Shown here piece by piece: positions 1 to 64,000 of a stretch of 64,000 nt of DNA. Source of the DNA: Citrobacter gillenii (GTDB taxonomy: Bacteria > Pseudomonadota > Gammaproteobacteria > Enterobacterales > Enterobacteriaceae). The stretch spans positions 310,001 through 374,000 of the forward strand of contig NZ_SUQN01000007.1 in NCBI RefSeq assembly GCF_013337685.1, read 5' to 3'. The position numbers and the translations under genes were made by a program. The first letter of the stretch is position 1, and each line of letters begins with the position of its first letter. The notes under the pieces were generated by a model. It worked only from the letters and a program-made list of their open reading frames with translations, was not told the origin of the DNA and did not search any database.

Positions 1-302
1 GCTATTTTTACGCGCCGTGAATTATTCATCATACCATCAGCGTCATCACCCTCTGCGCCCAATAGCTGATCCAGCGATAAAAGATCGGTAATATTATCAA
101 CACTTAGCATCACGCCAGCCCCGGCGCGTTTATCAATAGTTATTTTCCATTCCGATAACCACTGTTCCAGTAGCCGTAGATCGCGCTGCACAGTCTTCTC
201 TGAAACCGTTAAATGTTCGGCGATTTTCAGCAGCGTGACATATTCCTTCCGGGACAGAAGGAATTTTAATAATCTGTTTTGTCGCGAGGTAATCATTTGC
301 AT
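1..302 (-). CDS. BglG/PRD-type transcriptional regulator, N-terminal part, cut by the left window edge
   Basis: Reading the minus strand from an ATG at 302 gives an open frame of 100 codons that runs off the window at base 1. It begins MQMITSRQNRLLKFLLSRKE and contains a helix-turn-helix segment (LKIAEHLTVSEKTVQRDLRL, residues about 26-45) typical of the HTH_11 domain at the N-terminus of BglG/MtlR-type PRD regulators. The rest of the protein, where PRD and PTS-like domains would sit, is outside the window, so neither the effector nor the target can be named. AAGGG lies about six bases before the ATG; a second in-frame ATG at 296 is possible. Because the frame has no stop in the window it is easily overlooked, and an overlapping 74-codon frame (133-357) is its shadow. 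Family assignment is fairly good; function is unknown. Confidence 0.7.
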   Translation of the reverse strand, partial: MQMITSRQNRLLKFLLSRKEYVTLLKIAEHLTVSEKTVQRDLRLLEQWLSEWKITIDKRAGAGVMLSVDNITDLLSLDQLLGAEGDDADGMMNNSRRVKI

Positions 303-583
303 TATTTACCCTTATCACACACCAGATTAAATATCGAAAGAAGCGCTTACGCGCCACGTGTAATCCGTGATGATAAATATAAAAGGACTACGATGCGGCA
401 ACAATACTAAATCGTGTCCTGTATTCCGGACAGAAATAAGACAAAAGAGGGAAATAGTGAGATATTTACGGCTCAGATCACATTTTTCGTGGGAAGTAGA
501 GTGATTGCGCTCGCAAATATGGACAGGTAAAAAGATTAAGTCAGGATGTTTTTAATTTTCAGATCTGGAACGCTGCACGCACC
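303..583. other. intergenic region upstream of the PRD regulator
   Basis: No gene is supported here. The stretch is AT-rich and should carry the promoter of the leftward PRD regulator. The only clear structure is an 18-base inverted repeat at 415-432 (TGTCC, eight bases, GGACA), which could be a regulator site. A half-match to a CRP site (TGTGATCT on the minus strand, near 477-484) is weak. Confidence 0.4.
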
Positions 584-625
584 GTGGTGCCGGATAAGAC
601 GCACTGCATCGCCATCCGGCACCAC
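584..625. repeat. REP element downstream of yicI
   Basis: Palindromic unit with arms GTGGTGCCGGAT and ATCCGGCACCAC around a short loop, the typical REP core. It lies 12 bases past the yicI stop codon and probably stabilises the 3' end of the message. Confidence 0.85.
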
Positions 626-637
626 GTTCACATGCAC

Positions 638-2956
638 TTACAGGGTAATGGTCAACACATTGCCTTCTGCTGCAATCACCACACCCCACTCGCTCCCTGT
701 AGATGAACCGCCCTTCACGCCGCCAATTTGCGGGATGTTACGCAGACACAGCGTCCAGTTGCGCGCCTCGCCCTCCCCCGTCACGGTGATGGTGTTATCC
801 ACACGTTTCGCCCTCAGCGTGAAGATAACCGAGCCGTCAGCGGCCGGCACGTCACAGACGGCTTCACGCCCCTCCTCCAGATGGAACAGCTGGAACGCAG
901 TGCCTTCATGCCAGGCGTAATCCGGCTTCTGGTTATTGCTGCCCAGCGCCAGCAGGGTGTTATCACGCACGTAGACCGGCAGGCTCAGGAAGTCATGCTG
1001 CTGTTTATGCCAGCGACTGCCCACAATCTCGTCGTTACGCCACAGGTGCGTCCAGCGACCTTCCGGTAGGTAGAACTGCACATCTCCCGCTTCAGAGAAC
1101 ACCGGGGCCACCATCACGCTGTCTCCCAGCATGTACTGACGGTCAAGGTAATCACACGCCGGATCGTCCGGGAATTCGAGCATCATCGCACGCATCATCG
1201 GCGTGCCATACTCGCTGGCGCGCACAGCTTCGCGATACAGATACGGCATCATGCGGCATTTCTGCTCGGTGAAGTAACGCACCACATCGCAGGATTCGTC
1301 GTCGTACGCCCATGGTACGCGGTAGGATTTGCTGCCGTGCAGACGACTGTGGCTGGAGAGCAGCCCAAACGCACACCAGCGTTTGTAGACGTGCGCCGGG
1401 GCGGTATTCTCGAAGCCGCCGATGTCGTGACTCCAGAAGCCAAAGCCGGACAAGCCGATGGATAAGCCACCGCGCAAGCTTTCCGCCATTGATTCGTAGT
1501 TGGCGTAGCAGTCGCCGCCCCAGTGCACCGGAAACTGCTGCGCGCCCACGGAAGCAGAACGGGCGAACAGCACCGCCTCTTCTTCCCCCACGGTCTCTTT
1601 CAGCACGTTCCACACCAGTTCGTTGTAGATGAACGCATAATGGTTGTGCATTTTCTGCGGGTCAGCGCCGTCAAACCACTGCACATCCGTCGGGATACGC
1701 TCGCCAAAATCAGTCTTGAAGCAGTCCACGCCGATATCCACCAGGCCTTTCAGCTTGTTGGCATACCACTCGCAGGCCTCTGGATTGGTAAAGTCATAAA
1801 TCGCCAACCCCGGCTGCCATTTATCCCACTGCCACACCGATCCATCCGGCCGCTTAAGCAGATAGCCTTTTTCTTTCAGTTCGTTGAACAGCGGCGATTT
1901 CTGCCCGATGTACGGGTTGATCCACACGCAGACCTTCAGGCCTTTCTCCTTCAGGCGACGGAGCATGCCTTCCGGGTCCGGGAACGTCACCGGGTCCCAC
2001 TCAAAATCACACCACTGGAAGGCCTTCATCCAGAAGCAGTCGAAATGGAAAACGTGCAGCGGCAGATTGCGCTCGGCCATGCCGTCGATAAAGCTGTTCA
2101 CCGTCGCTTCATCGTAGTTGGTGGTGAACGAGGTGGTGAGCCACAGACCGAACGACCACGCAGGCGGCAGTGCCGGGCGACCGGTAAACTGGGTATAGCG
2201 ATCCAGCACCGTTTTCGGGGTCGGGCCGTCGATCACGAAGTATTCCAGATACTCGCTTTCCACGCTGAACTGCACCTTTGACACCTTCTCGGAGCCAATT
2301 TCAAACGACACACACTGCGGATGGTTCACCAGCACGCCGTAACCACGATTGGTGACATAGAACGGGATGTTCTTGTAAGACTGCTCGGTACTGGTGCCGC
2401 CATCGCAGTTCCAGGTCTCGACCGTCTGACCATTACGCACCAACGACGTAAAGCGTTCGCCAAGCCCGTACACCGTTTCGCCGACGCCCAGATCCAGGCG
2501 CTCGAACATATAGTTGCGATCGCTGTTAGCATCCTGCACGTAGCCATTATTTTTCAACTGGCTGCCGGTAATGCGCTCCCCGTTGCGTAAAAAATCGAGG
2601 GCCCAGAATTCGCCTTTGGTTACGCGCACACTTAAATTACCGCTCTTTAGTTCGGCAAAGTCGGCGTTATCGCACATCTCAACCTGCACGTCCTGCAGCA
2701 CGTTCAGCGGATAATGCGGGCCGTTATCCAGCGCTCCCTGAAAGTGCTCCATACGCACGCCCACCACGCCTTCCTGCGGCGAGAAGAAGCGCAGCGTAAA
2801 CATCGGGGTGTCCAACTGCCAGGTTCGCTCACGCACGTCGCGCGGCGCAACGTAGACCACCATCTCATTACCCTGTTGTTCAACATCGAACACCTGAACG
2901 GGGTTTATTACATTCAGACCTGGCTGGGTCATCCAGTTTCCGTCACTAATTTTCAT
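638..2956 (-). CDS. yicI: alpha-xylosidase YicI (GH31)
   Basis: 772 residues, the same length as E. coli YicI and closely similar over its whole length. YicI hydrolyses alpha-xylosides such as isoprimeverose in the cytoplasm and is a glycoside hydrolase family 31 enzyme. The catalytic segment [11 protein letters not shown] carries the nucleophile Asp, and [20 protein letters not shown] carries the acid/base Asp. The N-terminal beta-sandwich, the (beta/alpha)8 barrel and the C-terminal beta domains are all present. The ATG at 2956 matches the E. coli start. In E. coli yicI is co-transcribed with the transporter gene yicJ, which should lie between yicI and selC; here those 350 bases hold no transporter, so the substrate must enter another way. 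Identification is very secure. Confidence 0.96.
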
Positions 2957-3306
2957 CGTCTGTTCCTTTAGTTCTGAAATGCTTTCGCCGTAACGTCCTG
3001 TTGATTGCGTCGGTCAGATACGGGGCATAAGGCGTACACAGGCATACTGGTACCGGTTACAGTTTTTGTAAATCATCACGCGTGACATGGGTATTCCGAT
3101 ATCTCGTTATCAAATTACGATTCTTGTTTTCTGTGATCGGAGTAGCGTCCAAAAATAAACATCACTGTAACTTATGGATTTTGTGGGGATTTATATGAAA
3201 TCGCTCATGTTATAGCGAAACGGAAGTTAAAAAAGTGAGTCAGGGGGTGTGGAAACCCAAGGAAGTAGCTATAATGCGCCCCGCCTCCATGTAGCAATCG
3301 AGGCGC
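2957..3306. other. yicI-selC intergenic region, yicJ absent
   Basis: 350 bases with no supported gene. The yicI promoter must be here, reading left. A perfect 10-base palindrome TCACGCGTGA lies near 3077-3086 and could be an operator. The right end holds the selC promoter. No remnant of yicJ is recognisable. Confidence 0.5.
3270..3275 (+). promoter_or_regulatory. selC promoter -10 box
   Basis: A consensus TATAAT is followed by the GC-rich stretch GCGCCCCGCC, a discriminator of the kind found at stable-RNA promoters under stringent control. No good -35 hexamer is seen at the expected spacing. Transcription would begin about 25 bases before the mature tRNA. Confidence 0.6.
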
Positions 3307-3401
3307 GGAAGATCGTCATCTCCGGTGAGGTGGCTGGACTTCAAATCCAGTTGGGGCCGCCAGCGGTCCCGGGCAGGTTCGACTCCTGTGATCTTCCGCC
3401 A
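3307..3401 (+). tRNA. selC: tRNA-Sec (UCA anticodon)
   Basis: 95 bases from GGAAGATCGTC to the encoded CCA end, nearly identical to E. coli selC. The anticodon loop ACTTCAAAT carries TCA, the acceptor stem GGAAGATC pairs with GATCTTCC, and the long variable arm (TTGGGGCCGCCAGCGGTCCC) typical of tRNA-Sec is present. It inserts selenocysteine at UGA in formate dehydrogenases. The 3' end of selC is a classical integration site for pathogenicity islands (SPI-3 in Salmonella, LEE in some E. coli), and accessory DNA starts directly after it here. I did not find a second copy of the 3' end of the tRNA within the window. Confidence 0.98.
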
Positions 3402-3508
3402 AAATGCTTTTCTTATCCCAGCCATTTGTCATATATCCTCAGTACACGAATTCATTTATGATCCTCGTTCAAATGTTTAAATTCAATTATTGATAACGAG
3501 AATCATAT

Positions 3509-4075
3509 ATGAGTACTGCACTTACCATTATAGCCATTACTGCCACTGTGATTAGCCCATTAATAGCCATTCAAACTCAAAAATTCATTGAAAAATATTC
3601 ACAGATAAAATCATTAAAAATTGATATATTCAAACAACTCATGGCAACCAGATCTCCGAATGCTCGACTGTCTAACGAACATGTTCGTGCATTAAATATG
3701 ATCGACTTAGCATTTTATGGAAAAATAAGAAGAGGAAAGGCCAGAAGAAGCGCTTCTGAAAGTGATGTATTATCTTCCTGGAAGCTTTATTTTGCACATT
3801 TGAATACATCATACCCTGATAACGACAACGCTTTAGGAACCATATGGAACCAAATAAGCAACAATCTTTTCTTGGACTTATTGTCAGAGATCGCAAAAGA
3901 TATTGGCTATAATTTTGAGCGAGTGCAGTTACAAACAGCTATATATTCCCCTGTGGCTCATGGGGCAATAGAGAACGACCAATTAAAAATCAGGAAGGGT
4001 TTAGCTGCAATATTTTCAGGAGAAGATGCCTTAAAAATGGAGATCATAAATATCCCAGGAAGGCAGGATAATTAA
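3509..4075 (+). CDS. hypothetical protein with N-terminal membrane segment
   Basis: 188 residues. The first 20 or so residues (from MSTALTIIAITATVISPLIA) form one hydrophobic helix without a good signal-peptidase site, so the protein is probably membrane-anchored with a cytoplasmic body. The rest is mixed alpha-helical, rich in Asn, Ser and Lys, with an RRGKARR basic patch near residues 78-84. It vaguely recalls a small DUF6680-like family of phage and island proteins, but I cannot confirm this. Base composition and codon use (many ATA, AAA and AAT codons) are much more AT-rich than the neighbours, which points to horizontal transfer. It is the first gene after selC and stands alone, ending nine bases before the convergent RHH gene. 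Function unknown. Confidence 0.7.
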   Translation: MSTALTIIAITATVISPLIAIQTQKFIEKYSQIKSLKIDIFKQLMATRSPNARLSNEHVRALNMIDLAFYGKIRRGKARRSASESDVLSSWKLYFAHLNTSYPDNDNALGTIWNQISNNLFLDLLSEIAKDIGYNFERVQLQTAIYSPVAHGAIENDQLKIRKGLAAIFSGEDALKMEIINIPGRQDN

Positions 4076-4083
4076 TCGGCCCA

Positions 4084-4278
4084 CTATTTATCTTGAGGCT
4101 CAATCTGCAGCCTTACCAACTCCTTTCTCCCCAAGGTTTTGAGCCAATTCCCCAAGCTCATCCCCTCTGCCTTTGCAGCTGCCTCGAACTGCGCCTTTAA
4201 CTCAGGCGTGATACGAATCTGGAAGGTCGGTGCTTTTCCGGATTTGGACTGGTTTGGGTCGCGTTTAACCGCTGACAT
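4084..4278 (-). CDS. small ribbon-helix-helix DNA-binding protein, probable autorepressor
   Basis: 64 residues. After a flexible Lys/Ser-rich N-terminus the segment TFQIRITPELKAQFEAAAKA (residues 18-37), followed by EGMSLGNWLKTLGRKEL, has the beta strand plus two helices of a MetJ/Arc or HicB-C-terminal ribbon-helix-helix domain. Such proteins act as dimeric repressors, often as antitoxins. Directly upstream, between 4279 and 4323, are two copies of a GTACGTACC motif, one perfectly palindromic, which is what an autoregulating RHH dimer would bind. No toxin gene lies in the same operon; the nearest candidates are the divergent SymE-like gene and the downstream convergent gene. It could be a solitary antitoxin or a simple repressor. 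Confidence 0.72.
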   Translation of the reverse strand: MSAVKRDPNQSKSGKAPTFQIRITPELKAQFEAAAKAEGMSLGNWLKTLGRKELVRLQIEPQDK

Positions 4279-4323
4279 GTACGTACCTATAAGAGCAAAA
4301 TATCAACAACCAGGTACGTACCT
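4279..4323. promoter_or_regulatory. paired GTACGTACC operator for the RHH protein
   Basis: GTACGTACCT occurs at 4279-4288, touching the start codon of the RHH gene, and again within the perfect 12-base palindrome AGGTACGTACCT at 4312-4323. The two sites flank an AT-rich spacer that fits a leftward promoter. The arrangement fits negative autoregulation, and the left copy also covers the ribosome-binding site. Inferred from sequence only. Confidence 0.6.
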
Positions 4324-4413
4324 TTTCTTTGGCGACCGGATCTATAAATGCTCCCGCCCGGTATTCGCAGTACCTGACGAGAGCTAATCTCACCAACTAT
4401 CAAGGAGTTGATT

Positions 4414-4704
4414 ATGGCTGATTCGCATTCTACCCCAGACACTGACCAATCCGGAACCGAGCGTTCGTTAATTGTGGGAAATCGCCCGAATGTTTTCGAC
4501 AAATCCACACCCAAAATTATCCTTTCCGGCAAGTGGTTACACACGGCTGGGTTTGATACCGGACAACAGATTACCGTAAAAGTGATGAACAGTTGTATCG
4601 TCCTGATGGTCTACAGCGAACAAGAGCAACGGCTGCAGGATGAGTTGAAAGAGGTACAGCAGAAGCTGGCAAGAATTGAGAGTACGCTGGCGACTCTCCA
4701 GTGA
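4414..4704 (+). CDS. SymE-like toxin
   Basis: 96 residues from the ATG at 4414, preceded by AAGGAG at 4402-4407. The central block from VGNRP through KIILSGKWLHTAGFDTG to VKVMNSCIVL matches the core of the SymE family, an AbrB-fold protein that acts as an endoribonuclease-like toxin in a type I toxin-antitoxin system. The C-terminal 30 residues form a predicted coiled coil (EQRLQDELKEVQQKLARIES) that E. coli SymE lacks, which is unusual. In E. coli symE is repressed by LexA and by the antisense RNA SymR; no LexA box is visible here, and an antisense RNA cannot be judged by eye. It may therefore be controlled by the neighbouring RHH protein or not act as a toxin at all. Confidence 0.7.
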   Translation: MADSHSTPDTDQSGTERSLIVGNRPNVFDKSTPKIILSGKWLHTAGFDTGQQITVKVMNSCIVLMVYSEQEQRLQDELKEVQQKLARIESTLATLQ

Positions 4705-4713
4705 AGCACGGCT

Positions 4714-4740
4714 GAACCTGTAAGCCATACTTACAGGTTC
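4714..4740. terminator. hairpin after the SymE-like gene
   Basis: Perfect 11-base inverted repeat (GAACCTGTAAG and CTTACAGGTTC) around a five-base loop, starting ten bases after the stop codon. It has no T-run, so it is a stable 3' hairpin or a rho-assisted end rather than a classical intrinsic terminator. Confidence 0.55.
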
Positions 4741-4745
4741 ACCAG

Positions 4746-4778
4746 GTGCCGGATGGCGCTATCGCTTATCCGGCCTAC
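4746..4778. repeat. REP element
   Basis: GTGCCGGATGGCGC and GCTTATCCGGCCTAC arms form a typical REP unit between the SymE-like gene and the toxin-antitoxin pair. Confidence 0.85.
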
Positions 4779-4822
4779 TTTTCTGGCCCCCTCTTCATAG
4801 TGACCACCAGAAAGATATCGAC

Positions 4823-4846
4823 TATAATGAACGAATCGAACGATTC
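4823..4846 (+). promoter_or_regulatory. promoter and operator of the Phd/ParE toxin-antitoxin pair
   Basis: A consensus TATAAT at 4823-4828 is followed by the perfect inverted repeat GAATCGAACGATTC at 4833-4846, over the likely transcription start and about 20 bases before the antitoxin ATG. Such a palindrome fits binding of an antitoxin or toxin-antitoxin complex for autoregulation. Confidence 0.65.
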
Positions 4847-4864
4847 ATACGAAATGGTGACAAT

Positions 4865-5125
4865 ATGCATACTCTTACGGCAAATGAAGCCAAAACCCAG
4901 TTTGGCGATATGCTACTTAAAGCGCAGCGAGAGCCTGTGCAAATTAACCGTAACGGTAAACCTGTTGCAGTTGTCGTTTCCATTGAAGACTATGAACAAA
5001 TGGAAGCCATGAAGCTTCAGTTACTGAAGGCCAAAATTCAGCGTGCTCAGAACGATATTCATTCGGGCAATACTGTCGACGGCGATGCTTTTTTTGATGA
5101 GTTGATGGATCAACACAAAGGATAA
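4865..5125 (+). CDS. Phd/YefM-family antitoxin
   Basis: 86 residues. The N-terminal half (TANEAKTQFGDMLLKAQREP, then INRNGKPVAVVVSIEDYEQM) is the Phd/YefM DNA-binding fold. The C-terminal tail (residues about 55-86, acidic and helical) would wrap and neutralise the toxin. It is followed after three bases by a ParE/RelE-type toxin gene, so the pair forms a type II toxin-antitoxin operon. A palindrome immediately upstream is its likely operator. The pairing of a Phd-type antitoxin with a ParE-type toxin is common in enterobacteria. Confidence 0.88.
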   Translation: MHTLTANEAKTQFGDMLLKAQREPVQINRNGKPVAVVVSIEDYEQMEAMKLQLLKAKIQRAQNDIHSGNTVDGDAFFDELMDQHKG

Positions 5126-5128
5126 AAA

Positions 5129-5431
5129 GTGAGTTACAAACTTACTGGGGAAGCACAGCGCGATATTATTGAAATCCGTGATTACACATCAAGAAATTGG
5201 GGCGCTAAACAGTCCAGGGATTATCTTAGGAAATTACAGGTCGTTCTCTCCCAATTAGCTGAAATGCCAGGCATGGGGCAACATCGCATTGATGATTTTG
5301 GTGAAGATGTTTACAGCTTTCCTTATGTTAGCCATACGATTTACTATTGTGCACAAGACACAAATATTGTTGTATTGGCAGTCTTACACCAAAGCCGAGT
5401 ACCAACAAAACATCTGGGACAACGTTTGTAG
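5129..5431 (+). CDS. ParE/RelE-superfamily toxin
   Basis: 100 residues from a GTG start at 5129, three bases after the antitoxin stop. The pattern SYKLTGEAQRDIIEIRDYTS, then AEMPGMGQHR, SFPYVSHTIYYC and IVVLAVLHQSR is the ParE/RelE core. ParE toxins target DNA gyrase, while RelE proteins cut mRNA. The sequence is closer to ParE (GVTPGMGxxR-like and HxxxY-like motifs, no RelE catalytic set), so gyrase inhibition is the better guess, not a demonstration. The reading frame is intact and full-length for the family. The module probably stabilises this island. Confidence 0.87.
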   Translation: MSYKLTGEAQRDIIEIRDYTSRNWGAKQSRDYLRKLQVVLSQLAEMPGMGQHRIDDFGEDVYSFPYVSHTIYYCAQDTNIVVLAVLHQSRVPTKHLGQRL

Positions 5432-5445
5432 CTCACCACCTTATT

Positions 5446-5477
5446 TGCCGGATGGCGCTGACGCTTATCCGGTCTAC
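5446..5477. repeat. REP element
   Basis: TGCCGGATGGCGCTGACGC and TTATCCGGTCTAC arms form a REP unit between the convergent toxin and autotransporter genes. Confidence 0.82.
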
Positions 5478-5491
5478 GGCTTCTCTGCCAA

Positions 5492-5530
5492 TAAAAATAA
5501 AGCCGCCGATCGATTAATCAGCGGCTTTTC
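5492..5530 (-). terminator. intrinsic terminator of the autotransporter gene
   Basis: On the minus strand AAGCCGC and GCGGCTT pair around an AT-rich loop and are followed by TATTTTTATT, 12 bases downstream of the stop codon. Confidence 0.8.
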
Positions 5531-5541
5531 GGCTATCTCTA

Positions 5542-8325
5542 TCAGAAGTTATATTTCACACCCAGCATACCGCGGGTATCGCCGTAGCCTTTGTCGCCGA
5601 CCTGTTGAGCCACGTTGCTCCACACGTTGAGACGCGGAGTGATTTGGCCTTCGACGCCGACTTTCAGTTCGGCGATGTTTTTTGTGCCGCGCATGTCGTT
5701 GCTGACATCGTCCATTTTCACGCGGGCGGTCTGCGTATTGTGGATCCAGTTGGCTTCGACAAACGGTTGGAACTCGCGAGATTTACCGTCGTCGATGGCG
5801 TTGTGACCGTTGATAAAAGCTTTCACGCCCAGACGGGTCATCAGGTTGCCTGCAGTGTCATCCTTCACGCGGGTACCGTTCGCTTCGCGGTGGTCGTCGG
5901 CCTGCACGTCCATCCACACCACCTGCGCTTTCGGTTGCAGCCAGTAGCTGTTGCGCTCGCTTTCACCCAGTTTGACGCTATAACCGGCTTCTACCGAGGC
6001 GGTAATTCCGCTGGATTTATACTTTTCCGCAGCCTGCTCCTGACCCATCACCTTGTTATCAAACCAGTTGTACAGCACCCAGCTATCCACATAAGTACCG
6101 GTCTTGTCGGCGTCATTCGCGTACCAGGTACCGTACAGACCCACGCTGTAACCGGTAACCTGACCGCGTGATGCGTAACCGGTCAGACTGGACTGCGTGC
6201 GGTTCTGGCTGTTAGCGTAGCCTGCCATCGCGCCGATGTGCCAGCGATCGAGACCGTCGCTACTCCACTGTGCCAGGTCGCCGCCTAACTGCAATACATA
6301 GCTGTTGCTTTGAGTTTTCAACTGCCCGCTGCCATCTTTAAAGCGGGTATGGCCGCCGACGTTGCGCATCCACAGGCTGGTGACTTTTTTCTCGCCCGTC
6401 AGCATATCGGTGTACTGCGTTTCCCCCAGACGATCGTGCAGTCGGGTCATAAACAAGGTATTGGCGGCAAAGTTGTTAGCCAGATAGCTGCCCGCTTCCG
6501 GGCGGTACTGCTGTTCAGTTACCGGCGGCACAACAGGCTCTTCTGGCTCAGGGATCACCGGGTCCACGGGATCAATGGGGTCTGGATCAACCGGCTCAGG
6601 GTCAGTTGGGTCGACAGGATCGGGGTCAACCGGACCAGGTGGAGTGACCGGAATAAAACTGGTCAGATACCAGTTGTTGTCCTTCTGTACCACGTTGTAA
6701 TCATACGCACCGGCAACAATACGGCCCGCTTTTTCAAAGGTACCGTCGGAATTGCCCGCCACTTCAATGATTTCAATTCCTTCTACGGTTTGCGCCCCGG
6801 TTCCGCCGATGTTGTTCACCACCACGAACGTGTTACCCGCCGTATTGCCAAGTACCTTCAGCTTATCGGTTTCGGAGGCGTCATCATGAAGCACGGTGTT
6901 AAAAACCAGTTTGCCGCCGTTGCCGGTGAAATCCTCATTGATGGTCAGCGTCTGCCACGCTTCGTCGCCACCGTGGCCAAAGTTAACGACTGCCCCGCGG
7001 TTTAACGTCAGGTCGGTGAGCGTTGAGCTGTGGGTCATATTCCACGTCGCATCGCGCATTTGCAGCGAGATAACCCCCGTCCCTGCCGTGGCACTGGTGA
7101 TATATGACGCCCCATTCCACAACGAGTTATCGGTCATGTTGAGCTTAATCGTACTGTTTTGCTGCGCCAGCGTGCTGGTCGCCGCAGTGCCGCTGGCGGC
7201 GTGCAAATCACCGTCGATGAGGAAGCGCCCGCCAGCGGAGCCGTCTACGGTACCGCCCGTTTCAGTGCTGATAGCATAGCTTTCATTGCTGTGATCGCCC
7301 GCCATGGTAATGGCGGCACCGCCTGCCAGGTTTATCGCACCGCGTGAAATCGCAAACAGGCCGCGTGGCGCTTTGCTGTATGAAGTCGCTTTTCCAGCAC
7401 TGTTCACGCTAATGGTCGCGTTGTCGCCCAGATTCACGGTCGCGTTCGTGGAGTAGACCGCATGTGCACTGATACCGTTCACCGTAATCGTGGCGTTATT
7501 GCCCAGTTCCGTTTTGGACGATGAGGCGGCATAAATCCCCGTTGAGGAAGCACCCGACGTCTCGATGGTAGCGTCATTGCCAAGCAGGATCGAGGAACCA
7601 CTCCGCCCGGTGCGAAGACCTTCAGAGCCGTCGCCGGTCGTCACAATGTGTGCCCGGTCGCCAACGACAATCGTATTTTTGGCCTCCGTGGCGTCTTTCA
7701 TTGCGTTTGCAGTGATACCACGCCCCTGGTAACCGGTGGTTTGAATATACAGATCGTCACCGACATAGATATTTGCCGAACCTGTCCAGCCCTGGCTTAG
7801 CGAGTTATAACCGGCATTGATCCCATCACCATCCTGACCATCCACATAAATGGAGGTACGGTCGCCGGTGATAATAAAGACCGGGTTATCTGGCGTATTA
7901 GCTCCGTGTGTACGGATACCATCAACGTCTTTACCGTTGTTAGCGGCATTCTTTGACTGAGTACGAATCGTCAGGTCATCACCGAAAATAACCCCTGGGC
8001 TTCCCGTGTTGCCGTTCTGAATAACGGTAAGGGAGTGTTCAAAGGCTTCTGCGCCAGGTCCATTAAGCGTCACCCCGTGGCCATAAACGGGAATCGTGCC
8101 CGCATTCCATTGATAAACATAATTCGGCAACGCGCTGGTTTTCGCGAAATGAGCATTCGCCTGAGCAGGAATTAACGCCTGCAATTCCGGGGGCAAACTG
8201 CTCACCAGCCCGCTGGAGGGAAGACTGTCGACATCCACCCATGCCGCGTGGGATGAAAATACCATAGAAGCTAATGCGGCAGACACCGCTATGGCTAGAC
8301 GTGAGTAATACTTAGGATTGGGCAT
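5542..8325 (-). CDS. MisL-like autotransporter adhesin (type V secretion)
   Basis: 927 residues from the ATG at 8325, which has AGGAGG six bases upstream; the in-frame ATG at 8340 would start before that site and is unlikely. A Sec signal peptide ends at about residue 27 (SSHA). Residues about 30-540 are a beta-helix passenger with repeated rungs of the type G(N/D)(D/N)ATI. A Pro/Asp-rich linker with repeated PDPVDP lies at about 555-604. The C-terminal 300 residues form the AIDA/pertactin-type beta-barrel ending in KYNF, with the terminal Phe required for BAM insertion. The protein would be displayed on the outer surface. In Salmonella SPI-3, misL also lies at selC next to fidL and marT; MisL binds fibronectin and aids intestinal colonisation. 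The presence of both partners here supports a MisL-like role, but the passenger may bind another ligand. Confidence 0.82.
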   Translation of the reverse strand: MPNPKYYSRLAIAVSAALASMVFSSHAAWVDVDSLPSSGLVSSLPPELQALIPAQANAHFAKTSALPNYVYQWNAGTIPVYGHGVTLNGPGAEAFEHSLTVIQNGNTGSPGVIFGDDLTIRTQSKNAANNGKDVDGIRTHGANTPDNPVFIITGDRTSIYVDGQDGDGINAGYNSLSQGWTGSANIYVGDDLYIQTTGYQGRGITANAMKDATEAKNTIVVGDRAHIVTTGDGSEGLRTGRSGSSILLGNDATIETSGASSTGIYAASSSKTELGNNATITVNGISAHAVYSTNATVNLGDNATISVNSAGKATSYSKAPRGLFAISRGAINLAGGAAITMAGDHSNESYAISTETGGTVDGSAGGRFLIDGDLHAASGTAATSTLAQQNSTIKLNMTDNSLWNGASYITSATAGTGVISLQMRDATWNMTHSSTLTDLTLNRGAVVNFGHGGDEAWQTLTINEDFTGNGGKLVFNTVLHDDASETDKLKVLGNTAGNTFVVVNNIGGTGAQTVEGIEIIEVAGNSDGTFEKAGRIVAGAYDYNVVQKDNNWYLTSFIPVTPPGPVDPDPVDPTDPEPVDPDPIDPVDPVIPEPEEPVVPPVTEQQYRPEAGSYLANNFAANTLFMTRLHDRLGETQYTDMLTGEKKVTSLWMRNVGGHTRFKDGSGQLKTQSNSYVLQLGGDLAQWSSDGLDRWHIGAMAGYANSQNRTQSSLTGYASRGQVTGYSVGLYGTWYANDADKTGTYVDSWVLYNWFDNKVMGQEQAAEKYKSSGITASVEAGYSVKLGESERNSYWLQPKAQVVWMDVQADDHREANGTRVKDDTAGNLMTRLGVKAFINGHNAIDDGKSREFQPFVEANWIHNTQTARVKMDDVSNDMRGTKNIAELKVGVEGQITPRLNVWSNVAQQVGDKGYGDTRGMLGVKYNF

Positions 8326-8399
8326 AATTGCCTCCTGCATTTAGGCGTAGAAAGTCCACCACATCGTAATAATGTGGAAATAATAAAAATGAAAAAAAG

Positions 8400-9017
8400 T
8401 TATAAAATATTCGAGATTATTTTATGAATACTATGTCCCAGTTTTTCTTCAAGACGAAGTTTATAGACGTAAATTTTCTTAATATCGATATTATCTGTGA
8501 CGGTGATTTGCTGAATACTTTTCCCCGACATAAAACGCTTCAGCAATATCATTTCCGTGTAGTTTAATGATCGTCCACGCTTGCTGTTAGCCTGGTGACC
8601 TGTGAACAGTCGGTGAATCTTCTGATGCTGAACAATATCATCATCGTCAGAATAAATAATGCCTTGTATGTAACTGCTTTTCGACAACCAGTAATTGGCT
8701 AACGGTGTCAGATTCCGGTCAGAGAGCAGGACAATACGCATCCCGCTACGGGCTAAACGGTCAACCCACTGCGGATCGGCGAACAAGCGCAGATTCGGGA
8801 ACGAAAAGTCGACAAAAATAAAGCCCTGGGACAAATGATTTTGATTATTAAGCAGAAGTTTTTCAACGATCCCTGCTTTCAAAAAACGATTCCCCTCAGG
8901 CCAGATAGCAAAAGTAGCACGGTGACAATACTGTGCGCGTACCGCAGGCTGCGGAAATAAAGAGCAGGATAATTCACAACTTATGCAACGAACATTTGGT
9001 GGCGGTTTTCTCTTCAT
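8400..9017 (-). CDS. LuxR-type transcriptional regulator of the autotransporter cassette
   Basis: 205 residues from the ATG at 9017 (GGAG nine bases upstream; a TTG at 9026 is too close to it). The C-terminal region (residues about 145-205, RSLNYTEMILLKRFMSGKSI to KKIYVYKLRLEEKLGH) is a LuxR/FixJ helix-turn-helix. The N-terminal part lacks a phosphorylatable receiver pattern and resembles the degenerate pseudo-receiver of RcsA/CsgD/BglJ-type proteins. Cysteines cluster near the N-terminus (RCISCELSC), which could bind a metal or sense redox state; this is speculative. It is transcribed in the same direction as the autotransporter, 75 bases ahead of it, so it may be co-transcribed with it or control it. 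I do not recall an equivalent in Salmonella SPI-3. Confidence 0.78.
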   Translation of the reverse strand: MKRKPPPNVRCISCELSCSLFPQPAVRAQYCHRATFAIWPEGNRFLKAGIVEKLLLNNQNHLSQGFIFVDFSFPNLRLFADPQWVDRLARSGMRIVLLSDRNLTPLANYWLSKSSYIQGIIYSDDDDIVQHQKIHRLFTGHQANSKRGRSLNYTEMILLKRFMSGKSIQQITVTDNIDIKKIYVYKLRLEEKLGHSIHKIISNIL

Positions 9018-9589
9018 CAAAAACAACTCCTGTAATTTTTTCCTTCAATATTTCACTGGTAAATAAATGTGTCAATCGACACGCTACGCGCGCCCCGTTA
9101 GTCAATTAAATTCAGTCATTAAAAATGTTATAAAGTCTTATCAGCAAATTAATACGGATGGTAAATAACCTGATACCAATCAGTATATGCGTATCTTTTC
9201 TCAGACAAATAACCATAACATTAGGAATTTTGCACATAAATCACGGCACCAGGATAAATAATCACATAGCACTATTTGCTAAAAAACCGACACAGGAGAT
9301 AATTATCAGTAACATTAATCCGATAATTTAATCACTCTGGCGGCGTGGTGAATAAATATAAGGGTAATTCTGATAAATCTGTAATGAATTCTCATTACTT
9401 AACCTTAGTTCATTCTCACCTAAGATTTATCTATGCTATCCGTTTGTATTTTAATGATTTTATTTCGTCACCTAAGAACTTTATCACTGATGATGTGCAA
9501 AGACCGAGGCGTTTTTGCGATTTGTATGTAGAATTAAAGGGGGTGTCAACGGCACTCCGTGATACGTCTTTGTTACTGAGGGCCGGGCA
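9018..9589. other. long AT-rich divergent control region of the MisL/MarT-like cassette
   Basis: 572 bases between the leftward LuxR-type gene and the rightward ToxR-like gene, clearly more AT-rich than the genome average, as expected for H-NS-silenced island promoters. A 14-base inverted repeat (GTGTC, four bases, GACAC) lies at 9069-9082 and CTTAG/CTAAG half-sites at 9413-9424. Short frames here (9345-9707 plus, 9431-9676 minus) overlap the marT-like gene and show no family resemblance. Confidence 0.5.
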
Positions 9590-10363
9590 TTGTACCTTAT
9601 CAATCAGTTGGTCGAATTTAATCCTGATAACAGAAGTCTGGTTAACCAGCAGACCGGGCGGTCGATTCAACTGCAACTGCCAGCCTCACTCTGCTTTTTG
9701 TATTTAATTACGCACCCAAATGAAATTGTTTCTCAGAACACGCTGCTAAAAGTGGGTTGGGGGGAGCGCAATAATGTCACCACAACCAATACCTTTTATC
9801 AGGCAATCCTGACGCTGCGTAAAGCGCTGGAGGAAGTAGGGCTGCCTCGTGACACGGTAAAAACTATTTCTCGCCGAGGGCTAAGATTAACGGAAAATAC
9901 GCAGGTAGAAGTCATAACGCACACACAAAGTGATGTTTCCTTACCGCCAGTGATTGAAGAAAACACAACACCCGTAACAATAGTGCCCTCACCGAAACAA
10001 ACAACGCCGATCCCACGATGGGGGATTATTTTTACCCTCAGCGTGCTTATTGCTACCCTGGTTATCTGGCTGGTGTGGTATCAGAAACGCCCGGCGATGC
10101 CATTTAACGCCTTCGTCTCTATTTCCATGCGAATTCCCTCAAATCAAAACTGCAAAATTTATTATTCACCGAATGAACACAATCTGGACGGTTATTTCAA
10201 TTTGATGCAATCGCATCCCTCTCTCTGTGAAAAAAACCATTATGTGTTCCTTGCCGGTTACCGCAAAGCCGAGAGAGTGGTCGCCTTTGTCTGTGATAAA
10301 GACGCACGAACGGATGCTTCTGCGTTTTGTACCAGCCATTATTACTGGATGCGTGCGCAATGA
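9590..10363 (+). CDS. MarT-like ToxR-family membrane-bound transcription regulator
   Basis: 257 residues. Residues 1-105 form a winged helix of the OmpR/ToxR type (NQQTGRSIQLQLPASLCFLY, then NTFYQAILTLRKALEEVGL and TISRRGLRL). A single transmembrane helix spans about 144-164 and a periplasmic domain of about 90 residues with four cysteines follows. This layout is that of ToxR, CadC and Salmonella MarT, which bind DNA while anchored in the inner membrane. Upstream of codon 1 the frame closes at a TGA (9560-9562) without an ATG or GTG, so the start appears to be TTG at 9590, with TGAGG eight bases before it. The stop overlaps the fidL-like ATG (ATGA). In Salmonella MarT activates misL; the same link is likely here. 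Confidence 0.82.
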   Translation: MYLINQLVEFNPDNRSLVNQQTGRSIQLQLPASLCFLYLITHPNEIVSQNTLLKVGWGERNNVTTTNTFYQAILTLRKALEEVGLPRDTVKTISRRGLRLTENTQVEVITHTQSDVSLPPVIEENTTPVTIVPSPKQTTPIPRWGIIFTLSVLIATLVIWLVWYQKRPAMPFNAFVSISMRIPSNQNCKIYYSPNEHNLDGYFNLMQSHPSLCEKNHYVFLAGYRKAERVVAFVCDKDARTDASAFCTSHYYWMRAQ

Positions 10364-10824
10364 AAAAAACCTGCACGATTATTCTGGTCAGTATTGGGCT
10401 GGCGACGGTTCTCGGTTCAGGTGCCTGGCTATGGCATTCGCGATATGCCGAACAACCACTGAATTGCATCGGCAACGTAGAGTGGAATATTGGTGACAAA
10501 CGCTTTACCGGCACGGTGTCGTACCGGATGTACCAGCATGAAGGGCTGGCGACCATTAACGGCAGGCTGTATGGACATCACACCACGGACGTCAGCAGGA
10601 ACATTTATTTTAGCTACACCCAACAGCGCGATGCCCGCGTGCTGCAGACGATGCAGGTGGTCAAAACTTTCGCCGATACAGCGGATGAAGATGATATTAA
10701 CAGCACATTGCCAGGGTTTTATCGCCAGAGCGGGCGAGGCCTGAGCCTGGTTATGGAGGAGTATAAAGGCGCGTGGATTTTTGCGACGTCGAATGTTCCC
10801 TCACTGTATTGTCGCAAAAGATAA
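10360..10824 (+). CDS. FidL-like membrane protein
   Basis: 154 residues starting at the ATG that overlaps the stop of the marT-like gene, so the two are translationally coupled. One N-terminal transmembrane segment (TCTIILVSIGLATVLGSGAW, about residues 4-23) is followed by a periplasmic domain with conserved Cys near both ends (LNCIGNVEWN and SLYCRKR). Size, layout and position match FidL of SPI-3. By analogy with ToxR-ToxS pairs, it probably interacts with the periplasmic part of the MarT-like protein to stabilise it or modulate its signal. No enzyme motif is visible. Confidence 0.78.
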   Translation: MKKTCTIILVSIGLATVLGSGAWLWHSRYAEQPLNCIGNVEWNIGDKRFTGTVSYRMYQHEGLATINGRLYGHHTTDVSRNIYFSYTQQRDARVLQTMQVVKTFADTADEDDINSTLPGFYRQSGRGLSLVMEEYKGAWIFATSNVPSLYCRKR

Positions 10825-11151
10825 TATCGTAATTTCACTTAAATCCAGCATTCACATTTATCATCATTGACTTACGCGACATGGGTCACTGAATCCAGTA
10901 ATAAGCCATTGCTATTCTTCTCCCCGAATCAGGAAGCATCCTGAATACCTCGATATCCACTGCGTAAAAATCAAGCGAAATGGACGTGTTAGAGCGTCCA
11001 GAAGACTTTAACCGACGGATGGATATGCGGAGATAACGTGGGCAGGGGCGTTTATCTCTCTGGCGAGCCATGCCTGACAGTACAGGCGTGATCGCATTAA
11101 GGAAACGGTGTGTTTCCGATGTACTTATGGCGTACTTATGAGGGATACATA
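10825..11151. other. leader region of the C69 dipeptidase gene
   Basis: 327 bases without a supported gene. Near the 3' end there is a hairpin GCCTG/CAGGC, a second hairpin GGAAACGGTGTGTTTCC at 11101-11117, and a tandem copy of GTACTTATG at 11121-11129 and 11132-11140, just before the start codon. These may form regulator sites or mRNA structure; no known riboswitch is recognised. Confidence 0.45.
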
Positions 11152-12648
11152 ATGTTTAGTTTTAAAAAGTGCCTGATTGCACTTTCAGTAAACCTGGCGG
11201 TTGTTTCATCCGGTTTTGCGTGTACGACCCTGCTGGTCGGCAATGAAGCCTCGGCGGACGGCTCAATGTTGGTGGCCCGTAGCGCAGACAGCGACGCGCT
11301 GAAAGCACAGCATTTTTTGATTCATCCGGCGAAACAGAACCAGACCGGGGTATACAGCACCAAAGCACATAATGGTGCGAATGATTTTACCTGGCCGCTG
11401 CCGAAAAACTCTCTGCGTTACACTACAGTGCCTAACTGGAAAACCCAGCTGCACGGAGCCACCGGTTTTAACGAACTGGGCGTTGGCGTCAGCGGGACAG
11501 AATCTATTTTTGCTTCATCGAAGGCGCTGGCCGTTGACCCGTACGTTGAGGATAAAGGGATCACCGAAGACGATATCCCGGACATCTTACTGTCACAGAG
11601 CAAAACCGCACGTGACGCGGTGGCCCTGCTGGGGCATATCGTTGAAACCGTCGGCGCAGGTGAAGGTTTCGGCGTTGCCGTCGTGGATGATAAAGAAATC
11701 TGGTATCTGGAAACCGGTAGCGGTCACCAGTGGATGGCACAGCGGCTGCCAAATAATCAATATTTTGCCACCGGTAACCAGGGACGTTTACAGGATTACG
11801 ATCCACAAGACCCGAACATGATGGCGTCGAAAAACCTGGTTGAGTTCGCCAGCGAAAAAGGCCTGTACGATAAGGCCAAAGACGGCAAATTTAACTTCTC
11901 CACAGTCTATACCCGCGATGATGTGCGTGACCGTACCTATAACGACCCCCGCGTGTGGACCATCCAGAAAACGTTTAATCCTTCCGTCAATCAGGATATG
12001 GCCGCAGGCCGCGAGTTCCCGGTATTCCTGAAGCCGGAGAAGAAGATGACACTGGACGACGTGAAGTCAGTGCTGCGTAGCCACTATGAAGGCACCAGCC
12101 ATGATCCGTACACCAACGGTCTGAACGGCAAAGAGCCGTGGCGCCCCGTCAGTGTGTTCCGCACCTACGAGGCGCACGTGATGCAGGTCCGCCCGTGGCT
12201 GCCAAAAGAAATTGGTGAAACAACTTACATTGGCCTCGGTATGGCCGATCTTACCGCCTTTGTTCCTTACTACAGTGGACTGAAGGCGTATCCGGCCAAC
12301 TATACGATGGGGACGGATAAAGCTGACGATCAATCCATCTACTGGAAGTATCGTAAATTACAGACGCTGACTATGACCGATTATCCTAAGCTCGCGCCCA
12401 TCGTCAAAAAAGCCTACAAAGCGTGGGAAGACAAGGTTGCACAGGAGCAAAAAGAGGTTGAGGCCGAATATCTGAAGATGGCGAAAACCGATAAGCCTGC
12501 CGCAGATAAAATGCTGAATGACTTCAACCTGCGCATCATGGCCGACGCCGAGAAGCTGACGGAAGACCTGACGAATCAGCTGTTCACTATCCGCACTAAA
12601 GATATTCAGTCTGATATTTTCTTTGCTAACGCAGCCAAAAAAGACTGA
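11152..12648 (+). CDS. secreted C69-family dipeptidase (PipD/PepD-like)
   Basis: 498 residues from the ATG at 11152, preceded by GAGGGA; the upstream GTG at 11110 would add residues in front of the signal peptide and is unlikely. A signal sequence of about 23 residues is followed directly by CTTLLVGNEASADGSMLVAR. In this N-terminal nucleophile hydrolase family the Cys becomes the new N-terminus and the catalytic nucleophile, so Cys24 is the predicted active residue. The family includes Lactobacillus PepDA and Salmonella PipD, a SPI-5-encoded protein. It would cleave dipeptides in the periplasm or outside the cell. The long C-terminal helical segment (KAWEDKVAQEQKEVEAEYLK) is also usual. It lies downstream of the fidL-like gene with its own leader and could belong to the same island. 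Confidence 0.88.
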   Translation: MFSFKKCLIALSVNLAVVSSGFACTTLLVGNEASADGSMLVARSADSDALKAQHFLIHPAKQNQTGVYSTKAHNGANDFTWPLPKNSLRYTTVPNWKTQLHGATGFNELGVGVSGTESIFASSKALAVDPYVEDKGITEDDIPDILLSQSKTARDAVALLGHIVETVGAGEGFGVAVVDDKEIWYLETGSGHQWMAQRLPNNQYFATGNQGRLQDYDPQDPNMMASKNLVEFASEKGLYDKAKDGKFNFSTVYTRDDVRDRTYNDPRVWTIQKTFNPSVNQDMAAGREFPVFLKPEKKMTLDDVKSVLRSHYEGTSHDPYTNGLNGKEPWRPVSVFRTYEAHVMQVRPWLPKEIGETTYIGLGMADLTAFVPYYSGLKAYPANYTMGTDKADDQSIYWKYRKLQTLTMTDYPKLAPIVKKAYKAWEDKVAQEQKEVEAEYLKMAKTDKPAADKMLNDFNLRIMADAEKLTEDLTNQLFTIRTKDIQSDIFFANAAKKD

Positions 12649-12655
12649 GTCACCG

Positions 12656-12675
12656 CCAGGTAAATGGCCTGGTTT
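12656..12675 (+). terminator. weak hairpin after the C69 dipeptidase gene
   Basis: CCAGG and CCTGG pair around a seven-base loop and are followed by TTTGCT. The short stem and weak T-run make this a tentative terminator between the two convergent genes. Confidence 0.35.
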
Positions 12676-12693
12676 GCTGGTGCGGAGACGTTT

Positions 12694-13596
12694 TCAGCTC
12701 TGCGCCAGCGTTTCACACCGCGCCTTCACGGCGTCGTGCAGCAGGCGCACCGCCGTTGAAAGCTGTTTTCGGTGCGGGCAAATCATATTTAGCGGGACTT
12801 TTTCCCCCTGATAATCAGGCATCAGCAACTGCAAACGACCGTCACGTACATCTTCACTCACGTCCAGCCACGACTTATACGCAATCCCCTCACCGGCAAT
12901 CGCCAGACGACGGATCACTTCGGCGTCATCGCTCATAAACGTGCTGTTGACCTGCACACTGCTGACCTCACCGTTGCGCGTAAACGTCCAGCGGTCATGG
13001 AGTCGCCCGCGTAAGACGAAGGTCATGGCATTTAACGGCGCTAAATCATCTGGTTTTTGCGGCTCACCGTGCTGCGTAACCCACCCCGGAGAAGCCACCA
13101 GCACGCGTCGATTACCAGGAGCCACGGGCAGTGCGATGTAAGACGCATCCTCGGTATTACCATAACGAAACGCGACATCGACGGGATCTTTAAACACATC
13201 AGTCACCTGATCGGAGAAAAAGACCCGCAGGCGCAGGGCGGGGTGGCAACGACGAAATGACTGAAAAACAGGCAGCAGCAGGTTACGCCCGAGATCGGAC
13301 GGCACCGCAATTTGCAGCGTGCCGGAAATCTCATCCTCGGGTGTCTGAATTTTCTGCAGACCGGCATGCATCACGTCCAGCATCTGGCGGGCATAGGGCA
13401 ACCAGACCTCGCCTTCCGGTGTCAACCGCAGACTACGCGTGGAGCGCGCAAACAAGCGTATGGTCAGCGTGGACTCCAGGCGCTTGATGGCGGAACTGAC
13501 CTGGGCCGGCTGGACGCCGACTTCGCGCGCCGCATCACTAAAACTGTTCAGCGCCGCGGCGCGGACAAACAACGTGAGATCTTCAAGCCGGAACAT
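12694..13596 (-). CDS. LysR-family transcriptional regulator
   Basis: 300 residues from the ATG at 13596, with GGGAG five bases upstream. The N-terminal winged helix (RLEDLTLFVRAAALNSFSDA, then REVGVQPAQVSSAIKRLEST) and the C-terminal periplasmic-binding-like effector domain (residues about 90-295) are intact. It is divergent from the quinone-reductase-like gene at 13709 with a 112-base intergenic region, the classical arrangement in which a LysR protein controls the neighbour. The family often senses quinones or aldehydes in such settings; the effector here is unknown. Confidence 0.9.
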   Translation of the reverse strand: MFRLEDLTLFVRAAALNSFSDAAREVGVQPAQVSSAIKRLESTLTIRLFARSTRSLRLTPEGEVWLPYARQMLDVMHAGLQKIQTPEDEISGTLQIAVPSDLGRNLLLPVFQSFRRCHPALRLRVFFSDQVTDVFKDPVDVAFRYGNTEDASYIALPVAPGNRRVLVASPGWVTQHGEPQKPDDLAPLNAMTFVLRGRLHDRWTFTRNGEVSSVQVNSTFMSDDAEVIRRLAIAGEGIAYKSWLDVSEDVRDGRLQLLMPDYQGEKVPLNMICPHRKQLSTAVRLLHDAVKARCETLAQS

Positions 13597-13708
13597 TTTC
13601 ACTCCCCGAGTATAAGTCCTGTCGCCGTGAGGCTATTTTTCCCGTTCTGATGCCGGTTTACCATCGAATTATTCAACAGATAAACAGAATCCTGTAACCG
13701 GAGAGATT

Positions 13709-14716
13709 ATGAAAGCCATCGCCATTACCCACGCCGCAACCGACGGCAGTAACATCGCATATTTACAAGAGATTGACCTGCCAACGCCCATTGCCAAAGG
13801 GCATGACCTGCTGGTTGAGGTGAAAGCGATTTCCGTTAACCCTGTTGATACCAAAGTTCGCGAGGGTTTCAACGCTGATACTCCGCGTGTACTGGGCTGG
13901 GATGCGGTGGGCGTGGTGAAATCCGTCGGCGAGTCCGTGACGTTATTCACACCGGGCGACGAAGTCTGGTATGCCGGCGCTCTGGGTCGGGCGGGCAGTA
14001 ACAGCGAATTTCAGCTGGTTGATGAACGCATTGTCGCGCTGAAGCCGCAATCGCTGGATAACGCCTCTGCCGCCGCCCTGCCGTTGACTGCCATCACCGC
14101 ATGGGAAATGCTGTTCGACCGCCTGGGTGTTGCGGAAAATGGCAACGAAGGCGACGTATTGTTGATCGTCGGTGCAGCGGGGGGCGTCGGTTCTATCCTG
14201 ACTCAACTGGCGAGTAAACTGACCAAAATGACCGTTATCGGCACAGCATCGCGCCCGGAAAGCCAGAAATGGGTGCATGAAGCAGGTGCGCATCATGTGA
14301 TCGATCACAGCAAACCACTGACCGAAGAGCTGGCACGAATTGGAGTTAAAGAGGTCACGCACGTTGCCAGCCTGAATAATACCGAACAGCACTATCAGCA
14401 GATTATTAGCGCCCTGGCCCCACAGGGCAAACTGGCACTGATTGACGACCCAGAGTTCCTTGATGCTCGTCCGCTAAAAGCAAAAAGCATTTCACTGCAT
14501 TGGGAATTTATGTTTACCCGTTCAATGTTCGAAACCCATGACATCATTGCCCAGCACCAGCTACTGACCCGCGTGGCGCAACTGATCGACAGTCAGACGA
14601 TCCGTACTACTCTGGGAGAGCATTTGGGCACTATTTCTGCGGCGAACTTACAAAAAGCCCATGCGCAAATTGAAACCGGTCGTGCGGTAGGCAAAATTGT
14701 TCTGGAGGGGTTTTAA
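13709..14716 (+). CDS. MDR-superfamily zinc-independent oxidoreductase (quinone reductase-like)
   Basis: 335 residues with a GGAGAG ribosome site. It is a medium-chain dehydrogenase/reductase: a GroES-like N-terminal domain (DLLVEVKAISVNPVDTKVRE), a Rossmann nucleotide site (LIVGAAGGVGSILTQLASKL, about residues 153-172), and no structural-zinc cysteine cluster. This matches the 'zinc-type alcohol dehydrogenase-like' or NADPH:quinone reductase subgroup, which reduces quinones or alpha,beta-unsaturated carbonyls in the cytoplasm. One base separates it from the next gene, a small monooxygenase, so both are probably one operon answering to reactive carbonyl or quinone stress under the divergent LysR protein. 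Confidence 0.9.
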   Translation: MKAIAITHAATDGSNIAYLQEIDLPTPIAKGHDLLVEVKAISVNPVDTKVREGFNADTPRVLGWDAVGVVKSVGESVTLFTPGDEVWYAGALGRAGSNSEFQLVDERIVALKPQSLDNASAAALPLTAITAWEMLFDRLGVAENGNEGDVLLIVGAAGGVGSILTQLASKLTKMTVIGTASRPESQKWVHEAGAHHVIDHSKPLTEELARIGVKEVTHVASLNNTEQHYQQIISALAPQGKLALIDDPEFLDARPLKAKSISLHWEFMFTRSMFETHDIIAQHQLLTRVAQLIDSQTIRTTLGEHLGTISAANLQKAHAQIETGRAVGKIVLEGF

Positions 14717-14717
14717 T

Positions 14718-15023
14718 ATGTCTGACACTGAAGTGATTTCTATTATTGCGGTACTGAAAGCCAAACATGGGAAAACCGACGCCCTGAAACAGGCACTGCA
14801 GGCCTTACTGATGCCCACGCGTCGGGAACCGGGCAATATAGAGTATGCGCTGTTTCAACTGCGCGATACGCCGGATGTGTTTTACGTGCGCGAATCCTGG
14901 CGGGGTCAGGCCGGTCTGGACGACCATATTGCCCTGCCGCATTTCCAGACGTTTATCCTGCAAATGAACGATCTGCTGGCCGAGCCGCTACGTCTGGATT
15001 ATCTGACGCCGATTGCGCCTTAA
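14718..15023 (+). CDS. antibiotic-biosynthesis-monooxygenase-domain protein (YgiN-like)
   Basis: 101 residues starting at the ATG at 14718, immediately after the stop of the oxidoreductase gene. The ABM ferredoxin-like fold is recognised from VISIIAVLKAKHGKTDALKQ, NIEYALFQLRDTPDVFYVRE and DDHIALPHFQTF. E. coli YgiN of this family is a quinol monooxygenase. Together with the upstream quinone-reductase-like enzyme it would form a quinone redox pair, an inference from gene context. Confidence 0.88.
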   Translation: MSDTEVISIIAVLKAKHGKTDALKQALQALLMPTRREPGNIEYALFQLRDTPDVFYVRESWRGQAGLDDHIALPHFQTFILQMNDLLAEPLRLDYLTPIAP

Positions 15024-15035
15024 TCTCTTGATGAA

Positions 15036-15056
15036 ATCCCCCGCCACACGGGGGAT
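15036..15056. terminator. bidirectional hairpin between convergent operons
   Basis: ATCCCCCG and CGGGGGAT form a perfect eight-base stem around a five-base loop, lying between the monooxygenase stop and the convergent SDR stop. AT-rich flanks allow use in both directions. Confidence 0.65.
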
Positions 15057-15062
15057 ATTCAG

Positions 15063-15839
15063 TCAGGCATTACGCCCCGCCATCACACCGCCATCCACAT
15101 CCCAGACAGCCCCGGTCACCCAACCCGCTCTATCAGAAAGCAGGAATGCGACGGTTTCTGCAACGTCAACTGGCGTCCCAACCCGGCCTGTCGGATGGAA
15201 GCTATCAAAGCTGCTCATCACCCCCTGCACATCCTCTTTCGGAATAAACCCTTCATAGATAGGCGTGTGTACCACCGCTGGAGAAACGGCATTAACGCGA
15301 ATACCGCAGCCCCCCAGTTCAATGGCCAGATTTTTCGTTAAGGCATGCAGGCCCGCTTTTGCCATCGAGTAGGCCGAAGAGGGCGTCGCCGCTATCGCTT
15401 GTTTTGCCCACATCGAACCAATATTCACAATGGCACCATTTATCTTTGCCGCCACCATATTGCGCACCACATCCCGGGTAATGAAGAACATTGCGCGGTT
15501 GAGGCTCATGTACAGATCATAATCCGCAACCTCATGTTCAATAAATGGTTTCGGCAAGAAAACCCCGGCCGCATTGACCAGCAGGCTGATGTCGCGGTGT
15601 TCGGTATTCACCGTATCCATCACCTGGTGCATTCCGGCTTCTGACATCAGATCCGCGGCAATGACCGCGACATCACCCATTGCCGCCAGCGCCTGACGCG
15701 CCTGCTCAGCTTTATCGGCACGATTACCGACCAGCACCACACGTCCACCCTCTTTCAGGATCAGTTTCGCAGTTTCAAGTCCCATCCCACTGGTCCCGCC
15801 CACCACTAACAGTTTTTGTCCGGCAAATAATGCTTTCAT
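15063..15839 (-). CDS. short-chain dehydrogenase/reductase
   Basis: 258 residues from the ATG at 15839 (AGG seven bases upstream); a longer frame to 15923 has no convincing ribosome site. Classical SDR features are present: the nucleotide-binding TSGMGLE motif near residue 15, NAAG, the catalytic Ser (NIGSMWAKQ region) and the YSMAK catalytic Tyr/Lys pair. The C-terminal [17 protein letters not shown] is the usual SDR end. The substrate cannot be inferred. It is divergent from a LysR gene 147 bases away that is likely to control it. Confidence 0.9.
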
Positions 15840-15986
15840 CGTTAACCTCGTTTCAAAAATTCCTTGATGCGCTAAAGATGCCACCCGGCAGAGGTGATGA
15901 CGAATGAGAAGAAATAGCGACACCAGAAAGAAAATCTATCTCGCAGGCGTATACTGAGAACTGCCAATCAGAAGGAACAGAACCAG

Positions 15987-16931
15987 ATGCGTTTACTTAA
16001 TCGACTAAAATGGCTGCACGCCTTTGAGGCCACCGCCCGCCATGGCAGCTTTACCGGCGCTGCGCAGGAGTTGGGCGTAACGCCCGCCGCAGTCGGACAG
16101 TTGGTACGCGCACTGGAAGATTGGGTGGGCCATCCGCTGTTACACCGATCCCGTTCAGGTAAAGAGCGCCTCACGCTGGTTAGTGAAGCGCAGGACGCAT
16201 TACGCGACATTACCCAAGGACTGGATAACCTCGAATCCGGGCTGAATAAACTGCGCGGTCGTCGGGCACGCTCGGTGGTAATCATCACCGCCTCTCAGGT
16301 ACTGGTAATGAACTGGCTGATGAGTCGTCTCAACCGTTTCTCGCAGGCGCATGAAAACATCGAACTACGCCTGAACGTGACGGAAAAATTAATGGATGTC
16401 GCCCACGGCGAAGCGGATTTGGGTGTGCGCTGCGGAAAAGGTGACTGGCCAGGAGTCAACAAAACCAGGTTGATGGATGAAGAGGCCGTTCTGGTCTGCA
16501 GCCCGCTCCTCGTGCCAACAGAAAAAATATCCTGTGGTGAATGGTTGGCCACACAGAAGCTGATCCATGATGATACCCCCCACCACGGTGCCAATTTTCC
16601 GTCCTGGGATGATGTTCTGAATGCTACCCATGCTCCCGCCGCACGCGAAAGCGGGCTGCACATCAACTCCACCGCCACCGTGATTCTGGCAGCACTCAGT
16701 GGTCAGGGTGTGGCCATTGTGCGCCTCGCGCTGGTGCAACAACTTCTTACTGACGGACAACTGGTCCAGCTTCATCCCAACGTCCGCTGGCCTCTGGCAT
16801 GGTCATACTACATCGTCACGCCACAGCACGCGGCTATGCGCCCTGAGGTGAAAATCTTTAATGACTGGCTGAAGGCGGATGTGCAGGCAGAGATCCATAC
16901 CATCTCTGATATGATACCTGCACACAAATAA
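15987..16931 (+). CDS. LysR-family regulator, GcvA-like
   Basis: 314 residues. The N-terminal helix-turn-helix ([20 protein letters not shown], then [17 protein letters not shown]) resembles GcvA-type LysR proteins, and a full effector domain follows. It is transcribed away from the SDR gene and 26 bases ahead of yicL. Its target is probably the divergent SDR gene. It is the last accessory gene before the conserved yicL-nlpA backbone. Confidence 0.88.
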
Positions 16932-16957
16932 GACAATACAACCATGCCGAGGGAATA

Positions 16958-17860
16958 ATGAGTTCCACCAGAAGAGGGATGATGAACGTCCTGATTGCCG
17001 CCGTATTATGGGGAAGTTCGGGCGTTTGCGCGCAGTACATCATGGAGCAAAGCCAGATGTCGTCGCCGTTTTTAACCATGACGCGCCTGATTTTCGCCGG
17101 ACTCATTCTGCTGATGCTCTCGTTTGTGCACGGCGACAAAGTCTTTTCGATCATCAAAAACCGCAAAGATGCCATCAGTCTGCTGATCTTTTCTGTGGTC
17201 GGCGCGCTCACCGTACAGCTGACTTTTCTACTGACCATTGAAAAATCCAACGCCGCCACCGCAACGGTACTGCAATTTTTGTCACCAACTATTATCGTGG
17301 CGTGGTTCTCCGTAGCGCGTAAAGCGCGACCCGGCATTTTAGTGCTCACCGCCATTCTGACTTCACTTATCGGCACATTCCTGCTGGTGACTCACGGCAA
17401 CCCAACCTCGCTGTCTATTTCACCTGCCGCGCTGTTCTGGGGGATCGCCTCCGCCTTTGCCGCCGCGTTCTATACCACCTATCCCTCTACGCTTATCGCC
17501 CGTTACGGTACGCTGCCGATCGTTGGCTGGAGTATGTTGATAGGTGGCCTGATCCTGCTCCCGTTCTATGCCGGAGAGGGAACGGACTTCGTGGTCAATG
17601 GCAGTTTGATTCTGGCGTTTTTCTATCTGGTGGTGATCGGCACATCGCTAACGTTTAGCCTGTATCTGAAAGGCGCGCAGATGATTGGCGGACCGAAAGC
17701 GAGTATTTTGAGCTGTGCGGAACCGTTGAGCAGCGCCCTGTTGTCGCTGTTATTGTTAGGGATTACGTTTACCCTACCTGACTGGCTGGGCACGCTGCTG
17801 ATCCTCTCTTCTGTAGTGCTGATTTCAATGGATTCCCGTCGCCGCGTCCGAACGGTATAA
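16958..17860 (+). CDS. yicL: EamA/DMT-family inner-membrane transporter YicL
   Basis: 300 residues with ten predicted transmembrane helices in two EamA repeats. The sequence follows E. coli YicL almost residue by residue ([20 protein letters not shown] at the start, MDSRRR at the end). It is an inner-membrane drug/metabolite transporter with no established substrate. It marks the right boundary of the selC-linked accessory region, as in Salmonella where SPI-3 ends near yicL. Confidence 0.94.
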
Positions 17861-17888
17861 CACCGAGCGGCGCGGCTACAGAGGGGTA

Positions 17889-18707
17889 TTACCAGCCAGG
17901 TACCGCGCCGCCGTTAAAGATTTTTTCCGCCGCTTTTGCGACTTCCGGAGACTGATAAGATTGCAGGAACTCTTTTACGTTCTCGGCATTTTTATTGTCT
18001 TCTCTCGCCACCAGGATATTCACGTACGGCGAGTTTTTATCTTCGATAAACACGCTGTCATGTACTGGCGAAAGTCCGGTTTGCTGAATGTAGGTGGTAC
18101 TGATGATCGCCACGTCTACTTTCTGATCGTCCAGCACGCGCGGCAACTGCGCGCCTTCCAGCTCCATAATAGTCAGATGACGCGGATTATCGGTGATATC
18201 CAGCGCCGTCGGCAGCAGACCGGTTCCCTCTTTCAGCGTGATTAATTTTTCTTTTTGCAGCAGCAACAGCGCACGCCCGAGGTTAGTGGGATCGTTAGGT
18301 ATCGCAATCGTCGCACCGTCTTGCAGTTGATCGACCGTTTTGATTTTTTTCGAATAACCGGCCATCGGGAAGACAAAGGTATTGCCCACCGCCACCAGCG
18401 TATAGTTATGCGCTTTATTATCCTGATCCAGGAACGGACGATGCTGGAAGACATTGGCATCCAACTCACCCTGATTAGTTGCATCATTAGGCAATAACGA
18501 ACCACTAAATCCCACCAGCTCAACATCGAGTCCGTACTTCTCTTTGGCCACCTTCTTCGCGACTTCCGCCACATCCTGCTCTGCGCCGTTAATCACGCCG
18601 ACTTTAATGTGTTTTGTATCACTGCTTTGCTGGTCGCAACCTGCCAGCAATAATCCCGCCAGCAATACCGCGGTCCCGACCCCGAAATAGGGTTTCTTCA
18701 GCTTCAC
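17889..18707 (-). CDS. nlpA: lipoprotein NlpA (MetQ-family binding protein)
   Basis: 272 residues from a GTG at 18707 with AAAGGA upstream; the frame extends to 18860 but the E. coli protein starts at the equivalent point. The signal peptide ends in the lipobox LLAGC, with Cys24 lipidated, and +2 Asp retains the protein in the inner membrane. The mature part is a NlpA/MetQ-type methionine-binding fold (HIKVGVINGAEQDVAEVAKK). E. coli NlpA is a minor inner-membrane lipoprotein that contributes to methionine uptake. It is convergent with yicL. Confidence 0.95.
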   Translation of the reverse strand: MKLKKPYFGVGTAVLLAGLLLAGCDQQSSDTKHIKVGVINGAEQDVAEVAKKVAKEKYGLDVELVGFSGSLLPNDATNQGELDANVFQHRPFLDQDNKAHNYTLVAVGNTFVFPMAGYSKKIKTVDQLQDGATIAIPNDPTNLGRALLLLQKEKLITLKEGTGLLPTALDITDNPRHLTIMELEGAQLPRVLDDQKVDVAIISTTYIQQTGLSPVHDSVFIEDKNSPYVNILVAREDNKNAENVKEFLQSYQSPEVAKAAEKIFNGGAVPGW

Positions 18708-18831
18708 GTTTTTATCCTTTTGAATTAACCGCCCATTGAGTAATGAAATGACTATAGCGGGAAGGCCGCTGCGGTTTATAAAACGAAAAAGCATCAGCAA
18801 GAAGAAAAAGGCATAACGGAAATAAGAGAGA

Positions 18832-19722
18832 TTAGTCGGAGTGTTCCATAAGCTCATCAATGGATAGCCCGGTAATCAGTAGCACCAGGTCGCGATCGAT
18901 ACCCTTTTCAAGCATGGAATGTGCAATCCGCAACGCTTCATCCAGCTTTCCTTCTTTTCTCCCCGACTCACGTAAGCATTCTGCAATAGTCATTAATCTC
19001 TCCTTGTGTTGGGGAACGCGCCCGGCAAGCCTGCGGATAAACACCTCAAAACGGGTCGCACTACCAGACTGTAGCAAGTAATTAAACAGCGTTTCTATCT
19101 GGCTGTCATTAGCGTGTTCCTTAACAAGCAGGACCGTCAGTTTATCCACCAGAAGCGTCAGGTCGCGCTCACGGATATGCTTTTGAACAAGCTCCAGCAG
19201 AGCCATCCGCCGATGCTGCATAATCTCATCATCAGACACCACGGTGATGTCCACCAACGGAAAAGGCGCATCATAAAGTTGCCGCGCTATCTCTGGCTCG
19301 GCAAATTCATCCAGCCAACTTAGCGAAAAGGGATATGGGCTTTCCACACCATGGTAAAAAAGTATCGGCACCACCAGGGGCAACGTTTTATACCCGGCGT
19401 CGAGATGACGCTGCATCGCGGCAATGGCATAGCGCATCAGTCGAAATGCCATGTGGGCATCCGGCGAACTTTGATGTTCAATCAGCGCATAGATGTAGCC
19501 ATTACCCTTCGTTGTTTGCAGAGACCACAGTACATCGGAATAGCTGGCCCGCAGGTCTTCCTCTACAAAACTGCCGGATTCAAGCTTCAGCGTGTCCAGC
19601 TTGCAAAGGTCGCGTAGCGATTCAGGAAGCCAAATATCCAGGAAATCCCTCGCCGTTTCCGGGTGGGCTAAAAACCTTTTAAACACCGCATCATGCGGCG
19701 TGGATGTCGTACTTTTTTTCAT
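18832..19722 (-). CDS. Rpn-family recombination-promoting nuclease / transposase_31 protein
   Basis: 296 residues. The N-terminal start [20 protein letters not shown] is the signature of the YhgA-like Rpn family. The PD-(D/E)XK nuclease residues are visible as SYSDVLW and, 20 or so residues later, YALIEHQSS. RpnA of E. coli is a calcium-stimulated DNA endonuclease that promotes RecA-independent recombination. The C-terminal end ([20 protein letters not shown]) is the usual helical tail. It stands alone between nlpA and the dga operon, is absent from this place in E. coli K-12, and is full-length. Confidence 0.9.
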
Positions 19723-19874
19723 GGCGATCCATCACCTGCATTACAAGATGACGGGACCTTACTCGCCTATCGCATAATCCACATCAGGCAACGTTTAAGC
19801 CTGCGAGGTGCTTTGGGGGATAAATACACACTACTGTAATGTATTCATTTTCAGGGAATGATGTTCGCAAAAAT

Positions 19875-19902
19875 GCCCGGAGGCGCTAACGCTTACCGGG
19901 CC
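19875..19902. repeat. REP-like element downstream of the dga operon
   Basis: GCCCGGAGGCGCTAACGC and TTACCGGGC arms form a REP-type palindrome 33 bases past the dgaF stop. No intrinsic terminator with a T-run was found after dgaF. Confidence 0.7.
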
Positions 19903-19934
19903 TGTATGTCGGGGGTTATATGCAGGAGGCACTA

Positions 19935-20678
19935 TCACACCAGGCCTTTTACGATCTCCATTAGTCTGCGGACATCTTCGGGCCGGGTATTGCCGGTTTG
20001 CGGGTCGATTATTGAGCTGTAAACATGAGGCATCACACGCGATACGCCGGCTTCCAGGCAGGTTTGCAATATGATGCCGAAATTATCAAGATCGATTCCG
20101 CCGGTCGGTTCAATCAGCGTCATCCCATTGCGCGCGGCGGCGGTCGCCAGCACGTACAGCTCCGGTAACGACGTCTCGCCGCCCATCGGGAAAAACTTCG
20201 CCGCATGCGCCCCTGAATCCTGCATCATGCGCACTGCCGCATCGCAGGACACTCGGGCAGGGGTCCCTTTGCTGCTGCTGACCCCAGTCGAGATCAGCAC
20301 CTCGCCCGGCGTACCCGTTGGGCTAACCAACGCGTTAATGTGGGTCTGCTCTCCCCCCGTAGCCGCCAGGGCGCCCGCCGCAAAACCACAGCCGGTAAAG
20401 GTCTGATTGACGTGTGCCGGATGAACCGCGGATGCGATCATCGCCGCTTTGTAATACTGCGCCGGGTCACCCGCCCCCAGTCCTACGGAGATAGATGGCA
20501 CCTCCGCCATCCAGCGTTTTACCTCCAGAACGCCCTCTTCCACTGAGGCAAACTGTGCAGAAAGCACGCCGATCGCCGCATGGCCTTCGGCGGCGTCATA
20601 GATTTCCCGGGCATTGGCGATATCCTTCGCCAGCACGTTAATGGCGACCCGATGACGATAAAAATTAATCTGCTGCAT
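19935..20678 (-). CDS. dgaF: KDGP aldolase DgaF
   Basis: 247 residues from the ATG at 20678, which lies inside the 3' end of dgaE, with AGGAG about ten bases upstream. In Salmonella DgaF splits 2-keto-3-deoxygluconate-6-phosphate into pyruvate and glyceraldehyde-3-phosphate, the last step of D-glucosaminate use. The sequence has a TIM-barrel pattern (SPTGTPGEVLISTGVSSSKG, KFFPMGGETSLPELY with a likely Schiff-base Lys, LIEPTGGIDLDNFG). The overlap with dgaE indicates translational coupling. It is the last gene of the dgaABCDEF operon. Confidence 0.88.
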   Translation of the reverse strand: MQQINFYRHRVAINVLAKDIANAREIYDAAEGHAAIGVLSAQFASVEEGVLEVKRWMAEVPSISVGLGAGDPAQYYKAAMIASAVHPAHVNQTFTGCGFAAGALAATGGEQTHINALVSPTGTPGEVLISTGVSSSKGTPARVSCDAAVRMMQDSGAHAAKFFPMGGETSLPELYVLATAAARNGMTLIEPTGGIDLDNFGIILQTCLEAGVSRVMPHVYSSIIDPQTGNTRPEDVRRLMEIVKGLV

Positions 20679-21774
20679 GGTCTGCAATCTCCTTCAGTCG
20701 TGCCACGATAATCGCCATTTCCCCTTCCGCGACCGTACGCGGGTCAAGGCTAAAGACGCCCTGGTGGAGGTTATAACGGCGAGCGTAAATGGCGATATCA
20801 CCACCACGTAGTTGGGATTCGACTTCACGGGCGTCAATGCCTAACGCCTGCGCGTTCACCCGCACGCGAATACGCCAGATGGCGCGTCCGGCTTCATCCT
20901 GCTCAATATCCGCGCTCAATCCACGAATCGCTGAAATCGCATTCGCTACTGGCTGCAGTTGTTCGGCAGTCACCACCGCCTGCTCCTGATGATAATTTTC
21001 CAGCGCGTACACCAGCCCGACCATGTTCTCCTTGCCGATCTTCATCGCTCGGGCAATACCGTGGTGCTGCGCTTTACAGGCGGCAATCCACGATTTCTTG
21101 CCGGTGATAAACCCGGAGGTTGGCGCGTTGAACGCTTTTGCCCCGCTGTAAATCACCATGTCGGCGCCGCTCGCCACCCAGGCGTGCAAATCCTCCTCGG
21201 CGGCGGCATCAACAATCAGCGGCAGGTTGTGAACCTGCGCAACCTGCACAAAATCCGCAATGCTCAGCATGCCTTTCTGTACACAGTGGTGCGATTTCAC
21301 ATACAGCAGCGCAGCGGTATTGTCGCTAATCGCGCTTTCCAGTTGCCAGCGGGCCGACAGATTACTTGAGCCGACTTCCACCACGCGCCCGCCGCCTAAA
21401 CGAATGGCGCTGGTGATTGGCGCACCGTAATCCACATTATGTCCACGCAGCATGACCACTTCGTTGGCCATATCGGTGCTGTCCGGCATCAGCGTGACCC
21501 GCGCCTGGTCACCGCGGGTAATGGCGGCGGCCACGGCAATGGCGATGCCCGCCGAGGCGCAGGAAGTGACATAGCTGTCCTCAGCGCCGGTAAAGCGGGA
21601 GACCAGCTCGCCGGTACGATCCACCAGTCGGTCAATTTCAACAAAGGCTGAAGCCGCTTGCGCCGTTGCCTGCATAACCTGGGGCGCAACGCTGGAGACA
21701 CCCAGGATCGTCATTTTTCCGCAGGCGTTAATCACCTGTTTTAGCCCCAGTTGTTGATAGATATTTTGCGTCAT
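20665..21774 (-). CDS. dgaE: D-glucosaminate-6-phosphate ammonia-lyase DgaE
   Basis: 369 residues. A PLP-dependent enzyme of the SelA/DgaE group with the Schiff-base Lys in VIYSGAKAFNAPTSGFITG (about residues 211-230). In Salmonella DgaE converts D-glucosaminate-6-phosphate to KDGP and ammonia. It follows the four PTS genes with three bases of spacing and precedes the aldolase gene, matching the Salmonella order. The fold similarity to selenocysteine synthase SelA often causes misannotation; context decides for DgaE. Confidence 0.9.
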   Translation of the reverse strand: MTQNIYQQLGLKQVINACGKMTILGVSSVAPQVMQATAQAASAFVEIDRLVDRTGELVSRFTGAEDSYVTSCASAGIAIAVAAAITRGDQARVTLMPDSTDMANEVVMLRGHNVDYGAPITSAIRLGGGRVVEVGSSNLSARWQLESAISDNTAALLYVKSHHCVQKGMLSIADFVQVAQVHNLPLIVDAAAEEDLHAWVASGADMVIYSGAKAFNAPTSGFITGKKSWIAACKAQHHGIARAMKIGKENMVGLVYALENYHQEQAVVTAEQLQPVANAISAIRGLSADIEQDEAGRAIWRIRVRVNAQALGIDAREVESQLRGGDIAIYARRYNLHQGVFSLDPRTVAEGEMAIIVARLKEIADHAAD

Positions 21775-21777
21775 TGC

Positions 21778-22635
21778 TTACAGTACTCCCAGCAGCGAAC
21801 AGACCACGCTGAGCGCCACAATCGACAGCAGAATGGTGGTGTAACGCGGCCCTTTCTTCACCAGGTAGAAGTAGACTGCGAATACCGCCGCCAGCGGCAA
21901 CAGGCCCGGAGCGATGGAGTCGAAGATCTGCTGCACCACGACCTCAGAGCCTTTCAGGGCGCTGATTTTTAACGGCGTGGTGATTTTGACGTAGCTTGCA
22001 GACAGCGCACCCATCATGATCAGGCCCAGCACGTTCGCGCCGTAGATGAGCTCTTTAATTCGCCCCCCTTGCAGCAGGCCGATTATCGAGTCGCGTCCCA
22101 GCGTGTAGCCTTTGTGAATCATGCCGTAACTTACCGCCAGCGTAATGGCTGGATAGAGAATTAAGGGGATAATACCGCCCATCGCGCTGCCATTGGCGGC
22201 GAATGGAATAAAAATAGCGATTAACAGCGGCATTACGGCGGCCCAAATGATGGAGTCCCCCATCCCGGCCAGCGGCCCCATCAAACCCGTTTTAATCCCG
22301 GTAATAGAGGCGTCGCTGATCGGTTCACCGCGCGTTTTTTGCTCCTCCATCGCAATGGAGATCCCCTGAATCACCGCACCAAACGTCTGTTCCGAGTTGA
22401 AAAAGTTCAGATGGCGTTTTAGCGCTTCAACCTGCTCCTCTTTTTGCGGGTAGAGCTTTTTGATGATCGGCGTCATCGAGGCGCAGTAAATCAGACTTTG
22501 CAAACGTTCATAGGAGCTGGATACTTCCGCACCCAGCCAGTAAATAAACCAGGCTTTAGTGATGTCGGCTTTGGTCAGCGTGCCGCTTTCACGCGCACGT
22601 TCAACCAGTTCATGCTGCATTACGTCGCTGCTCAT
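21778..22635 (-). CDS. dgaD: PTS system glucosaminate-specific EIID component DgaD
   Basis: 285 residues, mannose-family IID. The N-terminal cytoplasmic helical domain (YERLQSLIYCASMTPIIKKL) is followed by the IID membrane part (ISDASITGIKTGLMGPLAGM, then GDSIIWA). With DgaC it forms the membrane channel that brings D-glucosaminate in as the 6-phosphate. Its start overlaps the dgaC stop by one base. Confidence 0.91.
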   Translation of the reverse strand: MSSDVMQHELVERARESGTLTKADITKAWFIYWLGAEVSSSYERLQSLIYCASMTPIIKKLYPQKEEQVEALKRHLNFFNSEQTFGAVIQGISIAMEEQKTRGEPISDASITGIKTGLMGPLAGMGDSIIWAAVMPLLIAIFIPFAANGSAMGGIIPLILYPAITLAVSYGMIHKGYTLGRDSIIGLLQGGRIKELIYGANVLGLIMMGALSASYVKITTPLKISALKGSEVVVQQIFDSIAPGLLPLAAVFAVYFYLVKKGPRYTTILLSIVALSVVCSLLGVL

Positions 22636-23384
22636 TATGCTGCTCCTTCATTTTTCGCCAGACCTTTAATCAGGAAGGCCACGCAGGTACCAAAGATTGC
22701 CATCGCCATGATGTCCACCTTCAGGTACAGCACCGCAAAGAATCCACCAATGAACCACGGCAGCAGGCTCTTTTTACCGATCACCATAATGGTGATGGCG
22801 AAGCCCAGCGCAGGCAGGATCCCGCCCATAATCTCAAAGGAGTGGGTCAGCCAGTGCGGCATCAGCTTGAGGAAGCTTTCCACCACGTCCTGACCAAAAT
22901 AGTTGGCGGCAAAGACCACCGGGAAGCGCAGTACCAGGCCGAGTAACGCCGGATAAAGAAACGCGCAGCGCATAATGCCTGCCATATTCGCCGTTTCCGC
23001 ATGCTTATCCGCCATATGCACCCACGCCGCGTTCAGCGTACGGCGCAACTGGTCGAGGAACACGCCGATCACGCCAAACGGAATCGCCAGCGCGATAGCC
23101 AGATTTGGGTCCATTCCCGCCTTCACGGCGATAGGAATCGAGATACAGGCGGCCAGCGCGGGGTCTGACGGTACGTTACCGCCCGGCGTGGAGGTGACAC
23201 CGAGATAAACCAACTGCATGCCGGCGCCAATGATCATCGCGGTTTCCATATTGCCTAAAAGCAAGCCCACGAAAACAGCAATGACAACGGGCTGAAGCAG
23301 CATGGCGGAGAAGGTGTAGCCTAAACGTAAACGGGCAAACCAGTAATACAACCCCATCAGGCTTGCAAAGACTAAAGTGTCCAT
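22635..23384 (-). CDS. dgaC: PTS system glucosaminate-specific EIIC component DgaC
   Basis: 249 residues, mannose/sorbose-family IIC with about seven membrane segments. The stretch MQLVYLGVTSTPGGNVPSDP is the family signature. It works with DgaD as the membrane permease and overlaps dgaD by one base. Confidence 0.91.
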   Translation of the reverse strand: MDTLVFASLMGLYYWFARLRLGYTFSAMLLQPVVIAVFVGLLLGNMETAMIIGAGMQLVYLGVTSTPGGNVPSDPALAACISIPIAVKAGMDPNLAIALAIPFGVIGVFLDQLRRTLNAAWVHMADKHAETANMAGIMRCAFLYPALLGLVLRFPVVFAANYFGQDVVESFLKLMPHWLTHSFEIMGGILPALGFAITIMVIGKKSLLPWFIGGFFAVLYLKVDIMAMAIFGTCVAFLIKGLAKNEGAA

Positions 23385-23407
23385 AGTGTTATCCCATTAT
23401 CAAAGAG

Positions 23408-23893
23408 TTAGAATTTTTTCAGGATATCGTCCAGCGACTGTGGCTTATCTTCCGGGATAGTCTGGAAGAACACCTGAATCCCGCGATTTTTCAGGTCACC
23501 CAGAATGCCAACGTCTTTTTCGTCCAGCGTAATGTTCTGGAATACCGCTTTGCGGTTTGGCCCGCCGCCCAGTCCGCCCACCTGAATGGTGGTCACGTCA
23601 AAGCCCAACTGAACTGCTTCCTGAATCGCCGTCAGAGAAGGAAACAGCACCAATACCTTGCCGTCACCAAGCTGGTTTTCTTTCCATGCGGCAGCAAAAC
23701 TCTGGTTACCGTAGCAATCCACTTTGATGTTCGGCGGTGCGGCCATCAGGTAGATATTTTTCATAAACGGATCGGCATCCAGTTCATCACTGACTACCGC
23801 AATTCGGTTTGCCTGCGATTGTCCAACCCACTTGGTGACGACCTGCCCATGGATCAGGCGGCTATCGATACGACATAACACGATGTTTGCCAT
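23408..23893 (-). CDS. dgaB: PTS system glucosaminate-specific EIIB component DgaB
   Basis: 161 residues, mannose-family IIB. The phosphorylated His is in RIDSRLIHGQVVTKW (His15). It takes phosphate from DgaA and passes it to the sugar acid during transport. Full length for the family; 12 bases after dgaA. Confidence 0.92.
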   Translation of the reverse strand: MANIVLCRIDSRLIHGQVVTKWVGQSQANRIAVVSDELDADPFMKNIYLMAAPPNIKVDCYGNQSFAAAWKENQLGDGKVLVLFPSLTAIQEAVQLGFDVTTIQVGGLGGGPNRKAVFQNITLDEKDVGILGDLKNRGIQVFFQTIPEDKPQSLDDILKKF

Positions 23894-23905
23894 GATGTTT
23901 TCTTC

Positions 23906-24331
23906 CTATTTTGATTGTTGTAATTGGCGAACGTGGGCAACAACGTCCAGACAGCTGCTGCGCCCGGCATCGACCAGATCGGCGACGCAAGTGGTCAGCA
24001 GACCGTGATCACGTCTGTCCAGCGCCTCCAGCAGCAGAGACGCGTTCAGCCCGCAAATTACCGCTACCGGGTAATCCGCACTCAGTCGTGCCGCCACGTT
24101 AGAGGTTGTGCCGCCAATAAAATCCGTCAGGATAAGTGAGCCTTCCGGCATGGCTTTCACCACGACTTCGACACGTTGATAAAACTCACCGAGCGTATCG
24201 ACGGGCATCAGCGCGATTTCGGTCACGCCTTTAATTTCACCCGTCACCATGCGCAGGCTGTTGCAAAGCTGTTGCCCCCAGCCGCCATGGGTCAGCAGCA
24301 GGATCTGGGGCAAGGATTCAGTGGTAGTCAA
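23906..24331 (-). CDS. dgaA: PTS system glucosaminate-specific EIIA component DgaA
   Basis: 141 residues, mannose-family IIA. The phosphorylated His sits in ILLLTHGGWGQQL (about residue 15), and DFIGGTTSN is a second family motif. The first codon appears to be TTG at 24331, with a perfect AGGAGG five bases upstream, the strongest ribosome site in the operon. It is the first gene of the operon, immediately downstream of the sigma-54 promoter. Confidence 0.9.
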   Translation of the reverse strand: MTTTESLPQILLLTHGGWGQQLCNSLRMVTGEIKGVTEIALMPVDTLGEFYQRVEVVVKAMPEGSLILTDFIGGTTSNVAARLSADYPVAVICGLNASLLLEALDRRDHGLLTTCVADLVDAGRSSCLDVVAHVRQLQQSK

Positions 24332-24371
24332 AATAGCCTCCTGGCTCGATTACATAGATATAGTTAACCAG

Positions 24372-24387
24372 AGCAAGGGATGTGCCA
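24372..24387 (-). promoter_or_regulatory. sigma-54 promoter of dgaABCDEF
   Basis: On the minus strand the sequence reads TGGCACATCCCTTGCT, an exact -24/-12 consensus (TGGCAC, five bases, TTGCT). Transcription would begin near 24360, about 30 bases before dgaA. Its position right ahead of dgaA and behind the gene for a sigma-54 activator makes the assignment strong. Confidence 0.95.
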
Positions 24388-24451
24388 GAATTTGTGTCAC
24401 GCGGAGGGGAAGAAAGGGCTGACGGGACGTAAAGCCCCGCCAGGTAAGGGA

Positions 24452-27250
24452 TCAGCTATATAACAGTTCGTAGATATAAAAATATTCCGCGTCTGATAAA
24501 CGAATGGCGTAGGCCTCTTCGATCGGCTGGAAAGCGGATTTAATGACACTAAACGCGTGGGCGTCCAGGTCCGGCTTGTTTTCCAGCGCCATCTGTAACG
24601 GTTTACGGTTAATCACGATACGCTCAACCATACAACAGCAGTGGATCAGGAAGCGCAGTGTCACCTGACGACTCGGTTTCAGCAAAAGCGAGGTCGTCAG
24701 ATGGTTTAGCACGCCTTCCATCTCTTTGAGAATGCGCTGAGGATTGAGCACCGAAATATGGTTGATAATGCTCTCCATGGTCAGCGCGCTGATAAAGCGC
24801 ATGGCGCTGCGTTCCATCTCCAGACGACGTTCGCTGCTGGAGAGATCGGGCGTCAGCAGGCTCAGCACCAGTTCCGGTCCCTGCTCGGAGAACAGCTCTT
24901 CCAGCGAAATAAACGGAATATCCGGTAGCCCCGGCTGAAAAGTGCCGACTATCCCCGCCAGTCGCTCGCTGGCGTTTATCGCCTGCTGGACGCGCTCCAG
25001 ACTGCGCACTTCGTTGTAATCGAGGATCACCATCCGCGTATCCTGCGACATCAGTTCGCCAAAGCTCTCCTCCAGCACCTTTTTGATTTTTTCCGCCGTG
25101 CCCATGCCGGTAATACAGGAGATGACCAGCACTTTGCCACCGTTCTCCTGCTGCGGCGTGCAGAGCTGACAGGGGATATCTTTACTCTGCATTAACGCCG
25201 CCAGCTGCGTTAAGTCACTGGTTTCATAGCTTAAGTCCAGACCCAATTCCAGCAGACTGGTCAGGGTGATATTCGGCATCAGTAGAACATCTATCTGAAA
25301 TAACTTGCTGATGGTGCTACCAAAATGAATCAGTGAGCCGATATCCACCATCAGGATTAATCGCCGATATTGCCGGGTCCGAATCATCCGGGTCAGCGCT
25401 TCCAGCGTGTCATGCACTGATTGCTCAAACGGCATATCGATAGCGCTGAACAATTCACGCTCCAGCACACGGTTCACGTACTGCGCCTGACTCGTGGCGG
25501 TGGTGGCACCGTGGGCAATTAAAACCACGCCGCAGTCCGGGCTAGCGTCAATGCGCTGTCGGTAATGACGACACTCTTTCAGGAACAGACACAGCCAGAC
25601 AACTTCCGTCGCCGGGCACTGAATATGCAGCAGTTCATTGATTTTTCGACACAACAGCGTGGCGTTGTCGTATTCATCTTTGCAGCGATCGAGGATCAGG
25701 CTGGAGGAGTAAAGCTGCGGGATCAGTCCGCGCTGCACATAGCCAATCAGCGCCAGAAGGTGCTTGCGCAGCGGGTTCACCAGGTTTTCCGGCAGCGCAA
25801 AATCCAGCACCTGTTCAACACAGCCTATGAGTAACGTCACCCGCTCTTCAATCTGGTCACCATAGCGCGGCGGATGCGCCACGTTATCGCGACTGTAGAG
25901 ACCGTAATCAAATATCGAGCTGAGCTTATTTTTGAGTATCGCCAGCGTTTCGGCGGGCGGCACGTTGCTGTTACGCAGATTGACGTATTCACGAGTCAGG
26001 AAGCTGTAAAAGAGATCGCTGTCTTCAATTTCCGCCCCGGTTGCCAGCGAGTTTTTTAGTGCCGGGAGCGTGCGCGCATCCACGCTCAGACGCTCTGTAC
26101 CGCCAAACAGCACATCAACCAACTGACGTTGTTCCGGCGTGGCGTTAAACGGCATCTCTGCGAGCCGTTTGTCCAGCTGTAGCGTGTCGCTGCGCTCCGT
26201 CATCCCTGATGCCCACGCCTGGGCGCACAGAAACTGAATATCGCTCTTGAGCTGGCCAATATTGCCTTCCAGCGGTTTGTTCAGCAGCCAGAGCAGCAGC
26301 GTTTTGTCGATGCTTACCGTGCGTTCAATTTTACGGCTCTCACGCTGTAAGAAACCAACAATTAATTCAACCTGCTCTTCGATTGAACGCTGGCGAATAC
26401 CGGGCAAATCGATACAGACCTGAATACGCCGCTGAAAGGTGCGTAGCAGCGCCGAACTGACGGGTTCAGTCGTCGCACAGATCAGGCGAACCGAAATTGA
26501 GCGCGCCGCAGCGCTCGAACCCAGAGGCCGGTATTCACCCTTATCGAGAATGGAGAACAGCTTTTCCTGCCCTTCATACGGCAGTCGATGGACCTCATCG
26601 AGTAACAGATAACCACCGTCAGCCTGTTCAACCAGACCGGGTTTATTCTCGTTTGCTCCGGTAAATGCCCCCTGGCGATGACCAAACAGATGTGAGGAAA
26701 GCAGTTCCGGGTTATGCGCGTATTCTGCACAGTTAAAATAAACCAGCGGTGGCGGCATTCCCGTCGCACGTTCGCAGGCAAAGCGATGCATCAGCTCAGC
26801 AAAAAAGGTTTTGCCGACGCCAGAGGGACCGGTCAGCATGACATGCAGACCATGAGGATAGAGTACCGCCGCTCGACCTTTTTCCACCGCATCACGCAGG
26901 CTGCGATCGTAGCCGATAAGCCCGATAAAGGGATCGTCAGAGACCAGACTCTCCTGATGGGCGATGAGATCGGCGACCGAACGCACTTCGCGTTCGGACT
27001 CATCCAGCGTGCGATCCAGCAACATTTCAATTGCCTGACGATGCAGGAAGAACACCGGACGGCCCCGACTTTTAATCGCCAGGCCATCGTTCCATAGCTG
27101 ATTGAGGTCTTTACTGACAGAATTACGCGCCAGTCCAAGGTTAAAGCCTATAGCCTCCGCGGTGAATGCCGTTTCCTGCGCCAAATTGGCAAGATTAAGC
27201 CCACGCGTCAGCCGTTCCAGCTCCCCCAGTATTACCTCAATCCGCCTCAT
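24452..27250 (-). CDS. dgaR: sigma-54-dependent activator DgaR (LevR-like)
   Basis: 932 residues. Order of parts: a winged helix at the N-terminus (about 15-60), an AAA+ sigma-54 activation domain with Walker A GPSGVGKT (141-148) and the sigma-54 contact loop GAFTGA (194-199), a first PRD region, an EIIA-mannose-like domain (CGVVLIAHGATTATSQAQYV), an EIIB-galactitol-like domain (KVLVISCITGMGTAEKIKKV), and a C-terminal PRD. This is the LevR/DgaR layout, in which PTS phosphorylation of the PRDs sets activity. It would bind upstream of the sigma-54 promoter and activate dgaABCDEF when D-glucosaminate is present. It precedes the operon on the same strand with 120 bases between, so it has its own promoter. 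Confidence 0.94.
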   Translation of the reverse strand: MRRIEVILGELERLTRGLNLANLAQETAFTAEAIGFNLGLARNSVSKDLNQLWNDGLAIKSRGRPVFFLHRQAIEMLLDRTLDESEREVRSVADLIAHQESLVSDDPFIGLIGYDRSLRDAVEKGRAAVLYPHGLHVMLTGPSGVGKTFFAELMHRFACERATGMPPPLVYFNCAEYAHNPELLSSHLFGHRQGAFTGANENKPGLVEQADGGYLLLDEVHRLPYEGQEKLFSILDKGEYRPLGSSAAARSISVRLICATTEPVSSALLRTFQRRIQVCIDLPGIRQRSIEEQVELIVGFLQRESRKIERTVSIDKTLLLWLLNKPLEGNIGQLKSDIQFLCAQAWASGMTERSDTLQLDKRLAEMPFNATPEQRQLVDVLFGGTERLSVDARTLPALKNSLATGAEIEDSDLFYSFLTREYVNLRNSNVPPAETLAILKNKLSSIFDYGLYSRDNVAHPPRYGDQIEERVTLLIGCVEQVLDFALPENLVNPLRKHLLALIGYVQRGLIPQLYSSSLILDRCKDEYDNATLLCRKINELLHIQCPATEVVWLCLFLKECRHYRQRIDASPDCGVVLIAHGATTATSQAQYVNRVLERELFSAIDMPFEQSVHDTLEALTRMIRTRQYRRLILMVDIGSLIHFGSTISKLFQIDVLLMPNITLTSLLELGLDLSYETSDLTQLAALMQSKDIPCQLCTPQQENGGKVLVISCITGMGTAEKIKKVLEESFGELMSQDTRMVILDYNEVRSLERVQQAINASERLAGIVGTFQPGLPDIPFISLEELFSEQGPELVLSLLTPDLSSSERRLEMERSAMRFISALTMESIINHISVLNPQRILKEMEGVLNHLTTSLLLKPSRQVTLRFLIHCCCMVERIVINRKPLQMALENKPDLDAHAFSVIKSAFQPIEEAYAIRLSDAEYFYIYELLYS

Positions 27251-27349
27251 CTCTTTACCGCTTAAGAAATTAATGATTGTTCAGAACATACACTATTCTG
27301 CTGCGCAAGAAAGTGAGGGATGGGAAGAATCGGTCTACAACTTACAACT

Positions 27350-27363
27350 GAAACCGGTTTTCC
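27350..27363. promoter_or_regulatory. LacI-type operator-like site between dgaR and yicS
   Basis: GAAACCGGTTTTCC matches the operators of the beta-glucoside operon at 28877 and 29004 except for an extra T that shifts one arm. It lies 99 bases upstream of dgaR, in the dgaR-yicS divergent region. It could be a weak third site for the LacI protein at 27833-28780 or a chance match. Confidence 0.4.
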
Positions 27364-27423
27364 GACTCATGCAGAACGCTTAGAGAGCCATATGCTGTCT
27401 ATACTTATCTTTAAATCTGGCAT

Positions 27424-27452
27424 GCCTGATGGCGCTATGCTTATCAGGTATG
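27424..27452. repeat. REP-like element upstream of yicS
   Basis: GCCTGATGGCGC and GCTTATCAGG arms give a REP variant (Y-REP type) in the dgaR-yicS intergenic region. Confidence 0.65.
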
Positions 27453-27502
27453 GAAGAGGATATAAGCCGGATCGGGCAACAATTCACTCTGGAGAATGAT
27501 AA

Positions 27503-27796
27503 ATGAAACGAACAGCGTTGCTGCTCTTTGCCGTCCTTTTCACGCTGCCGGGTCTGGCGCAGGCCGACTCGGCTTACGGTTCTCTACAGGCAGTTCACGA
27601 AAAAAACACCGTATTAAAGGACTTACGCAAAATTTGTACCCCACAAGGGTCGCCGTCGGATGAAGTATGGGAAAAAACCATTATGTCTGATACGCGTAAT
27701 CAGCAGCATATTCGCGAGGCCATTTTGGCAATACAAAGGAGTAATCAGAATAACTACTGGGATGCGCTGGGCAAAGTGGAATGCCCGGATATCTAG
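27503..27796 (+). CDS. yicS: YicS, small secreted protein of unknown function
   Basis: 97 residues, the same length as E. coli YicS and matching it closely in the second half (LRKICTPQGSPSDEVWEK and ending in LGKVECPD). A signal peptide of about 21 residues (to AQA) sends it to the periplasm. Two Cys remain in the mature part and may form a disulphide. No function is established. It stands alone with its own ribosome site (GGAG). Confidence 0.92.
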   Translation: MKRTALLLFAVLFTLPGLAQADSAYGSLQAVHEKNTVLKDLRKICTPQGSPSDEVWEKTIMSDTRNQQHIREAILAIQRSNQNNYWDALGKVECPDI

Positions 27797-27821
27797 GCGT
27801 GAAGCGCATGGCTTCACGCCT
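27795..27821. terminator. bidirectional terminator hairpin between yicS and the LacI gene
   Basis: AGGCGTGAAGC and GCTTCACGCCT form a perfect 11-base stem overlapping the yicS stop codon. It lies between two convergent genes and probably serves both, although T-runs are short. Confidence 0.65.
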
Positions 27822-27832
27822 GATTAAGACGG

Positions 27833-28780
27833 TTAACGCTGAGGAATAATGAGGTCGCCACGCAGCACGTATGAACCCAGCACGTTCTGGGTTTTCTCGT
27901 TCAGCCAACTGACAATGCGTGCCGCCATCGCATCCATTGAATACTCAATGGCCGGGATAGTTGGAATGCCCGGCAGATGCAGCGACCCGGCCAGGCTAAA
28001 GACCATAATGTCTCCCGGCACCGATTTATTAAACGCCTGCAGCTGCGGGATAACCCGCTGGGCCTGCTGTTCGTCCGCCACCAGCAGCGCGTTAAAATTG
28101 AGCGTTGACGCGTTATTGAGCAGCTCCTGCAATGCCACGGAGGACGACGTGGCTTCCATAAACACCAGATTGCGGTTAAACGGCAGGAAGTTTTTTTCCA
28201 GCGCATGCTTGTAGCCCAGCAGCACCTGATCCGAGAACCCCATACCGTCCGGGTGGATCAGTGCAATCTGGCGTCGGTTCTGGCTTATCAGGTAGTTACA
28301 GGCTGTTTCGGTAGCAAACGCGTGATCAAACTGAATGCTGTTGACGTCATCGCCAGAGTCCAGGCAATCCACCAGAATGACATTCTCCTGGCTAATGCTC
28401 AGCGGGAACCGCGCGCCAATAATCAATACGTCATCGCACAACCCACAGCTTAATTCATCCAGGGCGTTCATCACTTCCGCTTTGCTATTGGCAAAACGCA
28501 GCAGCAGATGCTTTTGATGCTGGCTAAGGTGTTTTTCCAGCGCGTAGAGATAGCCGGTAGTCTGGTTAATGTTATCCTGCGCGCAAATCACCCCAATACA
28601 GCCGGTAGACTGACTCAGCAGCGACTGTGCAATCACGTTCGGGCGATAGTTCAGTTCATCCACCGCTTTCAGCACGGCAAGACGGCTGGCCTCTTTGACA
28701 CCACGTGAACCGCTCAACACGCGTGACACCGTGGCCTTTGACACCCCGGCCAGACGCGATACATCGTTGATAGTAGACAT
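27833..28780 (-). CDS. LacI-family repressor of the beta-glucoside operon
   Basis: 315 residues from the ATG at 28780 (GGGGAG upstream); an ATG at 28783 and a longer frame to 28831 are less likely. The helix-turn-helix TINDVSRLAGVSKATVSRVL and the following hinge helix (RPNVIAQSLL) are classical LacI family, nearest in feel to AscG. A periplasmic-binding-like effector domain follows. It is divergent from a beta-glucoside PTS operon, and two palindromes of its expected type lie in the shared 292-base region, so it very probably represses that operon and itself. The inducer would be a phosphorylated or free beta-glucoside. Confidence 0.9.
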   Translation of the reverse strand: MSTINDVSRLAGVSKATVSRVLSGSRGVKEASRLAVLKAVDELNYRPNVIAQSLLSQSTGCIGVICAQDNINQTTGYLYALEKHLSQHQKHLLLRFANSKAEVMNALDELSCGLCDDVLIIGARFPLSISQENVILVDCLDSGDDVNSIQFDHAFATETACNYLISQNRRQIALIHPDGMGFSDQVLLGYKHALEKNFLPFNRNLVFMEATSSSVALQELLNNASTLNFNALLVADEQQAQRVIPQLQAFNKSVPGDIMVFSLAGSLHLPGIPTIPAIEYSMDAMAARIVSWLNEKTQNVLGSYVLRGDLIIPQR

Positions 28781-28876
28781 CATTCTCCCCTGACAGGACC
28801 CGCCTGGCCCTTTCCTTCCTGTATTTAACACTGGCTTAAATAATCGCCACTCGCAGTATATCTGTTTCCGTTTTTC

Positions 28877-28895
28877 ATGGAAACCGATTTTCCAT
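28877..28895. promoter_or_regulatory. LacI-type operator O1
   Basis: ATGGAAACCGATTTTCCAT is a near-perfect palindrome, 97 bases upstream of the repressor start. It shares the GGAAACC half-site with the second operator at 29004. The centres lie about 125 bases apart, a distance that would allow DNA looping by a tetrameric repressor. Confidence 0.72.
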
Positions 28896-28969
28896 TTGGA
28901 CTCAAAAAGAGATCAAATCGCCGAATTTCGTGAGCCAGATTCAAATAATTAGCCTTATAACAATAAGAT

Positions 28970-28985
28970 CTTGATGGCCGTCACA
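28970..28985. promoter_or_regulatory. possible CRP site of the beta-glucoside operon
   Basis: CTTGATGGCCGTCACA keeps a full right half-site (TCACA) and three of five bases of the left half with the correct six-base spacing. Carbon-source operons of this type are usually CRP-dependent, which makes the match plausible but unproven. Confidence 0.4.
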
Positions 28986-29003
28986 GTTCTGTTTGCGATG
29001 AAT

Positions 29004-29017
29004 GGAAACCGGTTTCC
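29004..29017. promoter_or_regulatory. LacI-type operator O2
   Basis: GGAAACCGGTTTCC is a perfect 14-base palindrome 55 bases before the EIIB start codon, in the promoter region of the operon. It has the central CG typical of LacI/AscG-type operators. Confidence 0.85.
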
Positions 29018-29072
29018 GTATGATATCAAATCAGACTCGCAATATGTTTTTACATTTAAAGGATGGTTCACC

Positions 29073-29387
29073 ATGTTCAGGATTATGTTGTGTTGCTCTG
29101 CAGGGATGTCCACCAGCATGCTGGTTCGCAAAATGGTTGAAGAAGCGGAAACGCGCGGGTTGCCCGTGAAGATTGATGCATACGGTGTTGCCGAATTTGA
29201 CACACAGTTTCCAAATTATCAGGTGGTGCTGCTCGGCCCCCAGGTAAAGTACATGCTTACTACGCTCTCAGAAAAGGCTGCCACCCAGGGTGTACCCGTA
29301 AAAGCCATAGATATGATGGATTACGGTATGCAACGCGGTGACAAAGTGCTGGATTATGCCCTGTCGCTGATTGAAGCGGCACACTAG
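29073..29387 (+). CDS. PTS lactose/cellobiose-family EIIB
   Basis: 104 residues from the ATG at 29073. The phosphorylated Cys lies in IMLCCSAGMSTSMLV near the N-terminus, the family signature. It receives phosphate from the EIIA encoded at 32147 and transfers it to the incoming beta-glucoside. First gene of the operon. The 34 codons of open frame in front (from 28971) contain the operator and are not coding. Confidence 0.93.
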   Translation: MFRIMLCCSAGMSTSMLVRKMVEEAETRGLPVKIDAYGVAEFDTQFPNYQVVLLGPQVKYMLTTLSEKAATQGVPVKAIDMMDYGMQRGDKVLDYALSLIEAAH

Positions 29388-29399
29388 AAAGGTATCAAT

Positions 29400-30731
29400 A
29401 TGAGTTCGTTATATCAGTCAATGGTTGCCGTCATTGAACAATCCATCACCCCGCTCGCCGGAAAACTGGGGCAGCAAAAGTATGTGATTGCGATTCGTGA
29501 CGGTTTTACGGCGGCGCTGCCGTTTATGATCATCGGCTCGTTCATGCTGGTGTTTATTTTCCCTCCGTTCTCTGCCGAAACCACCAACAGCTTTGCCCGT
29601 GGCTGGCTCGACTTTTCTGCCACCTACCGTGAACAGTTAATGCTGCCGTTCAACCTCAGCATGGGTGTTATGACGTTCTTCATCTCCGTTGGCATTGGCG
29701 CCAGCCTTGGCCGTCAGTTTAATCTCGACCCAATTATGTCCGGGCTGCTGGCTTTTATGGCGTTTCTGCTGGTAGCAGCGCCTTATGCCGACGGAAAAAT
29801 CTCGACCCAGTATCTTTCCGGTCAGGGAATTTTTACCGCCCTGATTACCGCCATTTATTCCACTCGCGTGTATGCCTGGCTGAAGCAGAATAACGTGACA
29901 ATCCGCCTGCCGAAAGAAGTGCCGACCGGCGTCGCGCGTTCATTTGAGATCCTGATTCCGGTGCTGGTGGTAATTGCCACCCTGCATCCGCTGAACCTGT
30001 TTATCGAAGCACAAACCGGGATGATCATTCCGCAGGCGATTATGCACCTGTTGGAACCGCTGGTTTCCGCCTCTGATTCGCTGCCGGCGATTCTGCTTTC
30101 CGTCCTGCTGTGCCAGATTTTCTGGTTTGCGGGAATCCACGGCGCACTGATTGTCACCGGCATCATGAACCCATTCTGGATGGCAAACCTGTCCGCTAAC
30201 CAGGCGGCACTGGCGGCAGGTGCGGCGCTGCCGCACGTTTATCTGCAAGGCTTCTGGGATCACTACCTGTTGATTGGCGGCGTGGGCTCAACCTTACCGC
30301 TGGCGTTCCTGCTACTGCGCAGCCGCGTCGCCCACCTGCGCACCATCGGCAAAATGGGAATTGTGCCTAGTTTCTTTAATATTAATGAGCCTATTCTGTT
30401 TGGTGCGCCGATCATCATGAACCCGATGCTGTTCATCCCGTTCGTCTGCGTTCCAATGATCAACGCCGTACTGGCCTATAGCGCTACCAAGCTCGGCTGG
30501 ATAGCCCAGGTCGTGTCGTTAACCCCGTGGACCACGCCAGCGCCAATTGGGGCATCCTGGGCTGCGAACTGGGCATTAAGTCCGGTGGTGATGTGCTTTA
30601 TCTGCATGGCAATGTCGGCGCTGATGTACCTGCCTTTCCTGCGTGCGTACGAACGTTCTTTGATGAAATCCGAAGAGCAAAAAGCCCAGGATGCCGTCTC
30701 CGTGGCGAACGCTGCCCGTAGCAACTCATAA
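29400..30731 (+). CDS. PTS lactose/cellobiose-family EIIC permease
   Basis: 443 residues with about ten membrane helices. The family patterns WFAGIHGALIVTGIMNPFW and FFNINEPILFGAPIIMNPML are present, the latter holding the sugar-binding Asn-Glu-Pro. It forms the membrane channel for a beta-glucoside such as cellobiose, arbutin or salicin; the exact sugar cannot be told. Twelve bases after EIIB. Confidence 0.93.
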   Translation: MSSLYQSMVAVIEQSITPLAGKLGQQKYVIAIRDGFTAALPFMIIGSFMLVFIFPPFSAETTNSFARGWLDFSATYREQLMLPFNLSMGVMTFFISVGIGASLGRQFNLDPIMSGLLAFMAFLLVAAPYADGKISTQYLSGQGIFTALITAIYSTRVYAWLKQNNVTIRLPKEVPTGVARSFEILIPVLVVIATLHPLNLFIEAQTGMIIPQAIMHLLEPLVSASDSLPAILLSVLLCQIFWFAGIHGALIVTGIMNPFWMANLSANQAALAAGAALPHVYLQGFWDHYLLIGGVGSTLPLAFLLLRSRVAHLRTIGKMGIVPSFFNINEPILFGAPIIMNPMLFIPFVCVPMINAVLAYSATKLGWIAQVVSLTPWTTPAPIGASWAANWALSPVVMCFICMAMSALMYLPFLRAYERSLMKSEEQKAQDAVSVANAARSNS

Positions 30732-30751
30732 TGAATCAAGGAGTCAGAACA

Positions 30752-32134
30752 ATGAGATACCGTTTTCCTGAAAACTTCTGGTGGGGCAGTGCCTGCTCAG
30801 CGCTGCAAACCGAAGGGGATAGCCTGAACGGCGGTAAAAGCCAGACCACATGGGACGTGTGGTTCGACCGTCAGCCAGGTCGTTTCCATCAGGGGGTTGG
30901 CCCGGCAGACACCTCCGGTTTTTATCAACACTGGAAACAGGACATCGCACTGCTGAAACAGCTACAGCACAACAGCTTTCGTACATCCTTGAGCTGGTCG
31001 CGCCTGATCCCGGACGGCACCGGCGAGGTCAATCCCGAAGCGGTCGATTTCTATAACAACGTCATCGACGAGCTGCTGGCGCAGGGTATCACGCCCTTTA
31101 TCACCCTGTTTCACTTCGATATGCCAATGGTCATGCAGGAGAAAGGCGGCTGGGAAAATCGTGAAGTTGTGGAAGCCTTTGGCCGCTACGCCCAGACGTG
31201 TTTTACCTTGTTCGGCAATCGGGTGAAGCACTGGTTCACCTTCAACGAACCGATTGTCCCGGTAGAAGGCGGCTATCTGTATGACTTCCACTACCCGAAC
31301 GTGGTGGATTTCAAACGTGCGGCAACCGTAGCTTACCACACCGTACTGGCGCATTCGACGGCGGTCCGTGCGTATCGCGCTGGCAACTATGACGGTGAAA
31401 TCGGCGTGGTGCTGAATTTAACGCCGTCTTATCCGCGCTCGCAAAATCCGGCGGATGTGAAAGCCGCGCACCATGCGGATCTACTGTTTAACCGCAGCTT
31501 CCTCGATCCGGTATTAAAAGGCGAATATCCGGCGGACCTGGTGGAACTGTTAAAACAGTACGATCAACTACCGGCCTGCCAGCCCGGCGACAGCCAGCTC
31601 ATCGCCGAGGGTAAAATCGACCTGTTGGGCATTAACTACTACCAACCGCGCCGGGTGAAATGCCGCGATAACGCCGTCAATCCTGACGCGCCGTTTATGC
31701 CAGAGTCGCTGTTTGATTATTACGAAATGCCGGGACGTAAAATGAATCCGTACCGTGGCTGGGAAATCTATGAGCCGGGCATTTACGATATTATTACGAA
31801 TCTGCGTGATAATTATGGCAACCCGCGCTGTTTTATTTCTGAAAACGGCATGGGTGTAGAAAACGAGCAGCGTTTTATTCAGGACGATCAGATTAACGAC
31901 AATTACCGTATTGAGTTTGTCTCGGAACATCTTAAATGGCTGCATAAAGGCATTAACGAGGGTTGTCATTGCCTTGGTTACCATATGTGGACCTTTATTG
32001 ATAATTGGTCATGGCTTAACGGATATAAAAACCGCTACGGTTTTGTCCAGTTAGATTTAGCCACGCAAAAACGTACAGTGAAAAAGAGCGGCGAGTGGTT
32101 TGCGAAAACTGCCGCCAATAATGGATTCGATTAA
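30752..32134 (+). CDS. 6-phospho-beta-glucosidase (GH1)
   Basis: 460 residues from the ATG at 30752 with AAGGAG ahead of it; an in-frame ATG at 30731 overlaps the EIIC stop and is less likely. The acid/base Glu is in HWFTFNEP and the nucleophile Glu in FISENGMG, both classical for glycoside hydrolase family 1. It splits the phosphorylated beta-glucoside delivered by the PTS into glucose-6-phosphate and an aglycone or sugar, in the cytoplasm. Its place between EIIC and EIIA is a less common order than the usual B-C-A. Confidence 0.94.
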   Translation: MRYRFPENFWWGSACSALQTEGDSLNGGKSQTTWDVWFDRQPGRFHQGVGPADTSGFYQHWKQDIALLKQLQHNSFRTSLSWSRLIPDGTGEVNPEAVDFYNNVIDELLAQGITPFITLFHFDMPMVMQEKGGWENREVVEAFGRYAQTCFTLFGNRVKHWFTFNEPIVPVEGGYLYDFHYPNVVDFKRAATVAYHTVLAHSTAVRAYRAGNYDGEIGVVLNLTPSYPRSQNPADVKAAHHADLLFNRSFLDPVLKGEYPADLVELLKQYDQLPACQPGDSQLIAEGKIDLLGINYYQPRRVKCRDNAVNPDAPFMPESLFDYYEMPGRKMNPYRGWEIYEPGIYDIITNLRDNYGNPRCFISENGMGVENEQRFIQDDQINDNYRIEFVSEHLKWLHKGINEGCHCLGYHMWTFIDNWSWLNGYKNRYGFVQLDLATQKRTVKKSGEWFAKTAANNGFD

Positions 32135-32146
32135 AAAGAGAGCATC

Positions 32147-32449
32147 ATGATTGCATTAGAAGAAGCAGTAATGGAAATCATCGTCAATGCCGGGCAGTCA
32201 CGCAGCCTGTGCTTCGAAGCGCTGCACGCCGCGCGCGCCGGGAACATTGACGAAGCGAAAAGCCTGCTTCGTGAGGCTGACGGCTATGCCCGTCAGGCTC
32301 ACCACATGCAAACCAAATTGATCGAACAGGACGCCGGGGAAGCCCGGCAACCAATGACATTAATTATGGTGCATGCGCAGGACCACTTAATGACGTCGCT
32401 ATTAGCCCGCGAACTGTCAGAAGAAATCATTCATCTGTATCAACGTTAG
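32147..32449 (+). CDS. PTS lactose/cellobiose-family EIIA
   Basis: 100 residues, the usual size. The family helix bundle is recognised by NAGQSRSLCFEALHAARAG and by VHAQDHLMTSLLARELSEE, where the active His lies in the last segment. It passes phosphate from HPr to EIIB. It follows the glucosidase gene by 12 bases. Confidence 0.93.
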   Translation: MIALEEAVMEIIVNAGQSRSLCFEALHAARAGNIDEAKSLLREADGYARQAHHMQTKLIEQDAGEARQPMTLIMVHAQDHLMTSLLARELSEEIIHLYQR

Positions 32450-32655
32450 TTTCTAAATAACACTTTCTGAACGGAGTATTTATTACGACTAAATAAATTA
32501 TTTCTGTACCTATTAAAAAACAAACAAATCAACTTGTTTTGGTGATAGCAAATTCAACCGAGACGGGATGGTTATTATCTTAAAATAAATGAATACACAC
32601 GCTTATTCAGAATGCCAATGGCAACCTGAAGGGTTAAGTGTCAAATGAGATAACC

Positions 32656-34032
32656 ATGAACATAAAAAAACTTCCATTAGCCATGGCGGTCGTGGCCGCG
32701 CTGTGCCCAATTTCTGTGCTCGCACAGGAATTTACGCAGGAACAAATCGACGCCATCGTCGCCAAAGCCGTCGATAAAGCGCTGGCGGAACGCCAGGCGA
32801 AAATGGACGCTGCCGTGGCGAAGAAAACCGATGTGATTAACGAACCGCAAAGCGCGGCGCAGTCGCCGGATATGGCGATACCGTTCGGCGTGAAGTTCAG
32901 CGGCTACGCCCGTTACGGCGCGCACTTCCAGAGTGGCGATCAGAAATACGTTGGCGTTGACGGGTCCTATAACGGTGCATCCGCGATTGGTCGTCTGGGT
33001 AACGAAGGCAACGGTGGCGAATTCCAGCTCTCCAAAGCGTTCAAAAGCGACAACGGCGCAATCTGGGATATCAACGTGATGATTGACCACTGGGGCGACG
33101 AAGTTAACCTCAAAAAAGCCTACGCGGGCGTGACCAACGTGCTGGAGTCCAATCCGAACGCCTACATCTGGGCCGGTCGTGACTTCCATCAGCGTCCACA
33201 ACAGGGTATCAACGACTACTTCTGGATGAACCACGACGGCCAGGGCGCCGGGGTGAAGAACTTCGACATTGGCGGCGTACAGTTTGATGTTGCCACCGTC
33301 GCCGCCGTCGAATCGTGTAGCCCGGAAGTCATGGAAGACGAAGCTAACCCTTCACGCATTACCTGTACCGGCGGCTCCGGCACCGGCGATAAGGGTAATT
33401 ACGCGGTGACGTCAAAAATCCACAATATGAAGCTCGGCCCGCTGGACCTGGAGATCTACGCCAACTATGGCTTTGACTCCAAGGCCGTCGAGAGCGATGA
33501 CCGTCTGAAAGCCTGGCAGGGCGCTTTTGTGCTGAGCCACACCAACGACAGCGGCGTGAACAAGGTGATCGCCCGTTATTCGGATAACTCAGACAACAGC
33601 GTCTACAACAAAACCGACGACCTGACCACGGTTTACGCCAGCTTCGAGGGGAGCCATAAGTTTACCCGCCAGGCGCAGGTGGAATACCTGCTGGCGTTCC
33701 ATGACTACGACAACAGCGCAGATAAAAGTGATAACCGTAAGAACTACGGCGCAATTGTACGCCCGATGTACTTCTGGAACGACGTTCACTCCACCTGGCT
33801 GGAAGCGGGCTATCAGCGCGTAGATTACGACAACGGCGGGGATAACAGCGGCTGGAAGCTGACGCTGTCGCAGAACATGTCGATCGCCATGGGACCCGAA
33901 TTCCGCCCCATGCTGCGCTTCTACGTGACAGGCGGCAAAGTGGACAACGACCGCACCGCGCGCGTCAACGGCACGAAAGACGAAACCCTGGACGACTTCA
34001 ACCTCGGCGCGATGTGGGAAGCGTGGTTCTGA
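32656..34032 (+). CDS. LamB-type carbohydrate porin of the beta-glucoside operon
   Basis: 458 residues from the ATG at 32656. A signal peptide ends at Ala23 (SVLA). Residues about 24-60 form an N-terminal coiled coil (EQIDAIVAKAVDKALAERQA), as in ScrY and BglH, followed by the 18-strand maltoporin barrel (PFGVKFSGYARYG at its start) and the aromatic terminal residues WEAWF. It lets oligosaccharides cross the outer membrane. The 206-base gap after EIIA is AT-rich and may hold a second promoter or a processing site. It completes the path from outer membrane to cytoplasm. Confidence 0.92.
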   Translation: MNIKKLPLAMAVVAALCPISVLAQEFTQEQIDAIVAKAVDKALAERQAKMDAAVAKKTDVINEPQSAAQSPDMAIPFGVKFSGYARYGAHFQSGDQKYVGVDGSYNGASAIGRLGNEGNGGEFQLSKAFKSDNGAIWDINVMIDHWGDEVNLKKAYAGVTNVLESNPNAYIWAGRDFHQRPQQGINDYFWMNHDGQGAGVKNFDIGGVQFDVATVAAVESCSPEVMEDEANPSRITCTGGSGTGDKGNYAVTSKIHNMKLGPLDLEIYANYGFDSKAVESDDRLKAWQGAFVLSHTNDSGVNKVIARYSDNSDNSVYNKTDDLTTVYASFEGSHKFTRQAQVEYLLAFHDYDNSADKSDNRKNYGAIVRPMYFWNDVHSTWLEAGYQRVDYDNGGDNSGWKLTLSQNMSIAMGPEFRPMLRFYVTGGKVDNDRTARVNGTKDETLDDFNLGAMWEAWF

Positions 34033-34060
34033 TAAGGAATCATGCATTATCGTCGTTACG

Positions 34061-34131
34061 TAGGCCCGGTAAGCACCGCGCCACCGGGCACGATGCCGGA
34101 GGGCGGCGTTAACGCCTTATCCGGCCTACGT
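34061..34131. repeat. BIME (two REP units) after the porin gene
   Basis: Two REP palindromes of opposite type, 34061-34090 (TAGGCCCGGTAAGC with CCACCGGGC) and 34094-34131 (TGCCGGAGGGCGGCG with CTTATCCGGCCTACG), lie between the convergent porin and nepI genes. Confidence 0.85.
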
Positions 34132-34157
34132 AGACGGTCCCGCAATGAATATTGGGA

Positions 34158-35351
34158 TCATTGCATACCCTTTATGCGCACTTTCGCTGCCACCACTAGC
34201 GCCGTCAGCAGCATCAGGCTGCCGGAGAGCATCAGGGGCGACAGCAGTCCGAGGTTATCAAGCGCATAGCCTCCCACCGCAGCCCCACAGGTATTGGCAA
34301 GCTGGATCACGGCGACCTGGACGGATCCGGCTTTTTCTGCCTGATCGGCCAGCGAGCGGGTGATCCACGTCGACCATCCCACCGGCACCAGCGCAAACGC
34401 CAGCCCCCAAACAATCGCAATACCCGCGGCGACCACTTTGTCACTGCCCCAAAAAATCAGGATCAGCGCGCTGATCGCCAGCACCAGCGGTGCACCGGCT
34501 AATGCCAGTTTCACCGAGCGCTTCAAAATCATCGACGAGAGCGACGTACCCACAAAACTGGCAATACCAAAGCTCAGCAGCACCAGCGTCAGGCCATCCA
34601 CATCAAATCCCGCCAGATTCATATACACCGGGCGAATATAGGTAAAGAAGGCAAACTGTCCGGCAAAGGACATAAAGATGGCGATCATGCCGGCCATCAC
34701 GCCCGGACGCTGGAGCAGGCTGAACATATTTTGTTTCTGGTGCGACGGCTCACCGGGCAGCGAAGGCAGCGATCTCACCACCCAAATGGTGCACAGCACT
34801 CCCATTACCGCCGCAGCATTAAACACGTTACGCCAGCCGATAATACCGCCTAAAAAACTCCCCAACGGTGCAGCAATCACCAGAGCAATAGAGACCGCGC
34901 CGAAGATAACCGACAGCGCCTTCGGCACCGTACGCGCGGGAACCAGACGCATAGTCAGCGACGCCGACATCGCCCAGAATCCGCCCAGCGCCAGCCCCAA
35001 ACAGGCACGGCCCACCAGTAGCAGCGCAAAAGAGTTGGCGAACGAGACCAGCAGGCAGGAGAGCGTCAGCAGCACTGAGAACAGGATCACCACATAGCGA
35101 CGATCTGTCGCCTGAATGATTTGCGTGACAAACAAGCTGGCAAACATGGCGACAAAGGCCGTCACGGTGACCGACTGCCCGGCAACACCTTCTGAAATGC
35201 CCAGATCCTGCGCCATCGGCGTCAGCAAACTGACCGGCAAGAACTCAACGGTTATCAGGCAGGCAACACAGAACGCGACGGCAAATACCGCCGACCAGTT
35301 AGGTCGGGCATTCACCTCTGCGCGGGATTTTTGTTCAATAACGTCACTCAA
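34158..35351 (-). CDS. nepI: purine ribonucleoside exporter NepI (MFS)
   Basis: 397 residues, twelve membrane helices, matching E. coli NepI (396 residues) throughout. NepI exports inosine and related purine ribonucleosides by proton antiport. The first codon is TTG at 35351, with AGG eight bases upstream; no ATG or GTG gives the conserved N-terminus. It is downstream of yicN on the same strand with 130 bases between. Confidence 0.94.
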
Positions 35352-35481
35352 TTTTGTAACCTGCGTAGGATTATTGTAGAAAAGTTACGCAGTGTAACAT
35401 TAAAAATGTGACGAATTTAACGTTTTAACAACTTTCACCGCCGGACGGCGATGCCAAATAGCCATCATCACAAATCTGATA

Positions 35482-35934
35482 TCAGTGTAGCCAGTGCACA
35501 CCATCTTCAGGCAGGAAAAAGGCGTTGTAGCGCATTTGAAATGCATTTATCTCCTGCAGGTCTGGCTCCATTTCACGCAAAAAACCGAGCGCCAGACGCA
35601 CCTGGGCGTCGGTAATTGGCGCGGCCAACCGGGCTTTTTGCAGTAAACGATGCCACTGCAGCAGATTCTGCTCACTACCGTCGACAATGACGACTTGCCA
35701 GATCAACAGCACCTGTGCGGCATTTTGCAGATGCGATTCGTCAGGTCGGTGGAGGTACTGTAAAAACGCCTCACCCTGCACTTTTCCCATCTGATCGGTC
35801 ATCGATTCTACCGCCATCACATCAATACCCAGACGCTCGCTCAACCGGCGAACCGCACGCCGCGCCCCGGACGTCAGCACCCGAAAACCGACAATAAAAA
35901 CAACCACCAACGTGGCCAGCATTATCCAAATCAT
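35482..35934 (-). CDS. yicN: YicN, DUF1198 protein
   Basis: 150 residues from the ATG at 35934 (AAGGGA upstream), identical in length to E. coli YicN; a GTG at 35940 is possible but less likely. One N-terminal membrane helix (MIWIMLATLVVVFIVGFRVL) is followed by a cytoplasmic helical domain with DGSEQNLLQWHRLLQKARLA. Function is not known. Confidence 0.92.
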   Translation of the reverse strand: MIWIMLATLVVVFIVGFRVLTSGARRAVRRLSERLGIDVMAVESMTDQMGKVQGEAFLQYLHRPDESHLQNAAQVLLIWQVVIVDGSEQNLLQWHRLLQKARLAAPITDAQVRLALGFLREMEPDLQEINAFQMRYNAFFLPEDGVHWLH

Positions 35935-36033
35935 GCGCACATCCCTTACCCGACAGGACGCCCATCATAGCGGCAATTTCATCTCTGTCGACGGCCGAAC
36001 GTGTCAACGCTATTCCGGACGGCGCATAAGGCA

Positions 36034-36063
36034 TAAAAAAGCCCGCCATAAAGGCGGGCAAAA
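36034..36063 (-). terminator. intrinsic terminator of uhpT
   Basis: On the minus strand GCCCGCC and GGCGGGC form a stem with loop TTTAT and are followed by TTTTTT, 16 bases past the uhpT stop. Confidence 0.93.
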
Positions 36064-36079
36064 CGTTACCACTACACAC

Positions 36080-37471
36080 TTAAGCGATGTTTAACTGCTG
36101 AATTTTTTTCTCGCGACGGATTTTACGTTCTTCGAAGACGGCCACGATAGCCATCAGGCAGATACAAGCGATAGCGGCGGTGTCCAACGCGGCGAAGGTG
36201 CCCGCCCAGCCGGTCAGGCCGAAGACTGGCGTCCCATCGGCAATCATCCCCAGACCCAGCTTAGCGAAGCTGTCACCGATCAGATACGCGAATGTGCCTT
36301 TAATCCCATCGGCCGCGCCGATCGCTTTTTTCGGCACAAAACCGACTGCCGCCACGCCGATCAACAGCTGCGGACCAAACACCAGGAAGCCGAGGGCAAA
36401 CAGGGAAGCCAGGTAAACGTACTGGTTGCTGGCGTGCTGATAAACACCGAGCGTGGCGATAATTAATGCCAGCGCGACACAGGCTACCAGTGCGCGACGA
36501 CCGTTCGCCAGATCCGACAGCCAGCCCCACAGCAGCGTGCCGACCAGCGCGCCCACTTCAAACAGGGTGAACCCCTGAATTGCCACCTCTTTAGAGAGTT
36601 TCAGCTCCTGGAAGGCATACACGGTAGACCACTGGTCGATACCGATACGCACCACGTACAGGAAGATGTTGGAGAAGCACAGCAGCCAGATCACTTTGTT
36701 TTTCAGCACGTACTCAACAAAGATCTGCCATTTGGTCATTTCGTTTTCTTCGGTCTCTTTGTCCTCTTCGCTGATCTCTTCGCCAAACAGTTCTTCTGCT
36801 TTACCGAGACCATAAGATTCCGGAGAGTCGCTACCAAAGCGCAGGCCGATAAAGCCCACGATCAGCGCGATAATCGACGGGAAGATAAACATCCCAATGA
36901 CGTGGCCGTCGAACAGCACGTTAGCACCGAACAGCGCCACGCCTGCCGCACCCGCACCGCCGAGGTTATGGGAGATGTTCCACATACCGAGGTAGGAACC
37001 ACGTTTACGGCGCGGCGTCCATTTGGTGATGGTCGAATAGCTGCACGAGCCGCCGGTACTCTGGAAGAAACCGCTCAGCGCGTAGAAGGCGATCATCAGG
37101 TACAAGCTGGTTGTGCCCGGCCCCATGCTGGCGCTAAAGCCGAGTATACAGATGGCCGAGAGGATCAACATCAGCGGCAGGAACTGCTTAGTGTTTTTGC
37201 CGTCAGCGTAGTAGGAGACCAGCGTTTTACCCACGCCATAGGTGATGGAGAAGCCCAGACCAATCATCCCCAGCTGCGTCATGCTCAGCCCGTAGGTGGT
37301 GATCATGTCGTTCTGCGCGATGTTGAAGTTTTTGCGGATCAGGTACATGGTCAGGTAGCCGATGAAAACCACCAGGTAAGACTGCATGAACGGCTTGAAC
37401 CACATTTTGCGCCGCACATCGAGCGGCAAATCCAGGGTCGGCTTGCGCACCTGGTTTAGAAAGGCCAGCAT
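36080..37471 (-). CDS. uhpT: hexose-6-phosphate:phosphate antiporter UhpT
   Basis: 463 residues, identical in length to E. coli UhpT. Twelve-helix organophosphate:phosphate antiporter of the MFS, with the substrate-binding Arg46 in YLIRKNFN. It takes up glucose-6-phosphate and is also the entry route for fosfomycin, so its integrity matters for susceptibility; the frame is intact. Transcription depends on phosphorylated UhpA and CRP at a promoter in the 37472-37613 region, separate from uhpABC. Confidence 0.97.
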
Positions 37472-37579
37472 AGGACACTCCCGAGCTAATTTTTATACCT
37501 GCGAATAGCAGGCATTGTAAAAATCAGTCGGCAGAGACGCCTGAGACAGCGTCCAGGCGGAACCGGGAAAATTTCTTAG

Positions 37580-37601
37580 TTTTGCCCCACTCAGGGCAAA
37601 A
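37580..37601 (-). terminator. probable terminator between uhpC and uhpT
   Basis: TTTTGCCC and GGGCAAAA form an eight-base stem around a six-base loop, 13 bases after the uhpC stop. A-rich/T-rich arms give it the form of an intrinsic terminator, which fits uhpT having its own promoter just downstream. Confidence 0.65.
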
Positions 37602-37613
37602 AGGTGAGGTGCA

Positions 37614-38942
37614 TCACGCTTCGCTGACGTTGCGCGGCGCCTGAGCGTTTAAAAACGGCAGCAACAATAGTGCGGAAATACCCGCAGCAATGGCGATCAC
37701 CACGAAGAACCCGGTCCAGTGCCAGACTTCCATCACCTTTGCCAGCGGCCAGCCGGAGAGCGATGCGCCGAGATAAGCGAACAGCCCAACAAACCCGGTT
37801 GCCGCGCCCGCCGCCTCTTTGTGCGAGCACTCCGCCGCCGCCATGCCGATCAACATCTGCGGGCCAAAGACAAAGAATCCGGTGGTGAAGAAGCACGCCG
37901 CCTGCATCACATAGCTGGCAAACGGCATCAGCCATAGTGAGCCGACTGAGAGCAAAATCCCGGCGGCAAAAATCAGGTTCATCGGCCCCCGATTGCCGTT
38001 AAACAGTTTGTCCGATCCCCAACCCGCCACCAGTGCGCCAATGAACCCACCGAGTTCGAACATGGTGACCGCCGTATTAGCGGTGACCAAATCAACGCCC
38101 AGCGTCTCCGACATGTACAGATTGCCCCAGTCGTTGATCGCCGCACGCACCACGTACACCAGCACATAGCACAGCGACAGCAGCCAAATATACGGGTTCA
38201 GCAGCACGTATTTAGTGAGGATCTCTTTACGGGTCAGCCCTGCCCCTTCCTGCTGTTGGGCGATTTCCAGCTCGTCGTGCCGCCAGTCGCCAACCGGCGG
38301 TAAGCCGATGGCCTGCGGGCGGTCACGCAGTCGCCAGCAGAGGAAAATGCCAACCACAATCGCCATCGTCCCGGCAATCATCATCCCGGCCCGCCAGCCG
38401 TAGTGCAGCGCGGCGGCGGCCATCACCATCGGAATTAACGCCCCACCAACATTATGCGCGGTGTTCCACAGCGCCCACCAGCCGCCGCGTTCAGTACGCG
38501 AGTACCAGGCCGTCAACAGACGGGCGCACACCGGCGACCCCCAGCCCTGGAAGAAGGCATTCAGCGCCCACAGTACGGCAAACGCCCACAGCGAAGTGGA
38601 AAAGCCAAACAGGATGTTTACCACCCCGGTGGCAATCAGCCCGATGCCCATAAAATAGCGGGCGTTGGAGCGGTCGCTGACGATACCGGAGACAAACTTC
38701 GACAAGCCATAGGTGATGTAAAACAGCGTTGCCAGCAGGCCAATATCGTTGCGGGTGAGTACGCCGCTGGCAAGGATATCGGGCACCGCGGCGTTGAAGC
38801 TTTTACGCGTGAAATAAAACAGCGCATAGCCAAGCCAGATGGTCAGCAGGATATGACGCCGCCAGTAGCGGTAACGGGCGTCGACCTCGTGTTTATCAGT
38901 GATAAGCGGCGCATTCGCCGGGGCTTTAAAAAACGTCAGCAT
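37614..38942 (-). CDS. uhpC: glucose-6-phosphate sensor UhpC (MFS)
   Basis: 442 residues from the ATG at 38942 (a second ATG at 38945 is adjacent). It is related to UhpT but serves mainly as a receptor: it senses external glucose-6-phosphate and activates the kinase UhpB in a membrane complex. The organophosphate transporter signature is present (YFTRKSFNAAVPDILAS). Nine bases after uhpB. Confidence 0.96.
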   Translation of the reverse strand: MLTFFKAPANAPLITDKHEVDARYRYWRRHILLTIWLGYALFYFTRKSFNAAVPDILASGVLTRNDIGLLATLFYITYGLSKFVSGIVSDRSNARYFMGIGLIATGVVNILFGFSTSLWAFAVLWALNAFFQGWGSPVCARLLTAWYSRTERGGWWALWNTAHNVGGALIPMVMAAAALHYGWRAGMMIAGTMAIVVGIFLCWRLRDRPQAIGLPPVGDWRHDELEIAQQQEGAGLTRKEILTKYVLLNPYIWLLSLCYVLVYVVRAAINDWGNLYMSETLGVDLVTANTAVTMFELGGFIGALVAGWGSDKLFNGNRGPMNLIFAAGILLSVGSLWLMPFASYVMQAACFFTTGFFVFGPQMLIGMAAAECSHKEAAGAATGFVGLFAYLGASLSGWPLAKVMEVWHWTGFFVVIAIAAGISALLLLPFLNAQAPRNVSEA

Positions 38943-38951
38943 CAATGCTCC

Positions 38952-40463
38952 TTACACGTAGCGCTGAGGCAACGACACGCTGACGCGCGTGCCATGCGTG
39001 CAGGAAATCGAGAGCGATCCGCCAAGGGCCGTAATGCGCTCACGCATGCCGGTCAGGCCAAATCCTTGTTGATTCGAGCCCGGCGGCAGACCGCAGCCGT
39101 CATCTTCAATCACCAACATTAACCGCTCGTCCTGTTGCCAGGCCTGAAGCGTCACCGCGCTGGCGTTGGCGTGTTTCACAATGTTGTTCAGCCCTTCCTG
39201 ACAGACGCGAAACAGCGTCACCCGCTGGCTTTCACTGAGTGCCGACTCGTCGATGTGCCAGTCGAGATGGCTGACGATGCCGCGGCTTTCCAGTTCCATT
39301 TCGCGCAGCAGCGAGCGAATAGCCTGTTCCAGCGTCAGATCGTCGAGCTGGCGTGGGCGTAACCGCCCAAGCAGGCGACGCACCGAATCGTAGACGCCCA
39401 ACGAAAGCTGCTCGATATGCGCCCCGCTTTGCTTCACGCCCGCATTCTCCGGGGCCAGCCGCTGGACAATGCCCGCCTGGGTGCGAATGGCGGTGATGGT
39501 TTGGCCGATATCGTCATGCAGTTCGCGCGCCACATCGCGGCGCACGCTCTCTTCGGTTTCCAGCAAGCGTTCTGCCAGCCGATGATTACGCGCCAGCTCG
39601 TTTTGCAGCGACTGGTTGAGTTCTCGCAGACGCTGAATCCCCGCACCGAGCAGCAGCCCGGTCAGGCTTTGCGCCAGCAGCGAGAGCAGTAAATCAACGG
39701 GATGATCGTGCCAGGTCTGGCTGGCAATCAGCGCGATGGCGTTCATCAGCGTGGCAATTAGCGCGCCCTGCCAGCCGTAATGCCAGGCCAGTGCGATGAT
39801 CGGCAGCGCCAGGCAAAACGGTGTAAAGCGCGAAAGCTCGTCCGGCAAGCCCAACTGCAGCCACAGGCTGACGCTGAACAGCAGCAGGTACCACACCAGG
39901 TGCCGCCCACGCCAGTTCACCGGCTGGGAGACCACCGCCGGCCCGAGCGGTAGCCAGGTAGTGCTGGTCAGGTAGTGCCAGAACACCAGACAGATAGGGG
40001 CCAGCGTCAGTCCACCGGTCAGGGTCAGCAGCAGCGCAGTCCACGCGACTTCTCCCTGCCCCAGCCACGGCAGCGACTGTAACAGCGCCGCGGCAATCAG
40101 CGCCGCCCCCTGCAACAACAAGGCACGCCAGTCGCGCTGATGGCGATAGCGCCAGATCAACGTCACAGGCAGCAGCGTCAGCAGCGTCAGCAGGCTACCG
40201 GTCATCAACAGGGGGAAGTGCGCCAGCGCCACTTCCTGCGCCAGCCAGAAAATCAGCAGCCATTCCGCGCCCAGCAGCACCGGCCAGTAGCCACGTGGAC
40301 ATTGCAGCATCAACCCCAGCCGCAGGCCAAACGGGAACAGCAGTACCGCCAGCTCCGGGCGTTCCACCAGATGCAAGCTAATGCTCCACAGGCAGAACCA
40401 GGCGGCGGAGAAGATAAAGAAGCAGGCGACAACGGTGATTAAGCGAGAGAAAAAGGTGTTCAT
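38952..40463 (-). CDS. uhpB: sensor histidine kinase UhpB
   Basis: 503 residues. Eight or so membrane helices of the MASE1 type occupy residues 1-275. The HisKA_3 dimerisation segment follows with the phosphorylated His316 in [20 protein letters not shown], then the HATPase domain ([12 protein letters not shown], then [20 protein letters not shown]). It is activated by UhpC and phosphorylates UhpA. Its ATG overlaps the uhpA stop (ATGA), so synthesis is coupled. Confidence 0.96.
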
Positions 40464-41053
40464 TGCCAGCCGTCAAACATCCGTCGAGCCAGCTCAACGT
40501 CGTTACTGACGTTCAGTTTTTCCATCAGATTAGCGCGGTGCACATGCACCGTTTTTGGCGACAGGCCCAACTCGGCGGCAATCTCTTTCACCGCCATGCC
40601 CTGCGCCAGTTTTTCCGCCACCTGACGCTCGCGCTTGGTCAACGGATCCTGACGCCCTGCCGCCAGTTTGACAGCGATATCCGGCGTGAGATAGCAGCCG
40701 CCGGTCGCTACAGTGTGTACTGCTGCAATCAGCTCATCGGGGCTACAGCGTTTGGAGAGGAAGCCGCGCGCCCCGGCGTTTAGCGCCTGCTCCACCAGCG
40801 CCGGGCTGTCGTGCACGGAGAGCATAATCGTCGCCATCCCTTTGGGGAGCTGGCTTAACAGCTCCAGCCCGGAGATATCCGGCATCGAAATATCGCAAAT
40901 GCACACCTGCACGCCGCGGCCAGGCAATCCCGCCAACGCCTCAGCGCCTGAACCAAACTCAGCCACAACCTGCAAATCGGGTTCAAGCCCCAGCAGCTGC
41001 GCAAAGCCGGAGCGGACGATAAGGTGATCGTCTATCAGTGCAATGGTTGTCAT
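40460..41053 (-). CDS. uhpA: response regulator UhpA (LuxR/FixJ type)
   Basis: 197 residues from the ATG at 41053; the open frame continues upstream to 41158 only through REP sequence. The receiver domain has the acidic pair at residues 8-9 and the phosphorylated Asp54 in CICDISMPD. The C-terminal helix-turn-helix ([20 protein letters not shown]) binds the uhpT promoter. Same size as in E. coli. Confidence 0.96.
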
Positions 41054-41076
41054 GAATGTTGTCCTGGCGTGTGGGA

Positions 41077-41157
41077 TGCCTGATGACGCTACGCTTATCA
41101 GGCCTACGGGCGGGAGCCGTGGTAGGCCGGATAAGGCGTTTACGCCGCCCTCCGGCA
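41077..41157. repeat. BIME (two REP units) between uhpA and ilvN
   Basis: REP units at 41077-41107 (TGCCTGATGACGC with GCTTATCAGGCCTAC) and 41121-41157 (GTAGGCCGGATAAGGCG with CGCCCTCCGGC) in opposite orientation. Confidence 0.88.
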
Positions 41158-41207
41158 AAGGCGCTTACCTTAACGATATACACTTCATCGTTCAAGCCTT
41201 GAACGGA

Positions 41208-41498
41208 TTACTCGAAGAACACGCTTATCTTGTTAAACATCGACGGGTCGGACTGGTTGCGCGCGACTTTCACCACATCTTCCAGTTTATCAATCTGGCT
41301 GATCATCTGTTCCAGACGTTGGTCATCATTGACCAGTAGCCAGATGCGGCTCTGGTCGCTGTCCTGAATAGGTAGACAGAGAATGCCTTCCACGTTAAAC
41401 GCGCGACGGGCGAACAGGCCACAAACGTGAGTCATTACGCCGGGGTGGTTACGCACGGTGAGTTCAAGTATTACGTTGTCATGAGTCTGCTGTTGCAT
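41208..41498 (-). CDS. ilvN: acetolactate synthase I regulatory subunit IlvN
   Basis: 96 residues, the E. coli length. A single ACT domain ([20 protein letters not shown]) binds valine and gives feedback inhibition of acetolactate synthase I. It is 3 bases downstream of ilvB, in one operon. Confidence 0.97.
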
Positions 41499-41501
41499 AG
41501 C

Positions 41502-43190
41502 TTATTCCCCCACCATCTCTGTATTTGCCGCGCCCGGCGGCACCATCGGATACACTTTTTCTTCCGCATCGATACGCACGTGGATCAGCGCCGGTCCCGG
41601 ACGATCGATAATCGCCTGCAATGCCGCCTGCGGGTCGGCTTCGTGGTTTAAATCGCAAGTTTCGAGACCGAAACCGGCGGCAATCTGCATAAAGTTAATC
41701 ATCCCCGGATAGGTGGCAGCAAACACGCCCTGTTTGTAGAACAGGCTTTGTTGCTGATACACCAGCCCCAGCGCTTCGTTATTCATCAGGATGATTTTAA
41801 TATCCAACTGATTCTCACTGGCGGTGGCCATTTCCTGAATATTCATCATCAGGCTGCCGTCGCCGGAGAAGCACAGCACTTTTTTATCCGGGTTCGCCAG
41901 CGCCGCGCCAATTGCCGCAGGCAGGCCAAACCCCATGGTGCCAAGGCCGCCGGAAGTCAGCCACTGGCGCGGACGGTTCAGCGGGTAAGCCTGCGCCGCC
42001 CACATCTGATGCTGACCGACGTCGGTGGTGATGATCGCGCTGTCGTCCACACAGGCAGCAACCGCGTTAATCAGCCCATAATGGCTGAGCGGATTTTTTT
42101 CCTGTGGGATGGTGCACGGAAATTCTTGCTGCAGGTCGGACACCTGCTGATGCCAGGCTTCACGCGGTTGCGCTTCAATCAGCGGGATTAACTGTGCCAG
42201 CACCTCATCTACATCCGCCTGAATCGCCACATGCGCCTGTTTGATTTTACCCAGCTCCGCGCGGTCGATATCCACGTGGATGATTTTTGCATTCGGGCAG
42301 AACTGCTCAGTTTTACCGATCGCCCGGTCATCAAAACGGGCTCCCAGAACGATCAATAAATCCGCTTCTTGCAGAATAAAGTTGGTGCTGCGCGCGCCGT
42401 GCATCCCCAGCATACCTAACGACAGTGGATGCGCTTTTGGCAGCATGCCGAGCGCCATTAAGGTCATGGTGGTGGGCAACGTCGCTTTTTCTGCCAGTTC
42501 ACGCACCCGCTCAGGGGCGTTAATGACTCCGCCGCCAAGATACAGCACCGGGCGTTTGGCCGCGTTAATCATCGCAGCGGCATCGCGGATGCTCTCCGTG
42601 CTAAAGGCTGGCGCGGGTGCTTTTTCAGCCGGTGCAGGCAACGATTCAATCTCAAACACGGCGGTTTGGATATCTTTAGGAATGTCTATCCACACCGGGC
42701 CCGGACGGCCTGACTGCGCAATGCGGAAGGCATCGCTCATAACCTGGGGTAATTCATTGATATGGCGGACCAGATAGTTGTGCTTGGTGATGGGAATCGC
42801 AATGCCGTAGGTGTCGACTTCCTGGAAGGCGTCGGTGCCAATCATCGAGGCCGGAACCTGGCCGGTGATACACACCAGCGGGATGGAATCCAGTCGCGCA
42901 TCGGCAATAGCCGTCACCAGATTGGTGGCCCCCGGCCCGCTACAGGCCATACACACGGCAGGTTTGCCATCGGTTCGCGCCATGCCCTGGGCGATAAACC
43001 CCGCGCCCTGTTCGTGACGCGCCAGGATATGACGGATTTGCGTACTTTGGCTTAAAGCGTCGTAGACGGGGAGAATCGAGCCGCCCGGAATACCGGTGAC
43101 CACCGTAATGCCCTGGCGCTCCAGGAAATGAACGATGAATTCTGCGCCCGTAAAGCGCGTACGCTTGGATGTTATGCCCGAACTTGCCAT
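41502..43190 (-). CDS. ilvB: acetolactate synthase I catalytic subunit IlvB
   Basis: 562 residues, the E. coli length. Thiamine-diphosphate enzyme: the catalytic Glu is in LARHEQGAGFIAQG, the FAD-associated middle domain follows, and the ThDP/Mg motif is in FSGDGSLMMNIQEMATA. It condenses two pyruvates to acetolactate for valine and leucine or pyruvate with 2-ketobutyrate for isoleucine. Expression is set by the ivbL attenuator and CRP. Confidence 0.97.
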   Translation of the reverse strand: MASSGITSKRTRFTGAEFIVHFLERQGITVVTGIPGGSILPVYDALSQSTQIRHILARHEQGAGFIAQGMARTDGKPAVCMACSGPGATNLVTAIADARLDSIPLVCITGQVPASMIGTDAFQEVDTYGIAIPITKHNYLVRHINELPQVMSDAFRIAQSGRPGPVWIDIPKDIQTAVFEIESLPAPAEKAPAPAFSTESIRDAAAMINAAKRPVLYLGGGVINAPERVRELAEKATLPTTMTLMALGMLPKAHPLSLGMLGMHGARSTNFILQEADLLIVLGARFDDRAIGKTEQFCPNAKIIHVDIDRAELGKIKQAHVAIQADVDEVLAQLIPLIEAQPREAWHQQVSDLQQEFPCTIPQEKNPLSHYGLINAVAACVDDSAIITTDVGQHQMWAAQAYPLNRPRQWLTSGGLGTMGFGLPAAIGAALANPDKKVLCFSGDGSLMMNIQEMATASENQLDIKIILMNNEALGLVYQQQSLFYKQGVFAATYPGMINFMQIAAGFGLETCDLNHEADPQAALQAIIDRPGPALIHVRIDAEEKVYPMVPPGAANTEMVGE

Positions 43191-43241
43191 GCTCCAGTCC
43201 TTTTATTCTGGGCCTGCGTATCCGGGTGGGTCTCTTAAACG

Positions 43242-43275
43242 AAAAACCCCGCCCGGTTTGCGCCGGCGGGGTTTT
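43242..43275 (-). terminator. ilvBN attenuator terminator
   Basis: On the minus strand CCCCGCC and GGGCGGGG pair and are followed by TTTTT, 20 bases after the ivbL stop. When Val/Leu-tRNA is scarce, ribosome stalling in ivbL prevents this hairpin from forming. Confidence 0.9.
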
Positions 43276-43295
43276 GGAATCGTGTGTTCCGGACC

Positions 43296-43394
43296 CTACG
43301 GCGCATTGCCGACGACCACCACCACACGCACGACGACCACTGCGCGAGATGGCGCAGTTTTTAGTAGGGTCGCTGTCAGCATGGAAGGGTTCAT
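43296..43394 (-). CDS. ivbL: ilvBN leader peptide IvbL
   Basis: 32 residues read from ATG at 43394 to TAG at 43296, too short for usual gene finding. The peptide begins MNPSMLTATLLKTAPSRA and continues with VVVVRVVVVVGNAP, holding nine Val and three Leu, and ends exactly as the 32-residue E. coli IvbL. Stalling at the Val run controls the attenuator downstream. It reads into the ilvB leader on the same strand. Confidence 0.96.
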   Translation of the reverse strand: MNPSMLTATLLKTAPSRAVVVVRVVVVVGNAP

Positions 43395-43524
43395 TAGGGG
43401 CCTTGTCTGTTTGTTGGTTAACAGGATTTATACAAACACAGGTTTTTCAGCGTGACAATGGAAAAATTTTCATCTGCGTAAAAATGCGTCAACGATCACG
43501 TTTCATTGTATGTTGTGCAAAAAC

Positions 43525-43600
43525 AAAAAACCCCGCCGGAGCGAGGTTTTCATCAGCGTTGTGCGGTTGGTTTCCGCTGGACACACTGTGTTATGTCAAC
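43525..43600 (-). ncRNA. istR: IstR-1 antitoxin RNA
   Basis: The minus-strand RNA would begin GUUGACAUAACACAGUGUG at 43600 and end about 75 bases later in the terminator CCTCGC/GCGGGG followed by TTTTTT near 43530. Size and 5' sequence agree with E. coli IstR-1. Its first 19 bases are exactly complementary to the tisB mRNA at 43831-43849, the standby ribosome site it blocks. Divergent from tisB as in E. coli. Confidence 0.9.
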
Positions 43601-43606
43601 GCAAAA

Positions 43607-43635
43607 AGTATACGCGTTCTGCGAAGAACACGCAA
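43607..43635 (-). promoter_or_regulatory. istR-1 promoter
   Basis: On the minus strand TTGCGT (43630-43635) and TATACT (43607-43612) are separated by 17 bases, and the predicted start at G43600 lies six bases further. This is a good constitutive sigma-70 promoter, as expected for IstR-1. Confidence 0.85.
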
Positions 43636-43695
43636 TTTCGGCACGAATTTTGACGTTTTTTAGTATGATTCAGTCATAGCATTACGTCCATAAAA

Positions 43696-43727
43696 TACTG
43701 TTCATTTATACAGTATTTATCTATAAT
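43696..43727 (+). promoter_or_regulatory. LexA box and promoter of tisB
   Basis: CTGTTCATTTATACAG at 43698-43713 is a perfect LexA box (CTGT, eight bases, ACAG) inside the longer palindrome from TACTG to CAGTA, followed by TATAAT at 43722-43727. Cleavage of LexA in the SOS response would release tisB transcription, starting near 43734. Confidence 0.93.
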
Positions 43728-43830
43728 GTCACCGTACGCAATGTGTTATGCGGGGGCCGCAGAGTAAACCGGCGCAAAAAAGTCCTGGCTGAAACGGGTG
43801 GTGCCGTCAGCGCCTTAACCCCCGTGTGAG

Positions 43831-43849
43831 CACACTGTGTTATGTCAAC
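43831..43849 (+). promoter_or_regulatory. IstR-1 pairing site in the tisB leader
   Basis: CACACTGTGTTATGTCAAC is repeated exactly at 43582-43600, where its complement is the 5' end of IstR-1. In E. coli this region of the tisB message is the ribosome standby site, and IstR-1 pairing blocks loading and leads to RNase III cleavage. Confidence 0.88.
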
Positions 43850-43917
43850 AAAGGTGCTGGCAACAGGCAGCGGCGAGGTACGCCAGCACCGTGCTCCTTG
43901 TACCAAAAGGAGAGCGT

Positions 43918-44007
43918 ATGAGCCTCGTGGATATCACCATTCTTATCCTGAAACTCATTGTTGCTGCACTGCAACTACTTGATGCTGTTCTGAAGTACAT
44001 TAAATAA
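43918..44007 (+). CDS. tisB: SOS-induced membrane toxin TisB
   Basis: 29 residues, MSLVDITILILKLIVAALQL followed by LDAVLKYIK, nearly identical to E. coli TisB. The strong AAAGGAG is just upstream. The peptide is a single amphipathic helix that inserts into the inner membrane, lowers the proton motive force and promotes persister formation after DNA damage. Control is by LexA (transcription) and IstR-1 (translation), both visible upstream. Confidence 0.96.
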   Translation: MSLVDITILILKLIVAALQLLDAVLKYIK

Positions 44008-44026
44008 CTCAGATTCAAGTCGCACT

Positions 44027-44054
44027 AAAGGGGAGTGGGTAACCACTCCCCTTT
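44027..44054 (+). terminator. tisB terminator
   Basis: AAAGGGGAGTGG and CCACTCCCCTTT form a perfect 12-base stem around a four-base loop, 20 bases after tisB. Confidence 0.88.
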
Positions 44055-44126
44055 CACCGTTACCCAGGTGCGCGTAGCTCGACAATATGTTACGTTTTTA
44101 TGACGCTATCAGGGACGAATACCGCT

Positions 44127-44960
44127 ATGACGCTTTCTGTTTTCTGCATTTTGCTGTTCGCCGCACTGCTCCATGCCAGCTGGAATGCTATCGTAAAAGC
44201 AGGAAACGACAAGTTGTACTCCGCCATTAGCGTCAGCGGATCGGCTGCAGTCATGGCCTTGATTTTACTGCCTTTTGCACCTCATCCCTCAGCAGCTAGC
44301 CTGCCGTACTTAGCGGTCTCAACCGCGTTACAGGTGGTGTATACCGTGCTGGTCGCCAAGACCTATCAGGTCTCGGACATGAGCCAGACCTATCCCTTAA
44401 TGCGCGGTACTGCCCCGCTGCTGGTCGCGATCATCAGCGTTCTGTTTCTCGGCGATAGTCTGTCAATGCTCGCCTGGGTGGGTATCGCCACCATCTGTAT
44501 GGCAATCCTCGGCATGGCGTTTAACGGGCGCAGCAGCTCACAGCAGGGAATTGTTTTGGCGTTAATTAACGCCTGCTTTATTGCTGGCTATACGCTGGTG
44601 GATGGCACCGGGGTACGACTCTCAGAGACCGCGTTGGGCTATACGCTGTGGACCTTCTTTCTCAACGGATCTTGTCTGCTCACCTGGGCGATGATCGCCC
44701 GACGCCGGGAGGCATCACGCTATCTGGCGCAGCAATGGAAGAAAGGCATTTTGGGCGGTATCGGCACCATGGGATCTTACGGTCTGGCACTGTGGGCAAT
44801 GACACAGGCCCCGCTGGCAGTGGTCGCCGCGTTACGGGAAACGTCAATCCTGTTTGGTGCCCTGCTCGCCTGGCTGATACTGAAAGAAAAAGTCGCCGGT
44901 ATACGCATTTTTGCTGCTGCCGGGATTGCCGCCGGGGCGATTTTGCTCCGTTTGTCGTGA
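44127..44960 (+). CDS. EamA/DMT-family transporter
   Basis: 277 residues from the ATG at 44127 with ten predicted membrane helices in two EamA halves. Recognisable patterns are HASWNAIVKAGNDKLYSAIS near the N-terminus and LRETSILFGALLAWLILKEK near the C-terminus. Substrate unknown; such proteins export metabolites or drugs. E. coli K-12 has no gene at this point between tisB and emrD, so it was gained here or lost there. No partner gene lies next to it, and its control cannot be read from the sequence. Confidence 0.87.
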   Translation: MTLSVFCILLFAALLHASWNAIVKAGNDKLYSAISVSGSAAVMALILLPFAPHPSAASLPYLAVSTALQVVYTVLVAKTYQVSDMSQTYPLMRGTAPLLVAIISVLFLGDSLSMLAWVGIATICMAILGMAFNGRSSSQQGIVLALINACFIAGYTLVDGTGVRLSETALGYTLWTFFLNGSCLLTWAMIARRREASRYLAQQWKKGILGGIGTMGSYGLALWAMTQAPLAVVAALRETSILFGALLAWLILKEKVAGIRIFAAAGIAAGAILLRLS

Positions 44961-45168
44961 TCGCGCCTTCTCCATCCTCCAGAATAGTCGGATGCATTCC
45001 GGCAACATTTATTGCCGCTATTTGTTTACATTTCCTGCCGCTTCCCTTACCGCCTTTGTAGTGATCAATATGGCCTTCTTTTTTTAATGTGGTAGATTCC
45101 ACGCGCATTTAGCGGAATGTTCAGCACCTTATTCTTCTTTTTTCTCTTTTTTAAAAGTAATCAGCGAA

Positions 45169-46353
45169 ATGAAAAGGCATAGAAGCGTCAATTTGTTGTT
45201 GATGTTGGTACTCCTGGTGGCGGTAGGCCAGATGGCTCAAACCATTTATATCCCCGCCATTGCCGATATGGCGCGTGAACTCAACGTTCGCGAAGGAGCG
45301 GTGCAAAGTGTAATGGCGGCTTACCTGCTGACCTACGGCTTGTCGCAGCTGGTTTACGGTCCCCTTTCCGACCGGGTAGGGCGCCGTCCGGTGATCCTCA
45401 CCGGAATGTCTATTTTTATGCTGGCTACGCTGGTCGCCATTACTACCCATAGCCTGACGGTATTGATTATCGCCAGCGCCATTCAGGGAATGGGAACGGG
45501 CGTCGGCGGCGTAATGGCGCGAACCTTACCGCGCGATCTGTATGAAGGTACCCAGCTACGTCATGCTAACAGTTTGTTAAACATGGGTATTCTTGTCAGC
45601 CCGCTGTTAGCGCCGCTGATTGGCGGCGTGCTGGACACGATGTGGAACTGGCGTGCCTGCTATATTTTCCTGTTGATTCTGTGCGCAGGCGTAACGTTTA
45701 GCATGGCGCGCTGGATGCCGGAAACGCGTCCTGCAGGTGCGCCGCGCCCACGGCTTATCGCCAGCTACAAAACCCTATTTGGCAACGGCGCATTCACCTG
45801 TTACGTACTGATGCTCATCGGCGGACTGGCGGGCGTTGCCGTCTTCGAAGCCTGCTCCGGGGTATTGCTGGGCGCAGGATTAGGCTTGAGCAGCATGGCG
45901 GTCAGTATTCTGTTTATTCTGCCGATCCCGGCGGCGTTTTTCGGTGCGTGGTTCGCTGGTCGCCCGAACAAGCGCTTCTCAACGTTGATGTGGCAGTCGG
46001 TTATCTGCTGCCTGGTGGCTGGTTTGATGATGTGGATCCCGGGCCTGCTTGACGTGATGAACGTCTGGACGTTACTGATCCCCGCCGCGCTGTTCTTCTT
46101 TGGTGCCGGGATGCTGTTCCCGCTCGCCACCAGCGGCGCGATGGAACCCTTCCCGTTCCTGGCAGGTACCGCCGGGGCGCTGGTGGGTGGTTTGCAAAAT
46201 ATTGGTTCCGGCGTGCTGGCGTGGCTTTCCGCGATGATGCCTCAGACCGGACAGGCTAGCCTGGGTCTGCTGATGACCCTTATGGGTGTGCTGATTCTGG
46301 TGTGCTGGTTGCCGCTGGCGTCACGCGTGTCTCATCAGGAGCAGGCGGTTTAA
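45169..46353 (+). CDS. emrD: multidrug efflux MFS transporter EmrD
   Basis: 394 residues, the E. coli length, with twelve membrane helices and the MFS motif A GPLSDRVGRRPVIL. EmrD exports amphipathic compounds such as benzalkonium and uncouplers by proton antiport. The last 74 bases overlap the 3' end of the convergent GH5-like gene. Confidence 0.96.
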   Translation: MKRHRSVNLLLMLVLLVAVGQMAQTIYIPAIADMARELNVREGAVQSVMAAYLLTYGLSQLVYGPLSDRVGRRPVILTGMSIFMLATLVAITTHSLTVLIIASAIQGMGTGVGGVMARTLPRDLYEGTQLRHANSLLNMGILVSPLLAPLIGGVLDTMWNWRACYIFLLILCAGVTFSMARWMPETRPAGAPRPRLIASYKTLFGNGAFTCYVLMLIGGLAGVAVFEACSGVLLGAGLGLSSMAVSILFILPIPAAFFGAWFAGRPNKRFSTLMWQSVICCLVAGLMMWIPGLLDVMNVWTLLIPAALFFFGAGMLFPLATSGAMEPFPFLAGTAGALVGGLQNIGSGVLAWLSAMMPQTGQASLGLLMTLMGVLILVCWLPLASRVSHQEQAV

Positions 46354-47341
46354 GCGTGTGATGGCCCGGTTTCTCGCCGGGCTTTTCACATTCAGGCGCA
46401 ATCATCGTATTCAGCAACGGTTCCAGCGCCGGACGCCAGGCCCCTTCCTCGCCATCATAAAACTGCGTATCTGCATTGATAGCATAGGGAATTTTTGCTT
46501 TCTTCAGTTCACAGGCCATAAAGCGGGCAAACGCCATCTGCGAGGCCGAAGGCACATTTTTGATCGTCTCTCCCGGCGCCCATCCCCCGACCCAACTGAC
46601 ATGACCGGTCTTCTGCTGCCAGTGAACAGCGCTGTTAATGCGGGCGCGAATCGCCGTCTTTTCTGCCGCTGTACCCGACGTCCACGGATACTTACCGTTG
46701 TTTTTTAGCGGCCCCCACGGGAAGACATGCCACTCGGCCAGCACGGTGTTCTGACTTTGCGGCGGTAGCTTCAGGCTCGGCAATTCTTCCGGCGCGGCGC
46801 GCAGACGGGGTGCGACAAAAATCATACGCTGGGGATCGATAGCGTGAATCATACGAATCGTTTTGTCATACACCCGATTGAGCGACGCCTGATTGTGATT
46901 GAGCTTATCAGCAGGTTCGTAGATCAGGTCAAAACCCAGTAACGGCGAGCCTTGACCAAAGTAATGTGCGACGGCCACCCACCAGTTAATCACCTCTTTT
47001 TCATTGCTGATGCTGGGGTCTTTTTTATACTCGTCCGCCTGATAAGCAATAATCGGGATCACGCCATAGTGTTCACAGGCTTCCACCAGCTTACGCAGAT
47101 GGATAAGCCGGGCCTCAGTGGGTTCTCCGGCCACGCGAATACGCACATGGGCGAGCCCCTTCGCCTGGAAATCTCTTACCACCAGCGGGTCAAACTCGCG
47201 GATGCCCCGTTCAGTGCGCGCCCAATCCACGTCCATCCCCACACCCAGTTGTTGGGCGTAGTGTGCTGCCGTCAGCGGAGGTTGTGCCGCATAGACAGTG
47301 GCGCTGGCGAGCAGCAACAGAGAAGCAAGCGGCTTTAACAC
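46280..47341 (-). CDS. diverged GH5-like secreted protein
   Basis: 353 residues from a GTG at 47341, which has GAGGA five bases upstream; an ATG at 47362 has no ribosome site. A signal peptide ends near VYA. The body looks like a (beta/alpha)8 glycoside hydrolase of the GH5 type: FQAKGLAHVRIRVAG, GFDLIYEPADKLNHN at the acid/base position, and HVSWVGGWAPGE at the nucleophile strand. The usual Asn-Glu-Pro is Tyr-Glu-Pro here, and the usual Gly-Glu-Trp is Gly-Gly-Trp, so the nucleophile Glu seems to be missing unless the Glu four residues further serves. A Pro-rich tail (about 40 residues) follows. The last 74 bases overlap emrD on the opposite strand and include its terminator. It may be a carbohydrate-binding pseudo-enzyme. 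Confidence 0.72.
   Translation of the reverse strand: MLKPLASLLLLASATVYAAQPPLTAAHYAQQLGVGMDVDWARTERGIREFDPLVVRDFQAKGLAHVRIRVAGEPTEARLIHLRKLVEACEHYGVIPIIAYQADEYKKDPSISNEKEVINWWVAVAHYFGQGSPLLGFDLIYEPADKLNHNQASLNRVYDKTIRMIHAIDPQRMIFVAPRLRAAPEELPSLKLPPQSQNTVLAEWHVFPWGPLKNNGKYPWTSGTAAEKTAIRARINSAVHWQQKTGHVSWVGGWAPGETIKNVPSASQMAFARFMACELKKAKIPYAINADTQFYDGEEGAWRPALEPLLNTMIAPECEKPGEKPGHHTLKPPAPDETRVTPAATSTPESAHP
46364..46386 (+). terminator. emrD terminator inside the GH5-like coding end
   Basis: GCCCGG and CCGGGC pair around TTTCTCG and are followed by TTTT, 11 bases past the emrD stop. The hairpin lies within the 3' coding end of the convergent gene. Confidence 0.8.
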
Positions 47342-47443
47342 GGTGATCCTCAAGTAAATCATCAGGTGTGATTCACGTATTTAGCATGATTTCTGACGCC
47401 GGGTGTAGAGAGAAAGCGTAAAAATATTCGAGGCTCACCTCGA

Positions 47444-48370
47444 TTATTTTACCTGCTCCTGCAGCCAGCTAATAAACGCCTCGATTTTCGGCCACTGCCG
47501 GCCAGGTAGCGTAGTGATGTAATAATGCTGATGGCATTTCAGCGCCATATCGCCAAAGGGAGCGACCAGTTCTCCACTATCGAGGCGTTTTTGTACCAAC
47601 CGCTTGCGTCCCATCGCCACGCCGATGTGGTTCATGGCGGCAATCACCGCTAAATCGGAACGATCGAAGCCAATGCCCGATGATGTCGGCAAATTCACTG
47701 CAAAATTCTGCGCCCAGCTGTGCCACTCATCGGTCCCTGAATCATTACTCCACGCCTGCCTGTCATGCAGCAACGTGCAGTGCGACAGGTTCACCCGCGC
47801 GTCGGTAAGATCATGGCGGCGGGCATAATCCGGGCTGCACACCGGCAAGATCGCTTCGTCCATCAGGAAATGATGCGTGAGCTGCGCAGACGGCGCATCA
47901 TCAAAATAGATGGCCAGGTCAATACCGGCACGCTGCATATTGACGTTGTCATTCCCTGTCAGCATGGTCAGTGAAATCGACGGATAGCGACGGGTAAAGT
48001 CGCCGAGCGCGGGAACCAGCCAGCACTGGGCGATGGAGGGCCGCGAGTAGACGGTAAGCGTCCCGGACAGCTCCTGGTTTTTGATATCGAGAATTTCCTG
48101 ATTAAGCGTATCCAGAGAAGATTTCAGCGCCCAGAACACCCGCTTGCCTTCGTGCGTGAGTTCGACTTTTCGATGTGAACGGACAAACAACTGGATGCCC
48201 AGTTCCTCTTCCAGTTGATTAATACGGTGACTGACGGCGCTGGGACTTAACGACAGTTCGTCTGCTGCCAGCGCAAACGACTGATGCCTGGCCGCCACTT
48301 CAAAGGTATAAAGCTTTGACAGTTGCCAGCCATTGAGCAGCCGATTTCTGACCTCGCGTACGGGATCCAT
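47444..48370 (-). CDS. dsdC: D-serine deaminase activator DsdC (LysR)
   Basis: 308 residues from the ATG at 48370, close to E. coli DsdC along its length. The helix-turn-helix is FEVAARHQSFALAADELSLS to AVSHRINQLEEEL. With D-serine it activates dsdXA from the 241-base divergent region, where DsdC and CRP sites are expected. In E. coli K-12 this cluster lies elsewhere (near argW); here it sits between emrD and yidF, as I recall for Salmonella. Confidence 0.95.
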   Translation of the reverse strand: MDPVREVRNRLLNGWQLSKLYTFEVAARHQSFALAADELSLSPSAVSHRINQLEEELGIQLFVRSHRKVELTHEGKRVFWALKSSLDTLNQEILDIKNQELSGTLTVYSRPSIAQCWLVPALGDFTRRYPSISLTMLTGNDNVNMQRAGIDLAIYFDDAPSAQLTHHFLMDEAILPVCSPDYARRHDLTDARVNLSHCTLLHDRQAWSNDSGTDEWHSWAQNFAVNLPTSSGIGFDRSDLAVIAAMNHIGVAMGRKRLVQKRLDSGELVAPFGDMALKCHQHYYITTLPGRQWPKIEAFISWLQEQVK

Positions 48371-48611
48371 ACTCACCTCTTTCATCCTGAATCTTTCCCC
48401 GAAGTGTAAAAAAAACCGCTGTAAAAATCAGCGCAAAGATGAATCAGAGTGAACCATATCGCATTATTAGGCCATTATTAGAGGTAAATCACCCATTTGA
48501 TTCAATCTGACTCATGTGAAAGAGGATTTTTATCGTTTGTCAGCGAGTGCCTTATTTTTGTCCAATAGACCCAGGCTATAAAGTCAGGTTAATCACAGGG
48601 CAAGGTGAGAA

Positions 48612-49949
48612 ATGCACTCTCAAATCTGGGTTGTGAGCACGTTGTTGATAAGCATCGTGTTGATCGTTTTGACCATCGTGAAGTTCAAATTCCACCCGTT
48701 TCTGGCGCTGCTGTTAGCCAGCTTCTTTGTGGGAACGATGATGGGTATGGGTCCACTGGATATGGTCAATGCCATTGAGAGTGGTATCGGCGGTACGCTG
48801 GGCTTCCTCGCCGCGGTTATCGGTCTGGGGACTATTCTCGGAAAAATGATGGAAGTGTCCGGCGCGGCAGAACGCATCGGCCTGACGCTACAGCGCTGCC
48901 GCTGGCTTTCCGCTGACGTCATTATGGTGCTGGTCGGTCTGATTTGCGGGATCACGCTGTTTGTTGAAGTCGGCGTGGTGCTGTTGATTCCGCTGGCGTT
49001 TTCTATCGCCAAAAAAACCAATACCTCGCTACTGAAGCTGGCGATCCCGTTGTGTACAGCACTGATGGCGGTGCACTGCGTCGTCCCACCACATCCGGCG
49101 GCCCTGTTCGTGGCGAACAAGTTGGGTGCCGATATTGGTACAGTGATCGTTTACGGTTTACTGGTGGGTCTGATGGCGTCGCTGATCGGCGGGCCGCTGT
49201 ACCTGAAATTCCTCGGCAATCGTCTGCCGTTTAAACCGGTACCGGCTGAGTTTTCCGACCTGAAGGTACGCGACGAAAACACGCTGCCGTCGCTGGGTGC
49301 CACGCTGTTTACCGTGCTGCTGCCGATTGGCCTGATGCTGATGAAAACCGTCGCTGAACTGAATATGGCGAAAGGCAGCGCGGTGTATACGCTGCTGGAG
49401 TTTATCGGCAACCCGATCACCGCCATGTTTATCGCCGTGTTTGTGGCCTATTACATTCTCGGTCTGCGCCAGCATATCGGCATGGGCGCACTGTTGACCC
49501 ATACTGAAAATGGCTTTGGATCCATTGCCAACATCCTGCTGATTATCGGTGCGGGCGGCGCGTTCAACGCCATTCTGAAGAGCAGCGGACTGGCGGATAC
49601 GCTGGCGCTGATTCTTTCAAACATGCATATGCACCCGATTCTGCTGGCCTGGCTGGTGGCGCTGATCCTGCACGCTGCGGTGGGTTCTGCCACGGTGGCG
49701 ATGATGGGCGCAACGGCAATTGTGGCACCCATGCTGCCGCTCTATCCCAACGTCAGCCCGGAGATCATTGCCATTGCCATCGGTTCCGGCGCGATTGGCT
49801 GCACAATCGTCACCGATTCCCTCTTCTGGCTGGTGAAGCAGTACTGCGGCGCTACCCTGAATGAGACGTTTAAATACTATACGACCGCGACATTTATCGC
49901 GTCGGTGATTGCACTCGCGTGCACATTCCTGCTTTCCTTTATCATCTAA
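48612..49949 (+). CDS. dsdX: D-serine permease DsdX (GntP family)
   Basis: 445 residues, GntP-family proton symporter with about twelve membrane segments ([20 protein letters not shown] and [18 protein letters not shown]). It imports D-serine. 17 bases ahead of dsdA in one operon. Confidence 0.96.
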
Positions 49950-49966
49950 GCGCAAAGAGACGTCCT

Positions 49967-51289
49967 ATGGAAAACATGCAAAAACTCATCGCCCAGTATC
50001 CGTTAGTGGAGGATCTGGTCGCACTGAAAGAAACGACCTGGTTTAACCCGGGCACCACCTCTCTTGCGGAAGGTTTACCCTATGTTGGCCTGACGGAAGA
50101 CGACGTTCAGGATGCTCACGCCCGTCTGGCGCGCTTTGCGCCGTACCTGGCAAAAGCTTTCCCGGAAACCGCGGCCACCGGCGGTATTATCGAATCTGAG
50201 CTGGCCGCCATTCCCGCCATGAAGAAACGGCTGGAAAAAGAGTTTGGCCAGAATATCAGTGGCGAAATTCTGTTGAAGAAGGACAGCCACCTGCCGATTT
50301 CCGGCTCGATTAAAGCCCGTGGCGGTATTTATGAAGTACTGACTCACGCCGAAAAACTGGCGCTGGAAGCCGGTCTGCTGACCACCGATGATGATTACAG
50401 CGTGCTGCTTTCACCTGAGTTCAAGCAGTTCTTCAGCCAGTACAGCATCGCGGTAGGCTCGACCGGTAACCTCGGGATGTCGATCGGTATCATGAGCGCC
50501 TGCATTGGCTTTAAGGTGACAGTGCATATGTCTGCTGACGCCCGCGCCTGGAAAAAAGCCAAACTGCGCAGCCACGGCGTGACGGTAGTGGAGTATGAAG
50601 AAGATTACGGCGTGGCGGTTGAACAAGGCCGCAAGGCGGCGGAGTCTGATCCAAACTGCTTCTTTATCGACGACGAAAATTCCCGCACGCTGTTCTTAGG
50701 CTATGCGGTTGCCGGGCAGCGTTTGAAGGCGCAGTTCACGCAGCAGGGCCGCGTGGTAGATGCCGACCATCCGTTGTTTGTTTATCTGCCATGCGGCGTC
50801 GGCGGCGGCCCTGGCGGCGTGGCATTTGGCCTGAAGTTGGCGTTCGGCGATAACGTACACTGCTTCTTTGCAGAGCCGACCCATTCACCGTGCATGCTGC
50901 TCGGGGTTTACACCGGGCTGCACGATGACATCTCTGTACAGGAGATTGGCATTGATAATCTGACCGCAGCCGATGGCCTGGCGGTGGGTCGGGCTTCTGG
51001 TTTTGTGGGGCGTGCGATGGAGCGTCTACTCGACGGCTTGTACACCCTTGATGACCAGACCATGTACGACATGTTGGGCTGGCTGGCGCAGGAGGAAGGG
51101 ATTCGCCTTGAGCCGTCGGCACTGGCGGGGATGGCCGGTCCGCAGCGCGTTTGCGCGTCAACTGACTATCAACAAATGCACGGTTTCAGTGCTGAGCAAC
51201 TTAATAACGCCACGCACCTGGTGTGGGCCACCGGCGGCGGCATGGTGCCGGAAGCCGAAATGGCACAGTACCTGGCGAAAGGGCGCTAA
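49967..51289 (+). CDS. dsdA: D-serine dehydratase DsdA
   Basis: 440 residues from the ATG at 49967. The PLP Lys is in [15 protein letters not shown] (about residue 116), and the phosphate-binding Gly-rich loop is [20 protein letters not shown]. It converts D-serine to pyruvate and ammonia, both detoxifying it and using it as a carbon and nitrogen source, a trait linked to growth in urine. Convergent with yidF, 12 bases apart. Confidence 0.97.
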
Positions 51290-51301
51290 ACGCCGTTGAC
51301 C

Positions 51302-51832
51302 TTAACGTAGCATCGCCATCAGTTCCATCGGTGAGCGATGCTGCTTCAGCAGGTCGCGCATAACGCGCATATGCGGAGCCGTGTGGTCAAAGAAAGCTTG
51401 ATAGCCTGCACACAGTCCACCCTTGCCGCTATCATCACAAAATGCAGGGCAATCGCCACGATAGAATTGCAACAGGGAACATGACTGACAGCGCGCGCTC
51501 ATCTGTGAAATCGTCTGTCGATTAGTTTGTCCCGTTCGACCACACCACCGATTCAACGTTTCATCAAAAAGCGGAATAGATATTCGTGTTATATCCTCAC
51601 GAACCCAGATATCAAATACCGTATTTAAAAAATGTCCCCAGTCTTCCGCTGTAACGGAACCCACGGTCAGACACCCTTTTTCATCGCGTTCAACTAAGGG
51701 AACAAACTGCACCGAACGAACGCCTGATTTTTGTATATTGCGATATAAATCAATAGGTTGATTGCATTTCAGCCGATCTACCACCACCTTAATCATTCCC
51801 TCACTAACATCCATGTGCTCACACTCCGTCAT
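51302..51832 (-). CDS. yidF: YidF, SPASM-domain fragment of a sulfatase-maturase-like protein
   Basis: 176 residues. The pattern VVVDRLKCNQPIDLYRNIQK, then SVQFVPLVERDEKG and EDWGHFLNTVFDIWVREDIT, matches the C-terminal half of anaerobic sulfatase-maturating radical SAM enzymes such as AslB. The cysteines CQSCSLLQFYRGDCPAFC (about 121-138) with a later GLCAGY belong to the SPASM iron-sulfur cluster region. The N-terminal radical SAM barrel with its CX3CX2C motif is missing, so it cannot be an active maturase. The ATG overlaps the yidG stop. E. coli has the same short form next to a sulfatase gene (yidJ); no sulfatase is present here. Function unknown. Confidence 0.85.
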   Translation of the reverse strand: MTECEHMDVSEGMIKVVVDRLKCNQPIDLYRNIQKSGVRSVQFVPLVERDEKGCLTVGSVTAEDWGHFLNTVFDIWVREDITRISIPLFDETLNRWCGRTGQTNRQTISQMSARCQSCSLLQFYRGDCPAFCDDSGKGGLCAGYQAFFDHTAPHMRVMRDLLKQHRSPMELMAMLR

Positions 51833-52191
51833 ACAAAATTCCCGAGATATACGATAAGTTGGCGAACGTGTGTTACAGCAAACAGTATTGCGAGAGATAA
51901 CACCGCGAGGGAGATCATAAATTTGTCACGCACCGCGCGAGATTCAGAAAAATCACTATGCGTGACGTCCATCAGGTTACGGCTCCGGGTATAGCGCCAA
52001 AGAATTATCGCCACAATTGCCAGTACCCCAATTGACACCCAAAACAGAAAGCCGGCCTGATGCCAGTTATGTTTCAGCGCCAGCGCTATTAACGCGCCGT
52101 AACCCAGCAGGGTGCGAAACCAGGCCAGCGAGGTACGTTCAGGTTGCAGCCCCGGATCGGCGATACGTCGCGATTTACGGCTATCCGGCAT
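51829..52191 (-). CDS. yidG: inner membrane protein YidG (DUF202)
   Basis: 120 residues with three membrane segments. It begins with the DUF202 pattern LQPERTSLAWFRTLLGYGAL. DUF202 proteins are small integral membrane proteins of unknown role. It overlaps yidH by 11 bases and yidF by four, so the three form a tightly coupled operon. Confidence 0.93.
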   Translation of the reverse strand: MPDSRKSRRIADPGLQPERTSLAWFRTLLGYGALIALALKHNWHQAGFLFWVSIGVLAIVAIILWRYTRSRNLMDVTHSDFSESRAVRDKFMISLAVLSLAILFAVTHVRQLIVYLGNFV

Positions 52192-52528
52192 ACAGCACCA
52201 GGCCCATCACAATGACCGCAACAATCATCAAAATCAGACTGATTATCAACAGGCTATGCGTGTATGGCAGGTCCTCTTTCAGGCGCATGGCCTTTTCATT
52301 CCGCAACCAGCGCAGGTAGCCATAAATCGCCAGACCGCCGGCAAACAGGCACAGCAGCAGCGCCAGCAGTTCGCGAATGACCGGCGTGGCGAAATCCGGT
52401 GCCAGTTGATCAAGACCCACACCAGCGGCCAGAAACCCCAGCGCAGTGCGGATCCACGCCAAAAACGTACGCTCATTTGCCAGCGAGAAGCGGTAATCCG
52501 GCGCCTCTCCAAGGCGGGAAATTTTCAT
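52181..52528 (-). CDS. yidH: inner membrane protein YidH (DUF202)
   Basis: 115 residues, three membrane segments, with the DUF202 signature LANERTFLAWIRTALGFLAA. Paralogue of YidG; the two may form a heteromer. First gene of yidHGF. The neighbours yidI to yidP of E. coli are absent, so yidH is next to yidE here. Confidence 0.94.
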   Translation of the reverse strand: MKISRLGEAPDYRFSLANERTFLAWIRTALGFLAAGVGLDQLAPDFATPVIRELLALLLCLFAGGLAIYGYLRWLRNEKAMRLKEDLPYTHSLLIISLILMIVAVIVMGLVLYAG

Positions 52529-52651
52529 TATGGCTCCTTCAATGTTGTTGTCTGGTCGTTATACCGGAACAGTTAAGGAGTATGAACCTGATTCTCAAAC
52601 GAACGAGGACGTAATGTGATGAGACAAAAGAAAAGAGAGACGCACCTTATG

Positions 52652-52709
52652 GTGCCGGATGGCGAATTGCGTCTTATCCGGCCTACAGACCAGGCAGGCC
52701 GGATAAGTC
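52652..52709. repeat. BIME between yidH and yidE
   Basis: A complete REP unit (GGTGCCGGATGGCG with CTTATCCGGCCTAC, 52652-52686) is followed by a partial one (GCAGGCCGGATAAG). It marks the join where yidI-yidP are missing. Confidence 0.85.
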
Positions 52710-52713
52710 AGTG

Positions 52714-54495
<1,782 letters not shown>

Positions 54496-54499
54496 CTAA

Positions 54500-54928
54500 T
54501 TAGCTATTTAATGCGGGACGTTCGCTGATGGTGATCCGCTGCGGTGGGACCGTTTCAGGTTCGTTGCGAATTAAATCGATGTGCAGCAAACCATTGGTGA
54601 AGCTCGCGCCGGAGACTTCCATATTTTCAGCCAGGGTAAAGCTCAGGCTGAAGGATTGTGTCACCAGCCCCTGATGCAGCCACTTGGTCTCTTTTTCCGG
54701 CTGCTCAGGCGTACCTTTCACGGTCAGACGCGTACCTTCCAGCTGAATATCCAGATCTTCCTGACGGAAACCGGCTAACGCAAGCGTAATGCGATAGTGG
54801 TTATCGTCGCTCTTTTCGATGTTATAGGGTGGGAAGCTCTGGCTTTCGCCGGTGTTTTGCAGTGCATTGGCCAGTTTGTCAAAACCGATCCATTGACGCA
54901 GCAGCGGGGATAAATCGTAGTTACGCAT
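54500..54928 (-). CDS. ibpB: small heat shock protein IbpB
   Basis: 142 residues from the ATG at 54928, the E. coli length; the ATG at 54934 is too close to AGGAG. The alpha-crystallin domain covers about 35-125 ([20 protein letters not shown]), and the C-terminal IxI-like motif is [10 protein letters not shown]. It binds unfolded proteins with IbpA and hands them to DnaK and ClpB. Confidence 0.96.
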
Positions 54929-55016
54929 ATTCATTTCTCCTTCTAAGAAGCGAGTAAATACCTTTCAGCTCCCTGACGGCAAGCTGATTGCTTAGCAGGG
55001 CCGCCTGACGCGGCCC
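54929..55016 (-). promoter_or_regulatory. ibpA-ibpB intercistronic region with ROSE-like hairpin
   Basis: Directly before ibpB the RNA reads CTTCTTAGAAGGAG, where CTTC pairs with GAAG and hides part of the ribosome site, a short thermometer-like hairpin. Further up, GGGCCGC and GCGGCCC (54998-55016) form a strong seven-base hairpin just past the ibpA stop, likely to shape mRNA processing. Confidence 0.55.
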
Positions 55017-55022
55017 ACTGAA

Positions 55023-55436
55023 TTAGTTGATTTCGATACGGCGCGGTTTGTTCGCTTCCGGAATCACGCGCTCAAGTTCGATATACAGCAGACCATTCAC
55101 CAGGTTTGCGCCACGAACATGAATGTTCTCCGCCAACTGGAACTTGCGTTCAAAGTTGCGCTCGGCAATACCCTGATACAGGTAAGTACGTTCTTTTTGC
55201 TCGTCTGCATGAGCGCCTTTCACCACCAGCAAATTGTCCTGGGCGGTAATTTCCAGCTCGCTTTCAGCAAAGCCCGCAACGGCAATCGCAATACGGTAAT
55301 GGTTTTCGTCTACCAGCTCGACGTTATACGGAGGGTAGCCGCCATTACTCTGGCTCTGATTGCTTTCCAGCAGGTTAAACAGACGATCAAAACCAATTGC
55401 AGAACGGTATAACGGGGATAAGTCAAAGTTACGCAT
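55023..55436 (-). CDS. ibpA: small heat shock protein IbpA
   Basis: 137 residues from the ATG at 55436, the E. coli length. Alpha-crystallin domain [20 protein letters not shown] to [16 protein letters not shown], and a C-terminal RRIEIN tail with the IxI motif. It is a cytoplasmic holdase that forms oligomers with IbpB. Transcription is from the sigma-32 promoter at 55541 and translation is limited by its leader. Confidence 0.96.
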
Positions 55437-55535
55437 AATCAATAGCTCCTGAAATCAGCGAGAATGTTAGACCTTCCATCATGGACAGGTCAGGTAGCCA
55501 GAACACCCATCAGACGTGCCCTTCATTTGCCTACA
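55437..55535 (-). promoter_or_regulatory. ibpA leader, ROSE-type RNA thermometer
   Basis: The leader is about 95-100 bases long. Near its 3' end TTCTCGCTGATTTCAGGAGC can fold so that CTCGCT-type bases pair with AGGAGC, masking the ribosome site at low temperature, as in the E. coli ibpA ROSE-like element. The upstream part holds a further weak hairpin. Based on similarity of layout; no folding was computed. Confidence 0.72.
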
Positions 55536-55540
55536 TCCTA

Positions 55541-55569
55541 AAAATGGGTCTTGATACAAACTTTTCAAG
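55541..55569 (-). promoter_or_regulatory. sigma-32 promoter of ibpAB
   Basis: On the minus strand CTTGAAA (55563-55569) and ACCCATTTT (55541-55549) are separated by 13 bases, close to the heat-shock consensus CTTGAAA-N13-15-CCCCATNT. Confidence 0.92.
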
Positions 55570-55742
55570 CGTATTCATCCGACTTTTTTTGCAGTTTGTT
55601 GTCTATTGCATACACTGGGGGAACAGTTGTTATCGTTAGAGTGCGATAGCCACCACAGTGCGACAGAATGGTGATGTTATTTTTCGCAACGGATCGCTAT
55701 AACTCACCATGCAAACACCGATGTTTAACAGATGAAAAAATG

Positions 55743-56075
55743 ATGATTAGAAAAATGTTGTTAACACTGATGATGTGCAGCGGAATGGTTGTTGTGAGCG
55801 GGTGCTCCAGCGTCATGTCGCACACCGGTGGCAAAGAGGGAACGTATCCTGGCACGCGTGCCAGCGCCACGATGATTAGCGAGAGCGATACCAACTGGGG
55901 AACCAAGTCACTGGCGATTCTTGATATGCCATTTACCGCCGTGCTGGATACGCTACTGCTCCCGTGGGATTTCTTCCGTACCGATAGCTCGGTAAGATCG
56001 CGCGTTGAAAGAAGCGAGGAGAGCACGCAAGCCATTAACGACGTGATCCCCCCGGCAACAATGCCAGCCCCTTAA
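55743..56075 (+). CDS. yidQ: YidQ lipoprotein (DUF1375)
   Basis: 110 residues from the ATG at 55743, matching E. coli YidQ; an ATG at 55740 is equally possible and the frame to 55668 is not supported. The lipobox VVSGC gives lipidation at Cys21. The mature part (SSVMSHTGGKEGTYPGTRAS) is conserved but without known function. It is divergent from ibpA. Confidence 0.92.
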   Translation: MIRKMLLTLMMCSGMVVVSGCSSVMSHTGGKEGTYPGTRASATMISESDTNWGTKSLAILDMPFTAVLDTLLLPWDFFRTDSSVRSRVERSEESTQAINDVIPPATMPAP

Positions 56076-56076
56076 G

Positions 56077-57303
56077 TTAACGCCCGGTTTCTGTCACCCA
56101 TAGCTGGCGGAAACCCTCGACGCTCTCCATCCACGCAACCTGCTGCCCATCAGGCGAGAAAACGATCGCATCAGCAGACGGCGGCGCTTCGTGATTTTTC
56201 GTTAAAAAATCAATCTCTCCCGTCTGTGCATCACAGCAGGCAATTCTATTTTCCAGCACGAATCCCAACCATTGCCCCGACGGATGCCAGTTAAAGGCGG
56301 ACTGAATATCACTCGAACAGTGAGTTAACTGGCGCGGTGCACCGCCCTGAGGTGAAATCAACCAGAGCTGCACCACGCCATGATCATCACGCATCAAAAA
56401 CGCAATCTCTGATGCCAGGGGATGACTGCGCACCCAGTGACGCGGCTGATTCACCAGCCCTGGGAAAGCGCGGTCGTGAGTAAACGTCAGGCGGCGCTGA
56501 ACCACGCCAGCCGGCGGGGCTGGCATTGTTGATTCGCTGCCTTCAAGCGGTGCATCGCCCGGTTGCTTCCAGCCACTTTCATCCTGCGGTAAATCGACAA
56601 TAAACAGTTCAGGTACTTTCTCACCATTGACTGACAACGTATCACCGATAAACGCCAGCGCATGGTTCCCCACCCAGCCCTCTTCATAGGCACGGTTAAT
56701 CTGATCGCTACCCGGCTGTGGCGCAGGCGTAGTCTGGCTTACCAGTACGCACCAGTGACTTCCGCTGTACTCGCGCGGATGCTGAACGGAAACCGTCACC
56801 GGACCGTACGGCGAGGCCACGCCAACGTTACGTAAATCCAGCGCCGGGGAACGCTCACGCAACACATGGTCGTTATAGGTGAAGCTGACAAACTCGCCGT
56901 TCGGGCTAAAAACATGTACATGGCTGCCGCCGCGCAGTGCGCCAGGGGTATACGGGACAGTAATATCCATCGCGTCCAGATTCGTCACATCACCCTGCCC
57001 GGCAATGACTCCGCGACGGTGATGAAAGTCGTAATGCCATGTTTCATCAGGATTTTCAGGCCCGTGAATGAACACGTATTTTTCAGACTTCGGATGAACG
57101 GTCACCACGCCGACGTGTGCCTGCTGCGTCGCGCGATAAATCACTTCCACCTCGCCAGTGGGAATATTGACGCGTTCAATGGTCTCGCCGGTAAACGATG
57201 CGCCGGAGGGTCGCACATCAAAAACCAGCCACTGGCTGTCCGGGGTCCAGGTATTGATATTGGTCAGTTGGTGATGACGCGGCGTAAAGGTGACTTGCTT
57301 CAT
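56077..57303 (-). CDS. yidR: YidR, DUF3748 beta-propeller protein
   Basis: 408 residues, close to E. coli YidR. WD40/TolB-like propeller blades are seen as TPDSQWLVFDVRPSG, FSPNGEFVSFTYNDH, WHPSGQWLGFVLENR and FSPDGQQVAWMES. No signal peptide, so it is cytoplasmic. Function unknown. Convergent with yidQ, one base apart. Confidence 0.93.
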   Translation of the reverse strand: MKQVTFTPRHHQLTNINTWTPDSQWLVFDVRPSGASFTGETIERVNIPTGEVEVIYRATQQAHVGVVTVHPKSEKYVFIHGPENPDETWHYDFHHRRGVIAGQGDVTNLDAMDITVPYTPGALRGGSHVHVFSPNGEFVSFTYNDHVLRERSPALDLRNVGVASPYGPVTVSVQHPREYSGSHWCVLVSQTTPAPQPGSDQINRAYEEGWVGNHALAFIGDTLSVNGEKVPELFIVDLPQDESGWKQPGDAPLEGSESTMPAPPAGVVQRRLTFTHDRAFPGLVNQPRHWVRSHPLASEIAFLMRDDHGVVQLWLISPQGGAPRQLTHCSSDIQSAFNWHPSGQWLGFVLENRIACCDAQTGEIDFLTKNHEAPPSADAIVFSPDGQQVAWMESVEGFRQLWVTETGR

Positions 57304-57402
57304 GGGATGCCCTGATACGAGACAATTTCAGCAATCATACTTCACAAGGACTTCACTTTCAGGCTTTAGCGTATGCTCATCTCACTTACTATGGGCAGAA
57401 AG

Positions 57403-58530
57403 ATGGAACATTTTGACGTGGCGATTATCGGTTTAGGCCCGGCAGGTGCGGCGCTGGCGCGGCAGTTGAGCGGAAAAATGCGCGTGATTGCTCTGGATAA
57501 AAAGCGCCAGTGCGGGACTGAAGGGTTCACCAAACCCTGCGGAGGCCTACTGGCTCCTGACGCCCAACGTTCATTTATCCGCGACGGGATCACGCTCCCC
57601 GTTGATGTTATTGCCAATCCGCAGATATTCAGCGTTAAAACGGTCGATGTGGCCGCCTCTCTGACCCGAAACTACCAGCGTAGTTATATCAATATCGATC
57701 GCCATGCTTTTGATTTATGGATGAAATCACTCATCCCTGACGATGTGCAGGTTTATCATGACAGTCTGTGTCGTAAAGTCTGGCGCGAGGGCGATAAATG
57801 GCATGTGATATTCCGTGCAGACGGCTGGGAACAGCAGATTACGGCTCGCTATCTGATCGGTGCCGACGGGGCGAATTCGCTGGTGCGCCGTCATCTCTAT
57901 CCACAACACCAGATCCGTAAATATGTTGCTATCCAACAGTGGTTTACGGAACAACACCCTGTCCCGTTCTACTCGTGTATTTTTGATAACGATGCTACGG
58001 ACTGTTATTCCTGGAGTATCAGCAAAGACGGCTTTTTTATCTTCGGGGGGGCTTACCCAATGAAGGACGGTCAGGCACGTTTTGACATGCTGAAAACCAG
58101 GATGGAAGCGTTCCATTTCCAGTTTGGCAAACCGGTGAAAAGCGAAAAATGTACAGTCCTGTTCCCGTCACGCTGGAAGGATTTCGTCTGCGGCGAGGAG
58201 AACGCCTTTCTGATTGGCGAAGCCGCCGGATTTATTAGCGCCAGTTCACTGGAAGGTATTAGCTATGCGCTGGACAGCGCGGAAATCCTTAAATCCGTAC
58301 TGTTGCAGGACGTGGTAGACAAAAATAAAGCCTATCGCAAAGCAACCCGCAAGCTGCGTATCAAGCTGTATGGAAAAATCCTCAAGAGCCGGGCGCTAAC
58401 GTCCGCATTTTCCCGTAAATGGATAATGCGCAGCGGCGTGGCGCATATTCCGCAGGCCGAATACCCTGAATCAAAAACGACAACGGATGAAAAAGACGTT
58501 GGGCAAATGCGGCAAGGCATTTGCCCATAG
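57403..58530 (+). CDS. cbrA: FAD-dependent oxidoreductase CbrA
   Basis: 375 residues from the ATG at 57403. The FAD-binding GxGxxG is at the start ([17 protein letters not shown]), and the second FAD motif is [20 protein letters not shown]. The fold is that of geranylgeranyl-reductase-type flavoproteins. In E. coli CbrA raises tolerance to colicin M and other agents, and its gene is CreB-regulated. The C-terminal 30 residues differ from E. coli and encode a hairpin in the DNA. The dgo genes that follow cbrA in E. coli are absent. Confidence 0.94.
58501..58526. terminator. hairpin in the last codons of cbrA
   Basis: GGGCAAATGC and GCATTTGCCC form a perfect ten-base stem with loop GGCAAG, within the last nine cbrA codons and ahead of the convergent yidA stop. 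It probably ends both transcripts, though T-runs are lacking. Confidence 0.6.
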
Positions 58531-58535
58531 CGGAC

Positions 58536-59348
58536 TTAATTCAGCGCAAATTTCTCAATGGCATACGCAACGCCGTCTTCAAGATTAGATTTGGTGACGA
58601 AGTTGGAGATTTCTTTTACCGAGGGAATTGCGTTATCCATGGCTACGCCCATACCGGCATATTCGATCATCGCGATGTCGTTTTCCTGATCGCCAATCGC
58701 CATAACCTCTTCGGCTTTAATGCCCAGCGCATCGGCCAGCGATTTCACACCGGTGCCTTTATTGACGCGTTTATCCAGGATTTCGAGGAAGTACGGCGCA
58801 CTTTTCAGCACTGTATATTTCTCTTTCACCTCTGCCGGAATGCGTGAGATGGCTTTATCGAGGATTTCTGGTTCATCAATCATCATCACTTTCAGGAACT
58901 GAGTCGCCGGGTCCATCTTCTCGGCTTCACAGAACACCAGCGGAATGGTCGCGATAAACGATTCATGCACCGTGTAGTAGCTGATATCTCGGTTAGCGGT
59001 ATACAGCGTGTTGCGATCGAGGGCGTGGAAGTGTGAACCGACTTCCCGGGAGAGTTGTTCCAGGTAACGATAATCGTCATAGCTCAACGCCGTTTGGGCA
59101 ACGGTGCTGCCATCCCCTGCTTTCTGCACCAGCGCCCCGTTGTAGGTAATGCAGTAGTCGCCAGGTTGTTCCATATGAAGTTCTTTCAAGTAGCTGTGGA
59201 CGCCGGCATACGGACGGCCAGTGGTCAGCACCACGTTTATCCCGCGCGCGCGCGCCGCAGCAATTGCATTTTTGACCGCAGGTGAAATGGTGTGATCGGG
59301 CAGCAGAAGTGTGCCATCCATGTCGATAGCAATAAGTTTGATAGCCAT
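58536..59348 (-). CDS. yidA: sugar phosphatase YidA (HAD superfamily)
   Basis: 270 residues, the E. coli length. HAD motif I is IAIDMDGTLL with nucleophile Asp9, motif IV is MAIGDQENDIAMIEYAG. A Cof-type (C2B cap) phosphatase acting on sugar phosphates such as erythrose-4-phosphate and fructose-1-phosphate. Next to gyrB without yidB between them. Confidence 0.96.
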   Translation of the reverse strand: MAIKLIAIDMDGTLLLPDHTISPAVKNAIAAARARGINVVLTTGRPYAGVHSYLKELHMEQPGDYCITYNGALVQKAGDGSTVAQTALSYDDYRYLEQLSREVGSHFHALDRNTLYTANRDISYYTVHESFIATIPLVFCEAEKMDPATQFLKVMMIDEPEILDKAISRIPAEVKEKYTVLKSAPYFLEILDKRVNKGTGVKSLADALGIKAEEVMAIGDQENDIAMIEYAGMGVAMDNAIPSVKEISNFVTKSNLEDGVAYAIEKFALN

Positions 59349-59460
59349 GAGTTCCCCGGATTAAATGAGTCCGTCCTCATGCTAACGCGATTCCGCTCAA
59401 AAAACAGCTACGAAAAGGGGGATAGGAAGGGGAACCGGGATCCCCCTTTTGACAATCGAT

Positions 59461-59539
59461 GGTAGGCCGGATAAGGCCTAAGCCGCCATCCGGCAAAAAC
59501 TGACGAACTGCCTGATGGCGTTGCGCTTATCAGGCCTAC
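59461..59539. repeat. BIME between yidA and gyrB
   Basis: Two REP units, 59461-59496 (GGTAGGCCGGATAAGGC with GCCATCCGGC) and 59509-59539 (TGCCTGATGGCGTTGCGC with TTATCAGGCCTAC), fill the place where E. coli carries yidB. Confidence 0.88.
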
Positions 59540-59561
59540 AGGAGCAGGCCTGAGTTACACA

Positions 59562-61994
<2,433 letters not shown>

Positions 61995-62004
61995 TTATCT
62001 TGGG

Positions 62005-63078
62005 TTAATCCGTTATTTTACCCTTTTCCACGGTGAACATCTTCGAATTTTTGTCCGACATGTCCATAACGTGTTCAGCGCTAATTGCGCTGACAAAGAC
62101 TTGAGATTGCGTGGCTTTTAAGCGGCTGGCTAGCAGTCCGCGACGCGCATCATCCAGTTCAGAGGCAAAATCATCTATCAGGTACAGGCAGCGCCGTCCG
62201 CTTTCGCGAGTCAGGAACTCCCCTTGCGCCAGACGTAAGGCGCACATCAGCAGTTTTAACTGCCCACGCGACAACGTATCTTCCACCGGTGCACCGTCGG
62301 CACGTATGCGGAAATCCGCTTTGTGCGGGCCGTGCGCGGTGTAGGTCAACATGCGATCGCGTTCAAAACTGCGTTCCAGCACCTCAGCGTAGTCGGTCTC
62401 TTTCTCCCAGCCACGCTGGAAAGAGAAAGAGAGTGAAAACTCGGGAAGAAACTGCTGGCAGGTATCCGCCATATCCTGCGCGATACCGGCGCTGTACTCC
62501 GCGCGCCAGGTGCTGATTTGTTCCGCCAGCGGGATCAACTCTCGATCCCACGGGCGCAGTTGCTCATAACGACTCACTTGGCGCAGCGCCGCATTGCGCT
62601 GCTTTAGCAATCGCTTAAGGTTGCTCCAGGCGGTAAAGAATCCGGCTTCATTGTGAAAGCATCCCCAGTCAAGGAATGCTCTTCTGTATTTGGGGCCGCC
62701 GTTGAGTAAAGTAAACCCCTCAGGCGTTATCAGCTGCATCGGCATCAGGTGCGCCAGTTCGGCAACCTTATGACCGTCAGTTCCGTCAATGCGCACTTTG
62801 CTGTCACCCAGCTTGTCTTTGGTCAGGCCAATCGAGGTTTCACGCTCGACGCCCTGCAAACGCCCGTGGAGTACAAACGACTCCTGCTCGTGGCGAATGA
62901 CGCGGCCAATCTGCACACTGCGAAACGCCCGACCGTGACCGAGCGTATAAATAGCTTCCAGCACGCTGGTTTTACCGCTGCCGTTAGCGCCGACCAGGAA
63001 GTTAAAGCCGGGAGATAAAGTGAGATCCGCATTTTCAATATTGCGGAAGTCTTTGATGAGCAAGCGCGTCAGTGACAT
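62005..63078 (-). CDS. recF: DNA repair protein RecF
   Basis: 357 residues, the E. coli length. SMC-like ATPase with Walker [10 protein letters not shown] (about residues 30-38), signature [20 protein letters not shown] and Walker [12 protein letters not shown]. It works with RecO and RecR to load RecA at gaps. The ribosome site before the ATG is poor, and coupling to dnaN, which in E. coli is almost direct, is interrupted by a 146-base insertion. Confidence 0.97.
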
Positions 63079-63103
63079 ATCAGCGTTCTTTGGGCCAGGG
63101 CGT

Positions 63104-63217
63104 TATCGGCGCAGCCAGTTTCAACGCGGACTGCGCGCAGACCCTGGAGCGTACACGAAGTACGTGACAGGGGCGAGCACAGCCCAGGTTGAAAATGGCA
63201 AGTTAGATAGCCCGATA
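63104..63217. repeat. ERIC-like palindromic element between dnaN and recF
   Basis: The core GGAGCGTACACGAAGTACGT and the following GACAGGGGCGAGC align with the ERIC/IRU core (GGAGCTTACATAAGTAAGTG, ACTGGGGTGAGC). Long arms (GCCAGTTTCAACGCGGACTG at 63114 and its approximate complement ending GGTTGAAAATGGC at 63199) and outer TATCGG/CCGATA (63104, 63217) make an almost continuous inverted repeat of about 114 bases. The flanks differ from the E. coli ERIC consensus, so it may be a variant family of these mobile miniature elements. Confidence 0.72.
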
Positions 63218-63224
63218 TTTTCCA

Positions 63225-64000
63225 CTACAGTCTCATTGGCATAACAACGTAGGCTGCGGATTGTGACGCTGCATCTTCAATCTGTACGCTCGATACGGAA
63301 TCGGTCAGCATAATACGGACGTTTTCGCACTTCAGCGCGTTCAATACGTCCAGCACATAGCTAACATTGAAGCCGATTTCCATTTCAGTCCCAGGATAGG
63401 TGACATCGAGGATCTCTTCCGCTTCTTCCTGCTCTGGGTTGTTGGCCGTAATTTTGAGCTGGTTTTCGCTGACGTACAGACGCACACCGCGGAATTTCTC
63501 ATTGGAGAGTATGGCCGCACGGGCAAACGCCTGCTTAAGGATATCGCAGCCCGCCTCCAGATGTTTGTCTGGATTCTTCGGCAGTACGCGACGGTAATCC
63601 GGGAAACGTCCATCTACCAGCTTGGAGGTAAAGATGAAATCGCCAACATGCGCACGGATGTTGTTGCTGCCAATCTGCACGCGCAGCGGGTTGTCGCCGC
63701 CGTCGAGCATACGCATCAGTTCAATCACGCCTTTACGCGGCACGATCACCGAATGACTGGGCAGCGATTGACCCACCGGCATAGAGCACACCGCCAGGCG
63801 GTGACCGTCGGTCGCCACGGTACGCAGTTCTTCACCTTCGGTTTCAAACAGCATGCCGTTTAAGTAATAGCGCACATCCTGATGAGCCATCGAAAACTGC
63901 GTGGCTTCAATCAGACGCTTCATCGTCGCCTGCGGCAGCGTGAATTCAACTTCACTCTGCCAGTCATCCAGATTCGGGAAGTCGGCGGCAGGCAGTGTGG
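63225..64000 (-). CDS. dnaN: DNA polymerase III beta subunit (sliding clamp), C-terminal part
   Basis: The frame runs from the stop at 63225 to the right edge without interruption, giving the last 258 residues or so of the 366-residue E. coli protein; the N-terminus is outside. Read from the edge, it starts TLPAADFPNLDDWQSEVEFT and continues to the C-terminal MPMRL, which forms part of the protein-binding pocket for clamp ligands. The apparent ATG at 63923 is internal. The clamp encircles DNA and tethers polymerase III. It is followed by recF after the ERIC-like insertion. Confidence 0.97.
   Translation of the reverse strand, partial: TLPAADFPNLDDWQSEVEFTLPQATMKRLIEATQFSMAHQDVRYYLNGMLFETEGEELRTVATDGHRLAVCSMPVGQSLPSHSVIVPRKGVIELMRMLDGGDNPLRVQIGSNNIRAHVGDFIFTSKLVDGRFPDYRRVLPKNPDKHLEAGCDILKQAFARAAILSNEKFRGVRLYVSENQLKITANNPEQEEAEEILDVTYPGTEMEIGFNVSYVLDVLNALKCENVRIMLTDSVSSVQIEDAASQSAAYVVMPMRL

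What the first reader, a model, noticed from the sequence alone, without database searches (positions are those of the whole stretch)
5542..12648. SPI-3-like MisL/MarT/FidL cassette at selC with two extra members
A pertactin-type autotransporter, a ToxR-like membrane-bound regulator and a coupled small membrane protein lie next to selC, the place where Salmonella SPI-3 carries misL, fidL and marT. Unlike SPI-3 as I remember it, the cassette has a LuxR-type regulator between the adhesin and marT-like genes, a secreted C69 dipeptidase gene downstream, and no mgtCB, rhuM or cigR. It could be a separate lineage of this colonisation module outside Salmonella.
Basis: partly seen in the sequence, partly recalled or inferred. 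Interest (0 to 1): 0.78.

Follow-up and report, generated by a model that had tools for sequence, protein, structure and literature searches.

The report
MisL adhesin locus with different regulators
This Citrobacter stretch carries the surface adhesin MisL together with a regulator pair that resembles, but is not, the pair known to switch MisL on in Salmonella; Salmonella still holds decayed traces of this other pair, which suggests that it lost the older regulators and took on different ones.

The parts
3307..3401 (+). selC tRNA-Sec, left landmark of the insertion
   Evidence: ARAGORN; Rfam RF01852 83 bits
5542..8325 (-). misL autotransporter adhesin (927 aa from ATG 8325)
   Evidence: NF011841 1797 bits vs cut-off 1297; start and AGGAGG seen in sequence
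8400..9026 (-). rmbA-type regulator: N-terminal CX2CX3CX12C, EcpR-like middle, LuxR-type HTH; 74 bp before misL, same strand; start codon unsure
   Evidence: 76-86% to Salmonella, Yokenella and Citrobacter copies, 69% to Trabulsiella; four Cys invariant in 29 of 29 rows; 52 bits, 21% to E. coli MatA/EcpR
9047..9075 (-). sigma-70-like promoter TTGACA-17-AATATT before rmbA
   Evidence: 10 of 12 consensus bases (the scan as a whole found no more promoters than its shuffles, 6 against 7.8); 0-1 mismatch in 16 of 21 rmbA-misL loci, both Salmonella included, 4-6 in 5
9268..9283 (-). conserved block TTTAGC-N5-GTGCT, candidate RmbA site
   Evidence: exact in 20 of 21 rmbA-misL loci, 1 mismatch in L062; absent upstream of the 9 RmbA-paralog loci tested; once in 64 kb, chance mean 0.03
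9380..9397 (-). conserved block TNATNAGAATTCATTACA
   Evidence: 0-2 mismatches in 21 of 21 loci
9405..9424 (-). CTTAGGT-N9-CTAA, candidate site of the ToxR-like protein (or part of its own promoter)
   Evidence: CTTAGGT in 14 of 14 loci with the intact ToxR-like gene, 0 of 7 without on this strand
9590..10363 (+). ToxR-like membrane-bound regulator (toxRw), paralog of MarT
   Evidence: PF00486 E 3.5e-8; hydrophobic span ~144-164, Cys 188, 213, 235, 247, the four Cys also in Salmonella MarT
10360..10824 (+). FidL-like periplasmic partner (fidLw), one TM helix then beta barrel
10862..10870 (.). right edge of the insertion: homology to cassette-less selC loci resumes here
   Evidence: blastn to L079 (10870) and L080 (10862)
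11110..12648 (+). C69 dipeptidase: flanking chromosome, NOT a member
   Evidence: 16 of 17 Citrobacter genomes; on the same side of selC without the cassette in L080 (1.7 kb from selC) and L079 (12.8 kb)

Best explanation
The region is an adhesin locus with its own two-layer control. misL and rmbA form one transcription unit read leftwards from a divergent region of about 560 bp and 35% GC; a membrane-bound ToxR-like protein and its lipocalin-like periplasmic partner (a VtrA/VtrC-type co-component pair) are read the other way from the same region. Proposed working: the FidL-like barrel senses a small, probably lipid or bile-like, molecule in the periplasm and holds or activates the ToxR-like protein, whose winged helix binds the divergent region (best candidate CTTAGGT-N9-CTAA) and switches on rmbA-misL, probably against H-NS; RmbA, an EcpR-type regulator with an N-terminal four-cysteine motif (possible metal or redox input), then reinforces its own operon. 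This pair was there before Salmonella's present one: Salmonella lost it and took MarT/FidL, a paralogous pair now on the far side of misL. Shown: gene content, order, homologies, two clades, Salmonella remains, conserved blocks, VtrC-like fold. Inferred: one transcript, direct control of misL, the ligand, the binding sites, the cysteine function.
Confidence: 0.62

Rival explanations
1. The pair is MarT/FidL itself, diverged fast and moved to the other side of misL.
For: Homologous and both beside misL; this superfamily evolves fast (PMC9214523); the branch between the two clades is long, which weakens tree tests.
Against: Yokenella keeps both pairs; two clades 100/100 and AU p 0.00013; both Salmonella genomes keep remains of the window type upstream of rmbA.
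Confidence: 0.07
2. The ToxR-like/FidL-like pair is a neighbour with other targets; rmbA-misL is run by RmbA, H-NS and global regulators alone.
For: RmbA plus the pair occurs without MisL in L116-L118, L121 and L066; three Trabulsiella loci and a Leclercia MAG have rmbA-misL with no pair found.
Against: Close orthologs are beside misL in 14 of 14 (13 found through RmbA, so biased); in Salmonella the related MarT is reported to activate misL (PMC9214523, PMC2827545, passages).
Confidence: 0.22
3. The Salmonella arrangement is ancestral and Citrobacter and Yokenella took in a new pair.
For: ToxR-like relatives are widespread in the family (166 of 295 genomes with the mixed alignment A2), and a MarT-type pair lies beside another autotransporter in L120.
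Against: Decayed pieces of the window-type gene in both Salmonella genomes, and RmbA of Salmonella nested among pair-bearing lineages.
Confidence: 0.06
4. The locus is silent baggage at a selC insertion hot spot, being lost.
For: Another strain of the same species has lost misL, rmbA and most of the ToxR-like gene (L078); 4 of 17 genus genomes lack RmbA and one copy has a stop.
Against: RmbA matches in 13 of 17 genus genomes and non-coding blocks conserved across genera.
Confidence: 0.1

Closest known systems
Salmonella SPI-3 misL region (rmbA-misL-fidL-marT)
   Same: Orthologous MisL (83% over the whole length in L036; 84% over residues 6-563 in S. Typhimurium L035) and RmbA (76-78%), same rmbA-misL order, same upstream blocks; at selC in S. 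Typhimurium
   Different: Regulator pair is a paralog, upstream and divergent instead of downstream and convergent; no mgtCB, rhuM or cigR in the cassette
VtrA/VtrC-type co-component systems (ToxR/ToxS, MarT/FidL, YqeI/YqeJ, GrvA/FidL)
   Same: HTH-TM-periplasmic protein with conserved Cys, overlapping small gene, TM plus VtrC-like barrel
   Different: A separate clade from Salmonella MarT; partner of misL-rmbA outside Salmonella; the candidate table of PMC9214523 as seen in passages lists no Citrobacter pair
EcpR/MatA
   Same: Local regulator gene directly before an adhesin operon; homologous over 178 aligned positions (E 3e-13)
   Different: 21% identity; Cys13, 16 and 20 absent from the E. 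coli protein; precedes an autotransporter here

Membership tests
MisL autotransporter | full-length match over the curated cut-off | tested here: met
   1797 vs 1297 bits, residues 6-932 on profile 1-955
MarT (Salmonella) ortholog | groups with Salmonella MarT in a tree | tested here: not met
   separate clade 100/100; AU p 0.00013
MarT (Salmonella) ortholog | position downstream of and convergent with misL | tested here: not met
   upstream of and divergent from rmbA
VtrA/VtrC-type co-component pair | N-terminal winged helix, one TM helix, periplasmic domain with C-terminal Cys | tested here: met
VtrA/VtrC-type co-component pair | adjacent or overlapping small gene with TM helix | tested here: met
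   ATGA overlap, helix 3-28
VtrA/VtrC-type co-component pair | lipocalin-like fold of the partner | tested here: met
VtrA/VtrC-type co-component pair | heterodimer that binds bile acid or lipid | not testable with these tools
   no complex prediction or assay run
Salmonella SPI-3 island | inserted at selC | tested here: met
   selC 3307-3401; in cassette-less loci homology stops just after selC and resumes at 10862-10870
Salmonella SPI-3 island | mgtCB, rhuM and cigR present | tested here: not met
   (cigR homolog elsewhere in the genome; the rhuM search has no positive control of its own)
EcpR | NCBIfam EcpR equivalog cut-off | tested here: not met
   49 bits vs 300

The most novel reading that the evidence does not exclude
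MisL's regulators were exchanged in Salmonella: the older ToxR-like/FidL-like pair decayed, leaving the conserved rmbA promoter without its membrane sensor, and a paralogous pair (MarT/FidL), kept in Yokenella at a site without misL, took over from the other side. The promoter that matters would then lie upstream of rmbA, not in the roughly 360 nt before misL where MarT boxes have been placed, which could explain why misL is hardly expressed in culture. Co-component pairs would be exchangeable sensor modules for adhesins, with a four-cysteine EcpR-type protein as the fixed local switch.
Probability: 0.4. Interest if true: 0.68.

Novelty: new variant of a known kind. Interest (0 to 1): 0.5.

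Why it matters
MisL is a well-known Salmonella colonisation factor, and MarT is taken as its regulator. If the ancestral control is a different co-component pair plus an EcpR-type protein, then the Salmonella wiring is a late replacement, and Citrobacter or Yokenella would be the place to learn how MisL is meant to be switched on. It also gives a clear case of exchange between paralogous, possibly lipid-sensing regulators, with non-coding footprints that name the sites to test.

Tried and rejected
E. coli genomes, near mode, for 5000-12700: no match. Repeat of the selC 3' end at the right edge, as an integration scar: none exact in the first 20 kb (12-22 nt plus two flanking bases), best approximate copy of 25 nt has 7 mismatches and lies inside misL. 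ToxR boxes TNAAA-N5-TNAAA: none in the window region, one at -444 shared by three Citrobacter, others scattered. Relict of fidL in Salmonella: best 19.2 bits, below the best of 400 controls at 27.3, so not claimed. RNA families in 3000-13000: only tRNA-Sec. The first 34 residues of the RmbA model, which hold the four Cys, are barely covered by the structural rows (35-207), so no fold or metal site is claimed. Two usher-like proteins of ecp-type loci (L069, L071) gave no NCBIfam match; L071 gave Pfam TcfC and CooC_C. PMC1913337 and PMC93469 (the MarT and SPI-3 papers) are not held, so the published MarT site was seen only as described in PMC11358694 and PMC2827545 (passages). Literature (open-licence library only): misL+Citrobacter+selC gave 1 paper, a review that in the passages seen does not describe this locus; co-component+FidL+Citrobacter 0; rmbA+LuxR+'transcriptional regulator'+Salmonella 0; misL+Citrobacter+autotransporter 22, of which 20 were listed and two looked into, in passages. 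PMC7912136 lists a partial misL hit in Citrobacter tructae in a table, so MisL in Citrobacter has been seen before.

Full report
WHAT IS THERE. Within 64 kb the selC tRNA lies at 3307-3401. To its right come a DUF6680 gene, a SymE-like gene and a Phd/ParE pair, then misL (5542-8325, minus), an rmbA-type LuxR gene (8400-9026, minus), a ToxR-like gene (9590-10363, plus) and a FidL-like gene (10360-10824, plus), then a C69 peptidase, a LysR gene and others. MisL is certain: NF011841 at 1797 bits against a cut-off of 1297; in a search of 295 family genomes 10 pass that cut-off. The misL ATG is at 8325 behind AGGAGG, 74 bp from the end of rmbA. The ToxR-like and FidL-like genes overlap by ATGA. That the organism is a Citrobacter is inferred from its nearest named relatives.

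TWO CORRECTIONS TO MEMBERSHIP. The LuxR-type gene is not an addition. L035 is S. Typhimurium (six of six published primer stretches match exactly; its chromosome length agrees with LT2 by recall). I call it rmbA; that name for that gene is recalled, and the papers seen list rmbA only as an SPI-3 gene. The C69 gene is not a member: 16 of 17 genus genomes have it. In L080 it lies 1.7 kb from selC with a full rhuM between, in L079 12.8 kb from selC with other DNA between, both without the cassette; homology to the window stops near 3403-3407 and resumes at 10862 and 10870. A third genome, G023, is another strain of the same species: blocks 3445-5510, 10290-10406 and 10543-12656 match at 97.7-98.9%, so misL, rmbA and most of the ToxR-like gene are gone and the FidL-like gene has an internal loss. 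RmbA itself is in 13 of 17 genus genomes, one copy with a stop.

DISTRIBUTION. 18 of 33 have misL downstream (only its first part in L057); 13 of those 18 also carry the intact pair (nine Citrobacter, Yokenella, two Enterobacter, Lelliottia), one has a decayed pair (L062), and four have none found (three Trabulsiella and a Leclercia MAG). With the window this is 14 loci with the pair. The scan went through RmbA, so it could not find pairs without RmbA; in the family search with the ToxR-like alignment the four best hits were the ones beside misL. selC lies within the fetched stretch in 5 of the 9 named Citrobacter loci; it is not seen in the Yokenella, Enterobacter or Lelliottia loci or in L036, so 'at selC' is shown only for Citrobacter and S. 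Typhimurium.

NOT MarT/FidL BY DESCENT. The ToxR-like protein is 24-25% identical to Salmonella MarT, with tblastn E 2.7e-18; a FidL-like profile made without Salmonella finds Salmonella FidL at 1.1e-11. So they are kin. But in trees of 31 and 29 rows they fall in different clades (98/95 with a long outlier and the own paralog, 100/100 without these two). A clade of the 15 cassette-type rows plus the two Salmonella MarT rows, without the rest, is rejected (AU p 0.00013); the long branch between the clades is a caution, and I had seen the first tree before running the test. The FidL tree was poorly resolved (5 of 26 inner branches well supported), though it too sets Salmonella FidL apart in a group of 8 rows (100/100), and one row, the own paralog, was misplaced on a very long branch. 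Yokenella carries both pairs: the window type beside misL, and a MarT/FidL ortholog (81% over 252 residues, 91% over residues 29-160) between a phosphatase-like and a GGDEF gene (read from the ORFs, no family search), with no MisL or RmbA match in the 19 kb read. MarT/FidL lies downstream of and convergent with misL in S. Typhimurium; the window pair lies upstream of rmbA and divergent.

REMAINS IN SALMONELLA. Upstream of rmbA, pieces of the window-type ToxR-like gene score 37.4 bits in S. Typhimurium and 39.3 bits in L036 with the window protein as query; 14 orthologs were used as queries, and the best score among 400 shuffled controls was 29.3. The three Enterobacter and Lelliottia queries scored within the range of the controls. 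The S. Typhimurium piece begins 561 bp from the second rmbA codon, against 567 measured the same way in the window. No fidL remains passed the controls. RmbA of Salmonella groups with Yokenella and Citrobacter (81/91), inside a set that includes the pair-bearing Enterobacter and Lelliottia (99/98). I therefore read the Salmonella state as loss of the older pair and gain of MarT/FidL.

CONTROL REGION. The 620 bp upstream of rmbA are 35% GC in the window and 32-39% in the 19 loci measured. In 21 rmbA-misL loci (14 with the pair, 7 without): TTTAGC-N5-GTGCT is exact in 20 and off by one in L062; TNATNAGAATTCATTACA has 0-2 mismatches in 21; the -35/-10 stretch has 0-1 mismatch in 16 and 4-6 in the Enterobacter group and Leclercia. 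CTTAGGT-N9-CTAA is exact in 13 of 14 with the pair (one mismatch in L049, in the second half), one mismatch in L062 (decayed pair), and 3-5 mismatches in the other six, against a shuffled median of 4. Counting CTTAGGT alone: 14 of 14 against 0 of 7; L057 has one on the other strand, and the window has a second at -453. These blocks are missing upstream of the nine RmbA-paralog loci tested, several of which carry a window-type pair. The shared blocks fit an RmbA site, since RmbA is common to all; the pair-linked block fits a ToxR-like site or that gene's own promoter. The 21 loci are related, so no probability is given. A plain promoter and terminator scan of 5300-11200 found no excess over shuffles worth naming (6 against 7.8; 10 against 6.9).

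LINK TO KNOWN WORK. PMC11358694 (passages) places MarT boxes up to about 360 nt before misL and remarks that no significant expression is seen under several conditions. In S. Typhimurium 360 nt before misL is inside rmbA, so the conserved promoter found here, upstream of rmbA, seems not to have been the region considered. That this explains the low expression is a guess. MarT-FidL cotranscription and the link of MarT to H-NS-silenced DNA are from PMC2827545 (passages).

VERDICT. Ordinary in kind (an adhesin and its ToxR-like regulators), unusual in history. The swap is well supported; the mechanism is a proposal with named sites.

Noticed in passing
L119 2851-10291 (window's own genome, contig C23): A second ToxR-like/FidL-like pair (29% to the window's) sits beside a type I secretion set (outer membrane protein, ABC, HlyD), so such pairs may serve secreted adhesins too.
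   Followed up: partly
L119 12259-16242: Small membrane protein, metallo-beta-lactamase-like, E1-E2 and JAB genes in a row next to that pair; PADLOC models match the last three, a defence-like set.
   Followed up: partly
L066 4342-10097: Trabulsiella odontotermitis has RmbA and the window-type pair near selC beside type I secretion genes (ABC, HlyD), without a MisL match.
   Followed up: partly
L120 7710-11073: A MarT/FidL-type pair directly behind another MisL-like autotransporter barrel (58%); its FidL match lies in two frames.
   Followed up: no
L123 8392-10617: An RmbA-type gene directly before a MarT-type pair: a further recombination of the same parts.
   Followed up: no
window 3509-5431: selC-side cargo (DUF6680, SymE-like, Phd/ParE) is shared in part with other Citrobacter loci and varies in content and intactness.
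   Followed up: partly
L067-L072, L074, L076, L077 (RmbA-type gene near 10001): EcpR-type regulators before ecp or other fimbrial operons in Klebsiella and others keep an N-terminal four-Cys motif that E. coli EcpR lacks.
   Followed up: partly
G000:C23:80904-81428: A cigR homolog (68% to Salmonella) with one stop inside lies far from the cassette.
   Followed up: no
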